NCBI GenBank assembly: GCA_902806205.1
Contig: CADCVR010000090.1
Coordinates: forward strand, 1 to 46,083
Origin: an uncultured Solirubrobacteraceae bacterium
Lineage (GTDB): Bacteria > Actinomycetota > Thermoleophilia > Solirubrobacterales > Solirubrobacteraceae
Direction: 5' to 3'
Length of the DNA: 46,083 nucleotides
Below are positions 1 to 46,083 of the stretch, piece by piece. Positions within the stretch are counted from its first letter, which is position 1. Each line of letters starts with the position of its first letter. The position numbers and the translations under genes are program-made. Under the pieces are notes generated by a model, which saw only the letters and a list, made by a program, of their open reading frames with translations, was not told the DNA's origin and made no database searches.

Positions 1-120
1 TGGCTGACGCCGCACGATTTCCGCAGCCGATCCTGTACGGATCGGCAAGGGATCGGGTGGCGTCTGGTGCCAGCCGAAACGTCGAGCGGGCGGCACCGGA
101 TCCGTGGAATCACTCATCTA
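1..120. repeat. Dispersed inverted-repeat element, family B, copy 1 (cut by window edge)
   Basis: This stretch is about 85-88% identical by eye to the reverse complement of 38988-39109. Its inner end (about 103-120) matches the terminal repeat TAGATGAGTNRTTCCACG of the complete copy at 38988-39155. It contains a hairpin with 8-bp arms GCCGATCC/GGATCGGC at 26-33 and 39-46. The arms are identical in both copies although loop and flanks differ, which suggests selection on the stem. The final TAG (minus strand, 118-120) is also the stop codon of the neighbouring gene. The other end of this copy lies outside the window. Confidence 0.75.
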
Positions 121-1335
121 GGGCCGGTAGGTCCGCGCGTGCACGTCGCCGCCGGCGATCCAGGCGAGGAGCGCGCCGCCCTCCCGGGTCGCCGCGAGGG
201 CCGGGCTGCTCGAGCGGTCCGAGCGGGCGGCGAGCCGACGCGGCGGGCCGGGGATCCCGCCCGCGGCGATGCGCCGCGCGGTGATCGCGCGCGCGGACGA
301 CTCGCCCGTCCAGGCGACGAACGCGCTCCCGGTGCCGTCGGCGGCGAGCACCGCTCGGCGCCCGCGGCCGAGAGGGCGCACCGCGTCGAGCGGCGTGCCG
401 TCCCCGCCCAGGCGCACGAGCTGCAGCTCGCCGACGAACGAGCTGTCGCCGACGGGTGCCACGACGAGCACCTCGCCCGTCTGGGTCACCGCGACCTGCG
501 CGGCGTCGGTCGTGTTCGCGAGCACCCGCCGGGCCGGGCCGAAGCTCCCGCCCGCGGGCCGTGCGGCGACCATGAGATCGGTGTCCTGGCGCCAGAAGGC
601 GAGCGTCGCGCCCCCGCCCCCGCGGACCACGCGGGTCAGGTCGACCTCGCCGGTGGCGAGGGTCGCCGGCGCACCGAAGCCGCCGGGGCTGCGATCGCTG
701 ACGAGCACCCGGCCGTCGTCCACCCAGGAGACGGTCGACAGGCCCGTCGCATCCGTGGTCGCGCCGGGCTCGGAGAGCGGGCTCACCGGCAGCCGCACGC
801 CGTGCAGGCCCGACCGGGTGAGCTCGATCGCGTCGGCGCGGGTGCGTCGCGACCAGAGCAGGGCCGGCGCGCGACCGGCGGCCCACTGCGGGTCGTAGGC
901 CGATTCGCCCGTGGTCGTCAGGCTGAGCGTCCCGTCCCGGCGGCCGTCGCGGTCGACGGTCACCAGCTTGAGGCGGTGATTCGGGCGCGAGTAGCGGCGC
1001 CAGGCGACGGCGAAGGCCCCGTCACGGAGATAGGCGGGCAGCGGCGCTTCGACGGAGTTGCGCGAGCTGTCGAGCACGATCGCCGAGCGCCTCAGGCCGT
1101 CGCGCGCACGGCCGAGCCGGAGCTCCGCGCGCTGGGTGCGACCCAGGCGCCGCTGCCAGCCCAGCGCGATCCGGTCGCCGGGACCCGCGGCGGCCCTCAC
1201 CGCTGCGGCGGTTCCGGCGCGGGTCTGGGCGCGGTCGGCGCTCCAGCCCGCGGACGCGGAGGGCGCGGCGGCCAGGAGCGCGACGGCGCCCGCGGCCAGC
1301 CTGAAGCGGTTGGGACATCGGCGGTGACGGGGCAT
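118..1335 (-). CDS. Secreted protein of unknown function
   Basis: A 405-residue protein begins MPRHRRCPNRF and has an Arg-rich n-region, a hydrophobic core of about 12 residues and an ASAG cleavage region, so it should be exported by Sec. The mature part is rich in beta-type segments with repeated W, D and G turns (for example SWVDDGRVLVSDRSPGG and AFWRQDTD). This looks like a beta-propeller, but I cannot name a family. I start at 1335 and not at the longer ORF start at 1362 because only the inner Met gives a clean signal peptide. The stop codon TAG is the terminal trinucleotide of the dispersed repeat at 1-120. The gene is divergent from ileS with about 70 bp between starts. Confidence 0.7.
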   Translation of the reverse strand: MPRHRRCPNRFRLAAGAVALLAAAPSASAGWSADRAQTRAGTAAAVRAAAGPGDRIALGWQRRLGRTQRAELRLGRARDGLRRSAIVLDSSRNSVEAPLPAYLRDGAFAVAWRRYSRPNHRLKLVTVDRDGRRDGTLSLTTTGESAYDPQWAAGRAPALLWSRRTRADAIELTRSGLHGVRLPVSPLSEPGATTDATGLSTVSWVDDGRVLVSDRSPGGFGAPATLATGEVDLTRVVRGGGGATLAFWRQDTDLMVAARPAGGSFGPARRVLANTTDAAQVAVTQTGEVLVVAPVGDSSFVGELQLVRLGGDGTPLDAVRPLGRGRRAVLAADGTGSAFVAWTGESSARAITARRIAAGGIPGPPRRLAARSDRSSSPALAATREGGALLAWIAGGDVHARTYRP

Positions 1336-1405
1336 GGTCAGCCTGCAACGCGGTTCAGGCACCAGAGGTTGCGCGCAGGGCGGTTGTCACAATGCCCTCG
1401 CTCTC

Positions 1406-4400
1406 ATGGCCCGCCGCCCCGTCGACCCGAACCAGTCCTTTCCCGCGCTCGAGGAGCAGGTGCTCGCGCGCTGGCTCGAGCGCGACGTCTTTCCGGAGTC
1501 GGTGCGCATGCGTGAGGGTGCCGACGAGTTCGTGTTCTACGAGGGCCCGCCGACGGCCAACGGCAGGCCGGGCACCCACCACGTCCTGGGCCGCGTGTTC
1601 AAGGACATCTTCCTGCGCTACAAGACGATGCGCGGCTTCCACGTCGCGCGCAAGGGAGGCTGGGACACCCACGGGCTGCCCGTCGAGATCCAGGTCGAGA
1701 AGGCGCTGGGACTCACGTCGAAGACCGACATCGAGGCCTACGGGATCGAGGCGTTCAACCAGCGGTGCCGCGCGTCGGTCTTCGAGTACCTGGAGGACTG
1801 GACGGCGCTGACCCAACGGATCGGCTTCTGGGTCGACCTCGACGACGCCTACCGCACGCTCGACCCCACCTACATCGACTCGGTCTGGTGGGCGCTCAGG
1901 CAGATCTGGGACAAGGGCCTGATCTACGAGGGCCACAAGGTCGTCCCGTACTGCCCGCGCTGCGGCACGGCGCTCGCCTCGCACGAGGTCGCGCAGGGCT
2001 ACCGGGACGTGACCGACCAGAGCGTCTACGTCCGCCTGGCGGTCAAGGCCGACGGCGGTCCGCTGCTCACCGGCGACGAGCTGCTCATCTGGACGACGCT
2101 GCCGTGGACGGTGCTGCCGAACGCCGCCGTCGCCGTCAACCCGGAGATCGCCTACGTCCGTGCCACCGCCCCCGGTGAGCCCCGGCCGGTCGTCCTGGCC
2201 GAGGCGCTCCTCGAGCACGTGTTCGGATCCGACGGCGTGGAGGTGCTCGACCGCTTCCCGGGCTCCGCGCTCGAAGGAGCCGCGTATACGCCCGCCTTCC
2301 CCTACATCACCACGCAGGAGTACGGCGCGCGCGGCCACACGGTCATCGGCGCGGGGTTCGTCTCCGCCGACGACGGCACGGGCCTGGTCGGCACGGCGAT
2401 CGCCTTCGGGGAGGACGACTACAAGCTGGGCACCGACGCGGGCCTCGCCGTCATCAACCCCGTGCTCCCCGACGGGACCTTCGACGCGCGCATGGGCCCC
2501 TACGCGGGCATCGACGTCCGCGCGGCCGACGCCAAGGTGCTCGAGGATCTCGGGAGCCGAGGGCGGCTGCTCCGCGCGACGCCGTACGAGCATTCCTTCC
2601 CGCACTGCTGGCGCTGCGGCACACCGCTGATCTACTACGCCAAGCCCTCGTGGTACATCCAGACGTCGCGGATGCGCAAGGAGCTGCTGGCCGCCAACGA
2701 GGCGATCGAGTGGTACCCGCCCCACATCAAGCGCGGGCGCATGGGCGACTGGCTGGAGAACAACGTCGACTGGGCGCTGTCGCGCGAGCGCTACTGGGGG
2801 ACGCCGCTCCCGGTCTGGCGCTGCGAGGAGGGCCACACCCACTGCGTCGGCAGCCTCGACGAGCTCGAGGAGCTCTCCGGCGTCCGCCTCGCCGACCCGC
2901 ACCGCCCCTACGTCGACGACGTCGGCTTCCCCTGCCCGCGGTGCGCCGGGCGGATGCAGCGCGTCCCCGAGGTCATCGACGTGTGGTTCGACTCCGGTTG
3001 CATGCCGTTCGCCCAGGTCCACGCGCCGTTCGAGCACGGGGAGCGCTTCGAGCGCATGTTTCCCGCGGACTTCGTCTGCGAGGCGCTCGACCAGACGCGC
3101 GGCTGGTTCTACTCGCTGATCGCCGTCGGGACGCTGCTGTTCGGCCGCGCACCCATGGAGCACGTCGTCTGCCTCGGGCTGATCCTCGACGAGCGCGGGC
3201 TGAAGATGTCGAAGTCCAAGGGCAACATCGTCGTGCCCTGGGAGGTCATCGACCGTTTCGGCGCCGACGCGTTCCGCTGGTACTTCCTGACCTCCAAGCA
3301 GCCCTGGGACGGCTACCGCTTCTCCGAGGAGGCCGTGGGCGAGGGGGTGCGGCTGTTTCTCAAGCAGCTCTGGAACACCTACGCGTTCCTGCAGACCTAC
3401 GAGCCGTCGGAGGACGTCGGGACGTGCGAGCAGACCGAGCTCGACCGCTGGATCCTCGCGCGGCTGAGCGGCACCACCGCCGAGGTCACCGCCCGCCTCG
3501 ACGACTACGACGCGACCTTCGCCGGCCGGGCGATCGCGGGATTCGTCGACGACCTGAGCAACTGGTACGTGCGTCGCAACCGCCGGCGCTTCTGGTCGGG
3601 TGACCCGCACGCCTTCGAGACGCTGCGCACCTGCCTGCTCTCGGTCGCCCAGCTCCTCGCGCCGTTCACCCCGTTCGTCGCCGACGAGATCTGGGAGGGC
3701 CTGGAGGGCGGCGGTCTGTCCGTGCACCTCTCCGACTGGCCGCAGCCGGGCGAGCGCGACGAGGCGCTGGAGCTCGCCATGGCCACCGCCCGCGACACGG
3801 TCCGCATGGGCCTGGGCGCGCGCGGGGCGTCGAAGATCAAGCTCCGCCAGCCGCTGCACGAGGTCGTCGTGGTCGCCGCGGGGCGCGAGCGCGCGGCGAT
3901 CGAGCGGTTCTCGGAGGTCGTCCGCGAGGAGCTCAACGTCAAGGCGCTGCGCTTCGTCGCGGGCGCGGAGGAGCTCGGCTCCTACGCGCTGAAGGCCAAC
4001 TACCGGGCGCTCGGGCCGCGCTTCGGCAAGCGCATGCCGCAGGTGGTGGCGGCCATCGAGGCGCTCGACGCGCAGCACGCCGCGGTGGTGCTGCGCGACG
4101 GCGGAAGCGTCGGCGTCAACGTCGAGGGCCACGAGCACGAGCTCACCGGCGACGACGTGTCGCTGCAGATGCAGCCGCTCGACGGCTACCAGGTGGAGCG
4201 CGAAGGGGCGCACGCGGTGGCGCTGGACCTGACGATCGACGCGGAGCTGCGCGCGGAGATGCTCGGGCGCGAGATCGTCCGGGCGGTGCAGGGCGCGCGC
4301 AAGGACGCCGGCTTCGACGTCTCCGACCGCATCGCGCTCGAGCTCGGGGGCGACCCCGTGCTCATCGCGGCGGCCCGCCGCCACGAGGCCTACATCGCCG

Positions 4401-4498
4401 CGGAGGTGCTGGCGATCTCGGTCGCGTGGGACAACACGAGCGGGACCGTCTTGCACATCGAAGGCATGGAGTTGCGCGTCTCGGTGACGCGGGCGTGA
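1406..4498 (+). CDS. ileS: Isoleucyl-tRNA synthetase, type 2, with GTHH in place of HIGH
   Basis: This 1030-residue class I synthetase charges tRNA-Ile. The Rossmann signature is at residues 56-59, where GTHH replaces the usual HxGH. WDTHGLPVE follows, and KMSKS is at 600-604. Zinc-type cysteine pairs are present (YCPRCG, CWRCG, CPRCAG), the editing domain lies between the catalytic halves, and an anticodon-binding alpha domain follows. Length and WDTHGLPVE fit the eukaryote-like IleRS2 clade. The start at 1406 gives MARRPVDPNQ. An in-frame upstream Met at 1334 adds 24 non-conserved residues and was rejected. A CACAAT -10-like hexamer ends about 12 nt before the ATG. The swapped signature is the feature reported for mupirocin-hyper-resistant IleRS2 enzymes. 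Confidence 0.97.
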   Translation: MARRPVDPNQSFPALEEQVLARWLERDVFPESVRMREGADEFVFYEGPPTANGRPGTHHVLGRVFKDIFLRYKTMRGFHVARKGGWDTHGLPVEIQVEKALGLTSKTDIEAYGIEAFNQRCRASVFEYLEDWTALTQRIGFWVDLDDAYRTLDPTYIDSVWWALRQIWDKGLIYEGHKVVPYCPRCGTALASHEVAQGYRDVTDQSVYVRLAVKADGGPLLTGDELLIWTTLPWTVLPNAAVAVNPEIAYVRATAPGEPRPVVLAEALLEHVFGSDGVEVLDRFPGSALEGAAYTPAFPYITTQEYGARGHTVIGAGFVSADDGTGLVGTAIAFGEDDYKLGTDAGLAVINPVLPDGTFDARMGPYAGIDVRAADAKVLEDLGSRGRLLRATPYEHSFPHCWRCGTPLIYYAKPSWYIQTSRMRKELLAANEAIEWYPPHIKRGRMGDWLENNVDWALSRERYWGTPLPVWRCEEGHTHCVGSLDELEELSGVRLADPHRPYVDDVGFPCPRCAGRMQRVPEVIDVWFDSGCMPFAQVHAPFEHGERFERMFPADFVCEALDQTRGWFYSLIAVGTLLFGRAPMEHVVCLGLILDERGLKMSKSKGNIVVPWEVIDRFGADAFRWYFLTSKQPWDGYRFSEEAVGEGVRLFLKQLWNTYAFLQTYEPSEDVGTCEQTELDRWILARLSGTTAEVTARLDDYDATFAGRAIAGFVDDLSNWYVRRNRRRFWSGDPHAFETLRTCLLSVAQLLAPFTPFVADEIWEGLEGGGLSVHLSDWPQPGERDEALELAMATARDTVRMGLGARGASKIKLRQPLHEVVVVAAGRERAAIERFSEVVREELNVKALRFVAGAEELGSYALKANYRALGPRFGKRMPQVVAAIEALDAQHAAVVLRDGGSVGVNVEGHEHELTGDDVSLQMQPLDGYQVEREGAHAVALDLTIDAELRAEMLGREIVRAVQGARKDAGFDVSDRIALELGGDPVLIAAARRHEAYIAAEVLAISVAWDNTSGTVLHIEGMELRVSVTRA

Positions 4499-4574
4499 CG
4501 GAACTGCGCACGCGGGGGCGCAGGGCCGGCGGCGCGCCCTGGGGTCGTGACAACGATCCGCGAAGGAGGCACCG

Positions 4575-4955
4575 ATGGACGACGAGACCCTGCTGGCCGT
4601 GGTGGGCGGCATCCCCGAGGGCTGCTGGATGAGCTACGCCGACGTGTGCGCGGCGGCAGGCGGCAGCGCGCGCCAGGCGCTCGCGCTCAACGGGCGCCTG
4701 AGCCGCCTGAAGTGCCACGGGGCCTGGCGGGTGCTCAAGGCCAACGGCACCATCGCGCCGACCGCGCTCGGCGCTCCCGAGCGCGTGCGCGAGCTGCTGC
4801 TCGCGGAGGGCGTGGCCTTCGAGGGCGGCAAGGCCCGGCCCGAGCAGCGGATCCGGCCCGCGGAGGGCGTGGCGGCGGAGGCCGCGGCGCGCGAGGCGGC
4901 GGAGGTGCGGCGCACGGAGGAGCGCTCGCGGCGTGTCGTCCGGGAGGTCCCCTGA
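4575..4955 (+). CDS. MGMT-family / alkyltransferase-like DNA-binding protein
   Basis: A 126-residue protein whose first ~90 residues resemble the C-terminal winged-helix domain of O6-methylguanine-DNA methyltransferase. A helix ([22 protein letters not shown]) is followed by a conserved [16 protein letters not shown] segment that corresponds to the active-site/wing region. The canonical PCHRV acceptor motif is not present in usual form; a Cys precedes HGAWR. It may therefore act as an alkyltransferase-like lesion-binding protein rather than a full methyltransferase. The last ~30 residues are Ala/Glu/Arg-rich and probably helical. A good ribosome site (AAGGAGG) precedes the ATG by 6 nt. It follows ileS in the same direction after 76 bp. 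Confidence 0.8.
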
Positions 4956-5064
4956 CCGACCGTGGCGAAGAGCAGTCGGGCGAGGCGCGGCGCTCCGCAT
5001 CCCGAGGTGGGGTCGGTTGTCAAGAGCCCCGCACCAGCGGCGGAGTGCCGCAGCCCGCCCGCGC

Positions 5065-6324
5065 TCAGCCCCGCGGGGGGACGATCCGCAGGATGCGGTC
5101 GTCGTCGCGGGAGACCGGGGAGCCGTACTGGTCGCCGTTGTTGCTCGTGGTCACCCAGATCGTCCCGTCGGGGGCCTCGACGACGGCGCGCAGCCGGCCG
5201 TAGCGGCCTTGCAGCAGCGTGCGTTCGCCGGTGACCCGGGGGCCGCTCACCGTGAGGCGGCGCAGGCTGCGGCCCTTGAGCGCGGCGACGAGGACGTCGC
5301 CGGTCCAGCTCGAGCCGCCCCGCGAGACGAACGTCAGCCCCGACGGCGCGATCGTGCGACCCCACACGCGTGCGGGCGCCGCGAACTCCCCGTGGTCGCG
5401 GCCGCGCCGGAGGGGCCAGCCGTGGTTGGCGCCGCGGCGCACGACGTTGAGCTCGTCGTTGCCCGAGGGGCCGTCGAACCCGCTTGGCCCGTGGTCGGTC
5501 ACCCAGAGCCGGTTCGACCGGGGCTGCCAGTCGAGGCCCTGCGGGTTGCGCAGCCCCTTGGCGTAGCGCTCGGGGGAGCGGGTGGAGCCGCGATACTGGC
5601 CGGGGGTCAGGCGCAGCACCTTGCCGTTGAGCCCGTCCTGCTGCGCGAGGGCGCCCGAGCCGGCGTCGCCCGTGGTGACGTACAGCCGGCGGTCGGGCCC
5701 GAAGCGCAGGCGGCCGGAGTCGTGGATCGAGCCCCCGCGAATCCCGGAGAGCACGGTGCCGTCGCGGCGCAAGCGGTTGCCCGCGAAGCGATAGCGCTCG
5801 ACGCGGATGTCGCCGCGGGTGACGTAGAGGTAGACGAAGCGGCGGCCCGACGCGAAGTCGGGGTCCACGGCGACGCCGAGCAGGCCGCCCTCGCCCGCGG
5901 CCCGGACCGGTATGCGGCCGACGGGCGCGCCCTGGAGCCGCCGGCCTCGGCTGACGATGCGAACGGCGCCGCCGCGCTCGGTCACCAGGGCGCGGCCGTC
6001 GGGGAGGAACGCGATGTCCCACGGTACGCGGAGACCGCGGGCGATGGTCGCCACGCGCGGGCGCGAGGAGGCCGTCCGCAGAGGTGACCGCTCGGCGGCG
6101 CGGGAGCGCGGCTCGGGCGCGGCGCGCGGCTCGGCGGCCTCGCGCGGCTCGGTCGTTGCGTCCGGCTCGGTCGTGACGTCCGGTTCGGCCGTGGCGTCCG
6201 GGTCGACCGTGGCGCTCGGGGCGGCGGTCACCATCGTCGGCGCGTCGCCTCCACTCCCCGGGGTCGTAGCTCCGCAACCCAGCAGAAGCGAGGCCCCGAG
6301 CAGGAACGTCAAGGTGGATCGCAC
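5065..6324 (-). CDS. Lipoprotein PQQ-dependent sugar dehydrogenase (GSDH family)
   Basis: A 419-residue protein starts with a lipoprotein signal (lipobox LLGC, Cys 17), then an acidic Thr/Glu/Pro spacer of degenerate T-x-E-P-D units (about residues 40-75). A six-bladed propeller follows and matches soluble aldose/glucose-sorbosone dehydrogenases. Visible family landmarks are RVPWDIAFLPDGRALVTE, GGLLGVAVDPDF, GRLRFGPDRRLYVTTGD, GLRNPQGLDWQP and WVTDHGPSGFDGPSGNDEL. The family oxidises sugars using pyrroloquinoline quinone and Ca2+, here presumably anchored to the outer face of the membrane. No PQQ biosynthesis genes are in the window. It converges on the MGMT-like gene across about 110 bp. Confidence 0.88.
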   Translation of the reverse strand: MRSTLTFLLGASLLLGCGATTPGSGGDAPTMVTAAPSATVDPDATAEPDVTTEPDATTEPREAAEPRAAPEPRSRAAERSPLRTASSRPRVATIARGLRVPWDIAFLPDGRALVTERGGAVRIVSRGRRLQGAPVGRIPVRAAGEGGLLGVAVDPDFASGRRFVYLYVTRGDIRVERYRFAGNRLRRDGTVLSGIRGGSIHDSGRLRFGPDRRLYVTTGDAGSGALAQQDGLNGKVLRLTPGQYRGSTRSPERYAKGLRNPQGLDWQPRSNRLWVTDHGPSGFDGPSGNDELNVVRRGANHGWPLRRGRDHGEFAAPARVWGRTIAPSGLTFVSRGGSSWTGDVLVAALKGRSLRRLTVSGPRVTGERTLLQGRYGRLRAVVEAPDGTIWVTTSNNGDQYGSPVSRDDDRILRIVPPRG

Positions 6325-6384
6325 GTCCCCATGGTGACGCGCGGGACCTTGCGATGCGGTGAACAGTCCTCAGGCCTCGCGCTC

Positions 6385-6470
6385 GGCGGCGGCCGCCCGG
6401 CCTCGAACGCGATCATCGTCGGCAGGGAGAGGACGTCGAGCCCGCGCGGCAACCGGCGCACGCGGAACGC
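6385..6470 (-). pseudogene. Thioredoxin C-terminal fragment (decayed)
   Basis: On the minus strand about 60 bp (6391-6450) match the body of the thioredoxin gene at 9136-9456 at roughly 80% identity. The translation contains VLSLPTMIAFEAGRP, the cis-proline segment, against ILSLPTMILFKAGQP in the intact gene. No CxxC half, start or stop belongs to it, and similarity dies out on both sides. It lies in the leader region of the metallophosphoesterase gene, whose other flank carries the intact thioredoxins. I infer a duplication followed by decay. Confidence 0.6.
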
Positions 6471-6492
6471 GCCGTCGTTACATCTTCGTCCC

Positions 6493-9039
6493 ATGAAGGG
6501 GTCGTCCGCGCGGTGCGGTGGTGCCGTCATCGCCGCCGTCCTGGCCACCGCGGGCGCAGGAGCGATCACCGTCGCCCGGGCCCAGGACGCGCGCTCGGAC
6601 ACCCTGGGGCGCAGCACCGCCGAGCAGACCATCCGGGGGGACACGCGGACCCCGGGCGGCTTCGCGGGCCTGCGCGCCGGGGCCGGGGAGGCGCACATCG
6701 TCCGCGGGGAGCTGGCAGGCCCGGTCCCCGGGCGCGAGAAGCGCCGCGCCTCGCTGGCGTACTTCGCGCAGCTCACGGACTTCCAGCTCTCCGACGAGGA
6801 GTCGCCCGCGCGCGTGGAGTTCCTGGACGCGAGCGCCGACTCGCCGCTCAACGTCCCGTTCGGCGCCGCCTGGCGCCCGCAGGAGGCCTTCGTCGCCCAC
6901 ATCACCGAGCAGGCCATCCGGCAGGTCAACCGCTTCGCGCCCGGGAGTCCGGTTGCACAGGCCCGTGGCGTCCGGGCGCCGCTCGGCTTCGCGATCACGA
7001 CCGGCGACTCGGCCGACAACCAGCAGCGCAACGAGACCGAGGCGGTGGTGACCCTGCTCGACGGCGGCACCGTGAACCCGAACTCGGGTTCGGCCGACCC
7101 GGCCGACTACGCGTCACCGGCGTGCGCCGCGGTGCCCGGCGGGGTCGAGACCAGGCCCCGGTACACGGGCGTGCAGGACTACGACGACGGCCTCGCCGGC
7201 GGCGCGTTCTACGACCCTGACGAGCCGGTGGGCCAGTTCTCGAGGTTCCCGCGCTGGCCCGGGATCCTCGACCGGGCGCAGGAGTCGTTCGCCGCCACGG
7301 GCCTGGCCGTCCCGTCCTACGTCACCTTCGGCAACCACGACGGGCTCGTGCAGGGCAACCAGGCCGCCAACCCCGGACTCGACGCCGTCGCCCGCGGCTG
7401 CGTCAAGCCGTTCGCCCCGACCCCGAGCGCGGGACCGGCCGACACGCCCGGGGACGCCGCGGCGCTGCTGGCCTCCGGCGGCGCGGGCCTCGTGCCGCCC
7501 GATCCGGCGCGCGGCTTCGTCTCCAAGCCCGGCTACAAGGCGCTGCACGCCCGCGGTAGGGATGCCCACGGCTTCGCGTTCGTCGACCCGGCCGAGCTGC
7601 GAGCGTCGCGCGGCGCAGCGGGCTACTACGCGTGGAGCCCGGCGCCGGGCTTGCGCTTCATCGGCCTCGACACGGTCTCCGACGGCGGGATCGCCGGGCC
7701 GTCGGCCGACGGCAACCTCGACGATCCGCAGTTCCGCTGGGTCCGCCGGGAGCTCGAGGTGGCTCGTGCCGCCGGACAGATGGTGATCGCGTTCGGCCAC
7801 CACCCGCCGCGGTCGCTGACCTCCCGCGTCCCCGACGAGGTGGCCGGGCCGTGCTCGGGGAGCGAGCCTGCGGGCGGGGACGCCCGCCCGGGGTGCGACC
7901 TCGATCCGCGCGACTCCCGGCCGCTTCACGACGGGGCCGACCTCGAAACGCTGTTCAAGGAGTTCGCGAACGTCATCGCACTGGTCTCCGGCCACACGCA
8001 CGAGAATCGGGTGACGCCGGTCAAGCGGCCCGGTGACGGCGGGTTCTGGGAGATCGAGACGGCGGCCGAGCTCGACTTCCCCAACCAGAACCGGCTCATC
8101 GAGGTCATGGACAACCGTGACGGCACGCTGTCGCTCTTCGGCACGGTCCTCGACCACGCGGGGCCGATCGCCGCGCCGCCGCCCGGCACACCGGGGGCGA
8201 CGATGAGCGTGAGCGACCTCGCGTCGGCGGGCCGGCTGCTCGCCTACAACGATCCGCAGTCGGCGCGGGCGCCGGACACCGGGGAGGTCGGCGGTGGCGG
8301 GCTCGGCGCCCCGGCGGACCGCAACGTCGAGCTGCTGCTGCCCGACCCGCGGGAGCGCGCGGCGCCCCCCGGTTCGCCGCGGTCCGGCGGCCGGAACGCG
8401 TGCGGCGCCACGCGCGGCCTGCGCTCGACCCGGGTGCGCCCGCGCGGGCGCGGGGCCCGCCTCGCGTTCTCACGCCCGGCCGGGCGGCCGGTCACCGTCG
8501 ACGTCTTCCAGCACACCGCCGGTCGCCGCGCGCTCGGCGAGCGGCTCGTCGCGCGCTTCGCCGGGCGCTCGGCGTCGGTGGCCTGGAACGGGCGGGCGAA
8601 CCGCCGCGGGCGGCGGGTCGGCGACGGCCTGTACTCCGTGCGCTACACGATGCGCCTGCCCCGCGGACGGCGCGACGTACGCCGGGTCGCGTTGCGCCGC
8701 GCTCGGGGGAGATTCACCGTGCGCCCCCCGTTCGCGCACCGCGACCGGTGCGGCCTGCTGCGCTCCTTCAAGCTCGGGCGCCCGGGCTTCGGTGGGACCG
8801 CCGACCGATTCGTCGGCCTCTCCTACCGCCTGGGTCAGGCCTCCCGCGTCACCGTCCGGGTGCTGCGTGGCACGCGCACGGTCAAGGCCTTCCCCGCTCG
8901 CGACGTGCCCGCCGGCGTCCTCGTCCGCCTGCGCTTCGACGCGGAGCGCCGGTCGCGCGGGGACTTCCGCTTCGCGATCGATGTGCGCGCCGCCGGCGGG
9001 GCACGGACCACCGCGACGCTCGTCGCCCGGCGGGTCTAG
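6493..9039 (+). CDS. Secreted metallophosphoesterase (TIGR03767-like) with C-terminal Ig-like repeats
   Basis: An 848-residue protein with a Sec signal (MKGSSARCGG start, cleavage after ARAQ). The calcineurin-like phosphoesterase core spans roughly residues 90-560. Metal-binding motifs are visible: AQLTDFQLSDEE, TTGDSADN, FGNHDGLVQGN, AFGHHPP and SGHTHENRV. The arrangement fits the long actinobacterial PPA1498-type metallophosphoesterase family. After a Pro/Gly linker the C-terminal ~200 residues hold two Arg-rich beta domains resembling FlgD-type Ig folds (VDVFQHTAGRRAL and VTVRVLRGTRTVKAF). I chose the start at 6493 and not 6331 because the upstream extension is read from a thioredoxin remnant. 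Substrate unknown. Confidence 0.88.
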   Translation: MKGSSARCGGAVIAAVLATAGAGAITVARAQDARSDTLGRSTAEQTIRGDTRTPGGFAGLRAGAGEAHIVRGELAGPVPGREKRRASLAYFAQLTDFQLSDEESPARVEFLDASADSPLNVPFGAAWRPQEAFVAHITEQAIRQVNRFAPGSPVAQARGVRAPLGFAITTGDSADNQQRNETEAVVTLLDGGTVNPNSGSADPADYASPACAAVPGGVETRPRYTGVQDYDDGLAGGAFYDPDEPVGQFSRFPRWPGILDRAQESFAATGLAVPSYVTFGNHDGLVQGNQAANPGLDAVARGCVKPFAPTPSAGPADTPGDAAALLASGGAGLVPPDPARGFVSKPGYKALHARGRDAHGFAFVDPAELRASRGAAGYYAWSPAPGLRFIGLDTVSDGGIAGPSADGNLDDPQFRWVRRELEVARAAGQMVIAFGHHPPRSLTSRVPDEVAGPCSGSEPAGGDARPGCDLDPRDSRPLHDGADLETLFKEFANVIALVSGHTHENRVTPVKRPGDGGFWEIETAAELDFPNQNRLIEVMDNRDGTLSLFGTVLDHAGPIAAPPPGTPGATMSVSDLASAGRLLAYNDPQSARAPDTGEVGGGGLGAPADRNVELLLPDPRERAAPPGSPRSGGRNACGATRGLRSTRVRPRGRGARLAFSRPAGRPVTVDVFQHTAGRRALGERLVARFAGRSASVAWNGRANRRGRRVGDGLYSVRYTMRLPRGRRDVRRVALRRARGRFTVRPPFAHRDRCGLLRSFKLGRPGFGGTADRFVGLSYRLGQASRVTVRVLRGTRTVKAFPARDVPAGVLVRLRFDAERRSRGDFRFAIDVRAAGGARTTATLVARRV

Positions 9040-9043
9040 AAGC

Positions 9044-9112
9044 CTCAGGCGTTCAGGCGGTGCGGCTCCCGGCGACCACCCGCCGATACATCGACGGGCT
9101 CCTGGGAGCCGC
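9044..9112. repeat. Decayed end of the family-A inverted-repeat element
   Basis: About 60 bp are roughly 75-80% identical to the right end of the element at 14855-15024. The shared core includes GATACATC followed by a degraded CAACAGACTCCT (here CGACGGGCTCCT). There is no recognisable left end, so this is a one-ended relic between the metallophosphoesterase stop and the thioredoxin stop. Confidence 0.5.
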
Positions 9113-9135
9113 GATGAGGACGTCTCCGCGTGGCG

Positions 9136-9456
9136 TCAGGCCAACGCGGGTTCGAGCTGCGCTTCGAGCTTCTTCTTCGGGTAGGCGCCGATGATCTTCG
9201 CGGCGGGCTGCCCGGCCTTGAACAGGATCATCGTCGGCAGGGAGAGGATCTGGAACTGCGCGGCGGTGTGCTGGTTCTCGTCCACGTTGAGCTTGACCAC
9301 GCGCAGGCCGCGCTCCTCGGAGATCTGCTCGAGCACCGGGGAGACGGCACGGCACGGGCCGCACCACGGCGCCCAGAAGTCGACGAGGACGGGCTCGAGG
9401 CTCTCGACCACCTCGGCCTTAAAGCTCGCGTCGGTGACGTCGGTGACGTCGGCCAT
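9136..9456 (-). CDS. trxA: Thioredoxin (second of a tandem pair)
   Basis: This 106-residue single-domain thioredoxin has the classic FWAPWCGPC active site (Cys32, Cys35), the NVDENQ segment and cis-Pro74 in SLPT. It reduces disulfides of cytoplasmic proteins with electrons from thioredoxin reductase, which is not in this window. It starts 3 nt after the stop of the upstream thioredoxin, so the two are almost certainly co-transcribed and translationally coupled. The paralogues share roughly 70% of residues. The C-terminal PKKKLEAQLEPALA is complete. Confidence 0.95.
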   Translation of the reverse strand: MADVTDVTDASFKAEVVESLEPVLVDFWAPWCGPCRAVSPVLEQISEERGLRVVKLNVDENQHTAAQFQILSLPTMILFKAGQPAAKIIGAYPKKKLEAQLEPALA

Positions 9457-9459
9457 CGC

Positions 9460-9783
9460 TCAGATCACCGGCTCGATCTCGCTGACGAGCTTCTTCTTGG
9501 GGAAGGCACCCACGATCTGCTTGGCGGGCTGACCCGCCTTGAAGACGATCATCGTCGGGATCGACATGACGCCGAACTGCGCGGCGGTCCGCTGGTTGTC
9601 GTCGACGTTGAGCTTGACGATGCGCAGGTCGTCACGCTCGGCGGCGATCTCCTCCAGGACCGGGCCCACCACGCGGCACGGGCCGCACCACGGCGCCCAG
9701 AAGTCGACGAGGACCGGCTTGTCGGACTCGATGACCTCGGCCTGGAAGTTGGCGTCTGTGACGTCGGTGACGGCGATGCCCAT
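9460..9783 (-). CDS. trxA: Thioredoxin (first of a tandem pair)
   Basis: A 107-residue thioredoxin with FWAPWCGPC (Cys33, Cys36), NVDDNQ and the cis-Pro segment SIPT. I start at 9783 (MGIAVTDV) because a ribosome site AAGGAG lies 7-8 nt upstream. The longer ORF start at 9816 would translate the leader and operator-like palindrome. It is the leading gene of the pair, with the palindrome at 9811-9830 just upstream, so it is probably under a specific regulator. Tandem duplication is evident from the near-identical N-termini (TDVTDA). Confidence 0.95.
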
Positions 9784-9810
9784 GTCGATGCTCCTTGGAA
9801 GAGAGGGGAT

Positions 9811-9830
9811 CTTCACTATACAAAGTGAAG
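9811..9830. promoter_or_regulatory. Inverted repeat upstream of the thioredoxin operon
   Basis: The 20-bp sequence CTTCACT-N6-AGTGAAG has perfect 7-bp arms (9811-9817, 9824-9830) and lies 27 bp upstream of the first thioredoxin ATG. On the minus strand it also contains TATAGT, a plausible -10. The arm length and spacing recall MerR/HspR-type operators, but the bases differ from the HspR consensus. The regulator is unknown. Confidence 0.5.
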
Positions 9831-9859
9831 CGGCGTGCTCGGGGCCCTCGGTGGTGGCC

Positions 9860-10558
9860 TCACCCGCGCAGGGCGAGGATGAGCTGCGGCGAGACGTAGA
9901 CCTCGACGAAGGCGGCGGCGACGAGCACCGGCACGGCCAGCGCGACGGTCGCGATCGTCGCTGCGAGCAGTTCGTGCCATTCGCCCCGGCGGCTGGCCAC
10001 GACCCAGGCGGCCAGCGGCAGGAACAGGGCGACGAGCTCCGGGACGGCGTGCGGCAGCAGGCCCAGCAGCAGCAGGGCGGGCGAGATGCCGCCCTGGGCG
10101 GCGAGGGTCGCCGCTCCCGCTCCGAGCGCGAAGGCCTGGGTGGCCAGCGAGAACGCGGTGGCCGCGACGACGAAGGCGATGGCGAGCGGCCCGGCCACGT
10201 CGTGCACGCGACGGTAGAGCCCCGAGTACCGCTCGGCCTGGTCGGGCAGCGAGGAGCCCGCGATGAAGCCCGCGACGCAGGCGAAGCCGTGCAGCGCCAG
10301 GACCAGCGCGTTGCGCGCGAGCACGTCGCCGACCGCGCCGAGGGCGGCGGGCTCGGTCAAGCCGGCGAACGTGATCCGCGCCGCGCCCGGCTCCACGGCG
10401 CTGCCGATCACCAGGACGGAGAGCAGCAGCCCCGCGGAGATCGAGCAGGCGCCGACGAGCCAGCCCTTGAGGACAGGCCACGGCGCCGCGCTCCAGCGCG
10501 CGAGCGTCGCGCGCGTGTTTTGTAGGCCCTGGACGAGCGCGAGGTCGGAGGCGGCCAT
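9860..10558 (-). CDS. SpoIIM-like (DUF95) integral membrane protein
   Basis: A 232-residue protein with about five transmembrane helices. The pattern [18 protein letters not shown] in the middle and [20 protein letters not shown] near the C-terminus matches the N...G and PHxxxE/L signatures of the stage II sporulation protein M family. That family is widespread in non-sporulating actinobacteria, where its role is not settled. The start at 10558 ([12 protein letters not shown]) is the first Met before a conserved amphipathic segment; the much longer open frame upstream is a shadow of dpm1. No partner RDD or MoxR genes are adjacent. Confidence 0.75.
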
Positions 10559-10680
10559 CCGCCTGACATATCGGCGTCCCGCCGCACACGGTTGAGCTTC
10601 GCGCGTGTTCGTTGGCCCGACGCACCCAGCGTGGGGCCTGCTGGCACTCCACGGCTCGTCCGGCCCCACGCCGGCGCCGT

Positions 10681-11406
10681 TCAGCCGCCACGGCGCCGCA
10701 GTCCGGGGACCATCACGACGGCCTCCGCGGCGATCCGCCAGGTCATCTTCGACGTGCCGCGCTGACGGTCGCGGAACGTGATCGGGACCTCGCGCACCCG
10801 GAAGCCCTGACGGATCGCGCGGTAGGTGAGCTCCACCTGGAAGGCGTACCCGTGGGAGCGGACGGTCGGCAGGTCCACCGCGCGGAGCACTTCCGCGCGG
10901 AAGCACTTGAAGCCACCGGTGAGGTCGCGCACGCCGAGTCCGAGCGCCCGGCGCGCGTACCACGACCCGCCGCGCGAGACGAGCCGGCGGCCGCGGCCCC
11001 AGTCGGTCACGCCGCCCCCGGGCACGTACCGCGAGCCGAGCGCGAGGTCCACGGAGCCACGCGCCGCCTCCAGCAGCCGGGGCAGGTCGGCGGGGTCGTG
11101 CGAGAAGTCCGCGTCCATCTGGAGGACGAACGCGGCCGCCTCCTCCAGCGCGCGCGCGAACCCGGCCAGGTAGGCCGGGCCGAGGCCGGCACGCTCGGTG
11201 CGGTGCAGCACGCGCAGGGCCGGGAGCTCCTCGGCGAGACGGTCGGCGATCCTCCCCGTTCCGTCGGGCGAGCTGTCGTCGACGACGAGGATCCGGTGAC
11301 CCTCCGCGGCCGCGCGCGCGAGCAGGACATCGGCGGCCCGCACGATCGCCTCGATGTTCTCGGCCTCGTTGAACGTGGGGAGGATGAGCCAGGCGGCGCC
11401 GGACAT
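10681..11406 (-). CDS. Polyprenol-phosphate mannose synthase-like GT2 glycosyltransferase
   Basis: This 241-residue GT-A enzyme has LPTFNEAENI at the N-terminus, the nucleotide-binding DDSSPDGT, the metal-binding DADFSHDP and the family signature LTGGFKCFR. The conserved C-terminal VPITFRDRQRGTSKM is also present. Length equals stand-alone Dpm1/Ppm1 catalytic domains without the C-terminal membrane part. It should transfer mannose (or a related sugar) from GDP-sugar to polyprenyl phosphate at the inner membrane face, feeding extracellular glycosylation. It is divergent from polX with only 23 bp between start codons and appears to share a symmetric promoter with it. Confidence 0.92.
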   Translation of the reverse strand: MSGAAWLILPTFNEAENIEAIVRAADVLLARAAAEGHRILVVDDSSPDGTGRIADRLAEELPALRVLHRTERAGLGPAYLAGFARALEEAAAFVLQMDADFSHDPADLPRLLEAARGSVDLALGSRYVPGGGVTDWGRGRRLVSRGGSWYARRALGLGVRDLTGGFKCFRAEVLRAVDLPTVRSHGYAFQVELTYRAIRQGFRVREVPITFRDRQRGTSKMTWRIAAEAVVMVPGLRRRGG

Positions 11407-11435
11407 GGCGGCCGTACCCTAGGGGCCGCATGTCC
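11401..11435. promoter_or_regulatory. Symmetric bidirectional promoter, dpm1-like gene / polX
   Basis: Only 23 bp separate the two ATGs. The heptamer TACCCTA (11415-11421) reads as a -10 on both strands: TACCCT on plus and TAGGGT on minus. Each lies exactly 9 nt from its ATG, so both transcripts would be leaderless or nearly so. A larger inverted repeat (GGACATG...CATGTCC with GGCCG arms, 11401-11435) covers both start codons, partly because both proteins begin Met-Ser. Confidence 0.6.
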
Positions 11436-13187
11436 GCCCCCGCCGCCCGCCCGGACCCGCCGAACGCCGCGATCGCCGCGCTCTTCGACGAGCTCGCCGA
11501 CCTCTACGAGCTCGACGGCGCCTCGATTCACCGCGTGCTCGCCTACCGCAACGCCGCGAAGACCGTCCGCGAGGCGCCGCGCTCGATCGCCGCCCTCACG
11601 CGCGAGGGGAGGGTCACGTCGCTGCCGGGCATCGGCAAGACGCTCGAGGAGAAGGTCACCGCGCTGCTCGAGACGGGCTCGATCCCGGCGGTGGAGAAGC
11701 TGCGCGCACGTTTCCCGCAGGGGCTGGTGGAGATGACGCGGCTGCCGGGCCTCGGCCCGAAGAAGGCGCGCACGCTCTTCCACGAGCTCGGGGTGGATGG
11801 GCTGGAGGCGCTCCGGCTCGCGGCCGAGCAGGAGCAGCTGCGCGACGTCAAGGGCTTCGGGGCGAAGTTCGAGGCGTCCGTCCTCGCCGCGCTCGACGCG
11901 GGGCTCGGTGGGGCGCTCGCACCGCGGGTGCTGCTGCACAAGGCGCTGCCGATCGCCGAGGGCATCGTCGAGGCGCTGCGCGCACACCCGGCCGCGGACA
12001 AGGTCGAGCTGGCCGGCAGCGCGCGCCGCCGCGCTGACTCCTGCAAGGACCTCGACATCATCGCCACGGCCTCGGATCCGGCGGCGCTGATCGCCGCGTT
12101 CGGCGAGCTCGACGTCATCGAGTCCGTGAGCGGGGTTCCCGGGCAGAACGCCGCGAAGGCCCGCACGCACACGGGCATGCCGGTCGATCTGAAGGTCGTC
12201 GCGCCCGACCAGTTCGGCAACCTCCTGCAGCACTTCACGGGCTCCAAGCTGCACAACGTCTCCCTGCGCGAGGCCGCGGTGCGCAAGGGGCTGCACGTCA
12301 GCGAGTACGGGCTGCTCGACGACGCGACGGGGCAGACCCACCGCTGCTCCACCGAGCACGAGGTCTACGAGCGCCTCGGCCTGCCGTGGATCCCGCCCGA
12401 GCTGCGCGAGAATCGTGGTGAGCTCGCGCTCACCGACGCCGGAGGGGTGCCGGTGCTGATCGAGCACGCCGATCTGGTGGGGGATCTGCACATGCACACC
12501 ACGGCCTCCGACGGACGCAACTCCGTCGAGCAGATGGCCGAGGCGGCGCGCGCCCGCGGGCTGCAGTACATCGCGATCACCGACCACTCCGCGACGCACG
12601 GCTTCGGCAAGCACGTCACTCCGGACGACCTGCGCCGCCAGATCGAGCGCGTGCGCGAGGTCGACGCCGCCCTCGAGGGCATCGAGGTGCTGATCGGCAC
12701 CGAGACGAACATCCTCACCGACGGCAGCCCGGACTATCCCGACGAGCTGCTCGCCGAGCTCGACTGGGTGATGGGCTCCTTGCACACCGCGTTCGGGCAC
12801 GAGCCGACCCGCCGCCTGGTCACCGCGTGCGAGCACCCGTGGATCGACTGCATCGGCCACCCGACGGGCCGCAAGATCGAGTCGCGCCCGCCCTACGACG
12901 TCGACATGGAGCAGGTCATCGACACCGCCGTCCGGACTCAGACGATGCTCGAGATCAACTCCGCACCCGACCGCCGCGACCTGAACGACATCCACGCACG
13001 GGCGGCCCGCGACGCGGGAGCGCGCATCGTCGTGGATTCCGACGCCCACGGGACGAACACGCTCGGGATCACGGTGTGGGGCATCGCGACCGCGCGCCGC
13101 GCCTGGCTGACGAAGGCCGACGTCGCCAACACCTTGCCCTGGGCGCAGTTCGCGCCGCTGCGCAAGCGCGCGACCGCGAAGCGCTGA
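11430..13187 (+). CDS. polX: DNA polymerase/3'-5' exonuclease PolX
   Basis: A 585-residue bacterial family-X polymerase. The N-terminal helix-hairpin-helix region includes LPGIGKTLEEKV and LPGLGPKKARTLF. The polymerase palm has GSARRR at 196-201 and catalytic Asp207/Asp209 in KDLDIIA. The C-terminal PHP phosphoesterase domain begins near residue 350 with GDLHMHTTASDG (His354, His356), then ITDHS, GTETNIL, HPTGR and DSDAHGTN. The family fills short gaps in base-excision repair, while the PHP domain supplies Mn-dependent 3' trimming. The ATG at 11430 lies 9 nt after a -10-like TACCCT with no ribosome site, so a leaderless mRNA is likely. It converges on the next gene with 11 bp between stop codons. 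Confidence 0.96.
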   Translation: MSAPAARPDPPNAAIAALFDELADLYELDGASIHRVLAYRNAAKTVREAPRSIAALTREGRVTSLPGIGKTLEEKVTALLETGSIPAVEKLRARFPQGLVEMTRLPGLGPKKARTLFHELGVDGLEALRLAAEQEQLRDVKGFGAKFEASVLAALDAGLGGALAPRVLLHKALPIAEGIVEALRAHPAADKVELAGSARRRADSCKDLDIIATASDPAALIAAFGELDVIESVSGVPGQNAAKARTHTGMPVDLKVVAPDQFGNLLQHFTGSKLHNVSLREAAVRKGLHVSEYGLLDDATGQTHRCSTEHEVYERLGLPWIPPELRENRGELALTDAGGVPVLIEHADLVGDLHMHTTASDGRNSVEQMAEAARARGLQYIAITDHSATHGFGKHVTPDDLRRQIERVREVDAALEGIEVLIGTETNILTDGSPDYPDELLAELDWVMGSLHTAFGHEPTRRLVTACEHPWIDCIGHPTGRKIESRPPYDVDMEQVIDTAVRTQTMLEINSAPDRRDLNDIHARAARDAGARIVVDSDAHGTNTLGITVWGIATARRAWLTKADVANTLPWAQFAPLRKRATAKR

Positions 13188-13198
13188 CCGGGGGATGC

Positions 13199-14224
13199 TC
13201 AGTCCAGGAGCCGCGGGAGCAGCTCCTCGGCGACGACGCGCTCGACGGCCGCGCGCGAGAACGGCGCGAGCGCCGCCGCGGCGCGGGCCGCGTAGCCGGA
13301 CGCGCCGTCGCCGGAGGCGGACGCAACCCCCGCCTCGAGCGCCGCGCGCAGCGCCGTGGCGAGCCCCGTGACGTCGTCGCCGTCGGCCACGACGAGCCGT
13401 GGATCGAGCCCGCGCGCGAGCTCCAGTGCCGCGTAGGGCCCCGGGGCCGCGGTGGTGACGAGCATGCAGCCGTCCGCGAGCGCCTCGAGCTGGGCGATGC
13501 CGTAGTCCTCGCGCCGCGGCGCGGTGACGAACACCCGCGCGCGGCGCAGGAGCGCGCGAAAGGCCTCCGGGGCGAGCAGTCCCGCGGTGCGGACCGAGGG
13601 CGGTAGCGGCCCGGTGCCGCCTCCGGCTGCCCAGGCCTCCGCCACGTGCGCCGCGTCGACTCCCGCGACGACGAGCTCTCCCGGGAGCGACGCCGCAGCC
13701 CAGGCGGCAAGGACGCGGTCGAGGCCCTTCTTGTGCCAGTTGGCCCCGTAGGTGACCGCCGCCACGTCGCGGTGAGAAGCGGCGGTTCCCGACGGGGCGA
13801 CGGGAACCGGCACCACGACCGACGGTCCGGGAAGCTCCGTCGCCGTCAACGGAACGAGCAGGGGCGCCTGGCGCAGCCGCCGTGCCTCCACGGGCCGCTG
13901 CCACAGGCCGTGGCGCCCCGGGCGGGTCTCGACGGCGAGCGCGTCGAAGCGGATGGCGCCCGGCCGCGGCCACATCAGCGCCGCGGTGGTCGTGGAGTAG
14001 ATGACCGCCCGCGGGGACGCGGAGGCGATGCCGGCGGCCGCCGCGCGCCGCGCCGCGCGCGCCCACCCGAGGTCGGTCGCCATGAACGTCCGGACCTCGC
14101 GCGGGCGCGCCGCCGTCACCCGCGCCACCGACGCCCCCGCCCGTTCCAAGGACGCCGCGAACTCGTCGTCGGCGGCCTGCAGCCCGGCGGTGGCGCCGAG
14201 GCAGACGAGGAGCAGGTCGGTCAC
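13199..14224 (-). CDS. GT4-type glycosyltransferase
   Basis: A 341-residue GT-B-fold protein. The C-terminal Rossmann domain shows GANWHKKGLDRVLAAW (sugar-nucleotide domain start), EAFRALLRRARVFV and the retaining-glycosyltransferase EX7E signature in EDYGIAQLEALADG. It probably transfers a sugar onto a glycan, lipid or small molecule; donor and acceptor cannot be told. The GTG start at 14224 overlaps the flavin reductase stop by GTGA, so the two are translationally coupled. A longer upstream open frame is an out-of-frame read through the reductase. It may be slightly short for the family, with a reduced N-terminal domain. Confidence 0.8.
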   Translation of the reverse strand: MTDLLLVCLGATAGLQAADDEFAASLERAGASVARVTAARPREVRTFMATDLGWARAARRAAAAGIASASPRAVIYSTTTAALMWPRPGAIRFDALAVETRPGRHGLWQRPVEARRLRQAPLLVPLTATELPGPSVVVPVPVAPSGTAASHRDVAAVTYGANWHKKGLDRVLAAWAAASLPGELVVAGVDAAHVAEAWAAGGGTGPLPPSVRTAGLLAPEAFRALLRRARVFVTAPRREDYGIAQLEALADGCMLVTTAAPGPYAALELARGLDPRLVVADGDDVTGLATALRAALEAGVASASGDGASGYAARAAAALAPFSRAAVERVVAEELLPRLLD

Positions 14225-14844
14225 CGCGACGCGCGCCGGTAGTGCCCCGGCCACTCCGCGTGGCGGATGCGCGCGATCTCGCGGATCTCCCCGTGGGTCC
14301 CCCACTCGTTCGCGCCGAGCCGAGAGAGCGGCTCGAGCCTGCGCACCTCGGGGCGCCCGTTCTCGAGCACGTCGGTGCTGACGACCGCGTGGACCACCCG
14401 CCCGAAGACCACCGCGGAGTTCCCGAAGGAGAGCGTCGTGTGCAGCTCGCATTCGAGGGCGGCCGGCGAGGCGGCGACCCGCGGCGGCGCGACCTTCTCG
14501 CTCGCCTCCCGCTCGAGGCCCACCGCGTCGAACTCGCTGACGCCGCGCGGGAAATCCGTTGCCGTGGCGTTGACCTCCTCGAAGAGCGCCTCGGGCGTGA
14601 AGCAGACGACGAACTCGCGCGTCGCCTCGACGTTCGCCAGGCTGTCCTTGCGCCCGACGGAGGTGAACTGCACGACGGGTGGCGAGACGCACGCGACGGT
14701 GAAGAAGGAGTGCGGCGCGAGGTTGTCGACGCCGTCGGCCGAGCGTGTCGAGACCCAGGCGATCGGCCGGGGGACGATGACCGAGTTCAACAACCGGTAG
14801 AACGCGTGGGGCTCGATCTCGGCGGGGTCGTAGTGGGTGCGCAC
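14221..14844 (-). CDS. Flavin reductase-like FMN-binding protein (DIM6/NTAB type)
   Basis: A 207-residue protein with the FMN-binding split-barrel fold. Visible landmarks are FYRLLNSVIVPRPIAWVSTRS, NLAPHSFFTVACVSPPVV, KDSLANVEATREFVV and a HTTLSFGNSAVVFGRVVH core. Members reduce or bind FMN and often serve two-component monooxygenases. I prefer the GTG at 14844 to the TTG at 14853 because a -10-like TAGCTT lies 7 nt upstream of the GTG, the usual leaderless geometry in this window. The TAG of that hexamer comes from the end of the inverted-repeat element at 14855-15024. It is coupled by a 4-bp overlap to the downstream glycosyltransferase. Confidence 0.85.
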   Translation of the reverse strand: MRTHYDPAEIEPHAFYRLLNSVIVPRPIAWVSTRSADGVDNLAPHSFFTVACVSPPVVQFTSVGRKDSLANVEATREFVVCFTPEALFEEVNATATDFPRGVSEFDAVGLEREASEKVAPPRVAASPAALECELHTTLSFGNSAVVFGRVVHAVVSTDVLENGRPEVRRLEPLSRLGANEWGTHGEIREIARIRHAEWPGHYRRASR

Positions 14845-14854
14845 CCGCCCCAAG

Positions 14855-15024
14855 CTAGGAGTCTGTTGAAATATTCGCGCGCCCGCTCAAAACCACCTCG
14901 CGCGCACCATCCGCCACACGACGACTCGCAGATCCAACCAGGATCTGCCACGTCATCGCGCGACGCCTGGCACGGGCGACGCGGCTCTGAGCGACCACAC
15001 GGCGATACATCAACAGACTCCTAG
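14855..15024. mobile_element. 170-bp MITE-like element (family A), CTAG-bounded
   Basis: Perfect 15-bp terminal inverted repeats CTAGGAGTCTGTTGA (14855-14869 and 15010-15024) enclose 140 bp with no coding potential. The repeats continue imperfectly for about 10 more bases inward. If CTAG is the duplicated target, the element ends are GAGTCTGTTGA and the 4-bp CTAG duplication resembles IS5-type insertion. No transposase is in the window, so it would be mobilised in trans. A decayed relative lies at 9044-9112. Confidence 0.75.
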
Positions 15025-15048
15025 AGCCGGTGGCTCGCACGGGGTGGC

Positions 15049-15561
15049 TCAGAGCTCGGGCACCTCACGCCGGAGGGCGGGCATCCGCACGAGCTTGATC
15101 GGTGCGACGGGCGACGTGCGCTCGACGAAGAACATGACGCCGTCGCGCTCCTCGACCGCGACGACCGCCCGGTCCTGAGCGCGCCACGAGAGCGCCCAGA
15201 TGATCGCGAAGCCCGCCGCGATCCCCGGCACCTGGGGCGCGGCGAAGGCGAGCCCCCCGGCCGCCGCCGTGGCGACCAGGAGCGCCCAGAGCCGGTTGAG
15301 GACCGTCGGCCACGGGCGCTCCTCCGGCAGGGTCGTCGCCGCCCTCGCCTCCGCGAGCGCACGGGCGATCGGCGGGGTCGCCGAGGCCTCGCGCCCCAGG
15401 TACGTTCCGACGACCGCCGCGACGAACCACCACGCCGCCGCCTGGACCGCGACGCTGGAGCCCGGGTCGTTCGCCGTCCCGACGACGCACGCGGCGGCCA
15501 GCGCGGTCGCCGCTCCCGCGCTCAGCAGGACGGTGGTCCGGAGCAGGTCCGCGAAGCGCAT
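15049..15561 (-). CDS. Membrane protein of unknown function
   Basis: A 170-residue protein with four likely transmembrane helices arranged as two hairpins (residues about 8-27, 41-56, 90-105, 110-128). They are separated by a cytoplasmic loop rich in Ala/Glu/Arg (REASATPPIARALAEARAATT). The C-terminal 45 residues are soluble and contain VVAVEERDGVMFFVER, which could form a small beta unit. I do not recognise a named family. It lies 46 bp downstream of trehalose-phosphatase on the same strand and may be co-transcribed with it. Confidence 0.65.
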   Translation of the reverse strand: MRFADLLRTTVLLSAGAATALAAACVVGTANDPGSSVAVQAAAWWFVAAVVGTYLGREASATPPIARALAEARAATTLPEERPWPTVLNRLWALLVATAAAGGLAFAAPQVPGIAAGFAIIWALSWRAQDRAVVAVEERDGVMFFVERTSPVAPIKLVRMPALRREVPEL

Positions 15562-15607
15562 CAGAAGCTACGTGCTCCGATTGCCACGGAGCTGACCCAT
15601 CGGAGCA

Positions 15608-16408
15608 CTACGCGAGCGCGACGAGCAGGTCCCGGACGCCCGCCGTTCCGTCGACCGTGAGGTCGGCGGCAGCCTCGAGCTCGGGCGGCGTCTCCTCGGA
15701 GCGCACGCCGACGCAGAGCGCGGCGCCCAGGCGACCGTCCTCCACCAGGCCGCGGAGGCCGGCGAAGGCGTCGAGGTCCGTGCGGTCGTCGCCCGCGTAG
15801 AGGGCGACGTCGAGCCGGGCGTCGGCGAGCAGGCGGACGATCCCGCGGCCCTTGTCCATCGCGACGGGCGGGCGCACCTCGAGCACCTTGCGCCCCCAGT
15901 GGGTGTGCAGGCCCTCGGCCTCGGCGCGCTCGGCCAGCCGGCGGACCGCGGCCTCGGCGGCTACCTCGTCCGGCGCGCCCCGCCAGTGGAACGCCGCGAT
16001 CGCCGCCTTGTCCTCCGCGCGGACGCGCAGCCGATCGAGCTCCCCGGTCTGCGCGCCGCGGGCCCAGGCGCGCACGCGCACGCCCCAGTCGGCGACCTCG
16101 GGGTCGATCTCGGCCTCCGTCGCGCCGCCGCGCAGCACCTCCGTGCCGTGGTTGCCGATGTAGGTGATGGAGCCGAGCGCGACGATCCGCCGCGCCACCG
16201 CGGCGCGGCGCCCGCTCACGCACGCGACGATGCCGTAGCGCTTGGCGATCTGGATGAGCGGCGTGCGCGTCGGCTCGGGGACGTGCGCGTCGTCGGCGTG
16301 GCGGACGATGGGTGCGAGCGTGCCGTCGACATCGAGCAGGACCCCCGCCTTGCGTGGGTCGGCGAGCAGCGGTGCGAGCGCTTCGGCGAGCGGGAGGGCG
16401 GCGGCCAT
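15608..16408 (-). CDS. otsB: Trehalose-6-phosphate phosphatase
   Basis: A 266-residue HAD-superfamily enzyme. Motif I is LLDVDGTLAPI (Asp nucleophile and acid/base Asp), motif II is VSGRRAAVARR, a YIGNHGTEVL cap-entry segment follows, then KVLEVRPPVAMDKG with the conserved Lys, and motif IV is GDDRTDLDAF. These are diagnostic of OtsB, which removes phosphate from trehalose-6-phosphate to give the osmolyte trehalose. No otsA is in the window. It is divergent from the TauE gene with 20 bp between starts, sharing a candidate -10. Confidence 0.93.
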   Translation of the reverse strand: MAAALPLAEALAPLLADPRKAGVLLDVDGTLAPIVRHADDAHVPEPTRTPLIQIAKRYGIVACVSGRRAAVARRIVALGSITYIGNHGTEVLRGGATEAEIDPEVADWGVRVRAWARGAQTGELDRLRVRAEDKAAIAAFHWRGAPDEVAAEAAVRRLAERAEAEGLHTHWGRKVLEVRPPVAMDKGRGIVRLLADARLDVALYAGDDRTDLDAFAGLRGLVEDGRLGAALCVGVRSEETPPELEAAADLTVDGTAGVRDLLVALA

Positions 16409-16428
16409 CTGCGCTCTAGTATGGCGCC
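16409..16428. promoter_or_regulatory. Near-symmetric bidirectional promoter, otsB / tauE
   Basis: The 20-bp divergent gap contains TAGTATG (16417-16423). On plus it gives TAGTAT, 6 nt before the tauE ATG; on minus it gives CATACT, 9 nt before the otsB ATG. There is no ribosome site on either side, so leaderless transcripts are expected. Confidence 0.5.
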
Positions 16429-16788
16429 ATGCCGCGCCGCCGAATCCTCGCGCTGGCGGCGATCGGGACGGCGGCCGGGCTCTTCTCCGGGCTGTTCGGC
16501 GTGGGCGGCGGCGTCGTCATGGTTCCGCTGCTCGTCTTGTGGCTCGGGTACGGCGACCGGGAGGCCACGGGAACCTCTCTCGCCGCGATCGTCGTCATCG
16601 CGACGGCGGCGACGCTCACCCACGGCGCCTACGGCAACGTGCGCCTCACGGAGGGCCTGCTCGTCGGCGTCCCGGCGATCGGTGGGGTGCTGGCGGGCAC
16701 CTGGCTGCAGCAGCGCATCGAGCCGCGCAAGGTCCGTCTGCTGTTCGCGGCCCTGCTCGTCGTGTCCGCCGTCGAGTTGTTGACCTGA
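16429..16788 (+). CDS. TauE/SafE-type exporter, N-terminal half
   Basis: A 119-residue protein with four transmembrane segments that corresponds to the first of the two internal repeats of TauE/SafE sulfite/organosulfonate exporters. Key residues are GLFGVGGGVVMVP, ATGTSLAAI and YGNVRLTEGLLVG. The frame ends at a TGA (16786-16788) that is immediately followed, in the same frame, by a GTG opening the second half. The usual family length is about 240-270 residues, so one in-frame stop splits an otherwise normal gene. The two halves may pair in the membrane, or the gene may be newly broken. The start lies 6 nt after TAGTAT. Confidence 0.8.
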   Translation: MPRRRILALAAIGTAAGLFSGLFGVGGGVVMVPLLVLWLGYGDREATGTSLAAIVVIATAATLTHGAYGNVRLTEGLLVGVPAIGGVLAGTWLQQRIEPRKVRLLFAALLVVSAVELLT

Positions 16789-17136
16789 GTGATCACGGCG
16801 GCGCTCATCGGGGTGGTCGCGGGCGTCGCGGCCGGGCTGCTCGGGATCGGCGGGGGCGCGCTGTTCGTGCCCGCGCTCGTGCTCATCCTCGATCTGCCGC
16901 AGGTCGACGCGGAGGCCACCTCGCTGCTGGCGATCGTCCCCGTCGCCGTCGTGGGCGCCGCGCGCCAGCACCGCTACGGCAACGTCCGCCTGCGCGACGG
17001 GCTGCTCGTGGGAGCCCTCGCCGTCCCGGGTGCCGCGATCGGCGTCGTCGTGGTCAACGCGGTCCCCGAGCGGGCGATCGAGGTCGCCTTCGCGGGTTTG
17101 CTGCTCTGGGTCGCGGCGCAGCTCGTGCGGGGCTGA
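16789..17136 (+). CDS. TauE/SafE-type exporter, C-terminal half
   Basis: A 115-residue protein with four transmembrane segments, homologous to the second TauE/SafE repeat: GLLGIGGGALFVPALVL, ATSLLAIVP and YGNVRLRDGLLVG. It is strikingly similar to the preceding half, as expected of the internal duplication. It starts with GTG directly after the TGA of the first half, zero spacing and same frame. Translation would need stop-start reinitiation or UGA readthrough. Both halves remain open and well conserved, which argues against long-standing decay. Confidence 0.78.
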   Translation: MITAALIGVVAGVAAGLLGIGGGALFVPALVLILDLPQVDAEATSLLAIVPVAVVGAARQHRYGNVRLRDGLLVGALAVPGAAIGVVVVNAVPERAIEVAFAGLLLWVAAQLVRG

Positions 17137-17307
17137 GCGCTTGGGTATTCCGGCCGCGCGCCGAACCGGCGAGCGTCGCCCGTGTGGCCGAGCGTCCAGC
17201 GCGGGTGCAAAAAGCCGGCGCGTGCGACAGAACCGCCACGGGCCATGCCGCAAGGTGGCTGCCACGCAAGGGCGACGATCTAGCCACTCGTGCCGGCGCT
17301 CGAGGGG
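17137..17307. other. Intergenic region without recognisable gene
   Basis: About 170 bp between the TauE second half and the frameshifted small gene. I see no conserved reading frame, promoter or strong hairpin here. Confidence 0.4.
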
Positions 17308-17617
17308 TCATCTTCGGACGTCCACGGCGGTAAGCAGGTCCGCGATCGGGGTGAAGCACCTCGACGCCGGCGCCGCGGACGTGGAGGGCGAAGGAAGCGA
17401 CGATCTCGTCGCTTCCCAGGCTCACCTCGATCGAGGCCTGCGGCGTCTCGATGAAGCCCCAGCTCGGGTCGGAGAAGTCCACCGTAGGGACAACCGATGC
17501 GATCACCTCGATCAGCTCGCTGCGGGGGCCGATGGAGGGCGGCTCGTAGGCATCGCCGGCCTCTTCGACCGACCGCGCCTCGCGCGGCAGCTTCATGGCG
17601 AAAAGGTCCCAGCTCAT
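17308..17617 (-). pseudogene. Small conserved actinobacterial protein, frameshifted near its C-terminus
   Basis: The frame from ATG 17617 reads MSWDLFAMKLP, then DFSDPSWGFIETP, SIEVSLGSDEIVASFALHVRG. This pattern is typical of a ~110-130-residue uncharacterised actinobacterial family. After VLHP the annotated frame turns into Arg/Pro-rich noise and runs on into tauE. A shift of one base at about 17350 instead gives IADLLTAVDVRR and a stop at 17308-17310, which resembles the expected family C-terminus. I therefore call a single frameshift, either a real lesion or a sequencing error. Function unknown. Confidence 0.55.
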
Positions 17618-17831
17618 CGATCACCGACCGCCCGCGCGACGCCATCGCCGCTGGATCATGCGCCGTGATCATGCACGTGCCACGCGCCCGGCTGCCCGTT
17701 CCAGGGCTGCCGCTTCCGGTGCAAACGACGCTACCCGAGGCGAACGCCGACTCGGACGCGAACCGCCTCGCAGCGAGCACCTGTTCCTATGGCAACCGCA
17801 CCGATCACCTCGCGTGCGGTCTGACGTCTGT

Positions 17832-18473
17832 GTGATATCCAAGCGGTACTTCTTCGGAGCTACAGGCGCGGTGGCGACGGCGCTGGCTCTCACCCAGCCC
17901 GCCGCAGCGAGGGGCAAGAGCGATTGTCAGCGGCTGCCCGGCACGGACCTCGCCCCAGCGACGTCGGTGAAGCTGGTGAGGCGAGGACCCCCGTCGCAGG
18001 CGGCGCTCGTGTCTTGTTCTCTGCCGAGAGGCAGGATGCGCCTGCTTGCGTCGGCGCTGATCGGTTCGGACTACCAAGAGCGCTTTCAGATCCGGCAGGT
18101 GGCGGGTGCCTTCTTGGCGTTGACGACGTCCGTCGAGGACAAGTACGCCTCGTCGGCGCGGACGACGCTGGTCAATCTGCGCTCGGGAAAGCCCCGTACG
18201 CTCGCGGCCTTCCACGAGGAGGCGATGGCCTGGCCTCAGCCGATCGGGACTCAGGCGGTCAACGTGATCGTGACCCCTGGAGGTCGGGCTGGCGCATCGG
18301 TGACCGAACGGGCCTCGGGCAACGTCCGCATCGTCGCTCTCGGAGCCGACGGGGGCCTCCAGCAGCTCGACATCGGATCTCCGGCGGACATCCCGCCCAC
18401 CGAGTTGACGCTGATGTCTGGGAGGCTGAGCTGGCTCCACGCCGGGCAGCCACGCACTTCGCCGCTTCCTTGA
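17832..18473 (+). CDS. Secreted protein of unknown function
   Basis: A 213-residue protein from GTG 17832. MISKRYFFGATGAVATALAL forms a clear signal peptide with cleavage after PAAARG. The mature part is mainly beta and has two Cys (KSDCQRLPG, VSCSLPRG) that could form one disulfide. I recognise no domain. Codon usage is less GC-extreme than the neighbours, and the gene sits in a patch with a frameshifted gene on one side and a toxin remnant on the other, so recent acquisition is possible. The region 17618-17831 upstream shows no other gene. Confidence 0.6.
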   Translation: MISKRYFFGATGAVATALALTQPAAARGKSDCQRLPGTDLAPATSVKLVRRGPPSQAALVSCSLPRGRMRLLASALIGSDYQERFQIRQVAGAFLALTTSVEDKYASSARTTLVNLRSGKPRTLAAFHEEAMAWPQPIGTQAVNVIVTPGGRAGASVTERASGNVRIVALGADGGLQQLDIGSPADIPPTELTLMSGRLSWLHAGQPRTSPLP

Positions 18474-18510
18474 TCCGATGGTCTTGGTTGGGCTGAAACG
18501 GCTTCGAGCC

Positions 18511-18619
18511 GACATCACCGACCCGCGTCGCCCTACTCGCCCGCCACGGTGCCGTCGTCGACACCAGCGACCCCGACGACTTCCGGCGGCTCGACGCCCG
18601 CCTGACGGTGGTCAGGTCC
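18511..18619 (+). pseudogene. PIN-domain (VapC-type) toxin C-terminal remnant
   Basis: Reading from 18527 gives VALLARHGAVVDTSDPDDF followed by RRLDARLTVV, the usual C-terminal end of VapC toxins (the TSDPDDF segment carries the last acidic metal ligands). Upstream, DITDP lies one frame away. There is no start codon and no N-terminal Asp motif. It overlaps the end of the YhaM-like gene on the other strand. Only the tail is left, so it should be inactive. Confidence 0.45.
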
Positions 18620-19523
18620 CGAGCCCGTGCTCGAGCGCGCCCTTGACGGAGGCGTCGAGCGCGTTGACGCGAAAGAGCGCGAGCGCCTCGGCCGAGCCGA
18701 AGCGGCGCTGCGGCGCGGCGTCGGCGCCGTGGTGGGTCAGCACGCAGTGGCCGAGCTGCAGCCGGCGGGGGGCGTCGAGGTCCGAGCCGCGCTCTTCCAG
18801 CAGCCGCAGCCCGAGCGCGACGTGCCCCAGGAGGCGGCCTTCTTCGGAGAGCGCGATCTCCGCCCCGTAGGCGTACTCGCGGGTCTTGCCGAGGTCATGC
18901 ACGAGCGCGGCGGTGAGCAGGAGATCCGAGTTGAGCTTGGGGTGCAGTTGACAGGCCTCCTGGGCGAGCGTGGCGACCGCGACGGTGTGCTCGAGCAGTC
19001 CGCCCAGGTAGGCGTGGTGGCCTGCGCGCGGCGCGCAGGGCGCCAGGCGCCAGGCCGCGCGGAGCTCCGCGTCGCCGAGCAGACGCCCCAGGAACCTGGA
19101 GTAGCCCGGATCGTGGACCTCGCCGGCGAGGTGCTCCAGGAAGCCGTCGAGCTCGTCGAGGTCGCGGTAGGCGACGGGCAGGAAGCGCGTCGGGTCGCCG
19201 CTGCCCGCGGGAGCGGTGGCGATGTTCTCGACCTCGAGCTGGAGCTCCTGGCGGAAGCGCTCCACCCGCCCGCGGACGCGCACGAGCTGCCCGCGCTCGA
19301 ACCGTCCCGCGAGGCGGTCGGCGTCCTTGAAGACGCGACCGGGGAGCGCGCCCGTGCGGTCGCGCAGCTCCAAGCTGAGGTACGGCGCTCCCGACTTCGT
19401 CGTCAGGCGGTCCTTGCGGGTGCAGGCGAAGATCGCGTCGATCGCGTCCCCGGCCCGGAGCGTCGCGACCGTCGAGGTGGCGCCCGTCGCTTCGTCGGGC
19501 TGGGGTGTGGGCACGCGGCCCAT
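18612..19523 (-). CDS. YhaM-family 3'-5' exoribonuclease (OB + HD domains)
   Basis: A 303-residue protein. The N-terminal OB-fold (about residues 22-105) carries KSGAPYLSLELRDRTGALPGRVF, typical of YhaM nucleic-acid binding domains. The HD phosphohydrolase domain follows with GHHAYLGGLLEHTVAV, the metal-binding VHDLGKTRE (His-Asp) and a later LTHHG. YhaM-type enzymes degrade RNA, and some ssDNA, from the 3' end using divalent metals. It is divergent from PAC2 with 52 bp between starts. Confidence 0.9.
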   Translation of the reverse strand: MGRVPTPQPDEATGATSTVATLRAGDAIDAIFACTRKDRLTTKSGAPYLSLELRDRTGALPGRVFKDADRLAGRFERGQLVRVRGRVERFRQELQLEVENIATAPAGSGDPTRFLPVAYRDLDELDGFLEHLAGEVHDPGYSRFLGRLLGDAELRAAWRLAPCAPRAGHHAYLGGLLEHTVAVATLAQEACQLHPKLNSDLLLTAALVHDLGKTREYAYGAEIALSEEGRLLGHVALGLRLLEERGSDLDAPRRLQLGHCVLTHHGADAAPQRRFGSAEALALFRVNALDASVKGALEHGLGT

Positions 19524-19563
19524 GATGCCCGGTCACCCGGCGGGCGGGCCGAGACCATTGGGG

Positions 19564-19569
19564 TACCGT
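19564..19569 (+). promoter_or_regulatory. -10 element of a probable leaderless PAC2 transcript
   Basis: TACCGT lies exactly 6 nt before ATG 19576 and no ribosome site is present. This -10-N6-start geometry recurs at several genes in the window (tauE, IMPase, helicase-nuclease, mrp, GT2), which supports leaderless initiation. Confidence 0.45.
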
Positions 19570-19575
19570 TGCCCG

Positions 19576-20448
19576 ATGCAGCCCCTCATCTGGGAGAACC
19601 GCCCCGACGGCCTCCGGGCTCCTGCGCTGGTCTGCGCCTTCACGGGCTGGAACGACGCGGGCGATGCCGCCTCCGCCGCACTGCAGTTCATCGGCTCCTC
19701 ACTCGGCGCGACGCGCTTCGCCCGCATCGACCCCGAGGAGTTCTACGACTTCCAGGCCACCCGCCCGCACATCCGTCTGGTGGAGGGCAAGAGCCGCGAG
19801 ATCGACTGGCCCGAGGTGGAGGTCTACGCCGCCCGGGTGCCGCGCGCACCGCGCGATCTGGTCCTGCTCCACGGCCCCGAGCCGTCCCTGCGGTGGCGGA
19901 AGTTCATGCAGCAGATCGTCGATCTCTCCGAGGCGCTCGGGGTGCAGATGGTCGTCACGCTCGGCGCACTGCTCGCCGACGTCCCGCACACGCGGCCCGT
20001 GCACATCACGGGCTTCGCCTCCGACGAGGGGCTCGTGGGGCGCCTCGGGCTGCAGAGCTCGAACTACGAAGGCCCGACGGGGATCACCGGCGCCATCATG
20101 GCCGCCTGCCAGGACGCCGCGCTGCCCTGTGCGTCACTGTGGGCGAGCGTGCCGCACTACGTCGCTGCGGCGCCGAACCCGAAGGCCGCGCTGGCGCTCG
20201 TGCGCAAGCTCGAGGGGCTGGTGGGCGTGTCGGTCGACGCCCAGGAGCTCGAGTCCGACGCGGGCCGCTACGAGGCGCAGGTCTCCGCCGCCGTCGCGCA
20301 GGATCCCGAGGTGCAGGCCTTCGTCGAGCGGCTGGAGGCGGCCGCGCTCGTGCAGGAGGCCGGCGCGACGCCCGACGTGCCGAGCGGCGACGTCATCGCG
20401 CGCGACTTCCAGCGCTTCCTGCGCCAGCAGGGGCCCGGCGAGACCTGA
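19576..20448 (+). CDS. PAC2-family protein (proteasome assembly chaperone-like)
   Basis: A 290-residue protein of the actinobacterial PAC2 family. Typical landmarks are LVCAFTGWNDAGDAASAAL near the N-terminus, DPEEFYDFQATRPHI, the central VVTLGALLADVPHTRPV and the PTGITGAIMAACQDAALPCASLWASVPHY region. The family resembles eukaryotic proteasome-assembly chaperones, but its bacterial role is unproven. I start at 19576; the much longer open frame upstream is antisense to the YhaM gene. A -10-like TACCGT six nt before the ATG points to a leaderless mRNA. Confidence 0.92.
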   Translation: MQPLIWENRPDGLRAPALVCAFTGWNDAGDAASAALQFIGSSLGATRFARIDPEEFYDFQATRPHIRLVEGKSREIDWPEVEVYAARVPRAPRDLVLLHGPEPSLRWRKFMQQIVDLSEALGVQMVVTLGALLADVPHTRPVHITGFASDEGLVGRLGLQSSNYEGPTGITGAIMAACQDAALPCASLWASVPHYVAAAPNPKAALALVRKLEGLVGVSVDAQELESDAGRYEAQVSAAVAQDPEVQAFVERLEAAALVQEAGATPDVPSGDVIARDFQRFLRQQGPGET

Positions 20449-20564
20449 GACGGAGCCGCCGGGCCCGGCCTGTCCGGCCCGGTGCCGCGTCCTGGGCCGA
20501 GCCGGTGGCCGTCCAGGGCACACCCGCACGCTTCTCCGCCTGCGCTGGTGGGAAGGTGTAGGCC

Positions 20565-21176
20565 ATGGACCGCCGAATCGACGCAGGCTCCCTACTCGTG
20601 GCAGCAGCTGCGCTGCTGCTCGTCATCTCCCTCTTCCTGGATTGGTTCGGGCTTCGGGGAGGCACCGCCGTCAGCGCCTGGACGATCTTCGAGGTGCTCG
20701 ACCTCGTCCTGGTCGGCGCCGCCGTGGCGGCTGTCGCCGCGGCGTTCGGGCGCGTGGACTCGCGCGTGCTGCTCGCGGCCGCGCTCACCGCCGTCGTCGT
20801 GGTGGTCTCCCAGCTCATCGATCCGCCGCCGGCCGGCCAGGAGCTCGAGCGCGAGGTCGGGGCGTGGCTGGGCCTCGCCGCCGCCGCCGGGCTCTTGGCT
20901 GGCGCCGCGCTCATCGCCGCCCAGATCGCCGTGACCGTCGACGTGCGCGGCCGCGAGCGCCGGCGTCGCGTGGCCTCCGTCGACAAGCGCGGGGTGGCGA
21001 GGACCCCGGCGCCGACCACCGGAGAACCCGGGACCTCTCCGCCCGGCGCCCCCGAGGACCGCACGCGGGTGGGCGATCGCTTCGCCCCCGAGCCTCCGCC
21101 CCACGGCGGCTCACGACCCGCCGACGCCGGGCCGACGCAGCCCTTCGAGGCCGATCGGGACGATCCCGCGCGGTGA
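20565..21176 (+). CDS. Membrane protein with four TM helices and disordered acidic tail
   Basis: A 203-residue protein with transmembrane helices at about residues 9-26, 42-60, 67-85 and 100-120, then a basic stretch (RGRERRRRV) and a Pro/Asp-rich disordered tail. The pattern SLFLDWFG after the first helix is common in small actinobacterial membrane proteins. I cannot assign a function. It overlaps the next gene by GTGA, so the pair is translationally coupled and probably works together at the membrane. Confidence 0.7.
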   Translation: MDRRIDAGSLLVAAAALLLVISLFLDWFGLRGGTAVSAWTIFEVLDLVLVGAAVAAVAAAFGRVDSRVLLAAALTAVVVVVSQLIDPPPAGQELEREVGAWLGLAAAAGLLAGAALIAAQIAVTVDVRGRERRRRVASVDKRGVARTPAPTTGEPGTSPPGAPEDRTRVGDRFAPEPPPHGGSRPADAGPTQPFEADRDDPAR

Positions 21177-22615
21177 GCCCGCGCGGCGCCACGTTCGAGC
21201 TCGAGCGCTTCTCGAGCTCGCCCATCACTCATCACGTGACGCTGCTGGAGGTCGAAGGCCGGCTGGCGGGGGCCCCCAAGCGCTTCCCGGAGCCGCGGAT
21301 GCTCGTGGAGCCCGCGAGCGGCGCTCGCCGTGAGCACACGCCGGTCGAGGCGACCACGCGGGAGGGGCGGGTGCGGGCCAGCTTCGCCGTCCCGATCGAG
21401 GAGCTCGAGACGTCCGCGCTCGCGCTGGCCGTCGGCGGTCTTCTGCTCGACCTGCCCGCGCCGGACCGGGTCACCGCAGCCGATCGGACGGTTGCCCTCG
21501 CGCGCGAGGCCAACCTCCTGCGGCACGAGCTCACCGCGCTGGGCGAAGAGGTCGCTGCGGGCCGTGATGCGGCGGCCAGGCGCGCCGAAGCGCTCGAGCG
21601 CCAGGAGCTGGCCCTCGCCGGGCGGGCGGCCGAAGCCGAGCGGCGGGCGGCCCAGCGGGAGGCCGCCGCCGACCAGGTGGCCATCAAGCGCATCGCGGAG
21701 GCCGAGCAGGCGGCGAGCGAGCGCCAGGCGGAGTTCGCGCGGGCCGCCGCCAAGCGCCAGGCCGACCTCGAGCGCGACGCCACCGAGCTCGGCCGGGTGC
21801 TGGCCGACGTTCGAGCGGTGACCGAGCGGCGCGACGCAGAGGCGGCCGCGGATCGCGCGCGCCTGGAGGACGAGCGCGACGCGGCCCGCGACGAAGCCGC
21901 CGCCGCAACGGCACGGGTTGCCGAGCTCAGGCGGGCCGAGGAGGCCGCCCGGACCGCGCTCGAGGAGCTTCGCCGCAGGCTCGCCGACGACTCGACGGCC
22001 GGGCGCGGGGCCCATGAGGACACGACCCGCGAGCGCGTGGCCGGGGATCCCGTCGCGGCGGACGACGCGATCGCCGACGACCTTCCCACCGACGGACGCC
22101 CGGTCGACCAGGCCCCCACCGCAGAGCGACCGGCAGAGACCGAGGAGCACCCGGCGGAGGAGGTCCCGACCGCGGAGCACCCGGCGGAAACGGTCCCCGC
22201 CGCGGGGCCCCCGGCCGAAGAGGTCATCACCGCAGAGCACCCGGCCGACGCGGACCCCGCGGGAGAGCACCTGGCCGACGAGGACCCCACAGGGCACCCG
22301 GCCGAAGAGGTCGCCACCGTCGAGCGCCCGGCCGATGCGGACACGACCGGCTCCGTCGCATGGCCCGACGACACCGGACCGATCCCGCTGCGCCGTGCCC
22401 CGGTCCGCCGCGCCCTCACGGGTCCCGACGGCGGCGCTCAGAGCGAGACGGTGCGCGTCGTCGGCCGTGACCGGCCGCGCGCCTCCGCGCTGCCCCCGCC
22501 GCCCGACGCCGACCCAGGTCCGCCGGTCGGCCCGTCCGCGCGCACCATCGCGCTCGCCGCCCTCGCCCTCGCGGCGCTTCTCCTCCTGGGCGCCGTCATC
22601 GGCTTCCTGCTGTAG
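21173..22615 (+). CDS. Tail-anchored coiled-coil protein with acidic His-Pro-Ala repeats
   Basis: A 480-residue protein from GTG 21173 (GTGA overlap with the gene before). An N-terminal beta domain (residues 1-95, with HHVTLLEVEGRL) is followed by a long Ala/Glu/Arg coiled coil (about 105-270). A low-complexity acidic region of degenerate AEHPAE-type units follows (about 295-380), and a single C-terminal transmembrane helix ends at the last residue, so the bulk should be cytoplasmic. The N-terminal domain recurs in actinobacterial coiled-coil proteins of unknown role. Its TAG stop is directly adjacent to the convergent helicase stop, leaving no room for a terminator. Confidence 0.7.
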   Translation: MSPRGATFELERFSSSPITHHVTLLEVEGRLAGAPKRFPEPRMLVEPASGARREHTPVEATTREGRVRASFAVPIEELETSALALAVGGLLLDLPAPDRVTAADRTVALAREANLLRHELTALGEEVAAGRDAAARRAEALERQELALAGRAAEAERRAAQREAAADQVAIKRIAEAEQAASERQAEFARAAAKRQADLERDATELGRVLADVRAVTERRDAEAAADRARLEDERDAARDEAAAATARVAELRRAEEAARTALEELRRRLADDSTAGRGAHEDTTRERVAGDPVAADDAIADDLPTDGRPVDQAPTAERPAETEEHPAEEVPTAEHPAETVPAAGPPAEEVITAEHPADADPAGEHLADEDPTGHPAEEVATVERPADADTTGSVAWPDDTGPIPLRRAPVRRALTGPDGGAQSETVRVVGRDRPRASALPPPPDADPGPPVGPSARTIALAALALAALLLLGAVIGFLL

Positions 22616-25600
22616 TCACCGCTCGGCGGCGGGGCAGACGATCCGGTAGTCGCACCAGGAACAGGCCGCGAAGCTCGGCGTGGGCTCGAAGCCCTGCGCC
22701 TGGATGCCGTCGCCGACGCGCATGACGGTCTCCGCGATCCAGTCGCGGTCGAGCTCCTCGGCCGGAACGCGGACCTTCTCGTCGTCGAGCACGTAGTGGT
22801 AGGCCTCCGACGAGCTCTCGACCTTCCACGCCGCGCGCGCCGCCACGGCGTAGAGCGAGAGCTGCACGTCCTCGCGCAGCTCGGCCGGGGTCCGCGGCCG
22901 GCTCGTCTTGTAGTCGATGAGCTCGTAGCCTCCGTCGGCCAGGCGGTCGACGCGGTCCACCCGCCCGCGCAGGACGTGGGGCCCGAGCTTGAACTGGAAG
23001 GCCTTCTCGAGCCAGGCGGGCTCCGCGCTCTCGCCCGCGTCGCGCTCGAAGTACCGGTGCAGCGACGCGACCGCCTTGGCGCGGAACTGGCGCTCCTCCT
23101 CGGAGTCGCCGAAGCCGCCGCGCCGCCACCCTGCGTCGAGCAGCGCCAGCAGCTCCTCGCGCGACGAGCTCCGCGCGGCGTGCCAGCGCTCGAGCACCTG
23201 GTGGACGAGGATTCCGAAGCGCTGGTTCATCGTCGGCTCCTGCGGGATGCGGAACACGCGCGCGAACTTGTACTTCAACGGACACGAGCGGTACGTCTCG
23301 ATGTCGGAGGCCGAGAGGAGGAGGCCGTCGCCGCGCCGGGGCAGGAACGCCTCGAGCGAGGGCTCCTCGCGCGCGGCGGTCGCGGCCACCCGGGCGCGGG
23401 CCTGCCGCTCGGCGTCCAGCAGCCAGTCGTCCAGGCCGCTGGTCGTGAAAACCTCCCGCTGCTGGGCGCTCGCCGCCTGGAGGAGCCGGACGTTGATGTC
23501 CGCCAGCGCGTCGGCCACCGACTGCCCGGCGGGCCGCTCGAGCAGCGCGGAGAGCTTGACGAGCTCGAGGTAGCGCGTCACCCCGTGGCTCACGTCGAGG
23601 TCGGTGTCCAGGCGCAGCTCGCCGATGCGCCCGCCGACCCTGCTCACCGAGCCGAGCAGCTCGTCGCGCAGCTGGGTGAACGTCGCGTGCAGCGCCTCGT
23701 CGGGACCGAAGAGCTCCTCCCCGCGCTCCTCCCACACCGCGCCGAGTGCGGCTCTGGCCTCTTCGACGAACGGCGACGGGTTCTGCTGCGCGCCCTGGTC
23801 GGAGCCGGCAGCGTAGGCGAGCACGAGGCCGTGCCGCGCGCGGGTCATCGCGGTGTACAGCAGCCGCCGCATGTGCGCGGCGTGCGCCTCCGCCGGCGCG
23901 AGCGCCGGAGCCGTCGAGTGCCCATGGACCTCGGCCCCTCCCAAGCTCATGGGCACGCGACCGGCCTGGTCGGCGAGCAGCGCCCGCGGCACGGGTTCGG
24001 CGAGCGCACTCCGCGCCCCCGGCATCCGCGAGCTCTGCAGCCCCAGGAGGAGGACGTGATCGAACTCGAGGCCGCGTGCCGCGTTCATCGCGAGCACTGC
24101 GACCACCCCCTGCCGCGGGCCGGCTGCCTCCGCCGCGGTGCCGGTCGCCTCGTCCTCACGCAGTCCCGCGTCGGCCACGGCGGTGACGTGGAGGGCCCAG
24201 TCGCGCGCGCTGGACTGCGGTGCGCGCCGCACGTGCTCGGTCGCGAGCTCTCCGAGGCGGGCCAGGTGGACGAGCCGCTCGACGACATCGGCCTGCGCGG
24301 CGAAGAGCTGCTGGCGCCGCAGCCCGAGCCGCTCGATCAGCCGGTGGACGAAGAGGTCGGGGCGCGTCGTGTCGAGCGCCGCCGCAGCCTGCCGATGGAG
24401 CTTGAGGAAGCCCATGATCCGGTCACGCGCCTCGGGCGGCAGCTGCGGCGACTCCAGCGCGGCGCCGAGCGCGCCGACCATGTCGAGCTTGCGCCGCCGT
24501 GCGATCTGCACGCAGCGGGCGAGGTCGACGGAGCGCAGCGCGACAGGCGGTCGCACGAGCGCGCGCACGACCGCCGGCGCGTCACCCGGATCGACGAGCA
24601 GCCGCAGCCAGGCGAGCACGTCGCGCACCTCGGCCTGGGCGTAGAACGCAGCGCCACCGACGAGGCGGTGCCCGATCGCGCGCTCCTCCAGGGCAACGGC
24701 GACCGCCTGGCCCTCGTCGCGCACCGAACGCACCAGCACGCCGATGCGCTCGGGCGGCACGCCGTCACCGATCAGGCGCGCGATCTCCGCGGCGGTGGCC
24801 TGCGCCTGCGCACGCTCGTTGACGCAGCGCCAGAAGCGGACCACGCCCGCCGCCGTCCCGGCGCGCGCGTTCCCCGGCGCCTGCGGCCCGGGCGGGAAGG
24901 AGACCGCGTCGTTCGCGGGGACGTCCGGGTCGAGCGGCGCCACGACCGCCTGCGCAGCGCGGCCGAGCTGCTCCGGGACCCGCAGCGACGGCCCGAGCGC
25001 CAGCTCGGTGAGCTCCGGCCACAGTGCCCGCAGGGCCTCGAGGTTGCGCAGCGTCGAGGTGGCGGTCGGGTCCAGGCGCTGGTCGGGGTCGACGGCCACG
25101 ACGAGGTTGCCGTGCTCGGCGACCAGGCCGCCGACGAGCCTCGCCTCGGCAGGCGTGAAGTCCTGGTAGTCGTCGGCGAGCACGTGGGCGAAGCGCTCGG
25201 CGGTGCGCGCGCGCACGTACGGCCGGTCGGTCAGCAGCGCGTGGGCGCGCAGCACGAGGTCGCCCGTGTCGAGCGCGCCGCGCTCGGCGAGCATCCGGTC
25301 GTGGGCCGCGTACAGCGTGGCGAACTCGCGCTCACGCTCGGCCCCCTCCGCGTCGTCGGCAAGCGCCGCGGCCCAGGCGGCGTGGGCGCCCGCGGTCACG
25401 CCGTGGGCCTTGCTGCGGTCGATCCGCGCGAGGATCCGCGCGAGCGCCGCGGCGGGATTGCCGGCGAGGTCGTGATGCGTCAGGGGCAGCTCGTCGACGC
25501 GCTCGAGCAGCAGCGCGAGGCGATCGGCCGGCGTGGCGGGCAGGAAGAAGGGGTCGAGCCCGGCCTCGAGCGTCTCCTCCCGGAGGAGCCGCAGGGCGAA

Positions 25601-25870
25601 GCCGGGAACCGTCGTGACGGCGAGTTCCTCGAACGGCCGGGAGCCGAGCGCGTCCTCGATCCGGGCGCGCAGCTCGTCGGCGGCCGGCGTCGTGCGCGCC
25701 AGGACGACGATCGCCTCGGGCGCCGCGCCCTGCCGCACGAGCCACGCGAAGCGCTCGACGAGCACGCGGGTCTTGCCCGTTCCCGCACCGGCCACGATCG
25801 CCACGGGTCCAGGGGCGTGGGTGACGGCCCGCGCCTGCGGGGAGGTGAGGCCATCGGGAGCGACGGGCAC
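22616..25870 (-). CDS. UvrD/Rep-type helicase fused to PD-(D/E)XK nuclease with Fe-S cysteines
   Basis: This 1084-residue protein starts with a superfamily-1 helicase: Q-motif-like LTSPQARAV, Walker A AGAGTGKT (27-34) and motif II near residue 230 as DDYQD, where Asp replaces the usual Glu of DExQ. VAVDPDQ, GVLVRSVRDE and ARGLEFDHVLLLGL follow. The C-terminal RecB-like nuclease has YELIDYKTS (Asp986, Lys988). Four cysteines placed for an AddB/AdnB-type Fe-S cluster are visible: YRSCPLKYKF and CSWCDYRIVC (1070, 1073, 1079). Such proteins process DNA ends. No AddA/AdnB partner is adjacent. The GTG start at 25870 lies 6 nt from a -10-like TATCCT. Confidence 0.9.
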   Translation of the reverse strand: MPVAPDGLTSPQARAVTHAPGPVAIVAGAGTGKTRVLVERFAWLVRQGAAPEAIVVLARTTPAADELRARIEDALGSRPFEELAVTTVPGFALRLLREETLEAGLDPFFLPATPADRLALLLERVDELPLTHHDLAGNPAAALARILARIDRSKAHGVTAGAHAAWAAALADDAEGAEREREFATLYAAHDRMLAERGALDTGDLVLRAHALLTDRPYVRARTAERFAHVLADDYQDFTPAEARLVGGLVAEHGNLVVAVDPDQRLDPTATSTLRNLEALRALWPELTELALGPSLRVPEQLGRAAQAVVAPLDPDVPANDAVSFPPGPQAPGNARAGTAAGVVRFWRCVNERAQAQATAAEIARLIGDGVPPERIGVLVRSVRDEGQAVAVALEERAIGHRLVGGAAFYAQAEVRDVLAWLRLLVDPGDAPAVVRALVRPPVALRSVDLARCVQIARRRKLDMVGALGAALESPQLPPEARDRIMGFLKLHRQAAAALDTTRPDLFVHRLIERLGLRRQQLFAAQADVVERLVHLARLGELATEHVRRAPQSSARDWALHVTAVADAGLREDEATGTAAEAAGPRQGVVAVLAMNAARGLEFDHVLLLGLQSSRMPGARSALAEPVPRALLADQAGRVPMSLGGAEVHGHSTAPALAPAEAHAAHMRRLLYTAMTRARHGLVLAYAAGSDQGAQQNPSPFVEEARAALGAVWEERGEELFGPDEALHATFTQLRDELLGSVSRVGGRIGELRLDTDLDVSHGVTRYLELVKLSALLERPAGQSVADALADINVRLLQAASAQQREVFTTSGLDDWLLDAERQARARVAATAAREEPSLEAFLPRRGDGLLLSASDIETYRSCPLKYKFARVFRIPQEPTMNQRFGILVHQVLERWHAARSSSREELLALLDAGWRRGGFGDSEEERQFRAKAVASLHRYFERDAGESAEPAWLEKAFQFKLGPHVLRGRVDRVDRLADGGYELIDYKTSRPRTPAELREDVQLSLYAVAARAAWKVESSSEAYHYVLDDEKVRVPAEELDRDWIAETVMRVGDGIQAQGFEPTPSFAACSWCDYRIVCPAAER

Positions 25871-25887
25871 TCACCTAGGATATGAGC
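25871..25887. promoter_or_regulatory. Symmetric bidirectional promoter, helicase-nuclease / IMPase
   Basis: TAGGATA (25876-25882) gives TAGGAT on plus and TATCCT on minus. Each lies exactly 6 nt from an in-frame GTG: 25888 on plus and 25870 on minus. This makes both mRNAs leaderless from one shared symmetric -10. Confidence 0.55.
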
Positions 25888-26751
25888 GTGAGCGCCACCC
25901 AGCCCGTCCTCGAGCACGACTGGCTCGGGGCCAGCAGGGCTGCCGCGGCCGCGCTGCGCAGCATCCTCCATGCCGCCGACACGCGCGCCCGGCGCGTCGC
26001 CGAGACCGGCACGCGCGGGGGTGGCGGCGATCAGACGCTCGTCATCGACGCCGACGCCGAGGCGGCCGTCTTCGCCGAGCTCGACGCGCTCCACGCACGG
26101 GGCGCGCGCTTCACGGCGATCTCGGAGGAGCGCGGCGAGGTCGACTACGGCACCGCGGGCGCGCCGCCCCTGGTGATCGTCGACCCGATCGACGGCTCGA
26201 CGAACGCCAAGCGCGGGCTGCCGCATCACGCGCTCTCGATCGCCGTGGCCGACGGCCCGACCATGGGCGACGTCGTCTTCGCCTACGTCTACGACTACGG
26301 CCCGAGCGAGGAGTGGCACGCGTTCCGCGGCGGCGGGGCGTTCCTCGACGACGTGGCGCTGGACGCGCCGCCGGACGAGCGCCACACCCGCGACGGCCGC
26401 CTCGAGCTCGTGGCGATGGAGTCCGCGCGGCCGCGGTACCTCGCGGCAGCCGGACCGGCCCTCTCGGCGCACGTGGACCGCCTGCGCGTGCTCGGCTCGA
26501 TCTCGGTCTCGCTGTGCCAGGTGGCCAACACGCGTGTCGACGGGATGCTCACCCTGTGGGGCACCCGTGCCCTCGACGCGGCCGCCGCCCAGCTCGTCGT
26601 GCGCGAGAGCGGCGGCCTCGTCTCCTTCGCCCTCGACCCGGACGCCGAACCGCTCGGAGCGCTTCTCGCAGACCAGGGGGCGCGGCTGGACCTCGTCGCC
26701 GCCCGCACCCAGGCGTCGCTCGCGCGCCTGGCGGAGATCCCCGCCGGATGA
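25888..26751 (+). CDS. Inositol monophosphatase family protein
   Basis: A 287-residue Mg-dependent sugar/inositol phosphatase. The metal site includes ISEERGEVDYG, the family signature DPIDGSTNAKRGLP, and a C-terminal WGTRALDAAAAQLVVRESGG (second signature). Substrate may be inositol-1-phosphate, fructose-bisphosphate or PAP. I choose GTG 25888 because the TAGGAT -10 is 6 nt upstream. The ATG at 25882 overlaps that element and would add two residues. The stop overlaps the next ATG (ATGA), so it is coupled to the metalloprotease gene. Confidence 0.88.
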   Translation: MSATQPVLEHDWLGASRAAAAALRSILHAADTRARRVAETGTRGGGGDQTLVIDADAEAAVFAELDALHARGARFTAISEERGEVDYGTAGAPPLVIVDPIDGSTNAKRGLPHHALSIAVADGPTMGDVVFAYVYDYGPSEEWHAFRGGGAFLDDVALDAPPDERHTRDGRLELVAMESARPRYLAAAGPALSAHVDRLRVLGSISVSLCQVANTRVDGMLTLWGTRALDAAAAQLVVRESGGLVSFALDPDAEPLGALLADQGARLDLVAARTQASLARLAEIPAG

Positions 26752-27785
26752 TCGACTGGACCGTCGCCCGGCGTGTCGGCGGCCTCGCTCTCGGCGAGGA
26801 GCCGGAGCCGCAGCTGCTGCCCGGGGACCTCATCGCCCTCGCCGAGGACGCCGAGCGCCGCGTGGTCGCCTACACGGGCCTTCGGCCGGCGAAGCCGCTG
26901 CCGCCTCCCGAGGCCGTCGGACGCAGGGCGTGGCTCGACGCGAACCTCGTGTCGATGCAGCGGATGCTCGACCCGGTGACGGAGAACATCGGCGGAAGGT
27001 TCGACGGGCTCCCCGGGCCAGTCCGCTCGATCGCGAGCGCCGCGCTCGGCGCGCAGGTCGGCGGCCTCGGCGGGCTGCTCGGGCGCCGCGTGCTCGGCCA
27101 GTACGACCTCGCGCTGCTGGACGGCGACGTCGTGCCGAGGCTGCTCTTCGTCGAGCCGAACCTGCGCGAGGCCGCCGACGAGCTGGCCGTCGACCCCGCG
27201 GCGCTGGTGGCCTGGGTCTGCTTCCACGAGATCACCCACGCCGTGCAGTTCGGCGGCGTCCCGTGGCTGCGCCCGCACCTCGCGGGCCTGCTGCAGGAGC
27301 TCCTCTCCGATCTCGATCCGAACCTCGACCTGCGCGAGCTGCTCAAGCTGCCGAGCGCCGAGGACGTCAAGGCGTTCGTCGGCGCGGTCCGCTCCGGGGA
27401 GCTCTTCCGGCTCGTGGGCGGGGAGGGCAAGCGCGCGACGCTCGACCGCGTGCAGGCGACGATGGCGCTCGTCGAGGGCCACGCGGAGCACGTCATGGAC
27501 GTCGTGGGCGCCGACGCGCTCGCCGACCTGCCGGCCCTGCGCGCGGCGCTCGACCGCCGCCGGGAGGATCGGGCCGCGCGGGACGGCATCTTCGCCTGGC
27601 TCGAGCGGCTCCTCGGACTCGAGCTGAAGGTCCGTCAGTACACCCTGGGCAAGGCGTTCTGCGACGAGGTGGCAGAGCGCGGCGGAGTCGAGGCGCTCAA
27701 CGTCGCCTTCGCCTCCCCCGAGCTCTCACCGTCGCTGGCGGAGCTCGAGGATCCCGCGGCCTGGCTGGCCCGGACGACGCCGTAG
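26748..27785 (+). CDS. DUF2342-family zinc-dependent metalloprotease-like protein
   Basis: A 345-residue protein of the actinobacterial DUF2342 family (some members annotated as F420-biosynthesis-associated). The putative zinc site is FHEITHAVQFGG (HExxH) with a later VEGHAEHVMD segment that can supply the third ligand. WLDANLVSMQRMLDPV is a typical N-terminal family motif, and LGLELKVRQYTLGKAFCDEV a typical C-terminal one. Proteolytic activity is unproven for the family. It overlaps the IMPase gene by 4 bp, indicating an operon of the two. Confidence 0.88.
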   Translation: MIDWTVARRVGGLALGEEPEPQLLPGDLIALAEDAERRVVAYTGLRPAKPLPPPEAVGRRAWLDANLVSMQRMLDPVTENIGGRFDGLPGPVRSIASAALGAQVGGLGGLLGRRVLGQYDLALLDGDVVPRLLFVEPNLREAADELAVDPAALVAWVCFHEITHAVQFGGVPWLRPHLAGLLQELLSDLDPNLDLRELLKLPSAEDVKAFVGAVRSGELFRLVGGEGKRATLDRVQATMALVEGHAEHVMDVVGADALADLPALRAALDRRREDRAARDGIFAWLERLLGLELKVRQYTLGKAFCDEVAERGGVEALNVAFASPELSPSLAELEDPAAWLARTTP

Positions 27786-27880
27786 CTCCTTGCTCTGAGG
27801 GAGGTTGATGAAGCCGTTCATGACCATCTCAGCTCGTCGGCCTCTCGACCGCCCCTCCCGTGCCGATGTCCAGGCGGGGG

Positions 27881-28351
27881 CTACCGCGTCTTCGGGTTGC
27901 CCCCCAGCTGTCCGCGCAGGGCGCCGGTGGGGAACTCGGCGTTGTGGACGTTGACGTAGAACGCGCTCGGGTTGGCCAGGATCCGCCGGATGAGCGCCGG
28001 GTCGACGTCCTTGACGCAGCCGTTCCGCTTCCTGTCGGCCGACGCCGTGCCGAACAGCCCCACACGAATGGGACCGGCGACACCGACCGGCGCCTCGTGG
28101 ATGTGAGCAGCCGACGATCCGGCGATGTCCTTGGTGCGGATCTTGAAGCAGACGGTCCCGCGCCGCTCGTCGAAGCGCACGACGCTGCTGCCCTTGCCGT
28201 CGGGGTCGCCGGGATTCGGCACCTCGGCCGCACCGGTGAGCTTCGTGGTCAGCGTCTTCTTGGCCGGCTTGCTCGCTGCGACGCCGCTCGCGGGAACCGC
28301 GACAGCGGCGACGCTCAGCACGAGCACACCGACCGGGATCTTCGTCCTCAT
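27881..28351 (-). CDS. Secreted CHRD-domain protein
   Basis: A 156-residue protein with a signal peptide (MRTKIPVGVLVLSVAAVAV, cleavage after GVAAS) and one CHRD (chordin) domain. The domain shows LTGAAEVPNPGDPDGKGSS near its start, then HIHEAPVGVAGPIRV and the C-terminal FYVNVHNAEFPTGALRGQL. These are the usual landmarks of bacterial CHRD proteins, whose role outside the cell is not known. Cys residues in GTVCFKI and RNGCVKD may pair. A ribosome site AAGGAG precedes the ATG at 28351. The longer upstream frame crosses a tRNA fragment and is not coding. Confidence 0.88.
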   Translation of the reverse strand: MRTKIPVGVLVLSVAAVAVPASGVAASKPAKKTLTTKLTGAAEVPNPGDPDGKGSSVVRFDERRGTVCFKIRTKDIAGSSAAHIHEAPVGVAGPIRVGLFGTASADRKRNGCVKDVDPALIRRILANPSAFYVNVHNAEFPTGALRGQLGGNPKTR

Positions 28352-28564
28352 GATGCTCTCCTTAGCTCGCAGGTCAGTGGTCCGCCGAAGCAGTCGACGC
28401 CGCCGACCCGCAGCCGAAGCAGGACGGCTTGAGAGTCGCGCGTCGAGTCGCCGATGGCCGCGTCGTCGGCACGATAGCTCCGTGCGTCCGGCGCAGCTGT
28501 CCGGAATGCGGACGACGTCCTTGCGAGCGGGCGAGAGGCGCCACGTTCCGGAGTTATCGCTCAG
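28352..28564. other. Intergenic region
   Basis: About 210 bp between the CHRD start and the tRNA fragment. It holds a short inverted repeat GTCCG-N5-CGGAC near 28498-28512 and the leader of the CHRD gene; I see no gene. Confidence 0.4.
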
Positions 28565-28592
28565 TGGGGGAGACAGGATTTGAACCTGCGAC
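28565..28592 (-). tRNA. tRNA 3' fragment (T arm and acceptor strand only)
   Basis: On the minus strand there is a complete T stem-loop GCAGG-TTCAAAT-CCTGT (28573-28589) followed by an acceptor 3' strand CTCCCCC and discriminator A (28565-28572). No matching 5' acceptor strand GGGGGAG, D arm or anticodon arm is found upstream. This is the pattern left by integrative elements that use a tRNA 3' end as att site. The amino acid cannot be told. Confidence 0.6.
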
Positions 28593-28599
28593 CGCCCGG

Positions 28600-28786
28600 C
28601 CCCCAGGGAACACATGGCAATCAGGACGTTTCTGTAAGCGTTCAGTGGCCTGCTGGTTGATTAGGTCAGTAGGGGCGCTGGGTCGCCGCGGGCGTGGGCG
28701 GTGGGCAGGTCGATGAGGTAGACGTGCAGGCGGCGGTGTCGCAGGCTGCAGCTGTAGCGCGCGGCCTTGTCGGCGTAGCGCAGGAT
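28600..28786. other. Intergenic region beside the tRNA fragment
   Basis: About 190 bp between the tRNA fragment and the pseudogene end, with no supported gene. It is a place to look for remnants of an integrated element. Confidence 0.35.
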
Positions 28787-29281
28787 CAGCTTGACTCGCG
28801 GCGCAGCAGGCCGATGCGGCGTCGCAGCCAGCGACAGCGTCCGCCCATGATCCCGATGTCGGAAATCTCCACCGGAGATCCTCCGGCACGTAGATGTCCG
28901 AGCCGCCCATGAGTGACAGCACCGTAATCTGCACGTCGTCGGCGGCCAACTCGGCGTCGTTCGAGGTCGATGTCCGCGCCGCCCATCACGTTGAGCACCG
29001 TGTACCGCGGGCGCCCCGCGGGCTGAACGCTCATCATCGCCACTTCCCACTGGACGCCGCCCTCGCCGGAGCGGACGACGACGCCCGAGCTCGCGCGCTC
29101 GGCCGGCGCCGCGGTCCTCGACATCGCCCGGGAGCACGTCGAGCTTGCCGCGGGTTCGCGCCTCGTAGGCCAGCCGCACGCGATCGTCGAACTCGACGAC
29201 CGTGAGACGACCGTCCCCGCCGGCCCGCCGCAGGCGCTCTGCGGCGCGTTCGCGATCTGCGTCCGACGCCCCGTCGGTCAT
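28787..29281 (-). pseudogene. DUF1707 / LiaF-like membrane-stress protein, several frameshifts
   Basis: From ATG 29281 the frame gives a DUF1707 domain (SDADRERAAERLRRAGGDG, then GRLTVVEFDDRV, EARTRGKLDVLPGDV). The homology then continues in a second frame (RYTVLNVMGGADIDLE), a third (AADDVQITVLSLMGGSDIYV) and back to the second (VEISDIGIMGG). The repeated MGG(A/S)DI units are the usual C-terminal beta-helix of DUF1707/LiaF-like proteins. At least three frameshifts are required, so this is a decayed gene rather than a sequencing slip. Confidence 0.75.
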
Positions 29282-29323
29282 CAATGGGCGAAGCCTCGTA
29301 ACCCCCGGGCGCGAGCGGTTTAC

Positions 29324-29335
29324 AAACAGATGTTC
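29324..29335. promoter_or_regulatory. LexA-like half-site pair (weak)
   Basis: AAAC-AGAT-GTTC upstream of the histone-like gene differs by one base from the GAAC-N4-GTTC core of actinobacterial LexA boxes. A second imperfect repeat GTTCG...CGAAC follows at about 29332-29353. It is a candidate only. Confidence 0.25.
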
Positions 29336-29393
29336 GTAAGGTTTCTACCGAACAAGCTTAGATCTAACCACACCCCTTTGAGGAGCTACTGCG

Positions 29394-30029
29394 ATGGCCA
29401 CGAACGACACGACCAGGACCACCAAGCCCGCCGCCAAGAGCACGGCGGCCAAGAGCACCCGCAAGCCGGCCCGCAAGCCCGCCGCTCGCAAGACCGCCGC
29501 CAAGTCGGCCACGGCGAAGCGCACCACGACGCGGACCACGGCCCGCAAGACCCCCGCGAGCCGCAAGCCCGCGGACGCCAAGACGGCGACCGCGCGCCGG
29601 TCGGCCAACCGGCAGACGAGCGCCGCCGTGCGTGAGGCCCGGTCGGCCGCCACGCACGCCGAGAAGGCCGCGGACTCGACCGTCGACGTCGTCACCGTCT
29701 ACGCCGGAAAGGCCGTCCTGATCCCCGTCGGGGCCGCCCTTCTCGTCCGCGACAACCTCACCGCAACGGCCACGGACGTTCGCGACTACGTGCGCAAGAC
29801 GTCGGTCGAGAAGGAGCTCAAGCGCTTCGAGAAGCGCGGCACGACCGCTCGCAGGAGCGTCGAGCGCGAGGTCAAGCGGGCTCGCACGAAGGCCGAGCGC
29901 GAACTGCGCACGCGCCGCCGCGGGGTCGAGCGCCAGGTCGGGGGCGTCGCCTCGCAGACCACCCGCGTCACCTCCTCGGCGCAGAAGGCGGCCACGGGTG
30001 TCGTCGAGCGCGTCGCCGCGCTGGCCTAG
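29394..30029 (+). CDS. Histone H1-like / basic helical protein
   Basis: A 211-residue protein with two parts. Residues 1-75 are Lys/Ala/Thr-rich with PAAKS, KPARKPA and RKTAA units like bacterial histone-H1 tails and HBHA tails. Residues 85-211 form a long helical, phasin-like or apolipoprotein-like segment (AVREARSAATHAEKAADS, then a hydrophobic stretch VTVYAGKAVLIPVGAALLV, then charged heptads). It may compact DNA or bind membranes or polyanions; I cannot decide. A ribosome site GAGGAG precedes the ATG. Its last ~45 bp are duplicated exactly at 37216-37260. Confidence 0.75.
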   Translation: MATNDTTRTTKPAAKSTAAKSTRKPARKPAARKTAAKSATAKRTTTRTTARKTPASRKPADAKTATARRSANRQTSAAVREARSAATHAEKAADSTVDVVTVYAGKAVLIPVGAALLVRDNLTATATDVRDYVRKTSVEKELKRFEKRGTTARRSVEREVKRARTKAERELRTRRRGVERQVGGVASQTTRVTSSAQKAATGVVERVAALA

Positions 30030-30054
30030 CCCGCGGCACAGAGCAGCAACAGGA

Positions 30055-30081
30055 CCCGGCCCGCTGCTCGAGCGGGCCGGG
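30055..30081 (+). terminator. Strong hairpin after the histone-like gene
   Basis: Perfect 11-bp arms CCCGGCCCGCT/AGCGGGCCGGG with a 5-nt loop, 25 bp past the stop codon. There is no U-tract, as is common for terminators in high-GC actinobacteria. Confidence 0.65.
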
Positions 30082-30164
30082 GTCGGTCCTGCCACCAACA
30101 GGCCGCGGCGCCACGCTGTCGGCCGCGTCCGCCACGCCGACGGATGACTCGTCTGCCCGATGAA

Positions 30165-30214
30165 CCGTATTCGCGCCGGGTACGGAGCCGAGATGTCGAT
30201 CATGAGGCTACGAT
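30165..30214 (+). promoter_or_regulatory. Candidate promoter/operator of the ebo operon
   Basis: TACGAT (30209-30214) is the best -10-like hexamer before the operon. Just upstream is an inverted repeat CCGTA-N11-TACGG (30165-30169, 30181-30185) with the one-helical-turn-plus spacing of a dimer operator. A convincing -35 is not seen. Confidence 0.3.
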
Positions 30215-30261
30215 CCTTCGCCGCACCCGCCCGCCCGGCCAGGCTCTGGGTGGCGAGCCCC

Positions 30262-30279
30262 ATGAAATCGACGCTATGA
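30262..30279 (+). CDS. Possible five-codon leader ORF before eboD
   Basis: ATG AAA TCG ACG CTA TGA (MKSTL) ends on a TGA that overlaps the eboD ATG at 30276 by ATGA. eboD has no visible ribosome site, so coupled reinitiation is possible. The upstream ribosome site is also weak, so this is tentative. Confidence 0.2.
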   Translation: MKSTL

Positions 30280-31631
30280 AGAACGATCCTCGTCGTCCCG
30301 GGGCCGCCCACGCGGCCGGCGCGACGAGCCAGAGTGCCGGTGCCCGCCATCTGGACACCCCGCCCACCGCGCGCGAGCTGTTCGAGGTACGTCCGGTACC
30401 CGACGCTTCCGCGGAGGACGTCGCGGCGGTGGTGCCGCCCGACATCGACCAGGAGGTCGTCGTCCGCTTCCGCTACCCGGTGCGCTTCACGCGCCGGATC
30501 CTGGATCCGGCCAACCACACCCTGCGCGACGCGGTCGGTCCGGCGGTGCCCGCCAGGGTGCTGGTCGTCATCGACCAGGGCGTGACCGACGCACATCCGA
30601 CGATGGTCGACGACGTCTTCGCGTACTGCGCGGCGCACGCCGACGCGCTGGAGCTCGCCGCCGAGCCGCTCGTCGTCGGCGGTGGCGAGGCCATCAAGAA
30701 CGATCACGGTGCCATCGACGAGGTGCGGGCCGCCATCGATACCCACGCCATCGATCGCCACTCCTACGTGGTCGCCGTCGGGGGCGGGGCCGTGCTCGAC
30801 GCCGTGGGCTACGCGGCGGCGACCGCGCACCGGGGCGTGCGCCTCATCCGCGTGCCCAGCACCGTCCTGGCGCAGGACGACTCTGCCGTCGGAGTCAAGA
30901 ACGCGATCAACGGGTTCGGCAAGAAGAACTTCATCGGCACCTTCGCGCCGCCCCACGCCGTGCTGAACGACCTCGATCTGCTGACGACGCTCTCGGACCG
31001 CGACTGGCGGTCGGGGATCTCTGAAGCCGTCAAGGTCGCGCTGCTCAAGGACGCCGCGTTCTTCGCGTGGATCGAGGCCAACGCGACGCAGCTGCGGGAG
31101 CGCTCGGCGGACGCCATGGCTCGGCTCGTGCACCGCAGCGCCGAACTGCACCTGATCCATATCGCGGCGAGCGGCGACCCGTTCGAGTTGGGCTCGGCAC
31201 GGCCGCTGGACTTCGGCCATTGGGCCGCGCACAAGCTCGAGCGGCTCACCCGTCACGATCTGCGCCACGGCGAGGCCGTGGCCATCGGCGTCGCGCTGGA
31301 CTGCACCTACGCCGGGCTGACCGGGCGCCTGGACGAGCTCGGCCTCCGCCGGGCCATCGCTGCGCTCGAGGCTGTCGGCCTGCCGGTCTGGCATCCCGCG
31401 CTCGACGCGGCGGGGAACAGCGGCCGCCCGGCGATACTCGACGGGCTGGAGGAGTTCCGCGAGCACCTGGGCGGAGAGCTGACCATCACGCTCATCGACG
31501 GGGTCGGATCGGGCGTGGAGGTCCACGAGATCGACGAGGACCTGATGCTCGAGGCCTCGGCCCGCCTGCGCCGGCACACCGAACAGGGAAGGGGACCCGC
31601 ATGGAGCCGCACGCAAGCGCGAGCCCGCTGA
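30276..31631 (+). CDS. eboD: EboD-like 3-dehydroquinate synthase homologue
   Basis: A 451-residue protein of the dehydroquinate-synthase fold. NAD-binding and catalytic landmarks are VVGGGEAIKN, VAVGGGAVLDAVGYAAATA, RVPSTVLAQDDSAVGVKNAIN, SGISEAVKVALLKD and RHDLRHGEAVAIGVALD, which carry the Lys, Glu and His positions of the fold. Length and the N-terminal RFRYPVRFTRRILDPAN segment match EboD of ebo clusters rather than housekeeping AroB, and the downstream gene set confirms this. The reaction is unknown; it may cyclise a C7 sugar phosphate. The first ~50 residues are poorly conserved, so a later start is possible. It overlaps the next gene by 31 bp. Confidence 0.85.
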   Translation: MKNDPRRPGAAHAAGATSQSAGARHLDTPPTARELFEVRPVPDASAEDVAAVVPPDIDQEVVVRFRYPVRFTRRILDPANHTLRDAVGPAVPARVLVVIDQGVTDAHPTMVDDVFAYCAAHADALELAAEPLVVGGGEAIKNDHGAIDEVRAAIDTHAIDRHSYVVAVGGGAVLDAVGYAAATAHRGVRLIRVPSTVLAQDDSAVGVKNAINGFGKKNFIGTFAPPHAVLNDLDLLTTLSDRDWRSGISEAVKVALLKDAAFFAWIEANATQLRERSADAMARLVHRSAELHLIHIAASGDPFELGSARPLDFGHWAAHKLERLTRHDLRHGEAVAIGVALDCTYAGLTGRLDELGLRRAIAALEAVGLPVWHPALDAAGNSGRPAILDGLEEFREHLGGELTITLIDGVGSGVEVHEIDEDLMLEASARLRRHTEQGRGPAWSRTQARAR

Positions 31632-31903
31632 GCCAAAGCGAGTTCGTCGATCGGTACTTCATGGAGCACCGGGTGCAGGTGCTGGAGCTGGCCGCGTTCC
31701 TGGACCGGCTTGACCGGGCCCGGGAGCTCGACGCCGAGGACGACTTCCGCCTGCGCTCACTCCGTGAGGCGCTGGCGATCCTGGTCGACGGCGGCGGCAC
31801 GCGCGTCCAGCGCGTGCAGATGACCTTCAGCGACCGTGACACGACCCCGCTGCCCTCGCTGGACCGCCAGAGCGCACGGGGCGCCTACGACCCGGAGCGA
31901 TGA
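31601..31903 (+). CDS. Small helical protein in the ebo operon (unknown)
   Basis: A 100-residue protein that begins inside the 3' end of eboD (31-bp overlap) and ends in an ATGA overlap with the TatD gene. It is predicted helical and charged: [24 protein letters not shown], then [16 protein letters not shown], then a polar C-terminal tail. The usual EboA protein is about twice as long, and I see no EboA signature. It may replace EboA in this lineage or be a new subunit. Tight overlap on both sides suggests stoichiometric co-translation with the ebo enzymes. Confidence 0.7.
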
Positions 31904-32736
31904 CCATGGAGTACCTGGACCTGCATGCGCACATGGTGTCGCGCACGACCGACGACTACCGTGCCATGGCCCTGACGGGCTGCGTCGCGGTCACCGAGCC
32001 GGCGTTCTGGGCCGGCTACGACCGTCCCGGGGTCGAGGCGTTCGTCGACTACTTCAACCGGCTCGTGGACTTCGAGCCCCAGCGTGCGGCCCAGTACGGC
32101 ATCGCGCACTTCACGTGGATGTGCCTCAACCCCAAGGAGGCCGAGGACCGCGAGCTGACGCGGCGGGTCCTCGACGTCATCCCGTCCTACCTCGAGCGCC
32201 CCAACGTGCTCGGCATCGGGGAGATCGGCCTCAACCGGGTGACGCGCAACGAGCTGGCGGGCTTCAAGGACCACGTCGACCTGGCCATGGAGCATGACCA
32301 GCTCATCCACGTCCACACGCCCCACCTCGAGGACAAGTGGAAGGGCACGAAGGTCATCGTCGACACCCTCGCCGCGGACCAGCGCATCACCCCGCGCCGG
32401 GTGATGGTCGATCACGCCGAGGAGCACACCGTCGAGATGATCCTCGCCGACGGCTTCTGGGCGGGGCTGACCCTCTACCCCGTCACGAAGGTCGGCCCGT
32501 CGCGCGCGATCGACATCATCGAGATCCACGGGCCCGAGCGCATCTGCGTGGCCTCGGCGTGCGACTGGGGCGAGAGCCGCCCGACCGCCATCCCGGAGTT
32601 CGTGCTCGAGATGCGCCGCCGCGGCCATCCCGATTCACTCATTCGCAAGGTCGTCTACGACAACCCGATCGAGCTCCTCTCCCAGTCGCCGAAGTTCGGG
32701 CTGCCCGACCGCGAGGCAAGCGTGGCCTGGGGATGA
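31900..32736 (+). CDS. eboB: TatD-family metal-dependent hydrolase (EboB-like)
   Basis: A 278-residue TIM-barrel hydrolase of the amidohydrolase/TatD type. Metal-site landmarks are [10 protein letters not shown] (HxH), [27 protein letters not shown] and [10 protein letters not shown]. Position between EboD and EboE identifies it as the EboB-type member. Natural substrate is unknown. It starts by a 4-bp overlap with the small gene before and ends by a 4-bp overlap with eboE. Confidence 0.88.
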
Positions 32737-33869
32737 GGGTCGGCGGCGACGGCCTGCACCTGACGTACTGCACGAGCATCCACCCCGCCAGCGGTTGGCC
32801 GGCGGTGGAGGAGAGCCTGCGGGCTCACGCGCCGGCGCTGAAGGCGCGCCTGTCTCCCGACGCCCCGTTCGGCCTGGGGCTGCGCCTGTCGGGCGCCGAG
32901 AGCTCAGAGCTGCTCGAGGGCGACCGTCTCGCGCGGTTCCGGGCGTGGCTCGACGACCAGGGTCTGTACGTCTTCACCCTCAACGGCTTCCCGCACGGCA
33001 CGTTCCACGGGCAACCGGTCAAGGTCGACGTCCACGCCCCTGACTGGCGCTCCGAGGAGCGCGTCCGCTACACGTCGCGGCTCGCGGAGATCCTCGCGGT
33101 CCTGCTGCCCGACGGGCAGTCCGGGACGATCTCCACCAGCCCGCTCTCCTATCGCCCCTGGATCGGTGACGACGCCGACGGCCTGGCGACCGCCACGGCG
33201 AACGTCCGCCGGGTGGCCGCCGCGCTGAGCGAGCTGTGCGCCGAGCGGGGCGTCCACATCGCCCTGGCCATCGAGCCGGAGGCCGATGGGCTCCTCGCCG
33301 ACTGCCAGGAGCTCATCCGGTGGTGGCCCGAGGATCTGGACCGCGAACACGTCACGGCGTGCTTCGACGTATGCCACGCGTCCGTCGCCTACGAGAACCC
33401 CGCCGAGACCCTGCGCGCGCTGGCCGACGCCGGCATCGCCGTCGGGAAGGTCCAGTTGAGCGCGGCCATCCGTGTCGCGCTCGGTGATGCGGAGCACCGC
33501 CGACGGGTCGGTGAGCGCCTGGGCGAATTCGCCGACCCCGTCTACCTGCACCAGGTGACCTGCCGTGATCGCGACGGGACGCTCGTGGGCTTCCCTGACC
33601 TCCCCGAGGGCCTGCACGCCGTCAGCGAGCCCACGGCGGAGGAGGTCCGCGTCCACTTCCACGTCCCGATCTTCCTCGAGGGCTACGGGGAGCTGGGCTG
33701 CACCCAGGGTGACCTGCGGGAGACGATCGCGCTCGTGCGCGACGGCTCGGTGTCGTCGCACCTGGAGATCGAGACGTACACGTGGGACGTGCTTCCCGAC
33801 GAGCTCAAGGCCTCGCCGGTGGACTCCATCGCGCGTGAGTACGCGTGGGTGCTGGATGCTCTCGGCTGA
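32733..33869 (+). CDS. eboE: Metabolite traffic protein EboE (TIM barrel)
   Basis: A 378-residue xylose-isomerase-like TIM barrel. The N-terminal [17 protein letters not shown] is the hallmark of EboE, followed by [47 protein letters not shown] and the C-terminal [13 protein letters not shown]. These Glu/Asp/His positions could bind a metal, but no reaction is known for the family. In Nostoc the ebo genes are needed for a scytonemin precursor to reach the periplasm. The start overlaps eboB by ATGA. Confidence 0.92.
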
Positions 33870-34737
33870 GGTCGCCTCGCCGCGCCGGACGGGTCGGGCC
33901 GCCTGGCGGGCCTGGCTCGCGCTCGCGCGCATCTCCAACGCCCCCACCGTCGTCTCCAACGCGATCGCGGGCGCGGCGCTCGCCGGCGGGAGCGGCGCGA
34001 TCGGGACCATCGCGCCGGTGGCCGTGGCGATGGTGCTCTTCTACACCGCCGGAATGGTCTGCAACGACGTGTTGGACGTCGACGTCGACCGGCGCGAGCG
34101 CCCGGAGCGCCCGCTGCCGTCCGGACAGATCTCGATCCGAGCGGCCGTCGCCGCGACCGTGGGCCTGTTCGCGATCGGCGAGGCGCTGCTGCTGGCGATC
34201 AGCGCCGGCGCCGCGCTGGCGGGCCTGGTCCTCATCGCCGCAATAGTCCTCTACGACGCCTGGCACAAGGGCAACGTGCTGTCGCCGGTGCTGATGGGCG
34301 CCTGCCGGGCGCTCGTCTACGTCGTCGCCGCCCTGGCCGTCGCCGACGAGGTTCGCGGCGTCGTCTGGGGCGCCGCCGGCCTCGTGCTGCTCTTCGTCGT
34401 CGGGCTGACGGAGGTCGCGAAGGCCAGGGAGCGGAGCCTCGGTTCGCTCTGGCCCGTCGTGGCGGTCCTGGCGCCCGCGGCGGTCTGGGCCCGGGAGGTC
34501 CGCTCGGCCGCCGTCGCGCTGCTCAGCCTCGCTTTCGTCGCGGCGACCGTCCACGCCCTGTGGCTGGCGCTCGCCCGGCGCGCCACCGGGCCGGCGGTCG
34601 GGCACCTCATCGCCACCGTCGCGCTGCTGGACGCCCTGGCGATCGCCGCCGTGGGCGGCAGCACGGCGGCCATCGTGACCTGCCTGGCGGCGTTCGCGGC
34701 CACACTTGCCCTCCAGACCAGGATCGCCGGAACCTGA
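33856..34737 (+). CDS. eboC: UbiA-like prenyltransferase EboC
   Basis: A 293-residue integral membrane protein with about eight to nine helices. The first prenyl-diphosphate-binding motif is NDVLDVDVDRRERPERPLPSG, the classical NDxxDxxxD form. The second aspartate motif is reduced to YDAWHKG, as often in EboC. It should bind a polyprenyl or other diphosphate at the membrane. The ATG at 33856 overlaps the eboE 3' end by 14 bp. The presence of an IPP isomerase two genes later fits an isoprenoid substrate. Confidence 0.9.
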   Translation: MLSAEVASPRRTGRAAWRAWLALARISNAPTVVSNAIAGAALAGGSGAIGTIAPVAVAMVLFYTAGMVCNDVLDVDVDRRERPERPLPSGQISIRAAVAATVGLFAIGEALLLAISAGAALAGLVLIAAIVLYDAWHKGNVLSPVLMGACRALVYVVAALAVADEVRGVVWGAAGLVLLFVVGLTEVAKARERSLGSLWPVVAVLAPAAVWAREVRSAAVALLSLAFVAATVHALWLALARRATGPAVGHLIATVALLDALAIAAVGGSTAAIVTCLAAFAATLALQTRIAGT

Positions 34738-34738
34738 G

Positions 34739-36124
34739 ATGCGCAAGACCGTCGTCCTGTGCGCCGTCGGGTTGACCCCCGACCTCGTGGGGGACAGCAC
34801 CCCACGGCTGAAGGCCTTCGCCGGTACGGGAGCGATGGTGCCGCTGGGCGGGGTCACGCCGGCCGTGACCGCCACGGTGCAGAGCACCTACCTCACCGGC
34901 AAGCTCCCGCGCGAACACGGCGCGGTGGGCAACGGCTGGCTGTTCCGCGACACCATGGAGGTGCGGCTGTGGCAGCAGTCCAACCGACTCGTCCAAGCGC
35001 CGAAGATCTGGGATACGGTCCCCGGCCTCACCGTGGCGAACCTGTGCTGGTGGTTCGCCATGTACGCAGGGGCCGACGTGACCGTCACGCCCCGCCCGAT
35101 GTACCCCGCCGACGGACGCAAGATCCCCGACTGCTACACCAAGCCCGGCGACCTGCGCGACAGCCTGCAGGGTGAACTCGGTCAGTTCCCGCTGTTCAAG
35201 TTCTGGGGGCCGGCAGCGTCGATCGACTCGACGCGCTGGATCGCCGGGGCCGCCAAGAGCGTCGAGGGTCGCTTCGGGCCCGACCTCACGCTGGTGTACC
35301 TCCCCCACCTCGACTACGGCCTGCAGAAGAAGGGCCCGGCCGAGCGCGACGTGCGCACGGAGCTCGGGGAGCTGGACGCCGTCGCCGGCGACCTGATCGA
35401 CTTCTACGAGGAACGCGGGGCGCGCGTGATCGTCCTCTCGGAGTACGGCATCGTTCCGGTCTCGCGCCCGGTCCATCCCAACCGCGTGCTTCGCGCAGCA
35501 GGGCTCATCAGCTACCGGATGGAGCTGGGCCGCGAGGTGCTCGACATCGGCGGCAGCGAGGCCTTCGCGATGGCCGATCACCAGCTGGCGCACGTCTATG
35601 TCCGCGACAGCCGCCGCGTCGACGAGGTCAAGGCGCTGCTCGCAGGGTCGCCGGGAGTCCGCGACGTCCTCGACGAGGAGGGCAAGCGCGACCATGGGCT
35701 CGACCACGACCGCGCGGGAGAGCTGGTGCTCATCGCAGAGCCCGACTCCTGGTTCACCTACTACTACTGGGAGGACGACGATCGCGCGCCCGACTACGCA
35801 CGGACGGTGGACATCCACCGCAAGCCCGGCTATGACCCCGTCGAGCTGTTCCTCGACCCCGCCATCCGGATCCCGCCGCTGGCGCTCGGCTCGCGTCTGG
35901 TCCGCAAGAAGCTCGGCTTCCGCACGCTCATGGACGTCATCCCCCTTGACGCCTCGCTGGTGAAGGGCTCTCACGGGCGCATCCCGGCCGACCCGGCCAA
36001 GGGACCGTTGCTCATGACCCGTCAGGCCGAGCTCCTCGGCGACGGCGACGTCGCGGCGACCGACGTCCATGACGTCATCCTCAGCCACCTCGGACTCCCG
36101 GCCCCCCGCGCGATGTCACGATGA
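34739..36124 (+). CDS. eboF: Alkaline-phosphatase-fold protein EboF
   Basis: A 461-residue protein of the nucleotide pyrophosphatase/phosphodiesterase branch of the alkaline phosphatase superfamily. The nucleophile region is PAVTATVQSTYLTG (Thr), metal ligands sit in YLPHLDYGLQKKG (Asp, and His in the PHLD context), LSEYGIVPV and MADHQLAHVYV (Asp-His). There is no signal peptide, so it is cytoplasmic or membrane-associated. Position and size match EboF. It begins 1 nt after the eboC stop and overlaps the isomerase gene by ATGA. Confidence 0.88.
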   Translation: MRKTVVLCAVGLTPDLVGDSTPRLKAFAGTGAMVPLGGVTPAVTATVQSTYLTGKLPREHGAVGNGWLFRDTMEVRLWQQSNRLVQAPKIWDTVPGLTVANLCWWFAMYAGADVTVTPRPMYPADGRKIPDCYTKPGDLRDSLQGELGQFPLFKFWGPAASIDSTRWIAGAAKSVEGRFGPDLTLVYLPHLDYGLQKKGPAERDVRTELGELDAVAGDLIDFYEERGARVIVLSEYGIVPVSRPVHPNRVLRAAGLISYRMELGREVLDIGGSEAFAMADHQLAHVYVRDSRRVDEVKALLAGSPGVRDVLDEEGKRDHGLDHDRAGELVLIAEPDSWFTYYYWEDDDRAPDYARTVDIHRKPGYDPVELFLDPAIRIPPLALGSRLVRKKLGFRTLMDVIPLDASLVKGSHGRIPADPAKGPLLMTRQAELLGDGDVAATDVHDVILSHLGLPAPRAMSR

Positions 36125-37161
36125 CCGTGGTCACGCGCAAGGCCGATCATCTGCGCGCCGCCGCCGGCGCGGATGTCGGCCATGACGGCGGCAACGGCCT
36201 CGAGGGCCTTCGGCTGAGCCACCGGGCACTTCCCGAGCGCGACCTGGCCGACGTCACGCTGGAGACCGACCTGCTCGGCGCGCGGCTCGGCGCGCCGCTG
36301 CTCGTCTCGGCCATGACGGGGGGCACGCCGGCGGCCGAGGTGCTCAACGCCCGCCTCGCACGCGCGGCGACCGAGCACCGGCTCGGGCTCGTGCTCGGCT
36401 CCGGGCGCGCGTTGCTCGAGGACCGCGAGCAGCTGCGCACGTACCGCAGCGACGACCGGCCGCCCCTGTTGCTGGCGAACCTCGGAGCCGCCCAGATCCG
36501 CGGCCCGCACGCCGACCGCGCCGAACGGCTTGTCGAGCTCCTGGACGCCGATGGCCTCACGATCCATCTCAACGCGATCCAGGAGGCGGTCCAGCCCGAG
36601 GGTGAGCCGGAGTTCGCCGGCGTCGTCGACGCGATCGCCGCGATCGTGGCCCGGCTGGCTCCGCTGCCCGTGGTGGTGAAGGAGGTCGGCTTCGGGATGG
36701 ACCCCGAGGATGTGACCTTGCTGGCTCAGGCGGGCGTCGCGGCCGTCGACGTGGCCGGCGCAGGAGGGACGAACTGGGCGCTGGTCGAGGGGCGCCGGGA
36801 TCACCGCGTGCAGCCGCTCGCGGCGGCCTTCGCCGCTTGGGGCGTGCCGACCGCCGAGGCGCTGCAAGGCGCCATCGCCGCCGCCCCCGGCCTGCCGATC
36901 ATCGCCAGCGGCGGTCTCCGCGACGGGGTCGACGTGGCCAAGACGCTTGCGCTCGGAGCCTGCGCCTCCGGGCTGGCGCGGACCTTCCTGCTCGCCGCGC
37001 AGGCCGACGACGCCTCGGAGACGGCGGCGGTCCTGATCTGCCAGTTGCGGGTGGCCGTGTGGGCGAGCGGTGCCGCGAGCGCATCCCGGCTCGATCGGTC
37101 GCACCTGCGCGAGCGTGCTCGCCCGAGGGACTACCTGCCTCGGCTGGGCGGGCCGGAATGA
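36121..37161 (+). CDS. fni: Type-2 isopentenyl-diphosphate isomerase (FMN-dependent)
   Basis: A 346-residue (beta/alpha)8 flavoenzyme interconverting IPP and DMAPP. Landmarks are TRKADHLRAA (N-terminal R-K-x-DH substrate motif), LVSAMTGGTP (FMN), LLANLGAAQ, HLNAIQEAVQPEGE, VVKEVGFGM and IASGGLRDG. The length is normal. It overlaps eboF by 4 bp, so it is part of the ebo operon here. This gene is not part of the standard ebo set and suggests the pathway consumes DMAPP or IPP, plausibly through EboC. Its stop is followed by the mosaic sequence at 37189-37260. Confidence 0.92.
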   Translation: MTVVTRKADHLRAAAGADVGHDGGNGLEGLRLSHRALPERDLADVTLETDLLGARLGAPLLVSAMTGGTPAAEVLNARLARAATEHRLGLVLGSGRALLEDREQLRTYRSDDRPPLLLANLGAAQIRGPHADRAERLVELLDADGLTIHLNAIQEAVQPEGEPEFAGVVDAIAAIVARLAPLPVVVKEVGFGMDPEDVTLLAQAGVAAVDVAGAGGTNWALVEGRRDHRVQPLAAAFAAWGVPTAEALQGAIAAAPGLPIIASGGLRDGVDVAKTLALGACASGLARTFLLAAQADDASETAAVLICQLRVAVWASGAASASRLDRSHLRERARPRDYLPRLGGPE

Positions 37162-37188
37162 GAACGCTCGCGCCTGGGTGAAGTCGGG

Positions 37189-37260
37189 ATGGTCCGCTCG
37201 ATCGAGGTGCGCGACACCCGCGTCACCTCCTCGGCGCAGAAGGCGGCCACGGGTGTCGTC
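37189..37260 (+). repeat. In-frame mosaic of mrp and histone-like gene fragments
   Basis: Positions 37189-37215 equal 37881-37907 (mrp codons 28-36) base for base over 27 bp. The following 37216-37260 equal 29961-30005 (end of the histone-like gene) over 45 bp. The junction keeps both original reading frames, giving MVRSIEVRD joined to TRVTSSAQKAATGVV. The open frame continues antisense through the lipoprotein gene to 37767. The two donors lie 0.7 kb and 7 kb away. Confidence 0.85.
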
Positions 37261-37269
37261 CGGGGGGCT

Positions 37270-37731
37270 TCAGCCCGCGCCGCAGACCTTCAGGCCGATG
37301 GCCCGGATCTTCGCGCGGGACTGCTCGGTCACCTTCACGAGCTCCGTCCCGATCTGCTGCAGCTTGACGCTGTCCTTGTCCTTGGCCGCCCGGATCACCT
37401 CGTCGAACCGCTCGAGCAGGCCCTCCTGCAGCTCGTAGGCGTCGTCTGCGGTCTCGGCGATCTCCCCCGGCGCCTTCAGCGCCCGCAGCTCCTCGAGCTG
37501 CTGCTCGGCCAGCCGGCGCCGCGTCGCGGTGATCCGCTCGAGCTCGGCCACCGATCCGGCGTCGCCGACGTCGCCGAGCTCGCGCCCACGGGCGGCGGTC
37601 CGGGCGCAGATGGCGTCGGCCTGCTTGACGTACTCGGCGCGGCTGAGCGGTTCCTCCCCGCCGCATCCGGCGAGGGTCGCCAGCACCGTCAAGGACAGCG
37701 GCACGGTGAGCAGCGGGAAACGGCGCGGCAT
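37270..37731 (-). CDS. Small lipoprotein of unknown function
   Basis: A 153-residue protein with a lipoprotein signal (MPRRFPLLTVPLSLTVLA, lipobox LAGC, Cys 23). The mature part is all-helical: SRAEYVKQADAIC near the start, then Arg/Glu-rich helices, and a final Cys in LKVCGAG that may pair with the Cys of ADAIC. The Y-x-x-x-AD-x-IC pattern is frequent in actinobacterial lipoproteins of unknown role. A similar layout is found in the protein at 41069-41617. It is divergent from mrp. Confidence 0.78.
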   Translation of the reverse strand: MPRRFPLLTVPLSLTVLATLAGCGGEEPLSRAEYVKQADAICARTAARGRELGDVGDAGSVAELERITATRRRLAEQQLEELRALKAPGEIAETADDAYELQEGLLERFDEVIRAAKDKDSVKLQQIGTELVKVTEQSRAKIRAIGLKVCGAG

Positions 37732-37787
37732 GACGGCCTCTCGTCGGAATGTGTCAAGAGCGCGTGAGCCGACCGCGCCAGGCTTGC

Positions 37788-37793
37788 CACAAT
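37788..37793 (+). promoter_or_regulatory. -10 element of mrp
   Basis: CACAAT lies exactly 6 nt before ATG 37800 with no ribosome site, again the leaderless geometry. Confidence 0.4.
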
Positions 37794-37799
37794 AGATCC

Positions 37800-38981
37800 A
37801 TGCCGTCGAACGAGCAGATCCTCTCCGCCCTCGAGGCCGTCGTCGACCCCGAGATCCGCCGGAACGTCGTGGAGCTCGGCATGGTCCGCTCGATCGAGGT
37901 GCGCGACGGCGCCACCGTGGACGTGATGATCTCGCTGACGACTTCGGGTTGCCCGATCCGGGACCACTTCGTCAGCGCGGTCACCGAGGCGGTCTCCAAG
38001 CTCGCCGGCGTGACCCGGGTCAACGTCAGCTTCGACGTGCTCACCCCGCAGGAGAAGCAGAAGCTCCAGCAGCGGCTCGGGGGCACGGCGCTGCCCGACG
38101 GCACGCTCGCGGCCGTCACGAACGTCATCTGCGTCGGCTCGGGCAAGGGCGGCGTGGGCAAGTCGACGCTCACCGCGAACCTCGCGGCCGCACTGGCCGG
38201 CGAGGGCAAGCGCGTCGGCATCCTCGACGCCGACGTCTGGGGCTACTCCATCCCGCGCATGTACGGGCTGGGAGCGACGCGCCCCCCCGTCTCGTCGGAG
38301 CGCAAGATCCTTCCCCTGGAGGCCTTCGGGGTGAAGGTCATGTCGATCGGCTTCTTCGTCGAGGAGGACGCCGCCGTCGTGTGGCGGGGTCCCATGCTCC
38401 ACAAGGCACTCACCCAGTTCCTGCAGGACGTGGCGTGGGGCGAGCTCGACTACCTGCTCGTCGACCTGCCGCCGGGCACGGGCGACGTCTCCATGACGCT
38501 CTCCCAGATGCTGCCCCACGCGAAGTTCGTCATCGTCACCACGCCGCAGGACACGGCGCAGAGGGTCGCGCGCCGCGCCGCCGAGATGGCCCACAAGGTC
38601 AACCTCGAGGTCATCGGGATCATCGAGAACATGGCCGGCTTCACGACGCCGTCCGGGGAGCGCTTCGCGATCTTCGGCGAGGGCGGCGGTGCCGCGCTGG
38701 CCGAGGAGCTCGACGTGCCGCTGCTCGGCAAGGTGCCGATCACGATGCCGCTGCGCGCCCAGTCCGACGGGGGCGAGCCCCTCGTCTTCGAGGACCCCGA
38801 CGACCCCGCCGCCCAGGCGATCCGCCACGCCGCCCGCGGGCTCGTGGCGCTCACGCCGAGCGCGCTGCCGATGCTGCAGTCCGTCGTGCCCGAGCCGCCG
38901 GCGCTGCAGGTCATCAAGCCGTCGGGCATGTCGCTGCCGATGAGCGACGCGTCGCGCGCGGACGGCGGCGCGGCCGCGTAG
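37800..38981 (+). CDS. mrp: Mrp/NBP35-family P-loop ATPase
   Basis: A 393-residue protein. The N-terminal DUF59/MIP18 domain spans residues 1-80 (EAVVDPEIRRNVVELGMV, TTSGCPIRD). The deviant Walker A GKGGVGKST is at 115-123, then LDADVWGYSIPRM and LLVDLPPGTGDVSMTL. Mrp/ApbC proteins carry and transfer Fe-S clusters. The usual CxxC after IIENMA is absent here (MAGFTTPSGERFAIFGEGG), as in some actinobacterial Mrp proteins, so cluster binding by that motif is not expected. Codons 28-36 are duplicated at 37189-37215. The stop TAG is followed after 6 nt by the repeat element at 38988. Confidence 0.93.
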   Translation: MPSNEQILSALEAVVDPEIRRNVVELGMVRSIEVRDGATVDVMISLTTSGCPIRDHFVSAVTEAVSKLAGVTRVNVSFDVLTPQEKQKLQQRLGGTALPDGTLAAVTNVICVGSGKGGVGKSTLTANLAAALAGEGKRVGILDADVWGYSIPRMYGLGATRPPVSSERKILPLEAFGVKVMSIGFFVEEDAAVVWRGPMLHKALTQFLQDVAWGELDYLLVDLPPGTGDVSMTLSQMLPHAKFVIVTTPQDTAQRVARRAAEMAHKVNLEVIGIIENMAGFTTPSGERFAIFGEGGGAALAEELDVPLLGKVPITMPLRAQSDGGEPLVFEDPDDPAAQAIRHAARGLVALTPSALPMLQSVVPEPPALQVIKPSGMSLPMSDASRADGGAAA

Positions 38982-38987
38982 CCTGCC

Positions 38988-39155
38988 TAGATGAGTCGTT
39001 CCACGGATTCGCTGCCGCCGAGCGACGTCCCGGCTGGCACCTGACACCACCCGATCCCTTGCCGATCCCGACAGGATCGGCTGCGGAATCGTGCGGCGTC
39101 AGCCATCCACCCGGACCGCCGATCGACGGGAGCGCCTCGTGGAACAACTCATCTA
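38988..39155. mobile_element. 168-bp inverted-repeat element, family B, complete copy
   Basis: Terminal repeats TAGATGAGTYGTTCCACG (17 of 18 match) at 38988-39005 and 39138-39155 face inward. The right terminal TAG is the stop codon of carbonic anhydrase; the left one lies 6 nt past the mrp stop. A perfect 8-bp stem GCCGATCC/GGATCGGC with 5-nt loop sits at 39061-39081. A second copy with the same stem is at 1-120. No coding sequence inside. Position between convergent genes suggests a bidirectional terminator role. Confidence 0.8.
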
Positions 39156-39656
39156 CGCGGTCACCTCGCGCAGGCTGCCGTCCTTGACGTCGTAGACGAA
39201 GCCGCGGATCGCGTCCTTGTGCGGGATGAACGGCGAGGCCTTGATGCGGGCGATCGACTGCTTGACGTCGACGTCGATATCGTCGAAGGCCTCCGCGGCC
39301 CACTCCGGCTTGACGCCGGTCTCGTCCTGGATGTCCCGCTTGAACGCGTCGTCGGTGAACGTCAGCATGCCGCAGTCCGTGTGGTGGAGGAGGACGATCT
39401 CCTTGGTCCCGAGCAGCCGCTGGGAGATGGCCAGGGAGCGGAGATCGCCGTCGGTCACCACGCCGCCGGCGTTGCGGATGACGTGCGCGTCGCCCTCCTG
39501 CAGCCCGAGCAGCTTCGACGGCTGCAGGCGGGCGTCCATGCAGGCCAGGACCGCGATCTGCTTGCCCGGAGGCATCGGCAGATCGCCCGTGGTCGCGGGG
39601 TCGAACGCCTCCTTGTAGGCCTCGGCGTTCTTGAGCAGGTCATCGGTCGCGGACAT
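39153..39656 (-). CDS. Beta-class carbonic anhydrase
   Basis: A 167-residue beta-carbonic anhydrase converting CO2 and bicarbonate. Zinc ligands are Cys39 in ACMDARL (with the Asp41-Arg43 dyad), His92 and Cys95 in HHTDCGM. The RNAGG motif follows CxDxR as usual for the type II/YadF-like small clade. ATG 39656 has a ribosome site GGAGG 10 nt upstream; the longer frame to 39917 is antisense to aroA. Its stop codon is the end of the family-B element. It is divergent from aroA. Confidence 0.94.
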   Translation of the reverse strand: MSATDDLLKNAEAYKEAFDPATTGDLPMPPGKQIAVLACMDARLQPSKLLGLQEGDAHVIRNAGGVVTDGDLRSLAISQRLLGTKEIVLLHHTDCGMLTFTDDAFKRDIQDETGVKPEWAAEAFDDIDVDVKQSIARIKASPFIPHKDAIRGFVYDVKDGSLREVTA

Positions 39657-39694
39657 TCCAAAGCCTCCAGACGGGGATGAAACGGGAAGGTAGC

Positions 39695-39710
39695 AATCCC
39701 TGTCGGGATT
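39695..39710. promoter_or_regulatory. Inverted repeat between carbonic anhydrase and aroA
   Basis: AATCCC-TGTC-GGGATT (6-bp perfect arms, 4-nt spacer) lies 39 bp upstream of the carbonic anhydrase ATG and just before the first possible aroA ATG at 39718. It could be an operator for a divergent regulator or a short hairpin. Confidence 0.35.
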
Positions 39711-39762
39711 TGTTCGTATGGCGGAGGCCGCCCGCTGGAGCTCGTCTGGCAGGCTGAGCGGC

Positions 39763-41064
39763 GTGGCCGGCGCGCTGAAGCTCCACCCGTCGGCGGCGCC
39801 GGTCGACGCGCGCGTCCGGGTGCCGGGCTCGAAGAGCATCACCAACCGCGCGCTGGTCGCCGCGGCACTGGCGGACGGCCGCAGCATGCTGACCGGCGCG
39901 CTCGTCGCCGACGACACGCTGGCGATGCGTGACGTCCTCGGCCGGCTCGGGGCACGCCTGGTCGCCGGCGACGGGGGGCGGACCCTGAGCGTGGACGGGT
40001 GCGCCGGAAGGTTGCCCCCCGCGGGCGACCGCCTCGACGGGCGTTCGGCCGGGACCGTCGCGCGCTTCGTCCTGCCGCTCCTCGCGCTCGGCGCCGGCGA
40101 CTACGTCCTCGACGGCTCGGCGCAGATGCGCGCCCGGCCCCTCGGCGCGGGCGTGGATGCCCTTCGCGCGCTCGGCGTGGACGTCGCCTACGAGCAGGGC
40201 GCGGGTCACCTGCCGGTCAGGGTGACGGGCGCCGGCGGGCGGGTGCGCGCGGCGGTCGCCGTCCGCGCCGACGCCAGCTCGCAGTACACGAGCGGCCTGC
40301 TGCTCAGCGCGCCGTGCTTCGCCGACGGGCTTCTGCTCACGGTGGACGGGGACGTCGTCTCGCGACCCTACGTCGAGATGACCGCCGCGGTCATGGAGGC
40401 CTTCGGGGCGGGGGTCGCCCGCGACGGCTCGGACTACCGCGTCGCGCCCGGCGGCTACCGCCCGACGGCGTACGCGGTCGAGCCGGACGCCTCGGCGGCC
40501 TCCTACTTCTTCGCCGCCGCCGCGATCACCGGCGGGCGCGTCGTCGTACCGGGGCTCGGCGCCGGCAGCCTCCAGGGCGACCTCGCCTTCGTGCGGGTGC
40601 TCGAGCGGATGGGCTGCGAGGTCGTCCTCGGCTCCGGCGCGACGGAGGTGCGCGGTCCCCGCAGGCTCGCCGGCGTCGCGGTGGACCTGCGCGACCTGTC
40701 CGACACCGCGCAGACCCTCGCGGTCGTGGCGCCGTGGGCGACGACGCCCACGCGCATCACCGGCATCGGCTTCATCCGCAACAAGGAGAGCGACCGCGTC
40801 CGGGCCGTCGCGACGGAACTGCGCCGCGCCGGGATCGAGGTGGCCGAGGAGGCCGACGGCCTGCTCATCCACCCCGGCGTGCCGCGGGCCGCCCGGATCA
40901 GGACCTACGACGACCACCGCATGGCGATGAGCTTCGCGCTGCTCGCGCTGCGCACCGACGGCATCGAGATCGAGGATCCGGGCTGCGTGGCGAAGACCTA
41001 CCCGGGCTACTTCGCCGACCTCGCGGCGGCGACGGGCGTCACCGGGACCACGATGGCCGGCTGA
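39763..41064 (+). CDS. aroA: 5-Enolpyruvylshikimate-3-phosphate synthase
   Basis: A 433-residue EPSP synthase, the sixth step of the shikimate pathway. Landmarks are VPGSKSITNRALVAAAL near the N-terminus, DGSAQMRARPL, ASSQYTSGLLLSAP, FIRNKESDRVRA and TYDDHRMAMSFALLAL. The length is normal for the family. I choose GTG 39763 (protein begins MAGALKLHPSAAP) because the family usually starts about 18 residues before PGSKS; the ATG at 39718 would add 15 residues of low similarity. No other aro genes are adjacent, apart from the aroB-like eboD 8 kb away, which probably has a different role. Confidence 0.95.
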   Translation: MAGALKLHPSAAPVDARVRVPGSKSITNRALVAAALADGRSMLTGALVADDTLAMRDVLGRLGARLVAGDGGRTLSVDGCAGRLPPAGDRLDGRSAGTVARFVLPLLALGAGDYVLDGSAQMRARPLGAGVDALRALGVDVAYEQGAGHLPVRVTGAGGRVRAAVAVRADASSQYTSGLLLSAPCFADGLLLTVDGDVVSRPYVEMTAAVMEAFGAGVARDGSDYRVAPGGYRPTAYAVEPDASAASYFFAAAAITGGRVVVPGLGAGSLQGDLAFVRVLERMGCEVVLGSGATEVRGPRRLAGVAVDLRDLSDTAQTLAVVAPWATTPTRITGIGFIRNKESDRVRAVATELRRAGIEVAEEADGLLIHPGVPRAARIRTYDDHRMAMSFALLALRTDGIEIEDPGCVAKTYPGYFADLAAATGVTGTTMAG

Positions 41065-41068
41065 GGGG

Positions 41069-41617
41069 TCAGGCGCCCGGACCGGCGCAGGCCGGGGCCC
41101 CGCGTCGCACGGAGGACGGCAGCCGCGACACGTCCGGAAGCAGGCCTGACAGCTCGCCGAGCGCGGTGGTGGCCGCGTCGGTCTCGCCCGCGCGGCCGAG
41201 GCGCACGCCGTCGTCGATGCGGTCGGCGGACTCGCGGCCCTGGGCGAGGGTGAGCAGGTGGATCCGGCGCAGCGTCGCGGGCGGCGTCACCTGTCCGAGC
41301 TGCTCCAGGCCGGCGCGATAACGGCGCGCGAGCAGCTCGATCGCGCGGACGGGGTCCCGCTCGTCGACCGGGGTTCGCGCGAGGCGCTCGATCGTGCGCA
41401 CCGTGGTCGCGCAGTAGTCGTCGAGCGCCCGGAGGTAGGCGGCCCGGGTGACCGACGGCGTGGTGGGCGGCGCCGGCACCGCGGGCCGGGTGGGCGCCGG
41501 GGTCGCCGGCGCCTCCTCGGCCCGCGGCGCCTCGCCGCCGCCGCAACCGGCGAGGGCGACGCAGGCGAAGAGCACGACGGAGGTGCGACGGGCGCTCAGC
41601 GGCGCCGCACCTTCCAT
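41069..41617 (-). CDS. Lipoprotein of unknown function
   Basis: A 182-residue protein with a lipoprotein signal (RRTSVVLFACVALAGC, Cys about 25). A Pro/Ala/Thr-rich linker (about residues 30-55) is followed by an all-helical domain starting SVTRAAYLRALDDYCATT and ending with a Cys (GAPACAG). The layout (lipobox, helix with Y-L-x-x-LDDYC, terminal Cys) is like the lipoprotein at 37270-37731, so they may be distant paralogues. It converges on aroA with 4 bp between stop codons and lies just downstream of the ferredoxin gene on the same strand. Confidence 0.72.
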   Translation of the reverse strand: MEGAAPLSARRTSVVLFACVALAGCGGGEAPRAEEAPATPAPTRPAVPAPPTTPSVTRAAYLRALDDYCATTVRTIERLARTPVDERDPVRAIELLARRYRAGLEQLGQVTPPATLRRIHLLTLAQGRESADRIDDGVRLGRAGETDAATTALGELSGLLPDVSRLPSSVRRGAPACAGPGA

Positions 41618-41627
41618 CCGCGCGAAC

Positions 41628-41894
41628 CTACTTGTCCTGCGCGAAGTAGTCCGCGTTGACCTGGATGAAGCCCGTCCACTCCTCGGGAAGCTGGTCCTCG
41701 GCGAAGCACGCGTCCACGGGGCACGCCTCGACGCACGCGTCGCAGTCGATGCACTCCTCCGGGTCGATGTACAGCATCGTGACCTTGTCGTAGTCGGGCT
41801 CGTCGGGCGTGGGGTGGATGCAGTCGACAGGGCACACCTCTACGCAGGAGTTGTCCTTCGTGCCGACACACGGCTCGGCGATCACGTAGGCCAT
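41628..41894 (-). CDS. fdxA: 7Fe ferredoxin
   Basis: An 88-residue bacterial ferredoxin with one [3Fe-4S] and one [4Fe-4S] cluster. Cysteines 9, 17, 21 and 25 lie in PCVGTKDNSCVEVCPVDC, and 48, 51, 54 and 58 in ECIDCDACVEACPVDAC. A C-terminal Ala/Asn/Gln tail is usual for FdxA. It carries low-potential electrons in the cytoplasm to unknown partners. The ATG at 41894 is preceded by AGAGGT. It is followed by the lipoprotein gene after 10 bp. Confidence 0.95.
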   Translation of the reverse strand: MAYVIAEPCVGTKDNSCVEVCPVDCIHPTPDEPDYDKVTMLYIDPEECIDCDACVEACPVDACFAEDQLPEEWTGFIQVNADYFAQDK

Positions 41895-42147
41895 TCTTGA
41901 GATACCTCTTGAGTCGTTGGGGCGGTGGAGGGGCTGGTCATACTACGCGAGGAGATGAAGCCCACCTCCTCCAAGGTACCGGCGAGCGGGGCCTCCGCCC
42001 GGGTGAGGAGCCCGGCATGGAGCCCGCCCGGCTCGAATCGAGTCAATACCCCACCGCGAGGCCTCCGATGCTCGACCACGAGCGCAGGCCGAGGGCCAGG
42101 GGCGGTCCGTTGACCGAGCAGCGCCACCGGGCTCGCGGAGGCTCGTA
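41895..42147. other. Divergent intergenic region, ferredoxin / SDR
   Basis: About 250 bp. It carries the ferredoxin leader on one side and a ribosome site GGAGG before the SDR start on the other. Small open frames on both strands show no recognisable protein. Confidence 0.4.
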
Positions 42148-43035
42148 GTGCTGCTCCTCACCGGGGCCACCGGCCGCGTGGGCTCCGCGCTGCTGCGCCG
42201 CCTGACCACCGCCCGCGTCCCGGTCCGCTGCCTCGTCCGCGACCCCCGGCGGCTCGGGGCCGAGCGTGTGCGCGTGCAGATCGCCCTGGGCGACCTCGCC
42301 GATCCGCCGTCCTTCCGCAACGCGCTGCGCGGGGTGACGACCGTCGTGCACCTTGCCGCCTCGCTGCGCGACCAGCCGCGGGGCTCCATCGAGGAGCTCA
42401 ACGGCATCGCGACCTGGCGCCTGGTGGAGGCCGCCGAGCGGGCGGGCGTCGAGCACTTCGTCTTCACGAGCGCGCTCGGCGCGAGCGCCCACAACCGCAC
42501 GCGCTTCCTGCGCGCGAAGGCGCTGGCCGAGCAGGCCGTCGTCGAATCGGGGCTGCGCCACACGATCGTCGCGCCGTCGATCGTCTACGCGCCCGGCGAC
42601 AAGCTCACCACGCTCCTGGGTCACCTGGCGCTCCTTCCCGTCGTACCGCTCAGCGGTCGTGGCCGCGCGCACTTCCAGCCCATCTGGGCCGACGACGTCG
42701 CCGACTGCCTGATGGCAGCACTCGACCGCCCCGTCGACCCCGAGCACCGCGACCTTCGCGTCGAGCTCGCCGGCCCCGACGTCCACAGCTACGAGGAGAT
42801 CGTCCGCATCGTCCTTCAGGCCGCAGGCCGCCCGCGGCCGCTGCTCCCGGTGCCGCTCGGGATCGCCGCGCGCGGCCTGCGCCTCACCGAGGCGCTGATG
42901 AAGTCCGCCGCGCCGGTCACGTGGGACGAGGCCGAGCTGCTCGAGGTTCCGATGACTTCCCGCCGCGGCACGGCCGACGCCGAGCGTCTCGGTGTCGCCC
43001 CGAAGCGGCTGGCGGCGGTCCTGGGAGCGACCTGA
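42148..43035 (+). CDS. NAD(P)-binding SDR-family epimerase/reductase-like protein
   Basis: A 295-residue atypical short-chain dehydrogenase. The N-terminal Rossmann motif is LLTGATGRVGSALLRRL (GxxGxxG), then VRDPRRLG, an LGDLAD acidic turn and VHLAASLRD. It resembles NmrA-like or complex-I-assembly (NDUFA9-like) SDRs that bind NAD(P)H and often lack the YxxxK pair, which I do not see. GTG 42148 has a ribosome site GGAGG 6 nt upstream. Function beyond nucleotide binding cannot be given. Confidence 0.85.
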   Translation: MLLLTGATGRVGSALLRRLTTARVPVRCLVRDPRRLGAERVRVQIALGDLADPPSFRNALRGVTTVVHLAASLRDQPRGSIEELNGIATWRLVEAAERAGVEHFVFTSALGASAHNRTRFLRAKALAEQAVVESGLRHTIVAPSIVYAPGDKLTTLLGHLALLPVVPLSGRGRAHFQPIWADDVADCLMAALDRPVDPEHRDLRVELAGPDVHSYEEIVRIVLQAAGRPRPLLPVPLGIAARGLRLTEALMKSAAPVTWDEAELLEVPMTSRRGTADAERLGVAPKRLAAVLGAT

Positions 43036-43057
43036 GTCGTTGCCGCCGTTCCGCTGG

Positions 43058-43120
43058 TCAGAGCACGAAGATGACCAGCAAGAGGATGATCACGATGAGG
43101 GTTCCGATGCCGATGTACAT
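43058..43120 (-). CDS. 20-residue single-span membrane protein
   Basis: A very short frame MYIGIGTLIVIILLLVIFVL is nearly a single transmembrane helix. It has a strong ribosome site (AGGAGG) 4 nt before the ATG and a clean TGA. Too short for most gene callers. Similar tiny YxG-xG-T-hydrophobic proteins are seen in actinobacteria. It lies alone between the SDR and ATP-grasp genes. I infer it is translated because of the ribosome site and composition. Confidence 0.6.
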   Translation of the reverse strand: MYIGIGTLIVIILLLVIFVL

Positions 43121-43188
43121 GCTGCCTCCTGGATTGGTGTGCGTCGGCTTTACCCTCCACGCCCGCTTTCACGCCGGACGTTCGTCCA

Positions 43189-44184
43189 TCAGAGCATCGG
43201 GCGACCGGTGGGCCGCAGCTCTGCGTCGAGCTCGAGCTGCTCGTACCAGCGCGTGAAGTAGTGGCCGTGGCGGTGCTCTCCCACGTGCGGCTCGACGCTT
43301 TCGCCCGCGGCCATCCGCACGATCAGCTCCGGGTAGGTGCGCCCGGGGAGCGCGGCGTACATCGGCGCAGGAAAGGCGCCACCGAAGCGCGGGTTGACGT
43401 CGGTGATCGCGATGCCGGACTCCGGGTCGCGGAAGACCTGGATCGTGCTCGGCCCGCGGAAGCCGAGCGCCTCGGCGACGCGCCGGGCGAGGCCGGCGAG
43501 CTCGGGGTCGTCGAGCACCTGGCCCTTGATCGACTCGCCGCCGCGCGACTCGAGCATGGAGCGCGGGATCGCGTTGAGGCAGCGGCCGCCGAGGTCTGAG
43601 AGCACGTCGATGGAGAACTCGCGTCCGCCCATCGCCCGCTGGATCATCACGGGTTCGTCGACGTAGTCGACGAAGAACGCGGCCTGCGCGGCGTCCTTGG
43701 CGAAGTGGATGGAGCGCGCGCCCGAGCCCTGCCGCGGCTTGACGATGACGGGGTAGCTCTCCGGCTCGGCGCCCGGCAGGACGGTCGGCGGGCTCGGCAG
43801 ACCGAGCGCCAGGAGCGTCTCGTGGGTGCGGAACTTGTCGAACATCGCCGCGCAGATCTCCGCGGGAGGGACGAACGCGGGAAGCTCCGGGGCGGCGGCG
43901 AGCACGTGGATGTCCAGGTCGGTGAGCGGGACCACCGCGCCGACGCGGTGCTCGGCGACCAGATCGGCGAGGAAGCCGACATAGCGGGGATCGTCGATGC
44001 GCGGCGGCGCCACCCGCACGTGCGCGGCGTACTGCGCCGGGGCCAGCGGGTTCGGGTCCACCGCGACCGTGAACGCGTGGCGGGCGAAGGCCGAGACGAT
44101 GTCGTGGCGCTTGCCGACGCCCGTCAGCAGGACGGCCGTCGGGAAGTCCGGGCGCCGCTGCTGTGCCAGGGGCTTCCTAGCCAT
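43189..44184 (-). CDS. ATP-grasp domain protein
   Basis: A 331-residue protein related to carbamoyl-phosphate-synthase-like ATP-grasp ligases. A PreATP-grasp Rossmann part (VLLTGVGKRHDIVSAFARHA, residues 18-37) is followed by the ATP-grasp fold with PVIVKPRQGSGARSIHF, QRAMGGREFSIDVL and the metal-binding AITDVNPRFGGAFPAP. It should join a carboxylate to an amine or similar group at the cost of ATP; substrate unknown. It overlaps the ComA-like gene by 8 bp, so the two probably belong to one pathway. Confidence 0.88.
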   Translation of the reverse strand: MARKPLAQQRRPDFPTAVLLTGVGKRHDIVSAFARHAFTVAVDPNPLAPAQYAAHVRVAPPRIDDPRYVGFLADLVAEHRVGAVVPLTDLDIHVLAAAPELPAFVPPAEICAAMFDKFRTHETLLALGLPSPPTVLPGAEPESYPVIVKPRQGSGARSIHFAKDAAQAAFFVDYVDEPVMIQRAMGGREFSIDVLSDLGGRCLNAIPRSMLESRGGESIKGQVLDDPELAGLARRVAEALGFRGPSTIQVFRDPESGIAITDVNPRFGGAFPAPMYAALPGRTYPELIVRMAAGESVEPHVGEHRHGHYFTRWYEQLELDAELRPTGRPML

Positions 44185-44944
44185 GCCCGTGCGGAAGAAA
44201 GGTCTCGACCGTGTCCGACCGCAGTCCGAGGCGCAGGCTCTCGAGCGAGATGACCGAGGCGGGTGGCACGTTGCCGAGGTTGACGTCGGAGCCGAAGCGC
44301 CGGATGAAGAACGTCTGCTGCTCGTCGCGCGGCGCCTCGAAGACGAGCCGGGCGGGGTCGAAGACGTGGGCGATCTCCTCCACGAGGCCGGTGCGCGTCT
44401 CCGTGGTGGCGCGGTGCAGCCCGGCCGTGCCGCCCGCGCGGCCCTCGCAGACGACGAGCGCGGCGCCGGCGTCGAGCATCCGGCGGATCTCCTCGACCCA
44501 GACGTACGGCGCCATGATCGAGCTGGAGTTCTTCTCTCCGACCTCGGCGTAGACCGTGAAGCGCCGCGTGAGCTGCTCGACGAGCCGCGCCTTCTCGTCC
44601 TGCGGGATCGCGATCGTCCCCGAGGAGACCTCGATCAGGTCGACGCCGAGCTCCTCGAGCCAGCCGCACAGCGCGGGGATCCGCCCGTGCGCCCAGGCGA
44701 GCTCGGTCAGGGTGCCGCCGAGCATCACGGGCACGTCGTGGCGCGCGTAGATCGCGAGCTTCTCCGCCAGGCCGTCCGTCACGAGCGCCGAGCCCCACCC
44801 GAGGCGGACGAGATCGACATGCGGGCCGGCGACGGCCAGCAGGCCCTCGACCTCGGCGAGGCCGAGGCCGCCGTCGAGGACGTGGGTCAGGCCCGCGGTA
44901 CGCGGCTTGGCGCTCCGGGCGGGAAGCGGGATGAGGTCGCTCAA
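44177..44944 (-). CDS. Phosphosulfolactate synthase-like protein (ComA family)
   Basis: A 255-residue TIM barrel. The family motifs GLTHVLDGGLG, VRLGWGSALV, VMLGGTLTEL, VSSGTIAIPQDEK and YAEVGEKNSSS are clear. ComA adds sulfite to phosphoenolpyruvate, giving phosphosulfolactate for coenzyme M or sulfolactate; close bacterial homologues may use other partners. I start at TTG 44944 because a -10-like GATACT lies 7 nt upstream and no Met is found before the conserved region. It overlaps the downstream ATP-grasp gene by 8 bp. Confidence 0.88.
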   Translation of the reverse strand: MSDLIPLPARSAKPRTAGLTHVLDGGLGLAEVEGLLAVAGPHVDLVRLGWGSALVTDGLAEKLAIYARHDVPVMLGGTLTELAWAHGRIPALCGWLEELGVDLIEVSSGTIAIPQDEKARLVEQLTRRFTVYAEVGEKNSSSIMAPYVWVEEIRRMLDAGAALVVCEGRAGGTAGLHRATTETRTGLVEEIAHVFDPARLVFEAPRDEQQTFFIRRFGSDVNLGNVPPASVISLESLRLGLRSDTVETFLPHGHG

Positions 44945-44962
44945 GCGCCGCAGTATCGCTGG
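44945..44962. promoter_or_regulatory. Near-symmetric bidirectional promoter, comA-like gene / GT2
   Basis: The 18-bp gap holds CAGTATC (44951-44957). On plus CAGTAT is 6 nt before GTG 44963; on minus GATACT is 7 nt before TTG 44944. Neither gene has a ribosome site. Confidence 0.5.
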
Positions 44963-46083
44963 GTGCGATCCTCCGCGCCTGTGTCGTCGCTCGCTCTGAT
45001 CCTCGTCGCCTGGACCCACGCGGGCTGGAGCCTCTTCCTGCGCGTCGCCGTCCCGGCGGGGTGGGGCCGCCCGCGCACCACGGCTCCGTCGCCGGCCGAG
45101 CGGCCCACCGTCAGCGTGATCGTGGCCGCCCACGCCGAGGAGACCGTCATCGACCGGACGGTCCGCGCGCTGCTCGAGCAGGACCACCCCGCCGAGGTGA
45201 TCGTCGCCTGTGACGGGTCCCCGGACGCGACCGCCGCCCGCGCCCGTGACGCCGGCGCCCACACGGTGCTCGAGCTGGCCCGGGGCGGCAAGCACGCGGC
45301 GCAGGCGGCGGCGGTCGCCGAAGCACGCGGCACGCTGCTGGCCTTCTGCGACGCGAACGCGACCTGGGAGCCCGGCGCGCTCTCCGCACTGGTCGCGGCC
45401 TTCGACGACCCCGCGGTCGGCTACGCCTGCGGGCACGTCTCCTTCGTCCGCGGGGGCGGCGCGGCCACCCCGAACCAGGAGGGCGCCTACTGGGCGCTCG
45501 AGCTCGCCACGCGCGGGCTGGAGAGCGACTGGTACTCGGTCACCGCGGGCAACGGCGCGATCTACGCGCTCCGCGCCGCGCTCTGGCCGCAGCTGCGGAC
45601 CGACCTCGGGCACGACCTCGCGCTGCCCCACCAGGTCGTCCGTCGCGGTCTGCTGGCCGTCGACGTGCCGGGGGCGAGGGCCCGTGAGCTCATGGTCCCG
45701 TCGCTCGAGGGGGAGTGGCGGCGCAAGCGGCGCATGATGGCGCGGATGTGGGGGATCGTCGCCCGCGACCCGCGCGCCGGCGGGCTGCTCGACCCGCGCG
45801 GCCTGCCACCGCGGTACCTCTTCGCCCTGGCGAGCCACCGCTGGCTGCGCTACGCGAGTCCGGGGCTGCACGCGGTCGCACTCGGCGCCGGGCTCGGCGG
45901 GGTCGCGCGCGGGCGCGCGGGTCGCCTCGACCGCGCGCTGCTCGGGGCGCAGCTGGCGCTGCTGGTGGGGGCCGGTGCGGCGGGACGCGTCGGCTTCCGC
46001 CCGCTGCTGCTCTGCCGCTACTACGTCCTGATGACCGCTTCCGTCGCGGCGGGCGGCCTCGACCGCGCCCGCCACGGCGCGCC
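44963..46083 (+). CDS. GT2 glycosyltransferase, partial (runs off the window)
   Basis: At least 373 residues, open to the window end. An N-terminal hydrophobic helix (LALILVAWTHAGWSLFL) is followed by a GT-A domain: VSVIVAAHAEETVIDRTV, acidic nucleotide site VACDGSPDATAA, metal-binding FCDANATWE, and GNGAIYALR with GHDLALPHQVVRRG as acceptor/catalytic parts (BcsA/HasA-like GHDLxLPxxV order). Hydrophobic helices recur after residue 300. It likely polymerises or transfers sugar at the membrane. Start GTG 44963 is supported by the shared -10; GTG 44981 is an alternative. Confidence 0.85.
   Translation, partial: MRSSAPVSSLALILVAWTHAGWSLFLRVAVPAGWGRPRTTAPSPAERPTVSVIVAAHAEETVIDRTVRALLEQDHPAEVIVACDGSPDATAARARDAGAHTVLELARGGKHAAQAAAVAEARGTLLAFCDANATWEPGALSALVAAFDDPAVGYACGHVSFVRGGGAATPNQEGAYWALELATRGLESDWYSVTAGNGAIYALRAALWPQLRTDLGHDLALPHQVVRRGLLAVDVPGARARELMVPSLEGEWRRKRRMMARMWGIVARDPRAGGLLDPRGLPPRYLFALASHRWLRYASPGLHAVALGAGLGGVARGRAGRLDRALLGAQLALLVGAGAAGRVGFRPLLLCRYYVLMTASVAAGGLDRARHGA

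What the first reader, a model, noticed from the sequence alone, without database searches (positions are those of the whole stretch)
11401..11435. One symmetric -10 serving two leaderless genes (dpm1-like / polX)
TACCCTA reads as TANNNT on both strands and lies exactly 9 nt from both ATGs in a 23-bp gap. Divergent transcription from symmetric promoter elements is a known phenomenon, but as the sole promoter for two leaderless housekeeping genes it is unusually compact. It would link sugar-lipid synthesis to a DNA repair polymerase.
Basis: partly seen in the sequence, partly recalled or inferred. Interest (0 to 1): 0.65.

Follow-up and report, generated by a model that had tools for sequence, protein, structure and literature searches.

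The report
Shared promoter core, two facing genes
In a group of soil actinobacteria, two unrelated genes lying head to head only 23 bases apart appear to be switched on from one small mirror-symmetric promoter element, and related species keep the symmetry mostly while the two genes stay neighbours.

Summary
TACCCTA (11415-11421) sits in the middle of a 23-bp gap, 8 nt from each start codon, and reads TANNNT on both strands. The genome (Solirubrobacterales) is rich in leaderless-type starts: TANNNT ends 6-10 nt before 158 of 849 called starts in a 31% sample. Among relatives, 55 of 57 compact dpm1/polX gaps keep TANNNTA while the middle three bases vary (11 variants). Where the genes are apart, the symmetric A follows TANNNT in only 5 of 37 dpm1 and 6 of 28 polX promoters. 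In this genome A follows TANNNT at 9 of 158 such starts, and 7 of those 9 face a divergent start (8 by hand), against 6 of 149 others. So the core is best read as one bidirectional -10 of the known 18-bp class, serving two leaderless or nearly leaderless genes. It is one case of a recurring architecture; the otsB/TauE pair 5 kb away is a half-symmetric example. The kind of element is known; the double leaderless use, its conservation and its decay when the pair splits look like a new variant. No TSS data exist here. The suggested functional link is not supported.

The parts
11415..11421 (.). symmetric core TACCCTA: the two -10 hexamers overlap by 5 bp; A(-11) and T(-7) of each strand pair with T(-7) and A(-11) of the other
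   Evidence: sequence; TANNNTA kept in 55 of 57 compact relatives
11415..11420 (+). -10 element TACCCT for polX, 9 nt before its ATG
   Evidence: spacing within the 6-10 nt class of this genome
11416..11421 (-). -10 element TAGGGT for the dpm1-like gene, 9 nt before its ATG
11407..11429 (.). whole 23-bp intergenic gap
10681..11406 (-). dpm1-like glycosyltransferase family 2 (polyprenyl/dolichyl-phosphate sugar transferase-like), 241 aa
   Evidence: Pfam PF00535 8.4e-27; PDB 5mlz 1.9e-33; no NCBIfam equivalog above cut-off
11430..13187 (+). polX, DNA polymerase/3'-5' exonuclease PolX, 585 aa
   Evidence: NF006375 461.4 bits, cut-off 426; HHH_8, pol beta thumb, PHP
11427..11430 (+). predicted transcription start zone for polX (inferred, not measured)
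   Evidence: inference from -10 position; 7-bp rule as quoted in PMC12825309
11406..11409 (-). predicted transcription start zone for dpm1-like gene (inferred, not measured)
   Evidence: inference from -10 position; 7-bp rule as quoted in PMC12825309

Best explanation
TACCCTA is a bidirectional -10 promoter element. RNA polymerase with the main sigma factor can bind the same 7 bp in either orientation, because A(-11) and T(-7), the two bases flipped out on melting, are reciprocally paired on the two strands, and the outer T/A pair supplies T(-12) to both. One orientation makes polX mRNA, the other dpm1-like mRNA; both start at or within about 3 nt of the start codon, so the same element also fixes translation as leaderless or near-leaderless. 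Only one polymerase can sit there at a time, so the two starts are mutually exclusive per event (inferred). Shown: position, symmetry, conservation, genome-wide leaderless-type spacing, and lower frequency of the symmetric base where the genes are apart. Inferred: sigma factor use, transcription start sites, bidirectional activity, absence of other promoters.
For: Geometry equals the 18-bp class described for E. coli and Salmonella (passages of PMC10268837 and the introduction of PMC12825309). Genome-wide peak of TANNNT 6-10 nt before starts: 158 of 849. TANNNTA in 55 of 57 compact loci, the window's own included; invariant TA...TA beside variable NNN and flanks in those 55 rows, which were chosen for having it. 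Distance from T to start 6-11 nt in 49 of 55 on the dpm1 side and 42 of 54 on the polX side. Symmetric base rarer when genes are apart: 5 of 37 dpm1, 6 of 28 polX. Phylogenetically independent pairs: 5-6 of 9 go the expected way, 0 the other way, sign test p 0.03-0.06. In this genome A follows TANNNT in 9 of 158, and 7 of 9 face a divergent start against 6 of 149 others (Fisher 1.4e-7). SD-like words upstream in only 8 (polX) and 0 (dpm1) of 55.
Against: No transcription start data for this or any relative used here. The 9-nt spacing on both sides is longer than the 6-7 nt mode. Of 34 adjacent loci with a longer gap, 21 still keep TANNNTA near dpm1 by my reading of the listing, several of them with a separate polX -10, which simple sharing does not predict. 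polX-side distances of 21-39 nt in 5 of 54 rows would need a leader. Six of 28 lone polX promoters also have the A. The Fisher tests ignore relatedness.
Confidence: 0.8

Rival explanations
1. Only one gene (most likely dpm1) uses this -10; the symmetric base is kept for another reason, such as discriminator preference at -6, and the other gene is transcribed from inside its neighbour.
For: Many loci with an insertion between the genes keep TANNNTA beside dpm1 although polX has its own -10 (L103, L106, L108, L110, L114, L122). One side, G-C-G left of the core (C in 50 of 55), is better conserved than the other.
Against: A at -6 is rare in this genome (9 of 158) and in lone dpm1 promoters (5 of 37), so no general -6 preference. 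polX starts sit at 6-11 nt in 42 of 54 rows. Lone polX genes have their own TANNNT at the same distance in 28 of 33.
Confidence: 0.1
2. TACCCTA is a palindromic operator for a regulator of both genes instead of, or as well as, a core promoter.
For: Conserved symmetric site between two genes; TACCCTA itself is the commonest variant (32 of 55).
Against: The three central bases vary (11 variants) and flanks vary; spacing to both starts matches the genome's -10 class; the same core stands between unrelated gene pairs.
Confidence: 0.05
3. Two adjacent but separately evolved promoters that overlap by chance of compaction, without any selected sharing.
For: Every TANNNT already carries A(-11)/T(-7) on the other strand, so half-symmetry comes free; compact loci L008 and L064 lack the symmetric core and, by eye, carry two distinct -10s.
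Against: Full overlap is expected in 0.1-0.4% of random gaps of 17-26 bp but is present in 55 of 57 compact relatives and is less frequent after separation.
Confidence: 0.05

Closest known systems
Bidirectional promoters from -10 symmetry (Warman et al. 2021, not held, known from citing papers; PMC10268837, PMC12825309)
   Same: Shared -10 with reciprocally paired -11A/-7T; start sites 18 bp apart predicted here; polymerase fits in either orientation
   Different: Those papers map starts in E. coli and Salmonella; [quoted passage not shown] Here both directions lead straight into start codons of two protein genes with no room for a leader, and the full symmetry is conserved across two families
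Leaderless TANNNT promoters of actinobacteria and Deinococcus-Thermus (PMC3898074, PMC12340547)
   Same: TANNNT without a conserved -35 (PMC3898074), close to the start codon; leaderless mRNA
   Different: Those are described as one-way; PMC3898074 notes closely juxtaposed divergent promoters and a divergent leaderless pair (Rv1129c/Rv1130) in M. tuberculosis, but in the passages seen does not describe one -10 serving both. PMC12340547 holds no occurrence of 'divergent' or 'bidirectional'
EcoRV restriction-modification divergent promoters (PMC5333194, passages)
   Same: Two divergent core promoters overlap so polymerase cannot bind both at once
   Different: Regulated by C protein; the paper gives a leaderless transcript for the other system, AhdI

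Membership tests
Bidirectional promoter (18-bp class) | -10 element readable on both strands with -11A/-7T reciprocally paired | tested here: met
   TACCCTA
Bidirectional promoter (18-bp class) | Divergent start sites 7-25 bp apart, typically 18 | not testable with these tools
   predicted 18 bp (11409/11427) to 24 bp (11406/11430); no TSS data
Bidirectional promoter (18-bp class) | RNA made in both directions | not testable with these tools
   no expression data held
Leaderless actinobacterial promoter (TANNNT) | TANNNT at fixed short distance before the start codon | tested here: met
   9 nt on both sides; genome class 6-10 nt, 158 of 849
Leaderless actinobacterial promoter (TANNNT) | mRNA begins at or within a few nt of the start codon | not testable with these tools
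   inferred from spacing only
Leaderless actinobacterial promoter (TANNNT) | No Shine-Dalgarno needed | tested here: inconclusive
   SD-like words in 8 (polX) and 0 (dpm1) of 55 compact loci; the window has AGGGG 4 nt before the polX ATG, not kept in L002

The most novel reading that the evidence does not exclude
Solirubrobacterales genomes contain a class of leaderless divergent gene pairs, with gaps of about 20-27 bp, whose only shared start signal is one fully symmetric -10, TANNNTA. The base A at -6 is rare at other leaderless promoters and so marks the class; each pair is a fused transcription-translation unit in which polymerase orientation alone chooses the gene, and the outer symmetry is lost after the pair splits.
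Probability: 0.5. Interest if true: 0.7.

Novelty: new variant of a known kind. Interest (0 to 1): 0.57.

Why it matters
It suggests a near-minimal regulatory unit: 23 bp holding two promoters and, with no leader, both translation start signals. Because relatives show the pair both joined and separated, it offers natural tests of how bidirectional promoters arise, are held by selection and decay, and of whether two genes on one -10 compete for polymerase. TANNNTA between close divergent starts gives a simple signature to look for in other leaderless-rich genomes.

Tried and rejected
A functional tie between dpm1 and polX was considered and dropped: the pair is broken many times and other unrelated pairs share the architecture. 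A -35 element was looked for by eye at the expected places (11392-11397 and 11439-11444); none resembling TTGACA. The pair is not adjacent in 26 polX loci outside the class (hits needed E<1e-15, so distant dpm1 genes could be missed). The L251 pair (glycosyltransferase 4/epimerase) was followed in relatives: eight loci were read of the 30 fetched (L343 is itself, L344-L350 the relatives), and by eye none of the seven relatives keeps the close arrangement. Papers on leaderless divergent pairs sharing a -10 were sought; none of the listed papers appeared from title and abstract start to describe it, but the library lacks most subscription papers, and Warman et al. 2021 was not held.

Known slips: the dpm1 half had a frame error and is replaced. 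The gene caller is my own simple codon-usage script, not a standard one; it missed the L259 partner, found by hand. In one search five of 30 otsB loci had no core by the pattern used (L314, L318, L319, L320, L331) although L314 and L318 have a close TANNNT by eye; of the other 25, 14 of 14 compact loci kept T(-12) for the plus gene and 3 of 11 others did; a compact call there included two loci with plus gaps of 4 and -2 by projected start.

Full report
What is there. The gap between a dpm1-like glycosyltransferase (10681-11406, minus) and polX (11430-13187, plus) is 23 bp. Its middle 7 bp, TACCCTA at 11415-11421, read TANNNT on both strands, 8 nt from each start codon (9 nt from the last T of each hexamer). 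Both genes are well supported: Pfam for both, NCBIfam PolX above cut-off, and for the other a best solved-structure match to dolichol monophosphate mannose synthase, without an NCBIfam equivalog above cut-off, so its sugar and lipid are unknown. The window is a whole contig of a 3.38-Mb, 108-contig genome; named relatives place it in Solirubrobacterales.

Is the genome leaderless-rich? In 1,056,770 bp (the window and 60 stretches, 31% of the genome) a simple codon-usage caller gave 851 genes and 849 usable starts. TANNNT ends 6-10 nt before 158 of them (41, 46, 22, 28, 21), against a background of 1.87 per position (smaller samples gave the same picture). So a -10 next to the start codon is a normal start signal here, and 9 nt is inside that class, though not its mode. 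If the start site is 7 nt beyond the T, the two mRNAs would begin at 11409 and 11427 with 3-nt leaders and lie 18 bp apart, the commonest spacing of bidirectional promoters. If they begin at the ATGs they lie 24 bp apart.

Conservation. From 220 loci, 178 gave a dpm1 5' end, 135 after removing copies alike over 60 nt; 42 loci had no usable dpm1 match and were set aside. Of the 135, 91 have polX divergent within 800 bp and 44 do not. Of the 91, 57 are compact (anchor distance up to 82 nt), and 55 of these 57 have TANNNTA, with 11 different central triplets (the window's locus is one of the 55). The two exceptions, L008 and L064, lack TANNNTA; by eye each gene there has its own separate -10-like site. 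Of the 34 longer ones, 21 keep TANNNTA beside dpm1 and 13 do not, by my reading of the listing; those without it include loci of one family (f3) with 90-140 bp gaps and separate elements.

What happens when the genes are apart. Of 44 non-adjacent dpm1 genes, 37 have TANNNT 5-14 nt before an in-frame start, and the symmetric A follows in 5 of 37. Of 33 polX genes without the dpm1 neighbour, 28 have TANNNT 5-12 nt before a start, and A follows in 6 of 28. Against 55 of 57 the Fisher values are 1.6e-17 and 6.8e-13, but relatedness is ignored. On a polX tree of 81 rows, 69 with both traits scored, the compact state changes at least 12 times; in 9 independent pairs the symmetric base goes the same way 5-6 times, never the other way (sign test 0.03-0.06). 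A neat pair is L060 (joined, TAGCCTA) and its sister L065 (apart, TAGGCTT).

A result that does not fit smoothly. In loci with an insertion between the genes (L103, L106, L108, L110, L114, L122), polX has its own TACCCTG, TACGCTG or TAGGCTG, yet the dpm1-side core is still fully symmetric. Either the old plus-strand promoter is still used as a second polX promoter, or the splits are recent, or A at -6 has some value for dpm1. L069, L165, L171 and L212, also with longer gaps, did lose it.

Depth. In the same class but other orders, 9 of 22 polX loci (all 9 in families f7 and f10) also face dpm1; 7 of those 9 have an A-N3-T core 5-12 nt from both starts, but followed by C, so only the polX strand has T(-12). 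Full TANNNTA therefore looks like a feature of Solirubrobacterales built on an older shared core. L262 (family f3) shows AATCTAGAGT, two hexamers sharing only TA, the 23-bp spacing also named as common in PMC12825309. None of 26 loci outside the class was adjacent.

A class, not a single case. In the 31% sample, A follows TANNNT in only 9 of 158. Seven of the nine face a divergent gene start at 5-14 nt on the other side, against 6 of 149 others (Fisher 1.4e-7); an eighth, L259, was missed by the caller and seen by hand. They comprise dpm1/polX (both sides), L382 17183/17204 (both sides; 20-bp gap; phosphoribosyltransferase-like by eye, and a small protein), L384 9482 (thioredoxin-like by eye, with an alternative start for the alpha/beta-hydrolase-like partner), L251, L381 and, by hand, L259; only L243 has no partner. 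Without the two rows of this locus it is 5 of 7. Chance of full overlap in a random gap is 0.1-0.4%. Close divergent pairs without sharing also exist (L252, L258).

The neighbour pair in the same window. An otsB-like trehalose phosphatase and a TauE/SafE-like gene are divergent with a 20-bp gap and a half-symmetric core TAGTATG (16417-16423). In relatives 14 of 14 compact loci with the core keep T(-12) for the TauE strand; 3 of 11 non-compact ones do (5 of 30 loci had no core by that pattern). This is a second sign of the same rule.

Mechanism. Best reading: one bidirectional -10 used in either orientation by RNA polymerase, with start codons so close that both messages are leaderless or nearly so. 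Shown: sequence, spacing, conservation, association with divergent neighbours. Inferred: transcription in both directions, start sites, exclusivity. PMC12825309 (start of abstract and introduction read) reports that in E. coli such promoters have low basal activity and little competition unless transcription rises, so the two genes need not be tightly anti-correlated.

Novelty. Bidirectional -10s and leaderless TANNNT promoters are both known, and M. tuberculosis has closely juxtaposed divergent leaderless genes (PMC3898074, passages and legends seen). The combination, its conservation and its decay on separation were not seen in the listings, which cover open-licence papers only.

Noticed in passing
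window 15608-16408 (-) and 16429-16788 (+), core 16417-16423: Second ultra-compact divergent pair (otsB-like / TauE-SafE-like, 20-bp gap) with a half-symmetric shared -10 TAGTATG, conserved in relatives while the pair is compact.
   Followed up: partly
L251 10669/10696: Glycosyltransferase-4 / NAD-epimerase pair, 26-bp gap, ACATTACGCT: two leaderless-range -10s sharing TA (23-bp register); close arrangement not kept in L344-L350 by eye.
   Followed up: yes
L382 17183/17204, L384 9482, L259 15901: Further divergent pairs with full TANNNTA between start codons in the same genome; conservation not examined.
   Followed up: no
L103, L106, L108, L110, L114, L122: Loci with extra sequence inserted between dpm1 and polX keep the full symmetric core at dpm1 although polX has its own -10; why is unexplained.
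   Followed up: partly
L264, L266, L267, L269, L272, L273, L277: Sister orders have dpm1/polX gaps that can be even tighter (17 bp in L269 if dpm1 starts at GTG) with cores such as TATCATC, symmetric only at A(-11)/T(-7).
   Followed up: partly
L070: Record titled Bifidobacterium breve carries a polX locus 66% identical to the window's and grouping with Solirubrobacteraceae loci on the tree: the record name looks wrong.
   Followed up: no
window 9136-9456 and 9460-9816 (-): Two thioredoxin-like ORFs (by eye) in tandem downstream of dpm1 and a SpoIIM-domain ORF.
   Followed up: no

What the first reader, a model, noticed from the sequence alone, without database searches (positions are those of the whole stretch)
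37189..37260. Frame-preserving mosaic of mrp and histone-like gene fragments
27 bp identical to mrp codons 28-36 are joined, with no extra base, to 45 bp identical to the end of the histone-like gene 7 kb away, and both reading frames continue across the junction. Exact identity argues for a recent event such as template switching, or for an assembly chimera. If real, it makes an ORF that runs antisense through the lipoprotein gene.
Basis: seen in the sequence. Interest (0 to 1): 0.65.

Follow-up and report, generated by a model that had tools for sequence, protein, structure and literature searches.

The report
Patchwork scar beside an acquired cluster
A 72-base patchwork copied from two neighbouring genes marks the right-hand edge of a 7-kb gene cluster that this bacterium acquired recently, so it looks like a repair scar showing how foreign DNA was stitched into the chromosome, not a new gene.

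Summary
In 46 of 53 related loci the histone-like gene sits just upstream of mrp, and in genus-mate RYN_257 the order is hist-lipoprotein-mrp. In the window about 7.1 kb (an ebo-type cluster plus fni) lies between hist and the lipoprotein gene; no other genus member held has the ebo cluster. Joining the two flanks restores the ancestral intergenic sequence with almost nothing lost. The mosaic is therefore extra filler at the right border of an insertion. In the ancestral map its sources lay about 84 bp and 617 bp from the insertion point, in direct orientation. The genome encodes Ku and LigD. Best reading: locally templated filler made when acquired DNA was joined in by end-joining or template switching. 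Comparable 42- and 83-bp local inserts are published for induced breaks in Streptomyces. An earlier tandem duplication is the main rival. Assembly chimera is unlikely. The antisense ORF is expected at 73% GC and shows no sign of coding. Modest interest; new member of a known kind.

The parts
29394..30029 (+). histone-like basic protein gene (211 aa), left neighbour of the insertion; intact
   Evidence: homologue directly upstream of mrp in 46/53 related loci
29960..30005 (+). source of the 46-bp filler piece (codons 190-204 plus one base)
30050..30092 (+). ancestral hairpin between hist and lipoprotein genes; insertion point at its foot (left cut about 30086-30096)
30144..31631 (+). eboD-like sugar-phosphate cyclase (3-dehydroquinate synthase family); true start uncertain
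31607..31903 (+). 98-aa ORF conserved at the same place in the ebo cluster of G022
   Evidence: no family
31900..32736 (+). eboB-like TatD-family hydrolase
32733..33869 (+). eboE (metabolite traffic protein EboE, NF035939, E 9e-128)
33862..34737 (+). eboC-like UbiA prenyltransferase
34742..36124 (+). eboF-like type I phosphodiesterase/nucleotide pyrophosphatase
36121..37161 (+). fni, type 2 isopentenyl-diphosphate isomerase, last gene of the inserted block
37184..37188 (+). five further bases shared with mrp with one mismatch: end of the filler or microhomology with the block's end
37189..37215 (+). filler piece 1: copy of mrp codons 28-36 (37881-37907)
37215..37260 (+). filler piece 2: copy of hist 29960-30005; 1-bp overlap with piece 1
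37261..37269 (+). right flank: resumes the ancestral hist-lipoprotein intergenic sequence (right cut about 37259-37270)
37270..37731 (-). lipoprotein gene, right neighbour of the insertion; intact
37800..38981 (+). mrp (Fe-S cluster carrier ATPase); source of piece 1 at 37881-37907
37189..37767 (+). 192-codon ORF antisense to the lipoprotein gene; judged incidental

Best explanation
The mosaic is filler DNA at the right-hand joint of a recent illegitimate insertion. A block of about 7.1 kb (ebo-type cluster plus fni) was inserted at one point, the foot of the hairpin between the histone-like and lipoprotein genes, with almost no loss of ancestral sequence. At the right joint a DNA end was extended on two local templates before being sealed: 46 nt of the histone-like gene (about 84 bp from the break) and 27-32 nt of mrp (about 617 bp on the other side). 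Shown: both copies, the ancestral gene order, the single insertion point, the patchy presence of ebo, the direct orientation and closeness of both sources, and the presence of Ku and LigD genes. Inferred: that this was one event, that it was end-joining or template switching, and that Ku/LigD did it. The filler has no demonstrated function.
For: Exact copies, unique in the genome. hist-lipoprotein-mrp adjacent in the genus-mate, and hist upstream of mrp in 46/53 related loci. eboF found in 12 of 232 genomes of the order, the window's own included, and in none of the seven other genus members. Same gene order D-small-B-E-C-F in G022. Joining the flanks at 30089/37264 best restores the genus-mate's intergenic sequence, with score peaks at left cuts 30086-30096 and right cuts 37259-37270. 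Chance that two random genome fragments both come from so near the break is about 3e-8. Ku at C49:13185 and LigD at C1:26258. In Streptomyces ambofaciens, scars of induced breaks carried 42- and 83-bp inserts from close to the break, with 1-6 nt microhomologies in half of the scars (PMC5869714).
Against: The mrp|hist joint shows only 1 bp of overlap (chance 0.52). The apparent 6-bp overlap GTCGTC at the hist|right-flank joint depends on an ancestral sequence inferred from one relative and may be shorter. Both pieces keep direct orientation and stand in the order mrp then hist, as a tandem-duplication joint would. No reads or sister strains were available.
Confidence: 0.65

Rival explanations
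1. Tandem-duplication scar: the hist-lipoprotein-mrp segment was first duplicated head to tail, which joined mrp codon 36 to hist codon 190. The ebo block later replaced most of the first repeat, and a further deletion removed the hist tail and hairpin from the second.
For: The mrp-then-hist order and direct orientation of the joint are exactly those of a tandem-duplication junction, and hist and mrp were about 0.7 kb apart in the ancestral map.
Against: Needs three events within the time in which 72 non-coding bases gained no change. Two independent breakpoints (left about 30089, right about 37264) would have to fall at the same ancestral position within about 10 bp. No further remnant of a second lipoprotein or mrp copy is left.
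Confidence: 0.2
2. Two-step origin: the ebo block was inserted cleanly first, and the filler arose in a later break at the right border.
For: Nothing in the sequence dates the two steps separately (bounds only the age of the filler).
Against: After the insertion hist would be 7.2 kb away, which would make its use as a template a coincidence; before the insertion it was about 84 bp away.
Confidence: 0.08
3. Assembly or library chimera.
For: The genome is a 108-contig draft (97% complete) and no reads are at hand.
Against: A false joint would not place the two neighbours of one ancestral locus (hist, lipoprotein-mrp) on opposite sides of the block, nor keep the intergenic sequence complete to within a few bases.
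Confidence: 0.05
4. Functional element: a new fusion or antisense gene, or attachment-site repeats of a mobile element.
For: The 46-bp direct repeats flank the block, and an ORF starts at the first base of the mosaic.
Against: The left copy is followed by the ancestral hist tail and hairpin inside the supposed element; no recombinase gene was recognised in the block; the mrp piece is unexplained; the ORF has P(open) of about 0.85, low GC3 and no family.
Confidence: 0.02

Closest known systems
Local-sequence insertions at NHEJ scars of induced breaks in Streptomyces ambofaciens (PMC5869714)
   Same: Actinomycetota (placement of both groups from general knowledge); tens of bases copied from close to the break; Ku/LigD-type pathway present; the authors propose that NHEJ helps integrate foreign DNA
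   Different: Here a natural event, with two pieces from both sides of the break and a 7-kb block joined in; the pathway itself was not tested
Templated insertions of polymerase-theta-mediated end joining in eukaryotes (PMC12426944)
   Same: Patchwork of several short segments copied from flanking sequence at a joint
   Different: In a bacterium, where a polymerase-theta homologue was not looked for; pieces of 27 and 46 bp exceed the usual <25 bp
Homology-facilitated and double illegitimate recombination in Acinetobacter and relatives (references listed in PMC13344027; PMC3240628)
   Same: Foreign DNA integrated at a non-homologous joint
   Different: There is no known homology arm here, and the filler is local
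ebo cluster (PMC5133447, PMC6282210)
   Same: EboE equivalog plus EboB/C/D/F-like genes in one block; horizontally mobile in known cases
   Different: No recognised eboA; fni appended at the 3' end

Membership tests
Locally templated insertion (filler) at a break-repair joint | Inserted bases match sequence near the break | tested here: met
   Sources about 84 and 617 bp from the insertion point in the ancestral map
Locally templated insertion (filler) at a break-repair joint | Source copies remain intact | tested here: met
   hist and mrp genes complete
Locally templated insertion (filler) at a break-repair joint | Microhomology at the joints | tested here: inconclusive
   1 bp at mrp|hist; 0-6 bp at hist|right flank; the block|mrp joint cannot be tested without the donor
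Bacterial NHEJ | Ku and LigD genes present | tested here: met
Bacterial NHEJ | Joint depends on Ku/LigD | not testable with these tools
   needs mutants
Tandem duplication junction | Second copy of the intervening gene present | tested here: not met
   One lipoprotein copy at the locus; only a remote homologue elsewhere (24% identity)
Integrative element with att repeats | Recombinase gene in the element and native gene end beyond the right repeat | tested here: not met
   Block holds only ebo-type genes, a 98-aa ORF without a family and fni; hist tail missing beyond the right copy
ebo cluster | EboE plus EboB, C, D, F homologues in one block | tested here: met
   NF035939 above cut-off; the others by Pfam family and same order in G022
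ebo cluster | eboA | tested here: not met
   No EboA model hit; a 98-aa ORF without a family sits in the cluster

The most novel reading that the evidence does not exclude
Bacterial end joining can make compound, polymerase-theta-like patchwork: a single DNA end switched between two local templates on opposite sides of a break while a horizontally acquired operon was captured. The scar would be a fossil of natural gene transfer by end joining.
Probability: 0.4. Interest if true: 0.55.

Novelty: new member of a known kind. Interest (0 to 1): 0.38.

Why it matters
It gives a natural, readable example of how a foreign operon entered an actinobacterial chromosome: at a single point, without loss of host sequence, with filler copied from both sides of the break. 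Such scars at operon borders could be searched for systematically, to ask how much horizontal transfer uses end joining rather than homology or integrases, a proposal made from laboratory breaks in Streptomyces (PMC5869714).

Tried and rejected
Exact search for the joint in 84,980 genomes: none found. tRNA and Rfam features in the window: none. Integrative-element reading of the 46-bp repeats: rejected. Coding reading of the antisense ORF: rejected. Transcription-terminator scan of the joint: nothing at the scar. The scar folds into an 11-pair hairpin on the minus strand, but not clearly better than shuffles (13 of 200 as good); a fold-back step in the template switch remains speculation. Similar mosaics elsewhere: only tandem repeats in 694 kb of this genome; in about 1.19 Mb of background loci mostly repeats, with L210 (an acidobacterial record) not followed up. 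The 41-bp repeat at 9350/9674 proved to be two adjacent thioredoxin genes.

Full report
What is there. The 72 bp at 37189-37260 consist of 27 bp identical to 37881-37907 (mrp codons 28-36) followed by 46 bp identical to 29960-30005 (histone-like gene, codons 190-204 plus the base before); the C at 37215 belongs to both. The match to mrp can be stretched to 37184 with one mismatch. Both pieces are unique in the 3.38-Mb, 108-contig genome apart from their source. Chance gives about 2.5e-5 exact 27-bp and 4e-15 exact 46-bp pairs in such a window. No other non-tandem mosaic was found in 694 kb of the same genome.

Where it lies. It sits in the 108-bp space between fni (stop at 37161) and a lipoprotein gene on the other strand (37270-37731), upstream of mrp (37800-38981). 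In the nearest genus-mate held (G005, the same 3,078-bp contig as MAG RYN_257, JAOPZO010000123.1) the order, read in the window's orientation, is hist (+), lipoprotein (-), mrp (+), all adjacent. In G003, G004, G006 and G007 hist and mrp are also neighbours. In 46 of 53 mrp loci of Solirubrobacterales-type records a hist-like gene lies within 3 kb upstream on the same strand. This order is therefore ancestral.

What came in between. In the window 30144-37161 carries a DHQ-synthase-like sugar-phosphate cyclase, a 98-aa ORF, a TatD-like hydrolase, EboE (NF035939, E 9e-128), a UbiA protein best matching EboC (below that model's cut-off), a phosphodiesterase and a type 2 IPP isomerase. This is an ebo-type cluster in the same order as in G022, followed by fni. 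The eboF relative is present in 12 of 232 genomes of the order (the window's own included) and in no other member of the genus. fni exists in genus-mates, but with none of the ebo genes detected around it. In the window GC is 71.2% for ebo and 71-75% around.

One insertion point. If the two flanks are joined in a script and aligned to G005, the best fit is at left cut 30089 and right cut 37264 (peaks 30086-30096 and 37259-37270); the join restores the hairpin foot and the short spacer before the lipoprotein stop with only a few bases uncertain. The hairpin is conserved and stays with hist. So the block entered at one point, and the mosaic is extra DNA between the block and the right flank. In the ancestral map the hist source ended about 84 bp left of that point and the mrp source began about 617 bp right of it, both in direct orientation. 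Two random fragments would fall so close with probability about 3e-8.

Age. The scar is non-coding and yet unchanged over 72 bp (95% upper bound 4.1% divergence). G005's mrp matches the 27-bp piece at only 19/27. The event followed the split from G005.

Mechanism. The simplest reading is one illegitimate insertion in which an end at the right joint was extended on hist and on mrp before sealing. Joint overlaps are 1 bp (mrp|hist) and between 0 and 6 bp (hist|right flank, GTCGTC, depending on the inferred ancestor). The genome has a Ku gene (C49:13185) and a LigD gene whose frame continues from the phosphoesterase domain into further LigD sequence (the ligase and polymerase parts are my reading of the translation, not a separate test). 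In S. ambofaciens, induced breaks left scars with microhomologies of 1-6 nt in half of cases, and inserts of 42 and 83 bp from near the break in two cases; inserts up to 18.8 kb were also seen, and the authors suggest that NHEJ may integrate foreign DNA (PMC5869714). The polymerase domain of bacterial LigD is described as promoting realignment of primer and template (PMC7072297). That Ku/LigD acted here is inference.

Rivals. A head-to-tail duplication of hist-lipoprotein-mrp would give the same mrp|hist joint, but then needs a replacement and a deletion whose breakpoints coincide within about 10 bp of the ancestral map. A later, separate filler event would have to use hist from 7.2 kb away. 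An assembly chimera does not explain why the two sides of one ancestral locus flank the block. The ORF through the lipoprotein gene is in register with its codons, so it stays open with probability about 0.85; its GC3 is 0.77.

Verdict. Observation confirmed; the interpretation of a recent template-switch-like event is partly supported, now with a cause: the capture of an ebo-type cluster. It is a natural member of a known kind of repair scar, of modest interest.

Noticed in passing
window 1-120 and 39031-39113 (inverted): Multi-copy intergenic repeat of roughly 110 bp, also on contigs C5, C40, C70 and C88 and at several contig ends; no Rfam match.
   Followed up: partly
window 14868-15024: A second multi-copy intergenic repeat with a GATCCAACCAGGATC palindrome, also on C1, C5 and C81.
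   Followed up: partly
window 9139-9760: Two adjacent thioredoxin genes share 41 identical bp at the WAPWCGPC active site.
   Followed up: yes
window 28567-28606: 40 bp shared with contig C94, reading like the 3' end of a tRNA-type sequence (GGTTCAAATCCTGTCTCCCC), but ARAGORN finds no tRNA.
   Followed up: no
window 36121-37161: fni is joined to the ebo cluster (ATGA overlap with eboF); in genus-mates it lies elsewhere, and no other strong copy exists in this genome.
   Followed up: partly
window 31607-31903: 98-aa ORF with no family, conserved (66%) at the same place in the ebo cluster of G022.
   Followed up: partly
L210 17813-17859: Two adjacent inverted exact matches (21 and 24 bp) to 14226-14246 and 14569-14592, a possible similar mosaic in an acidobacterial record.
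   Followed up: no
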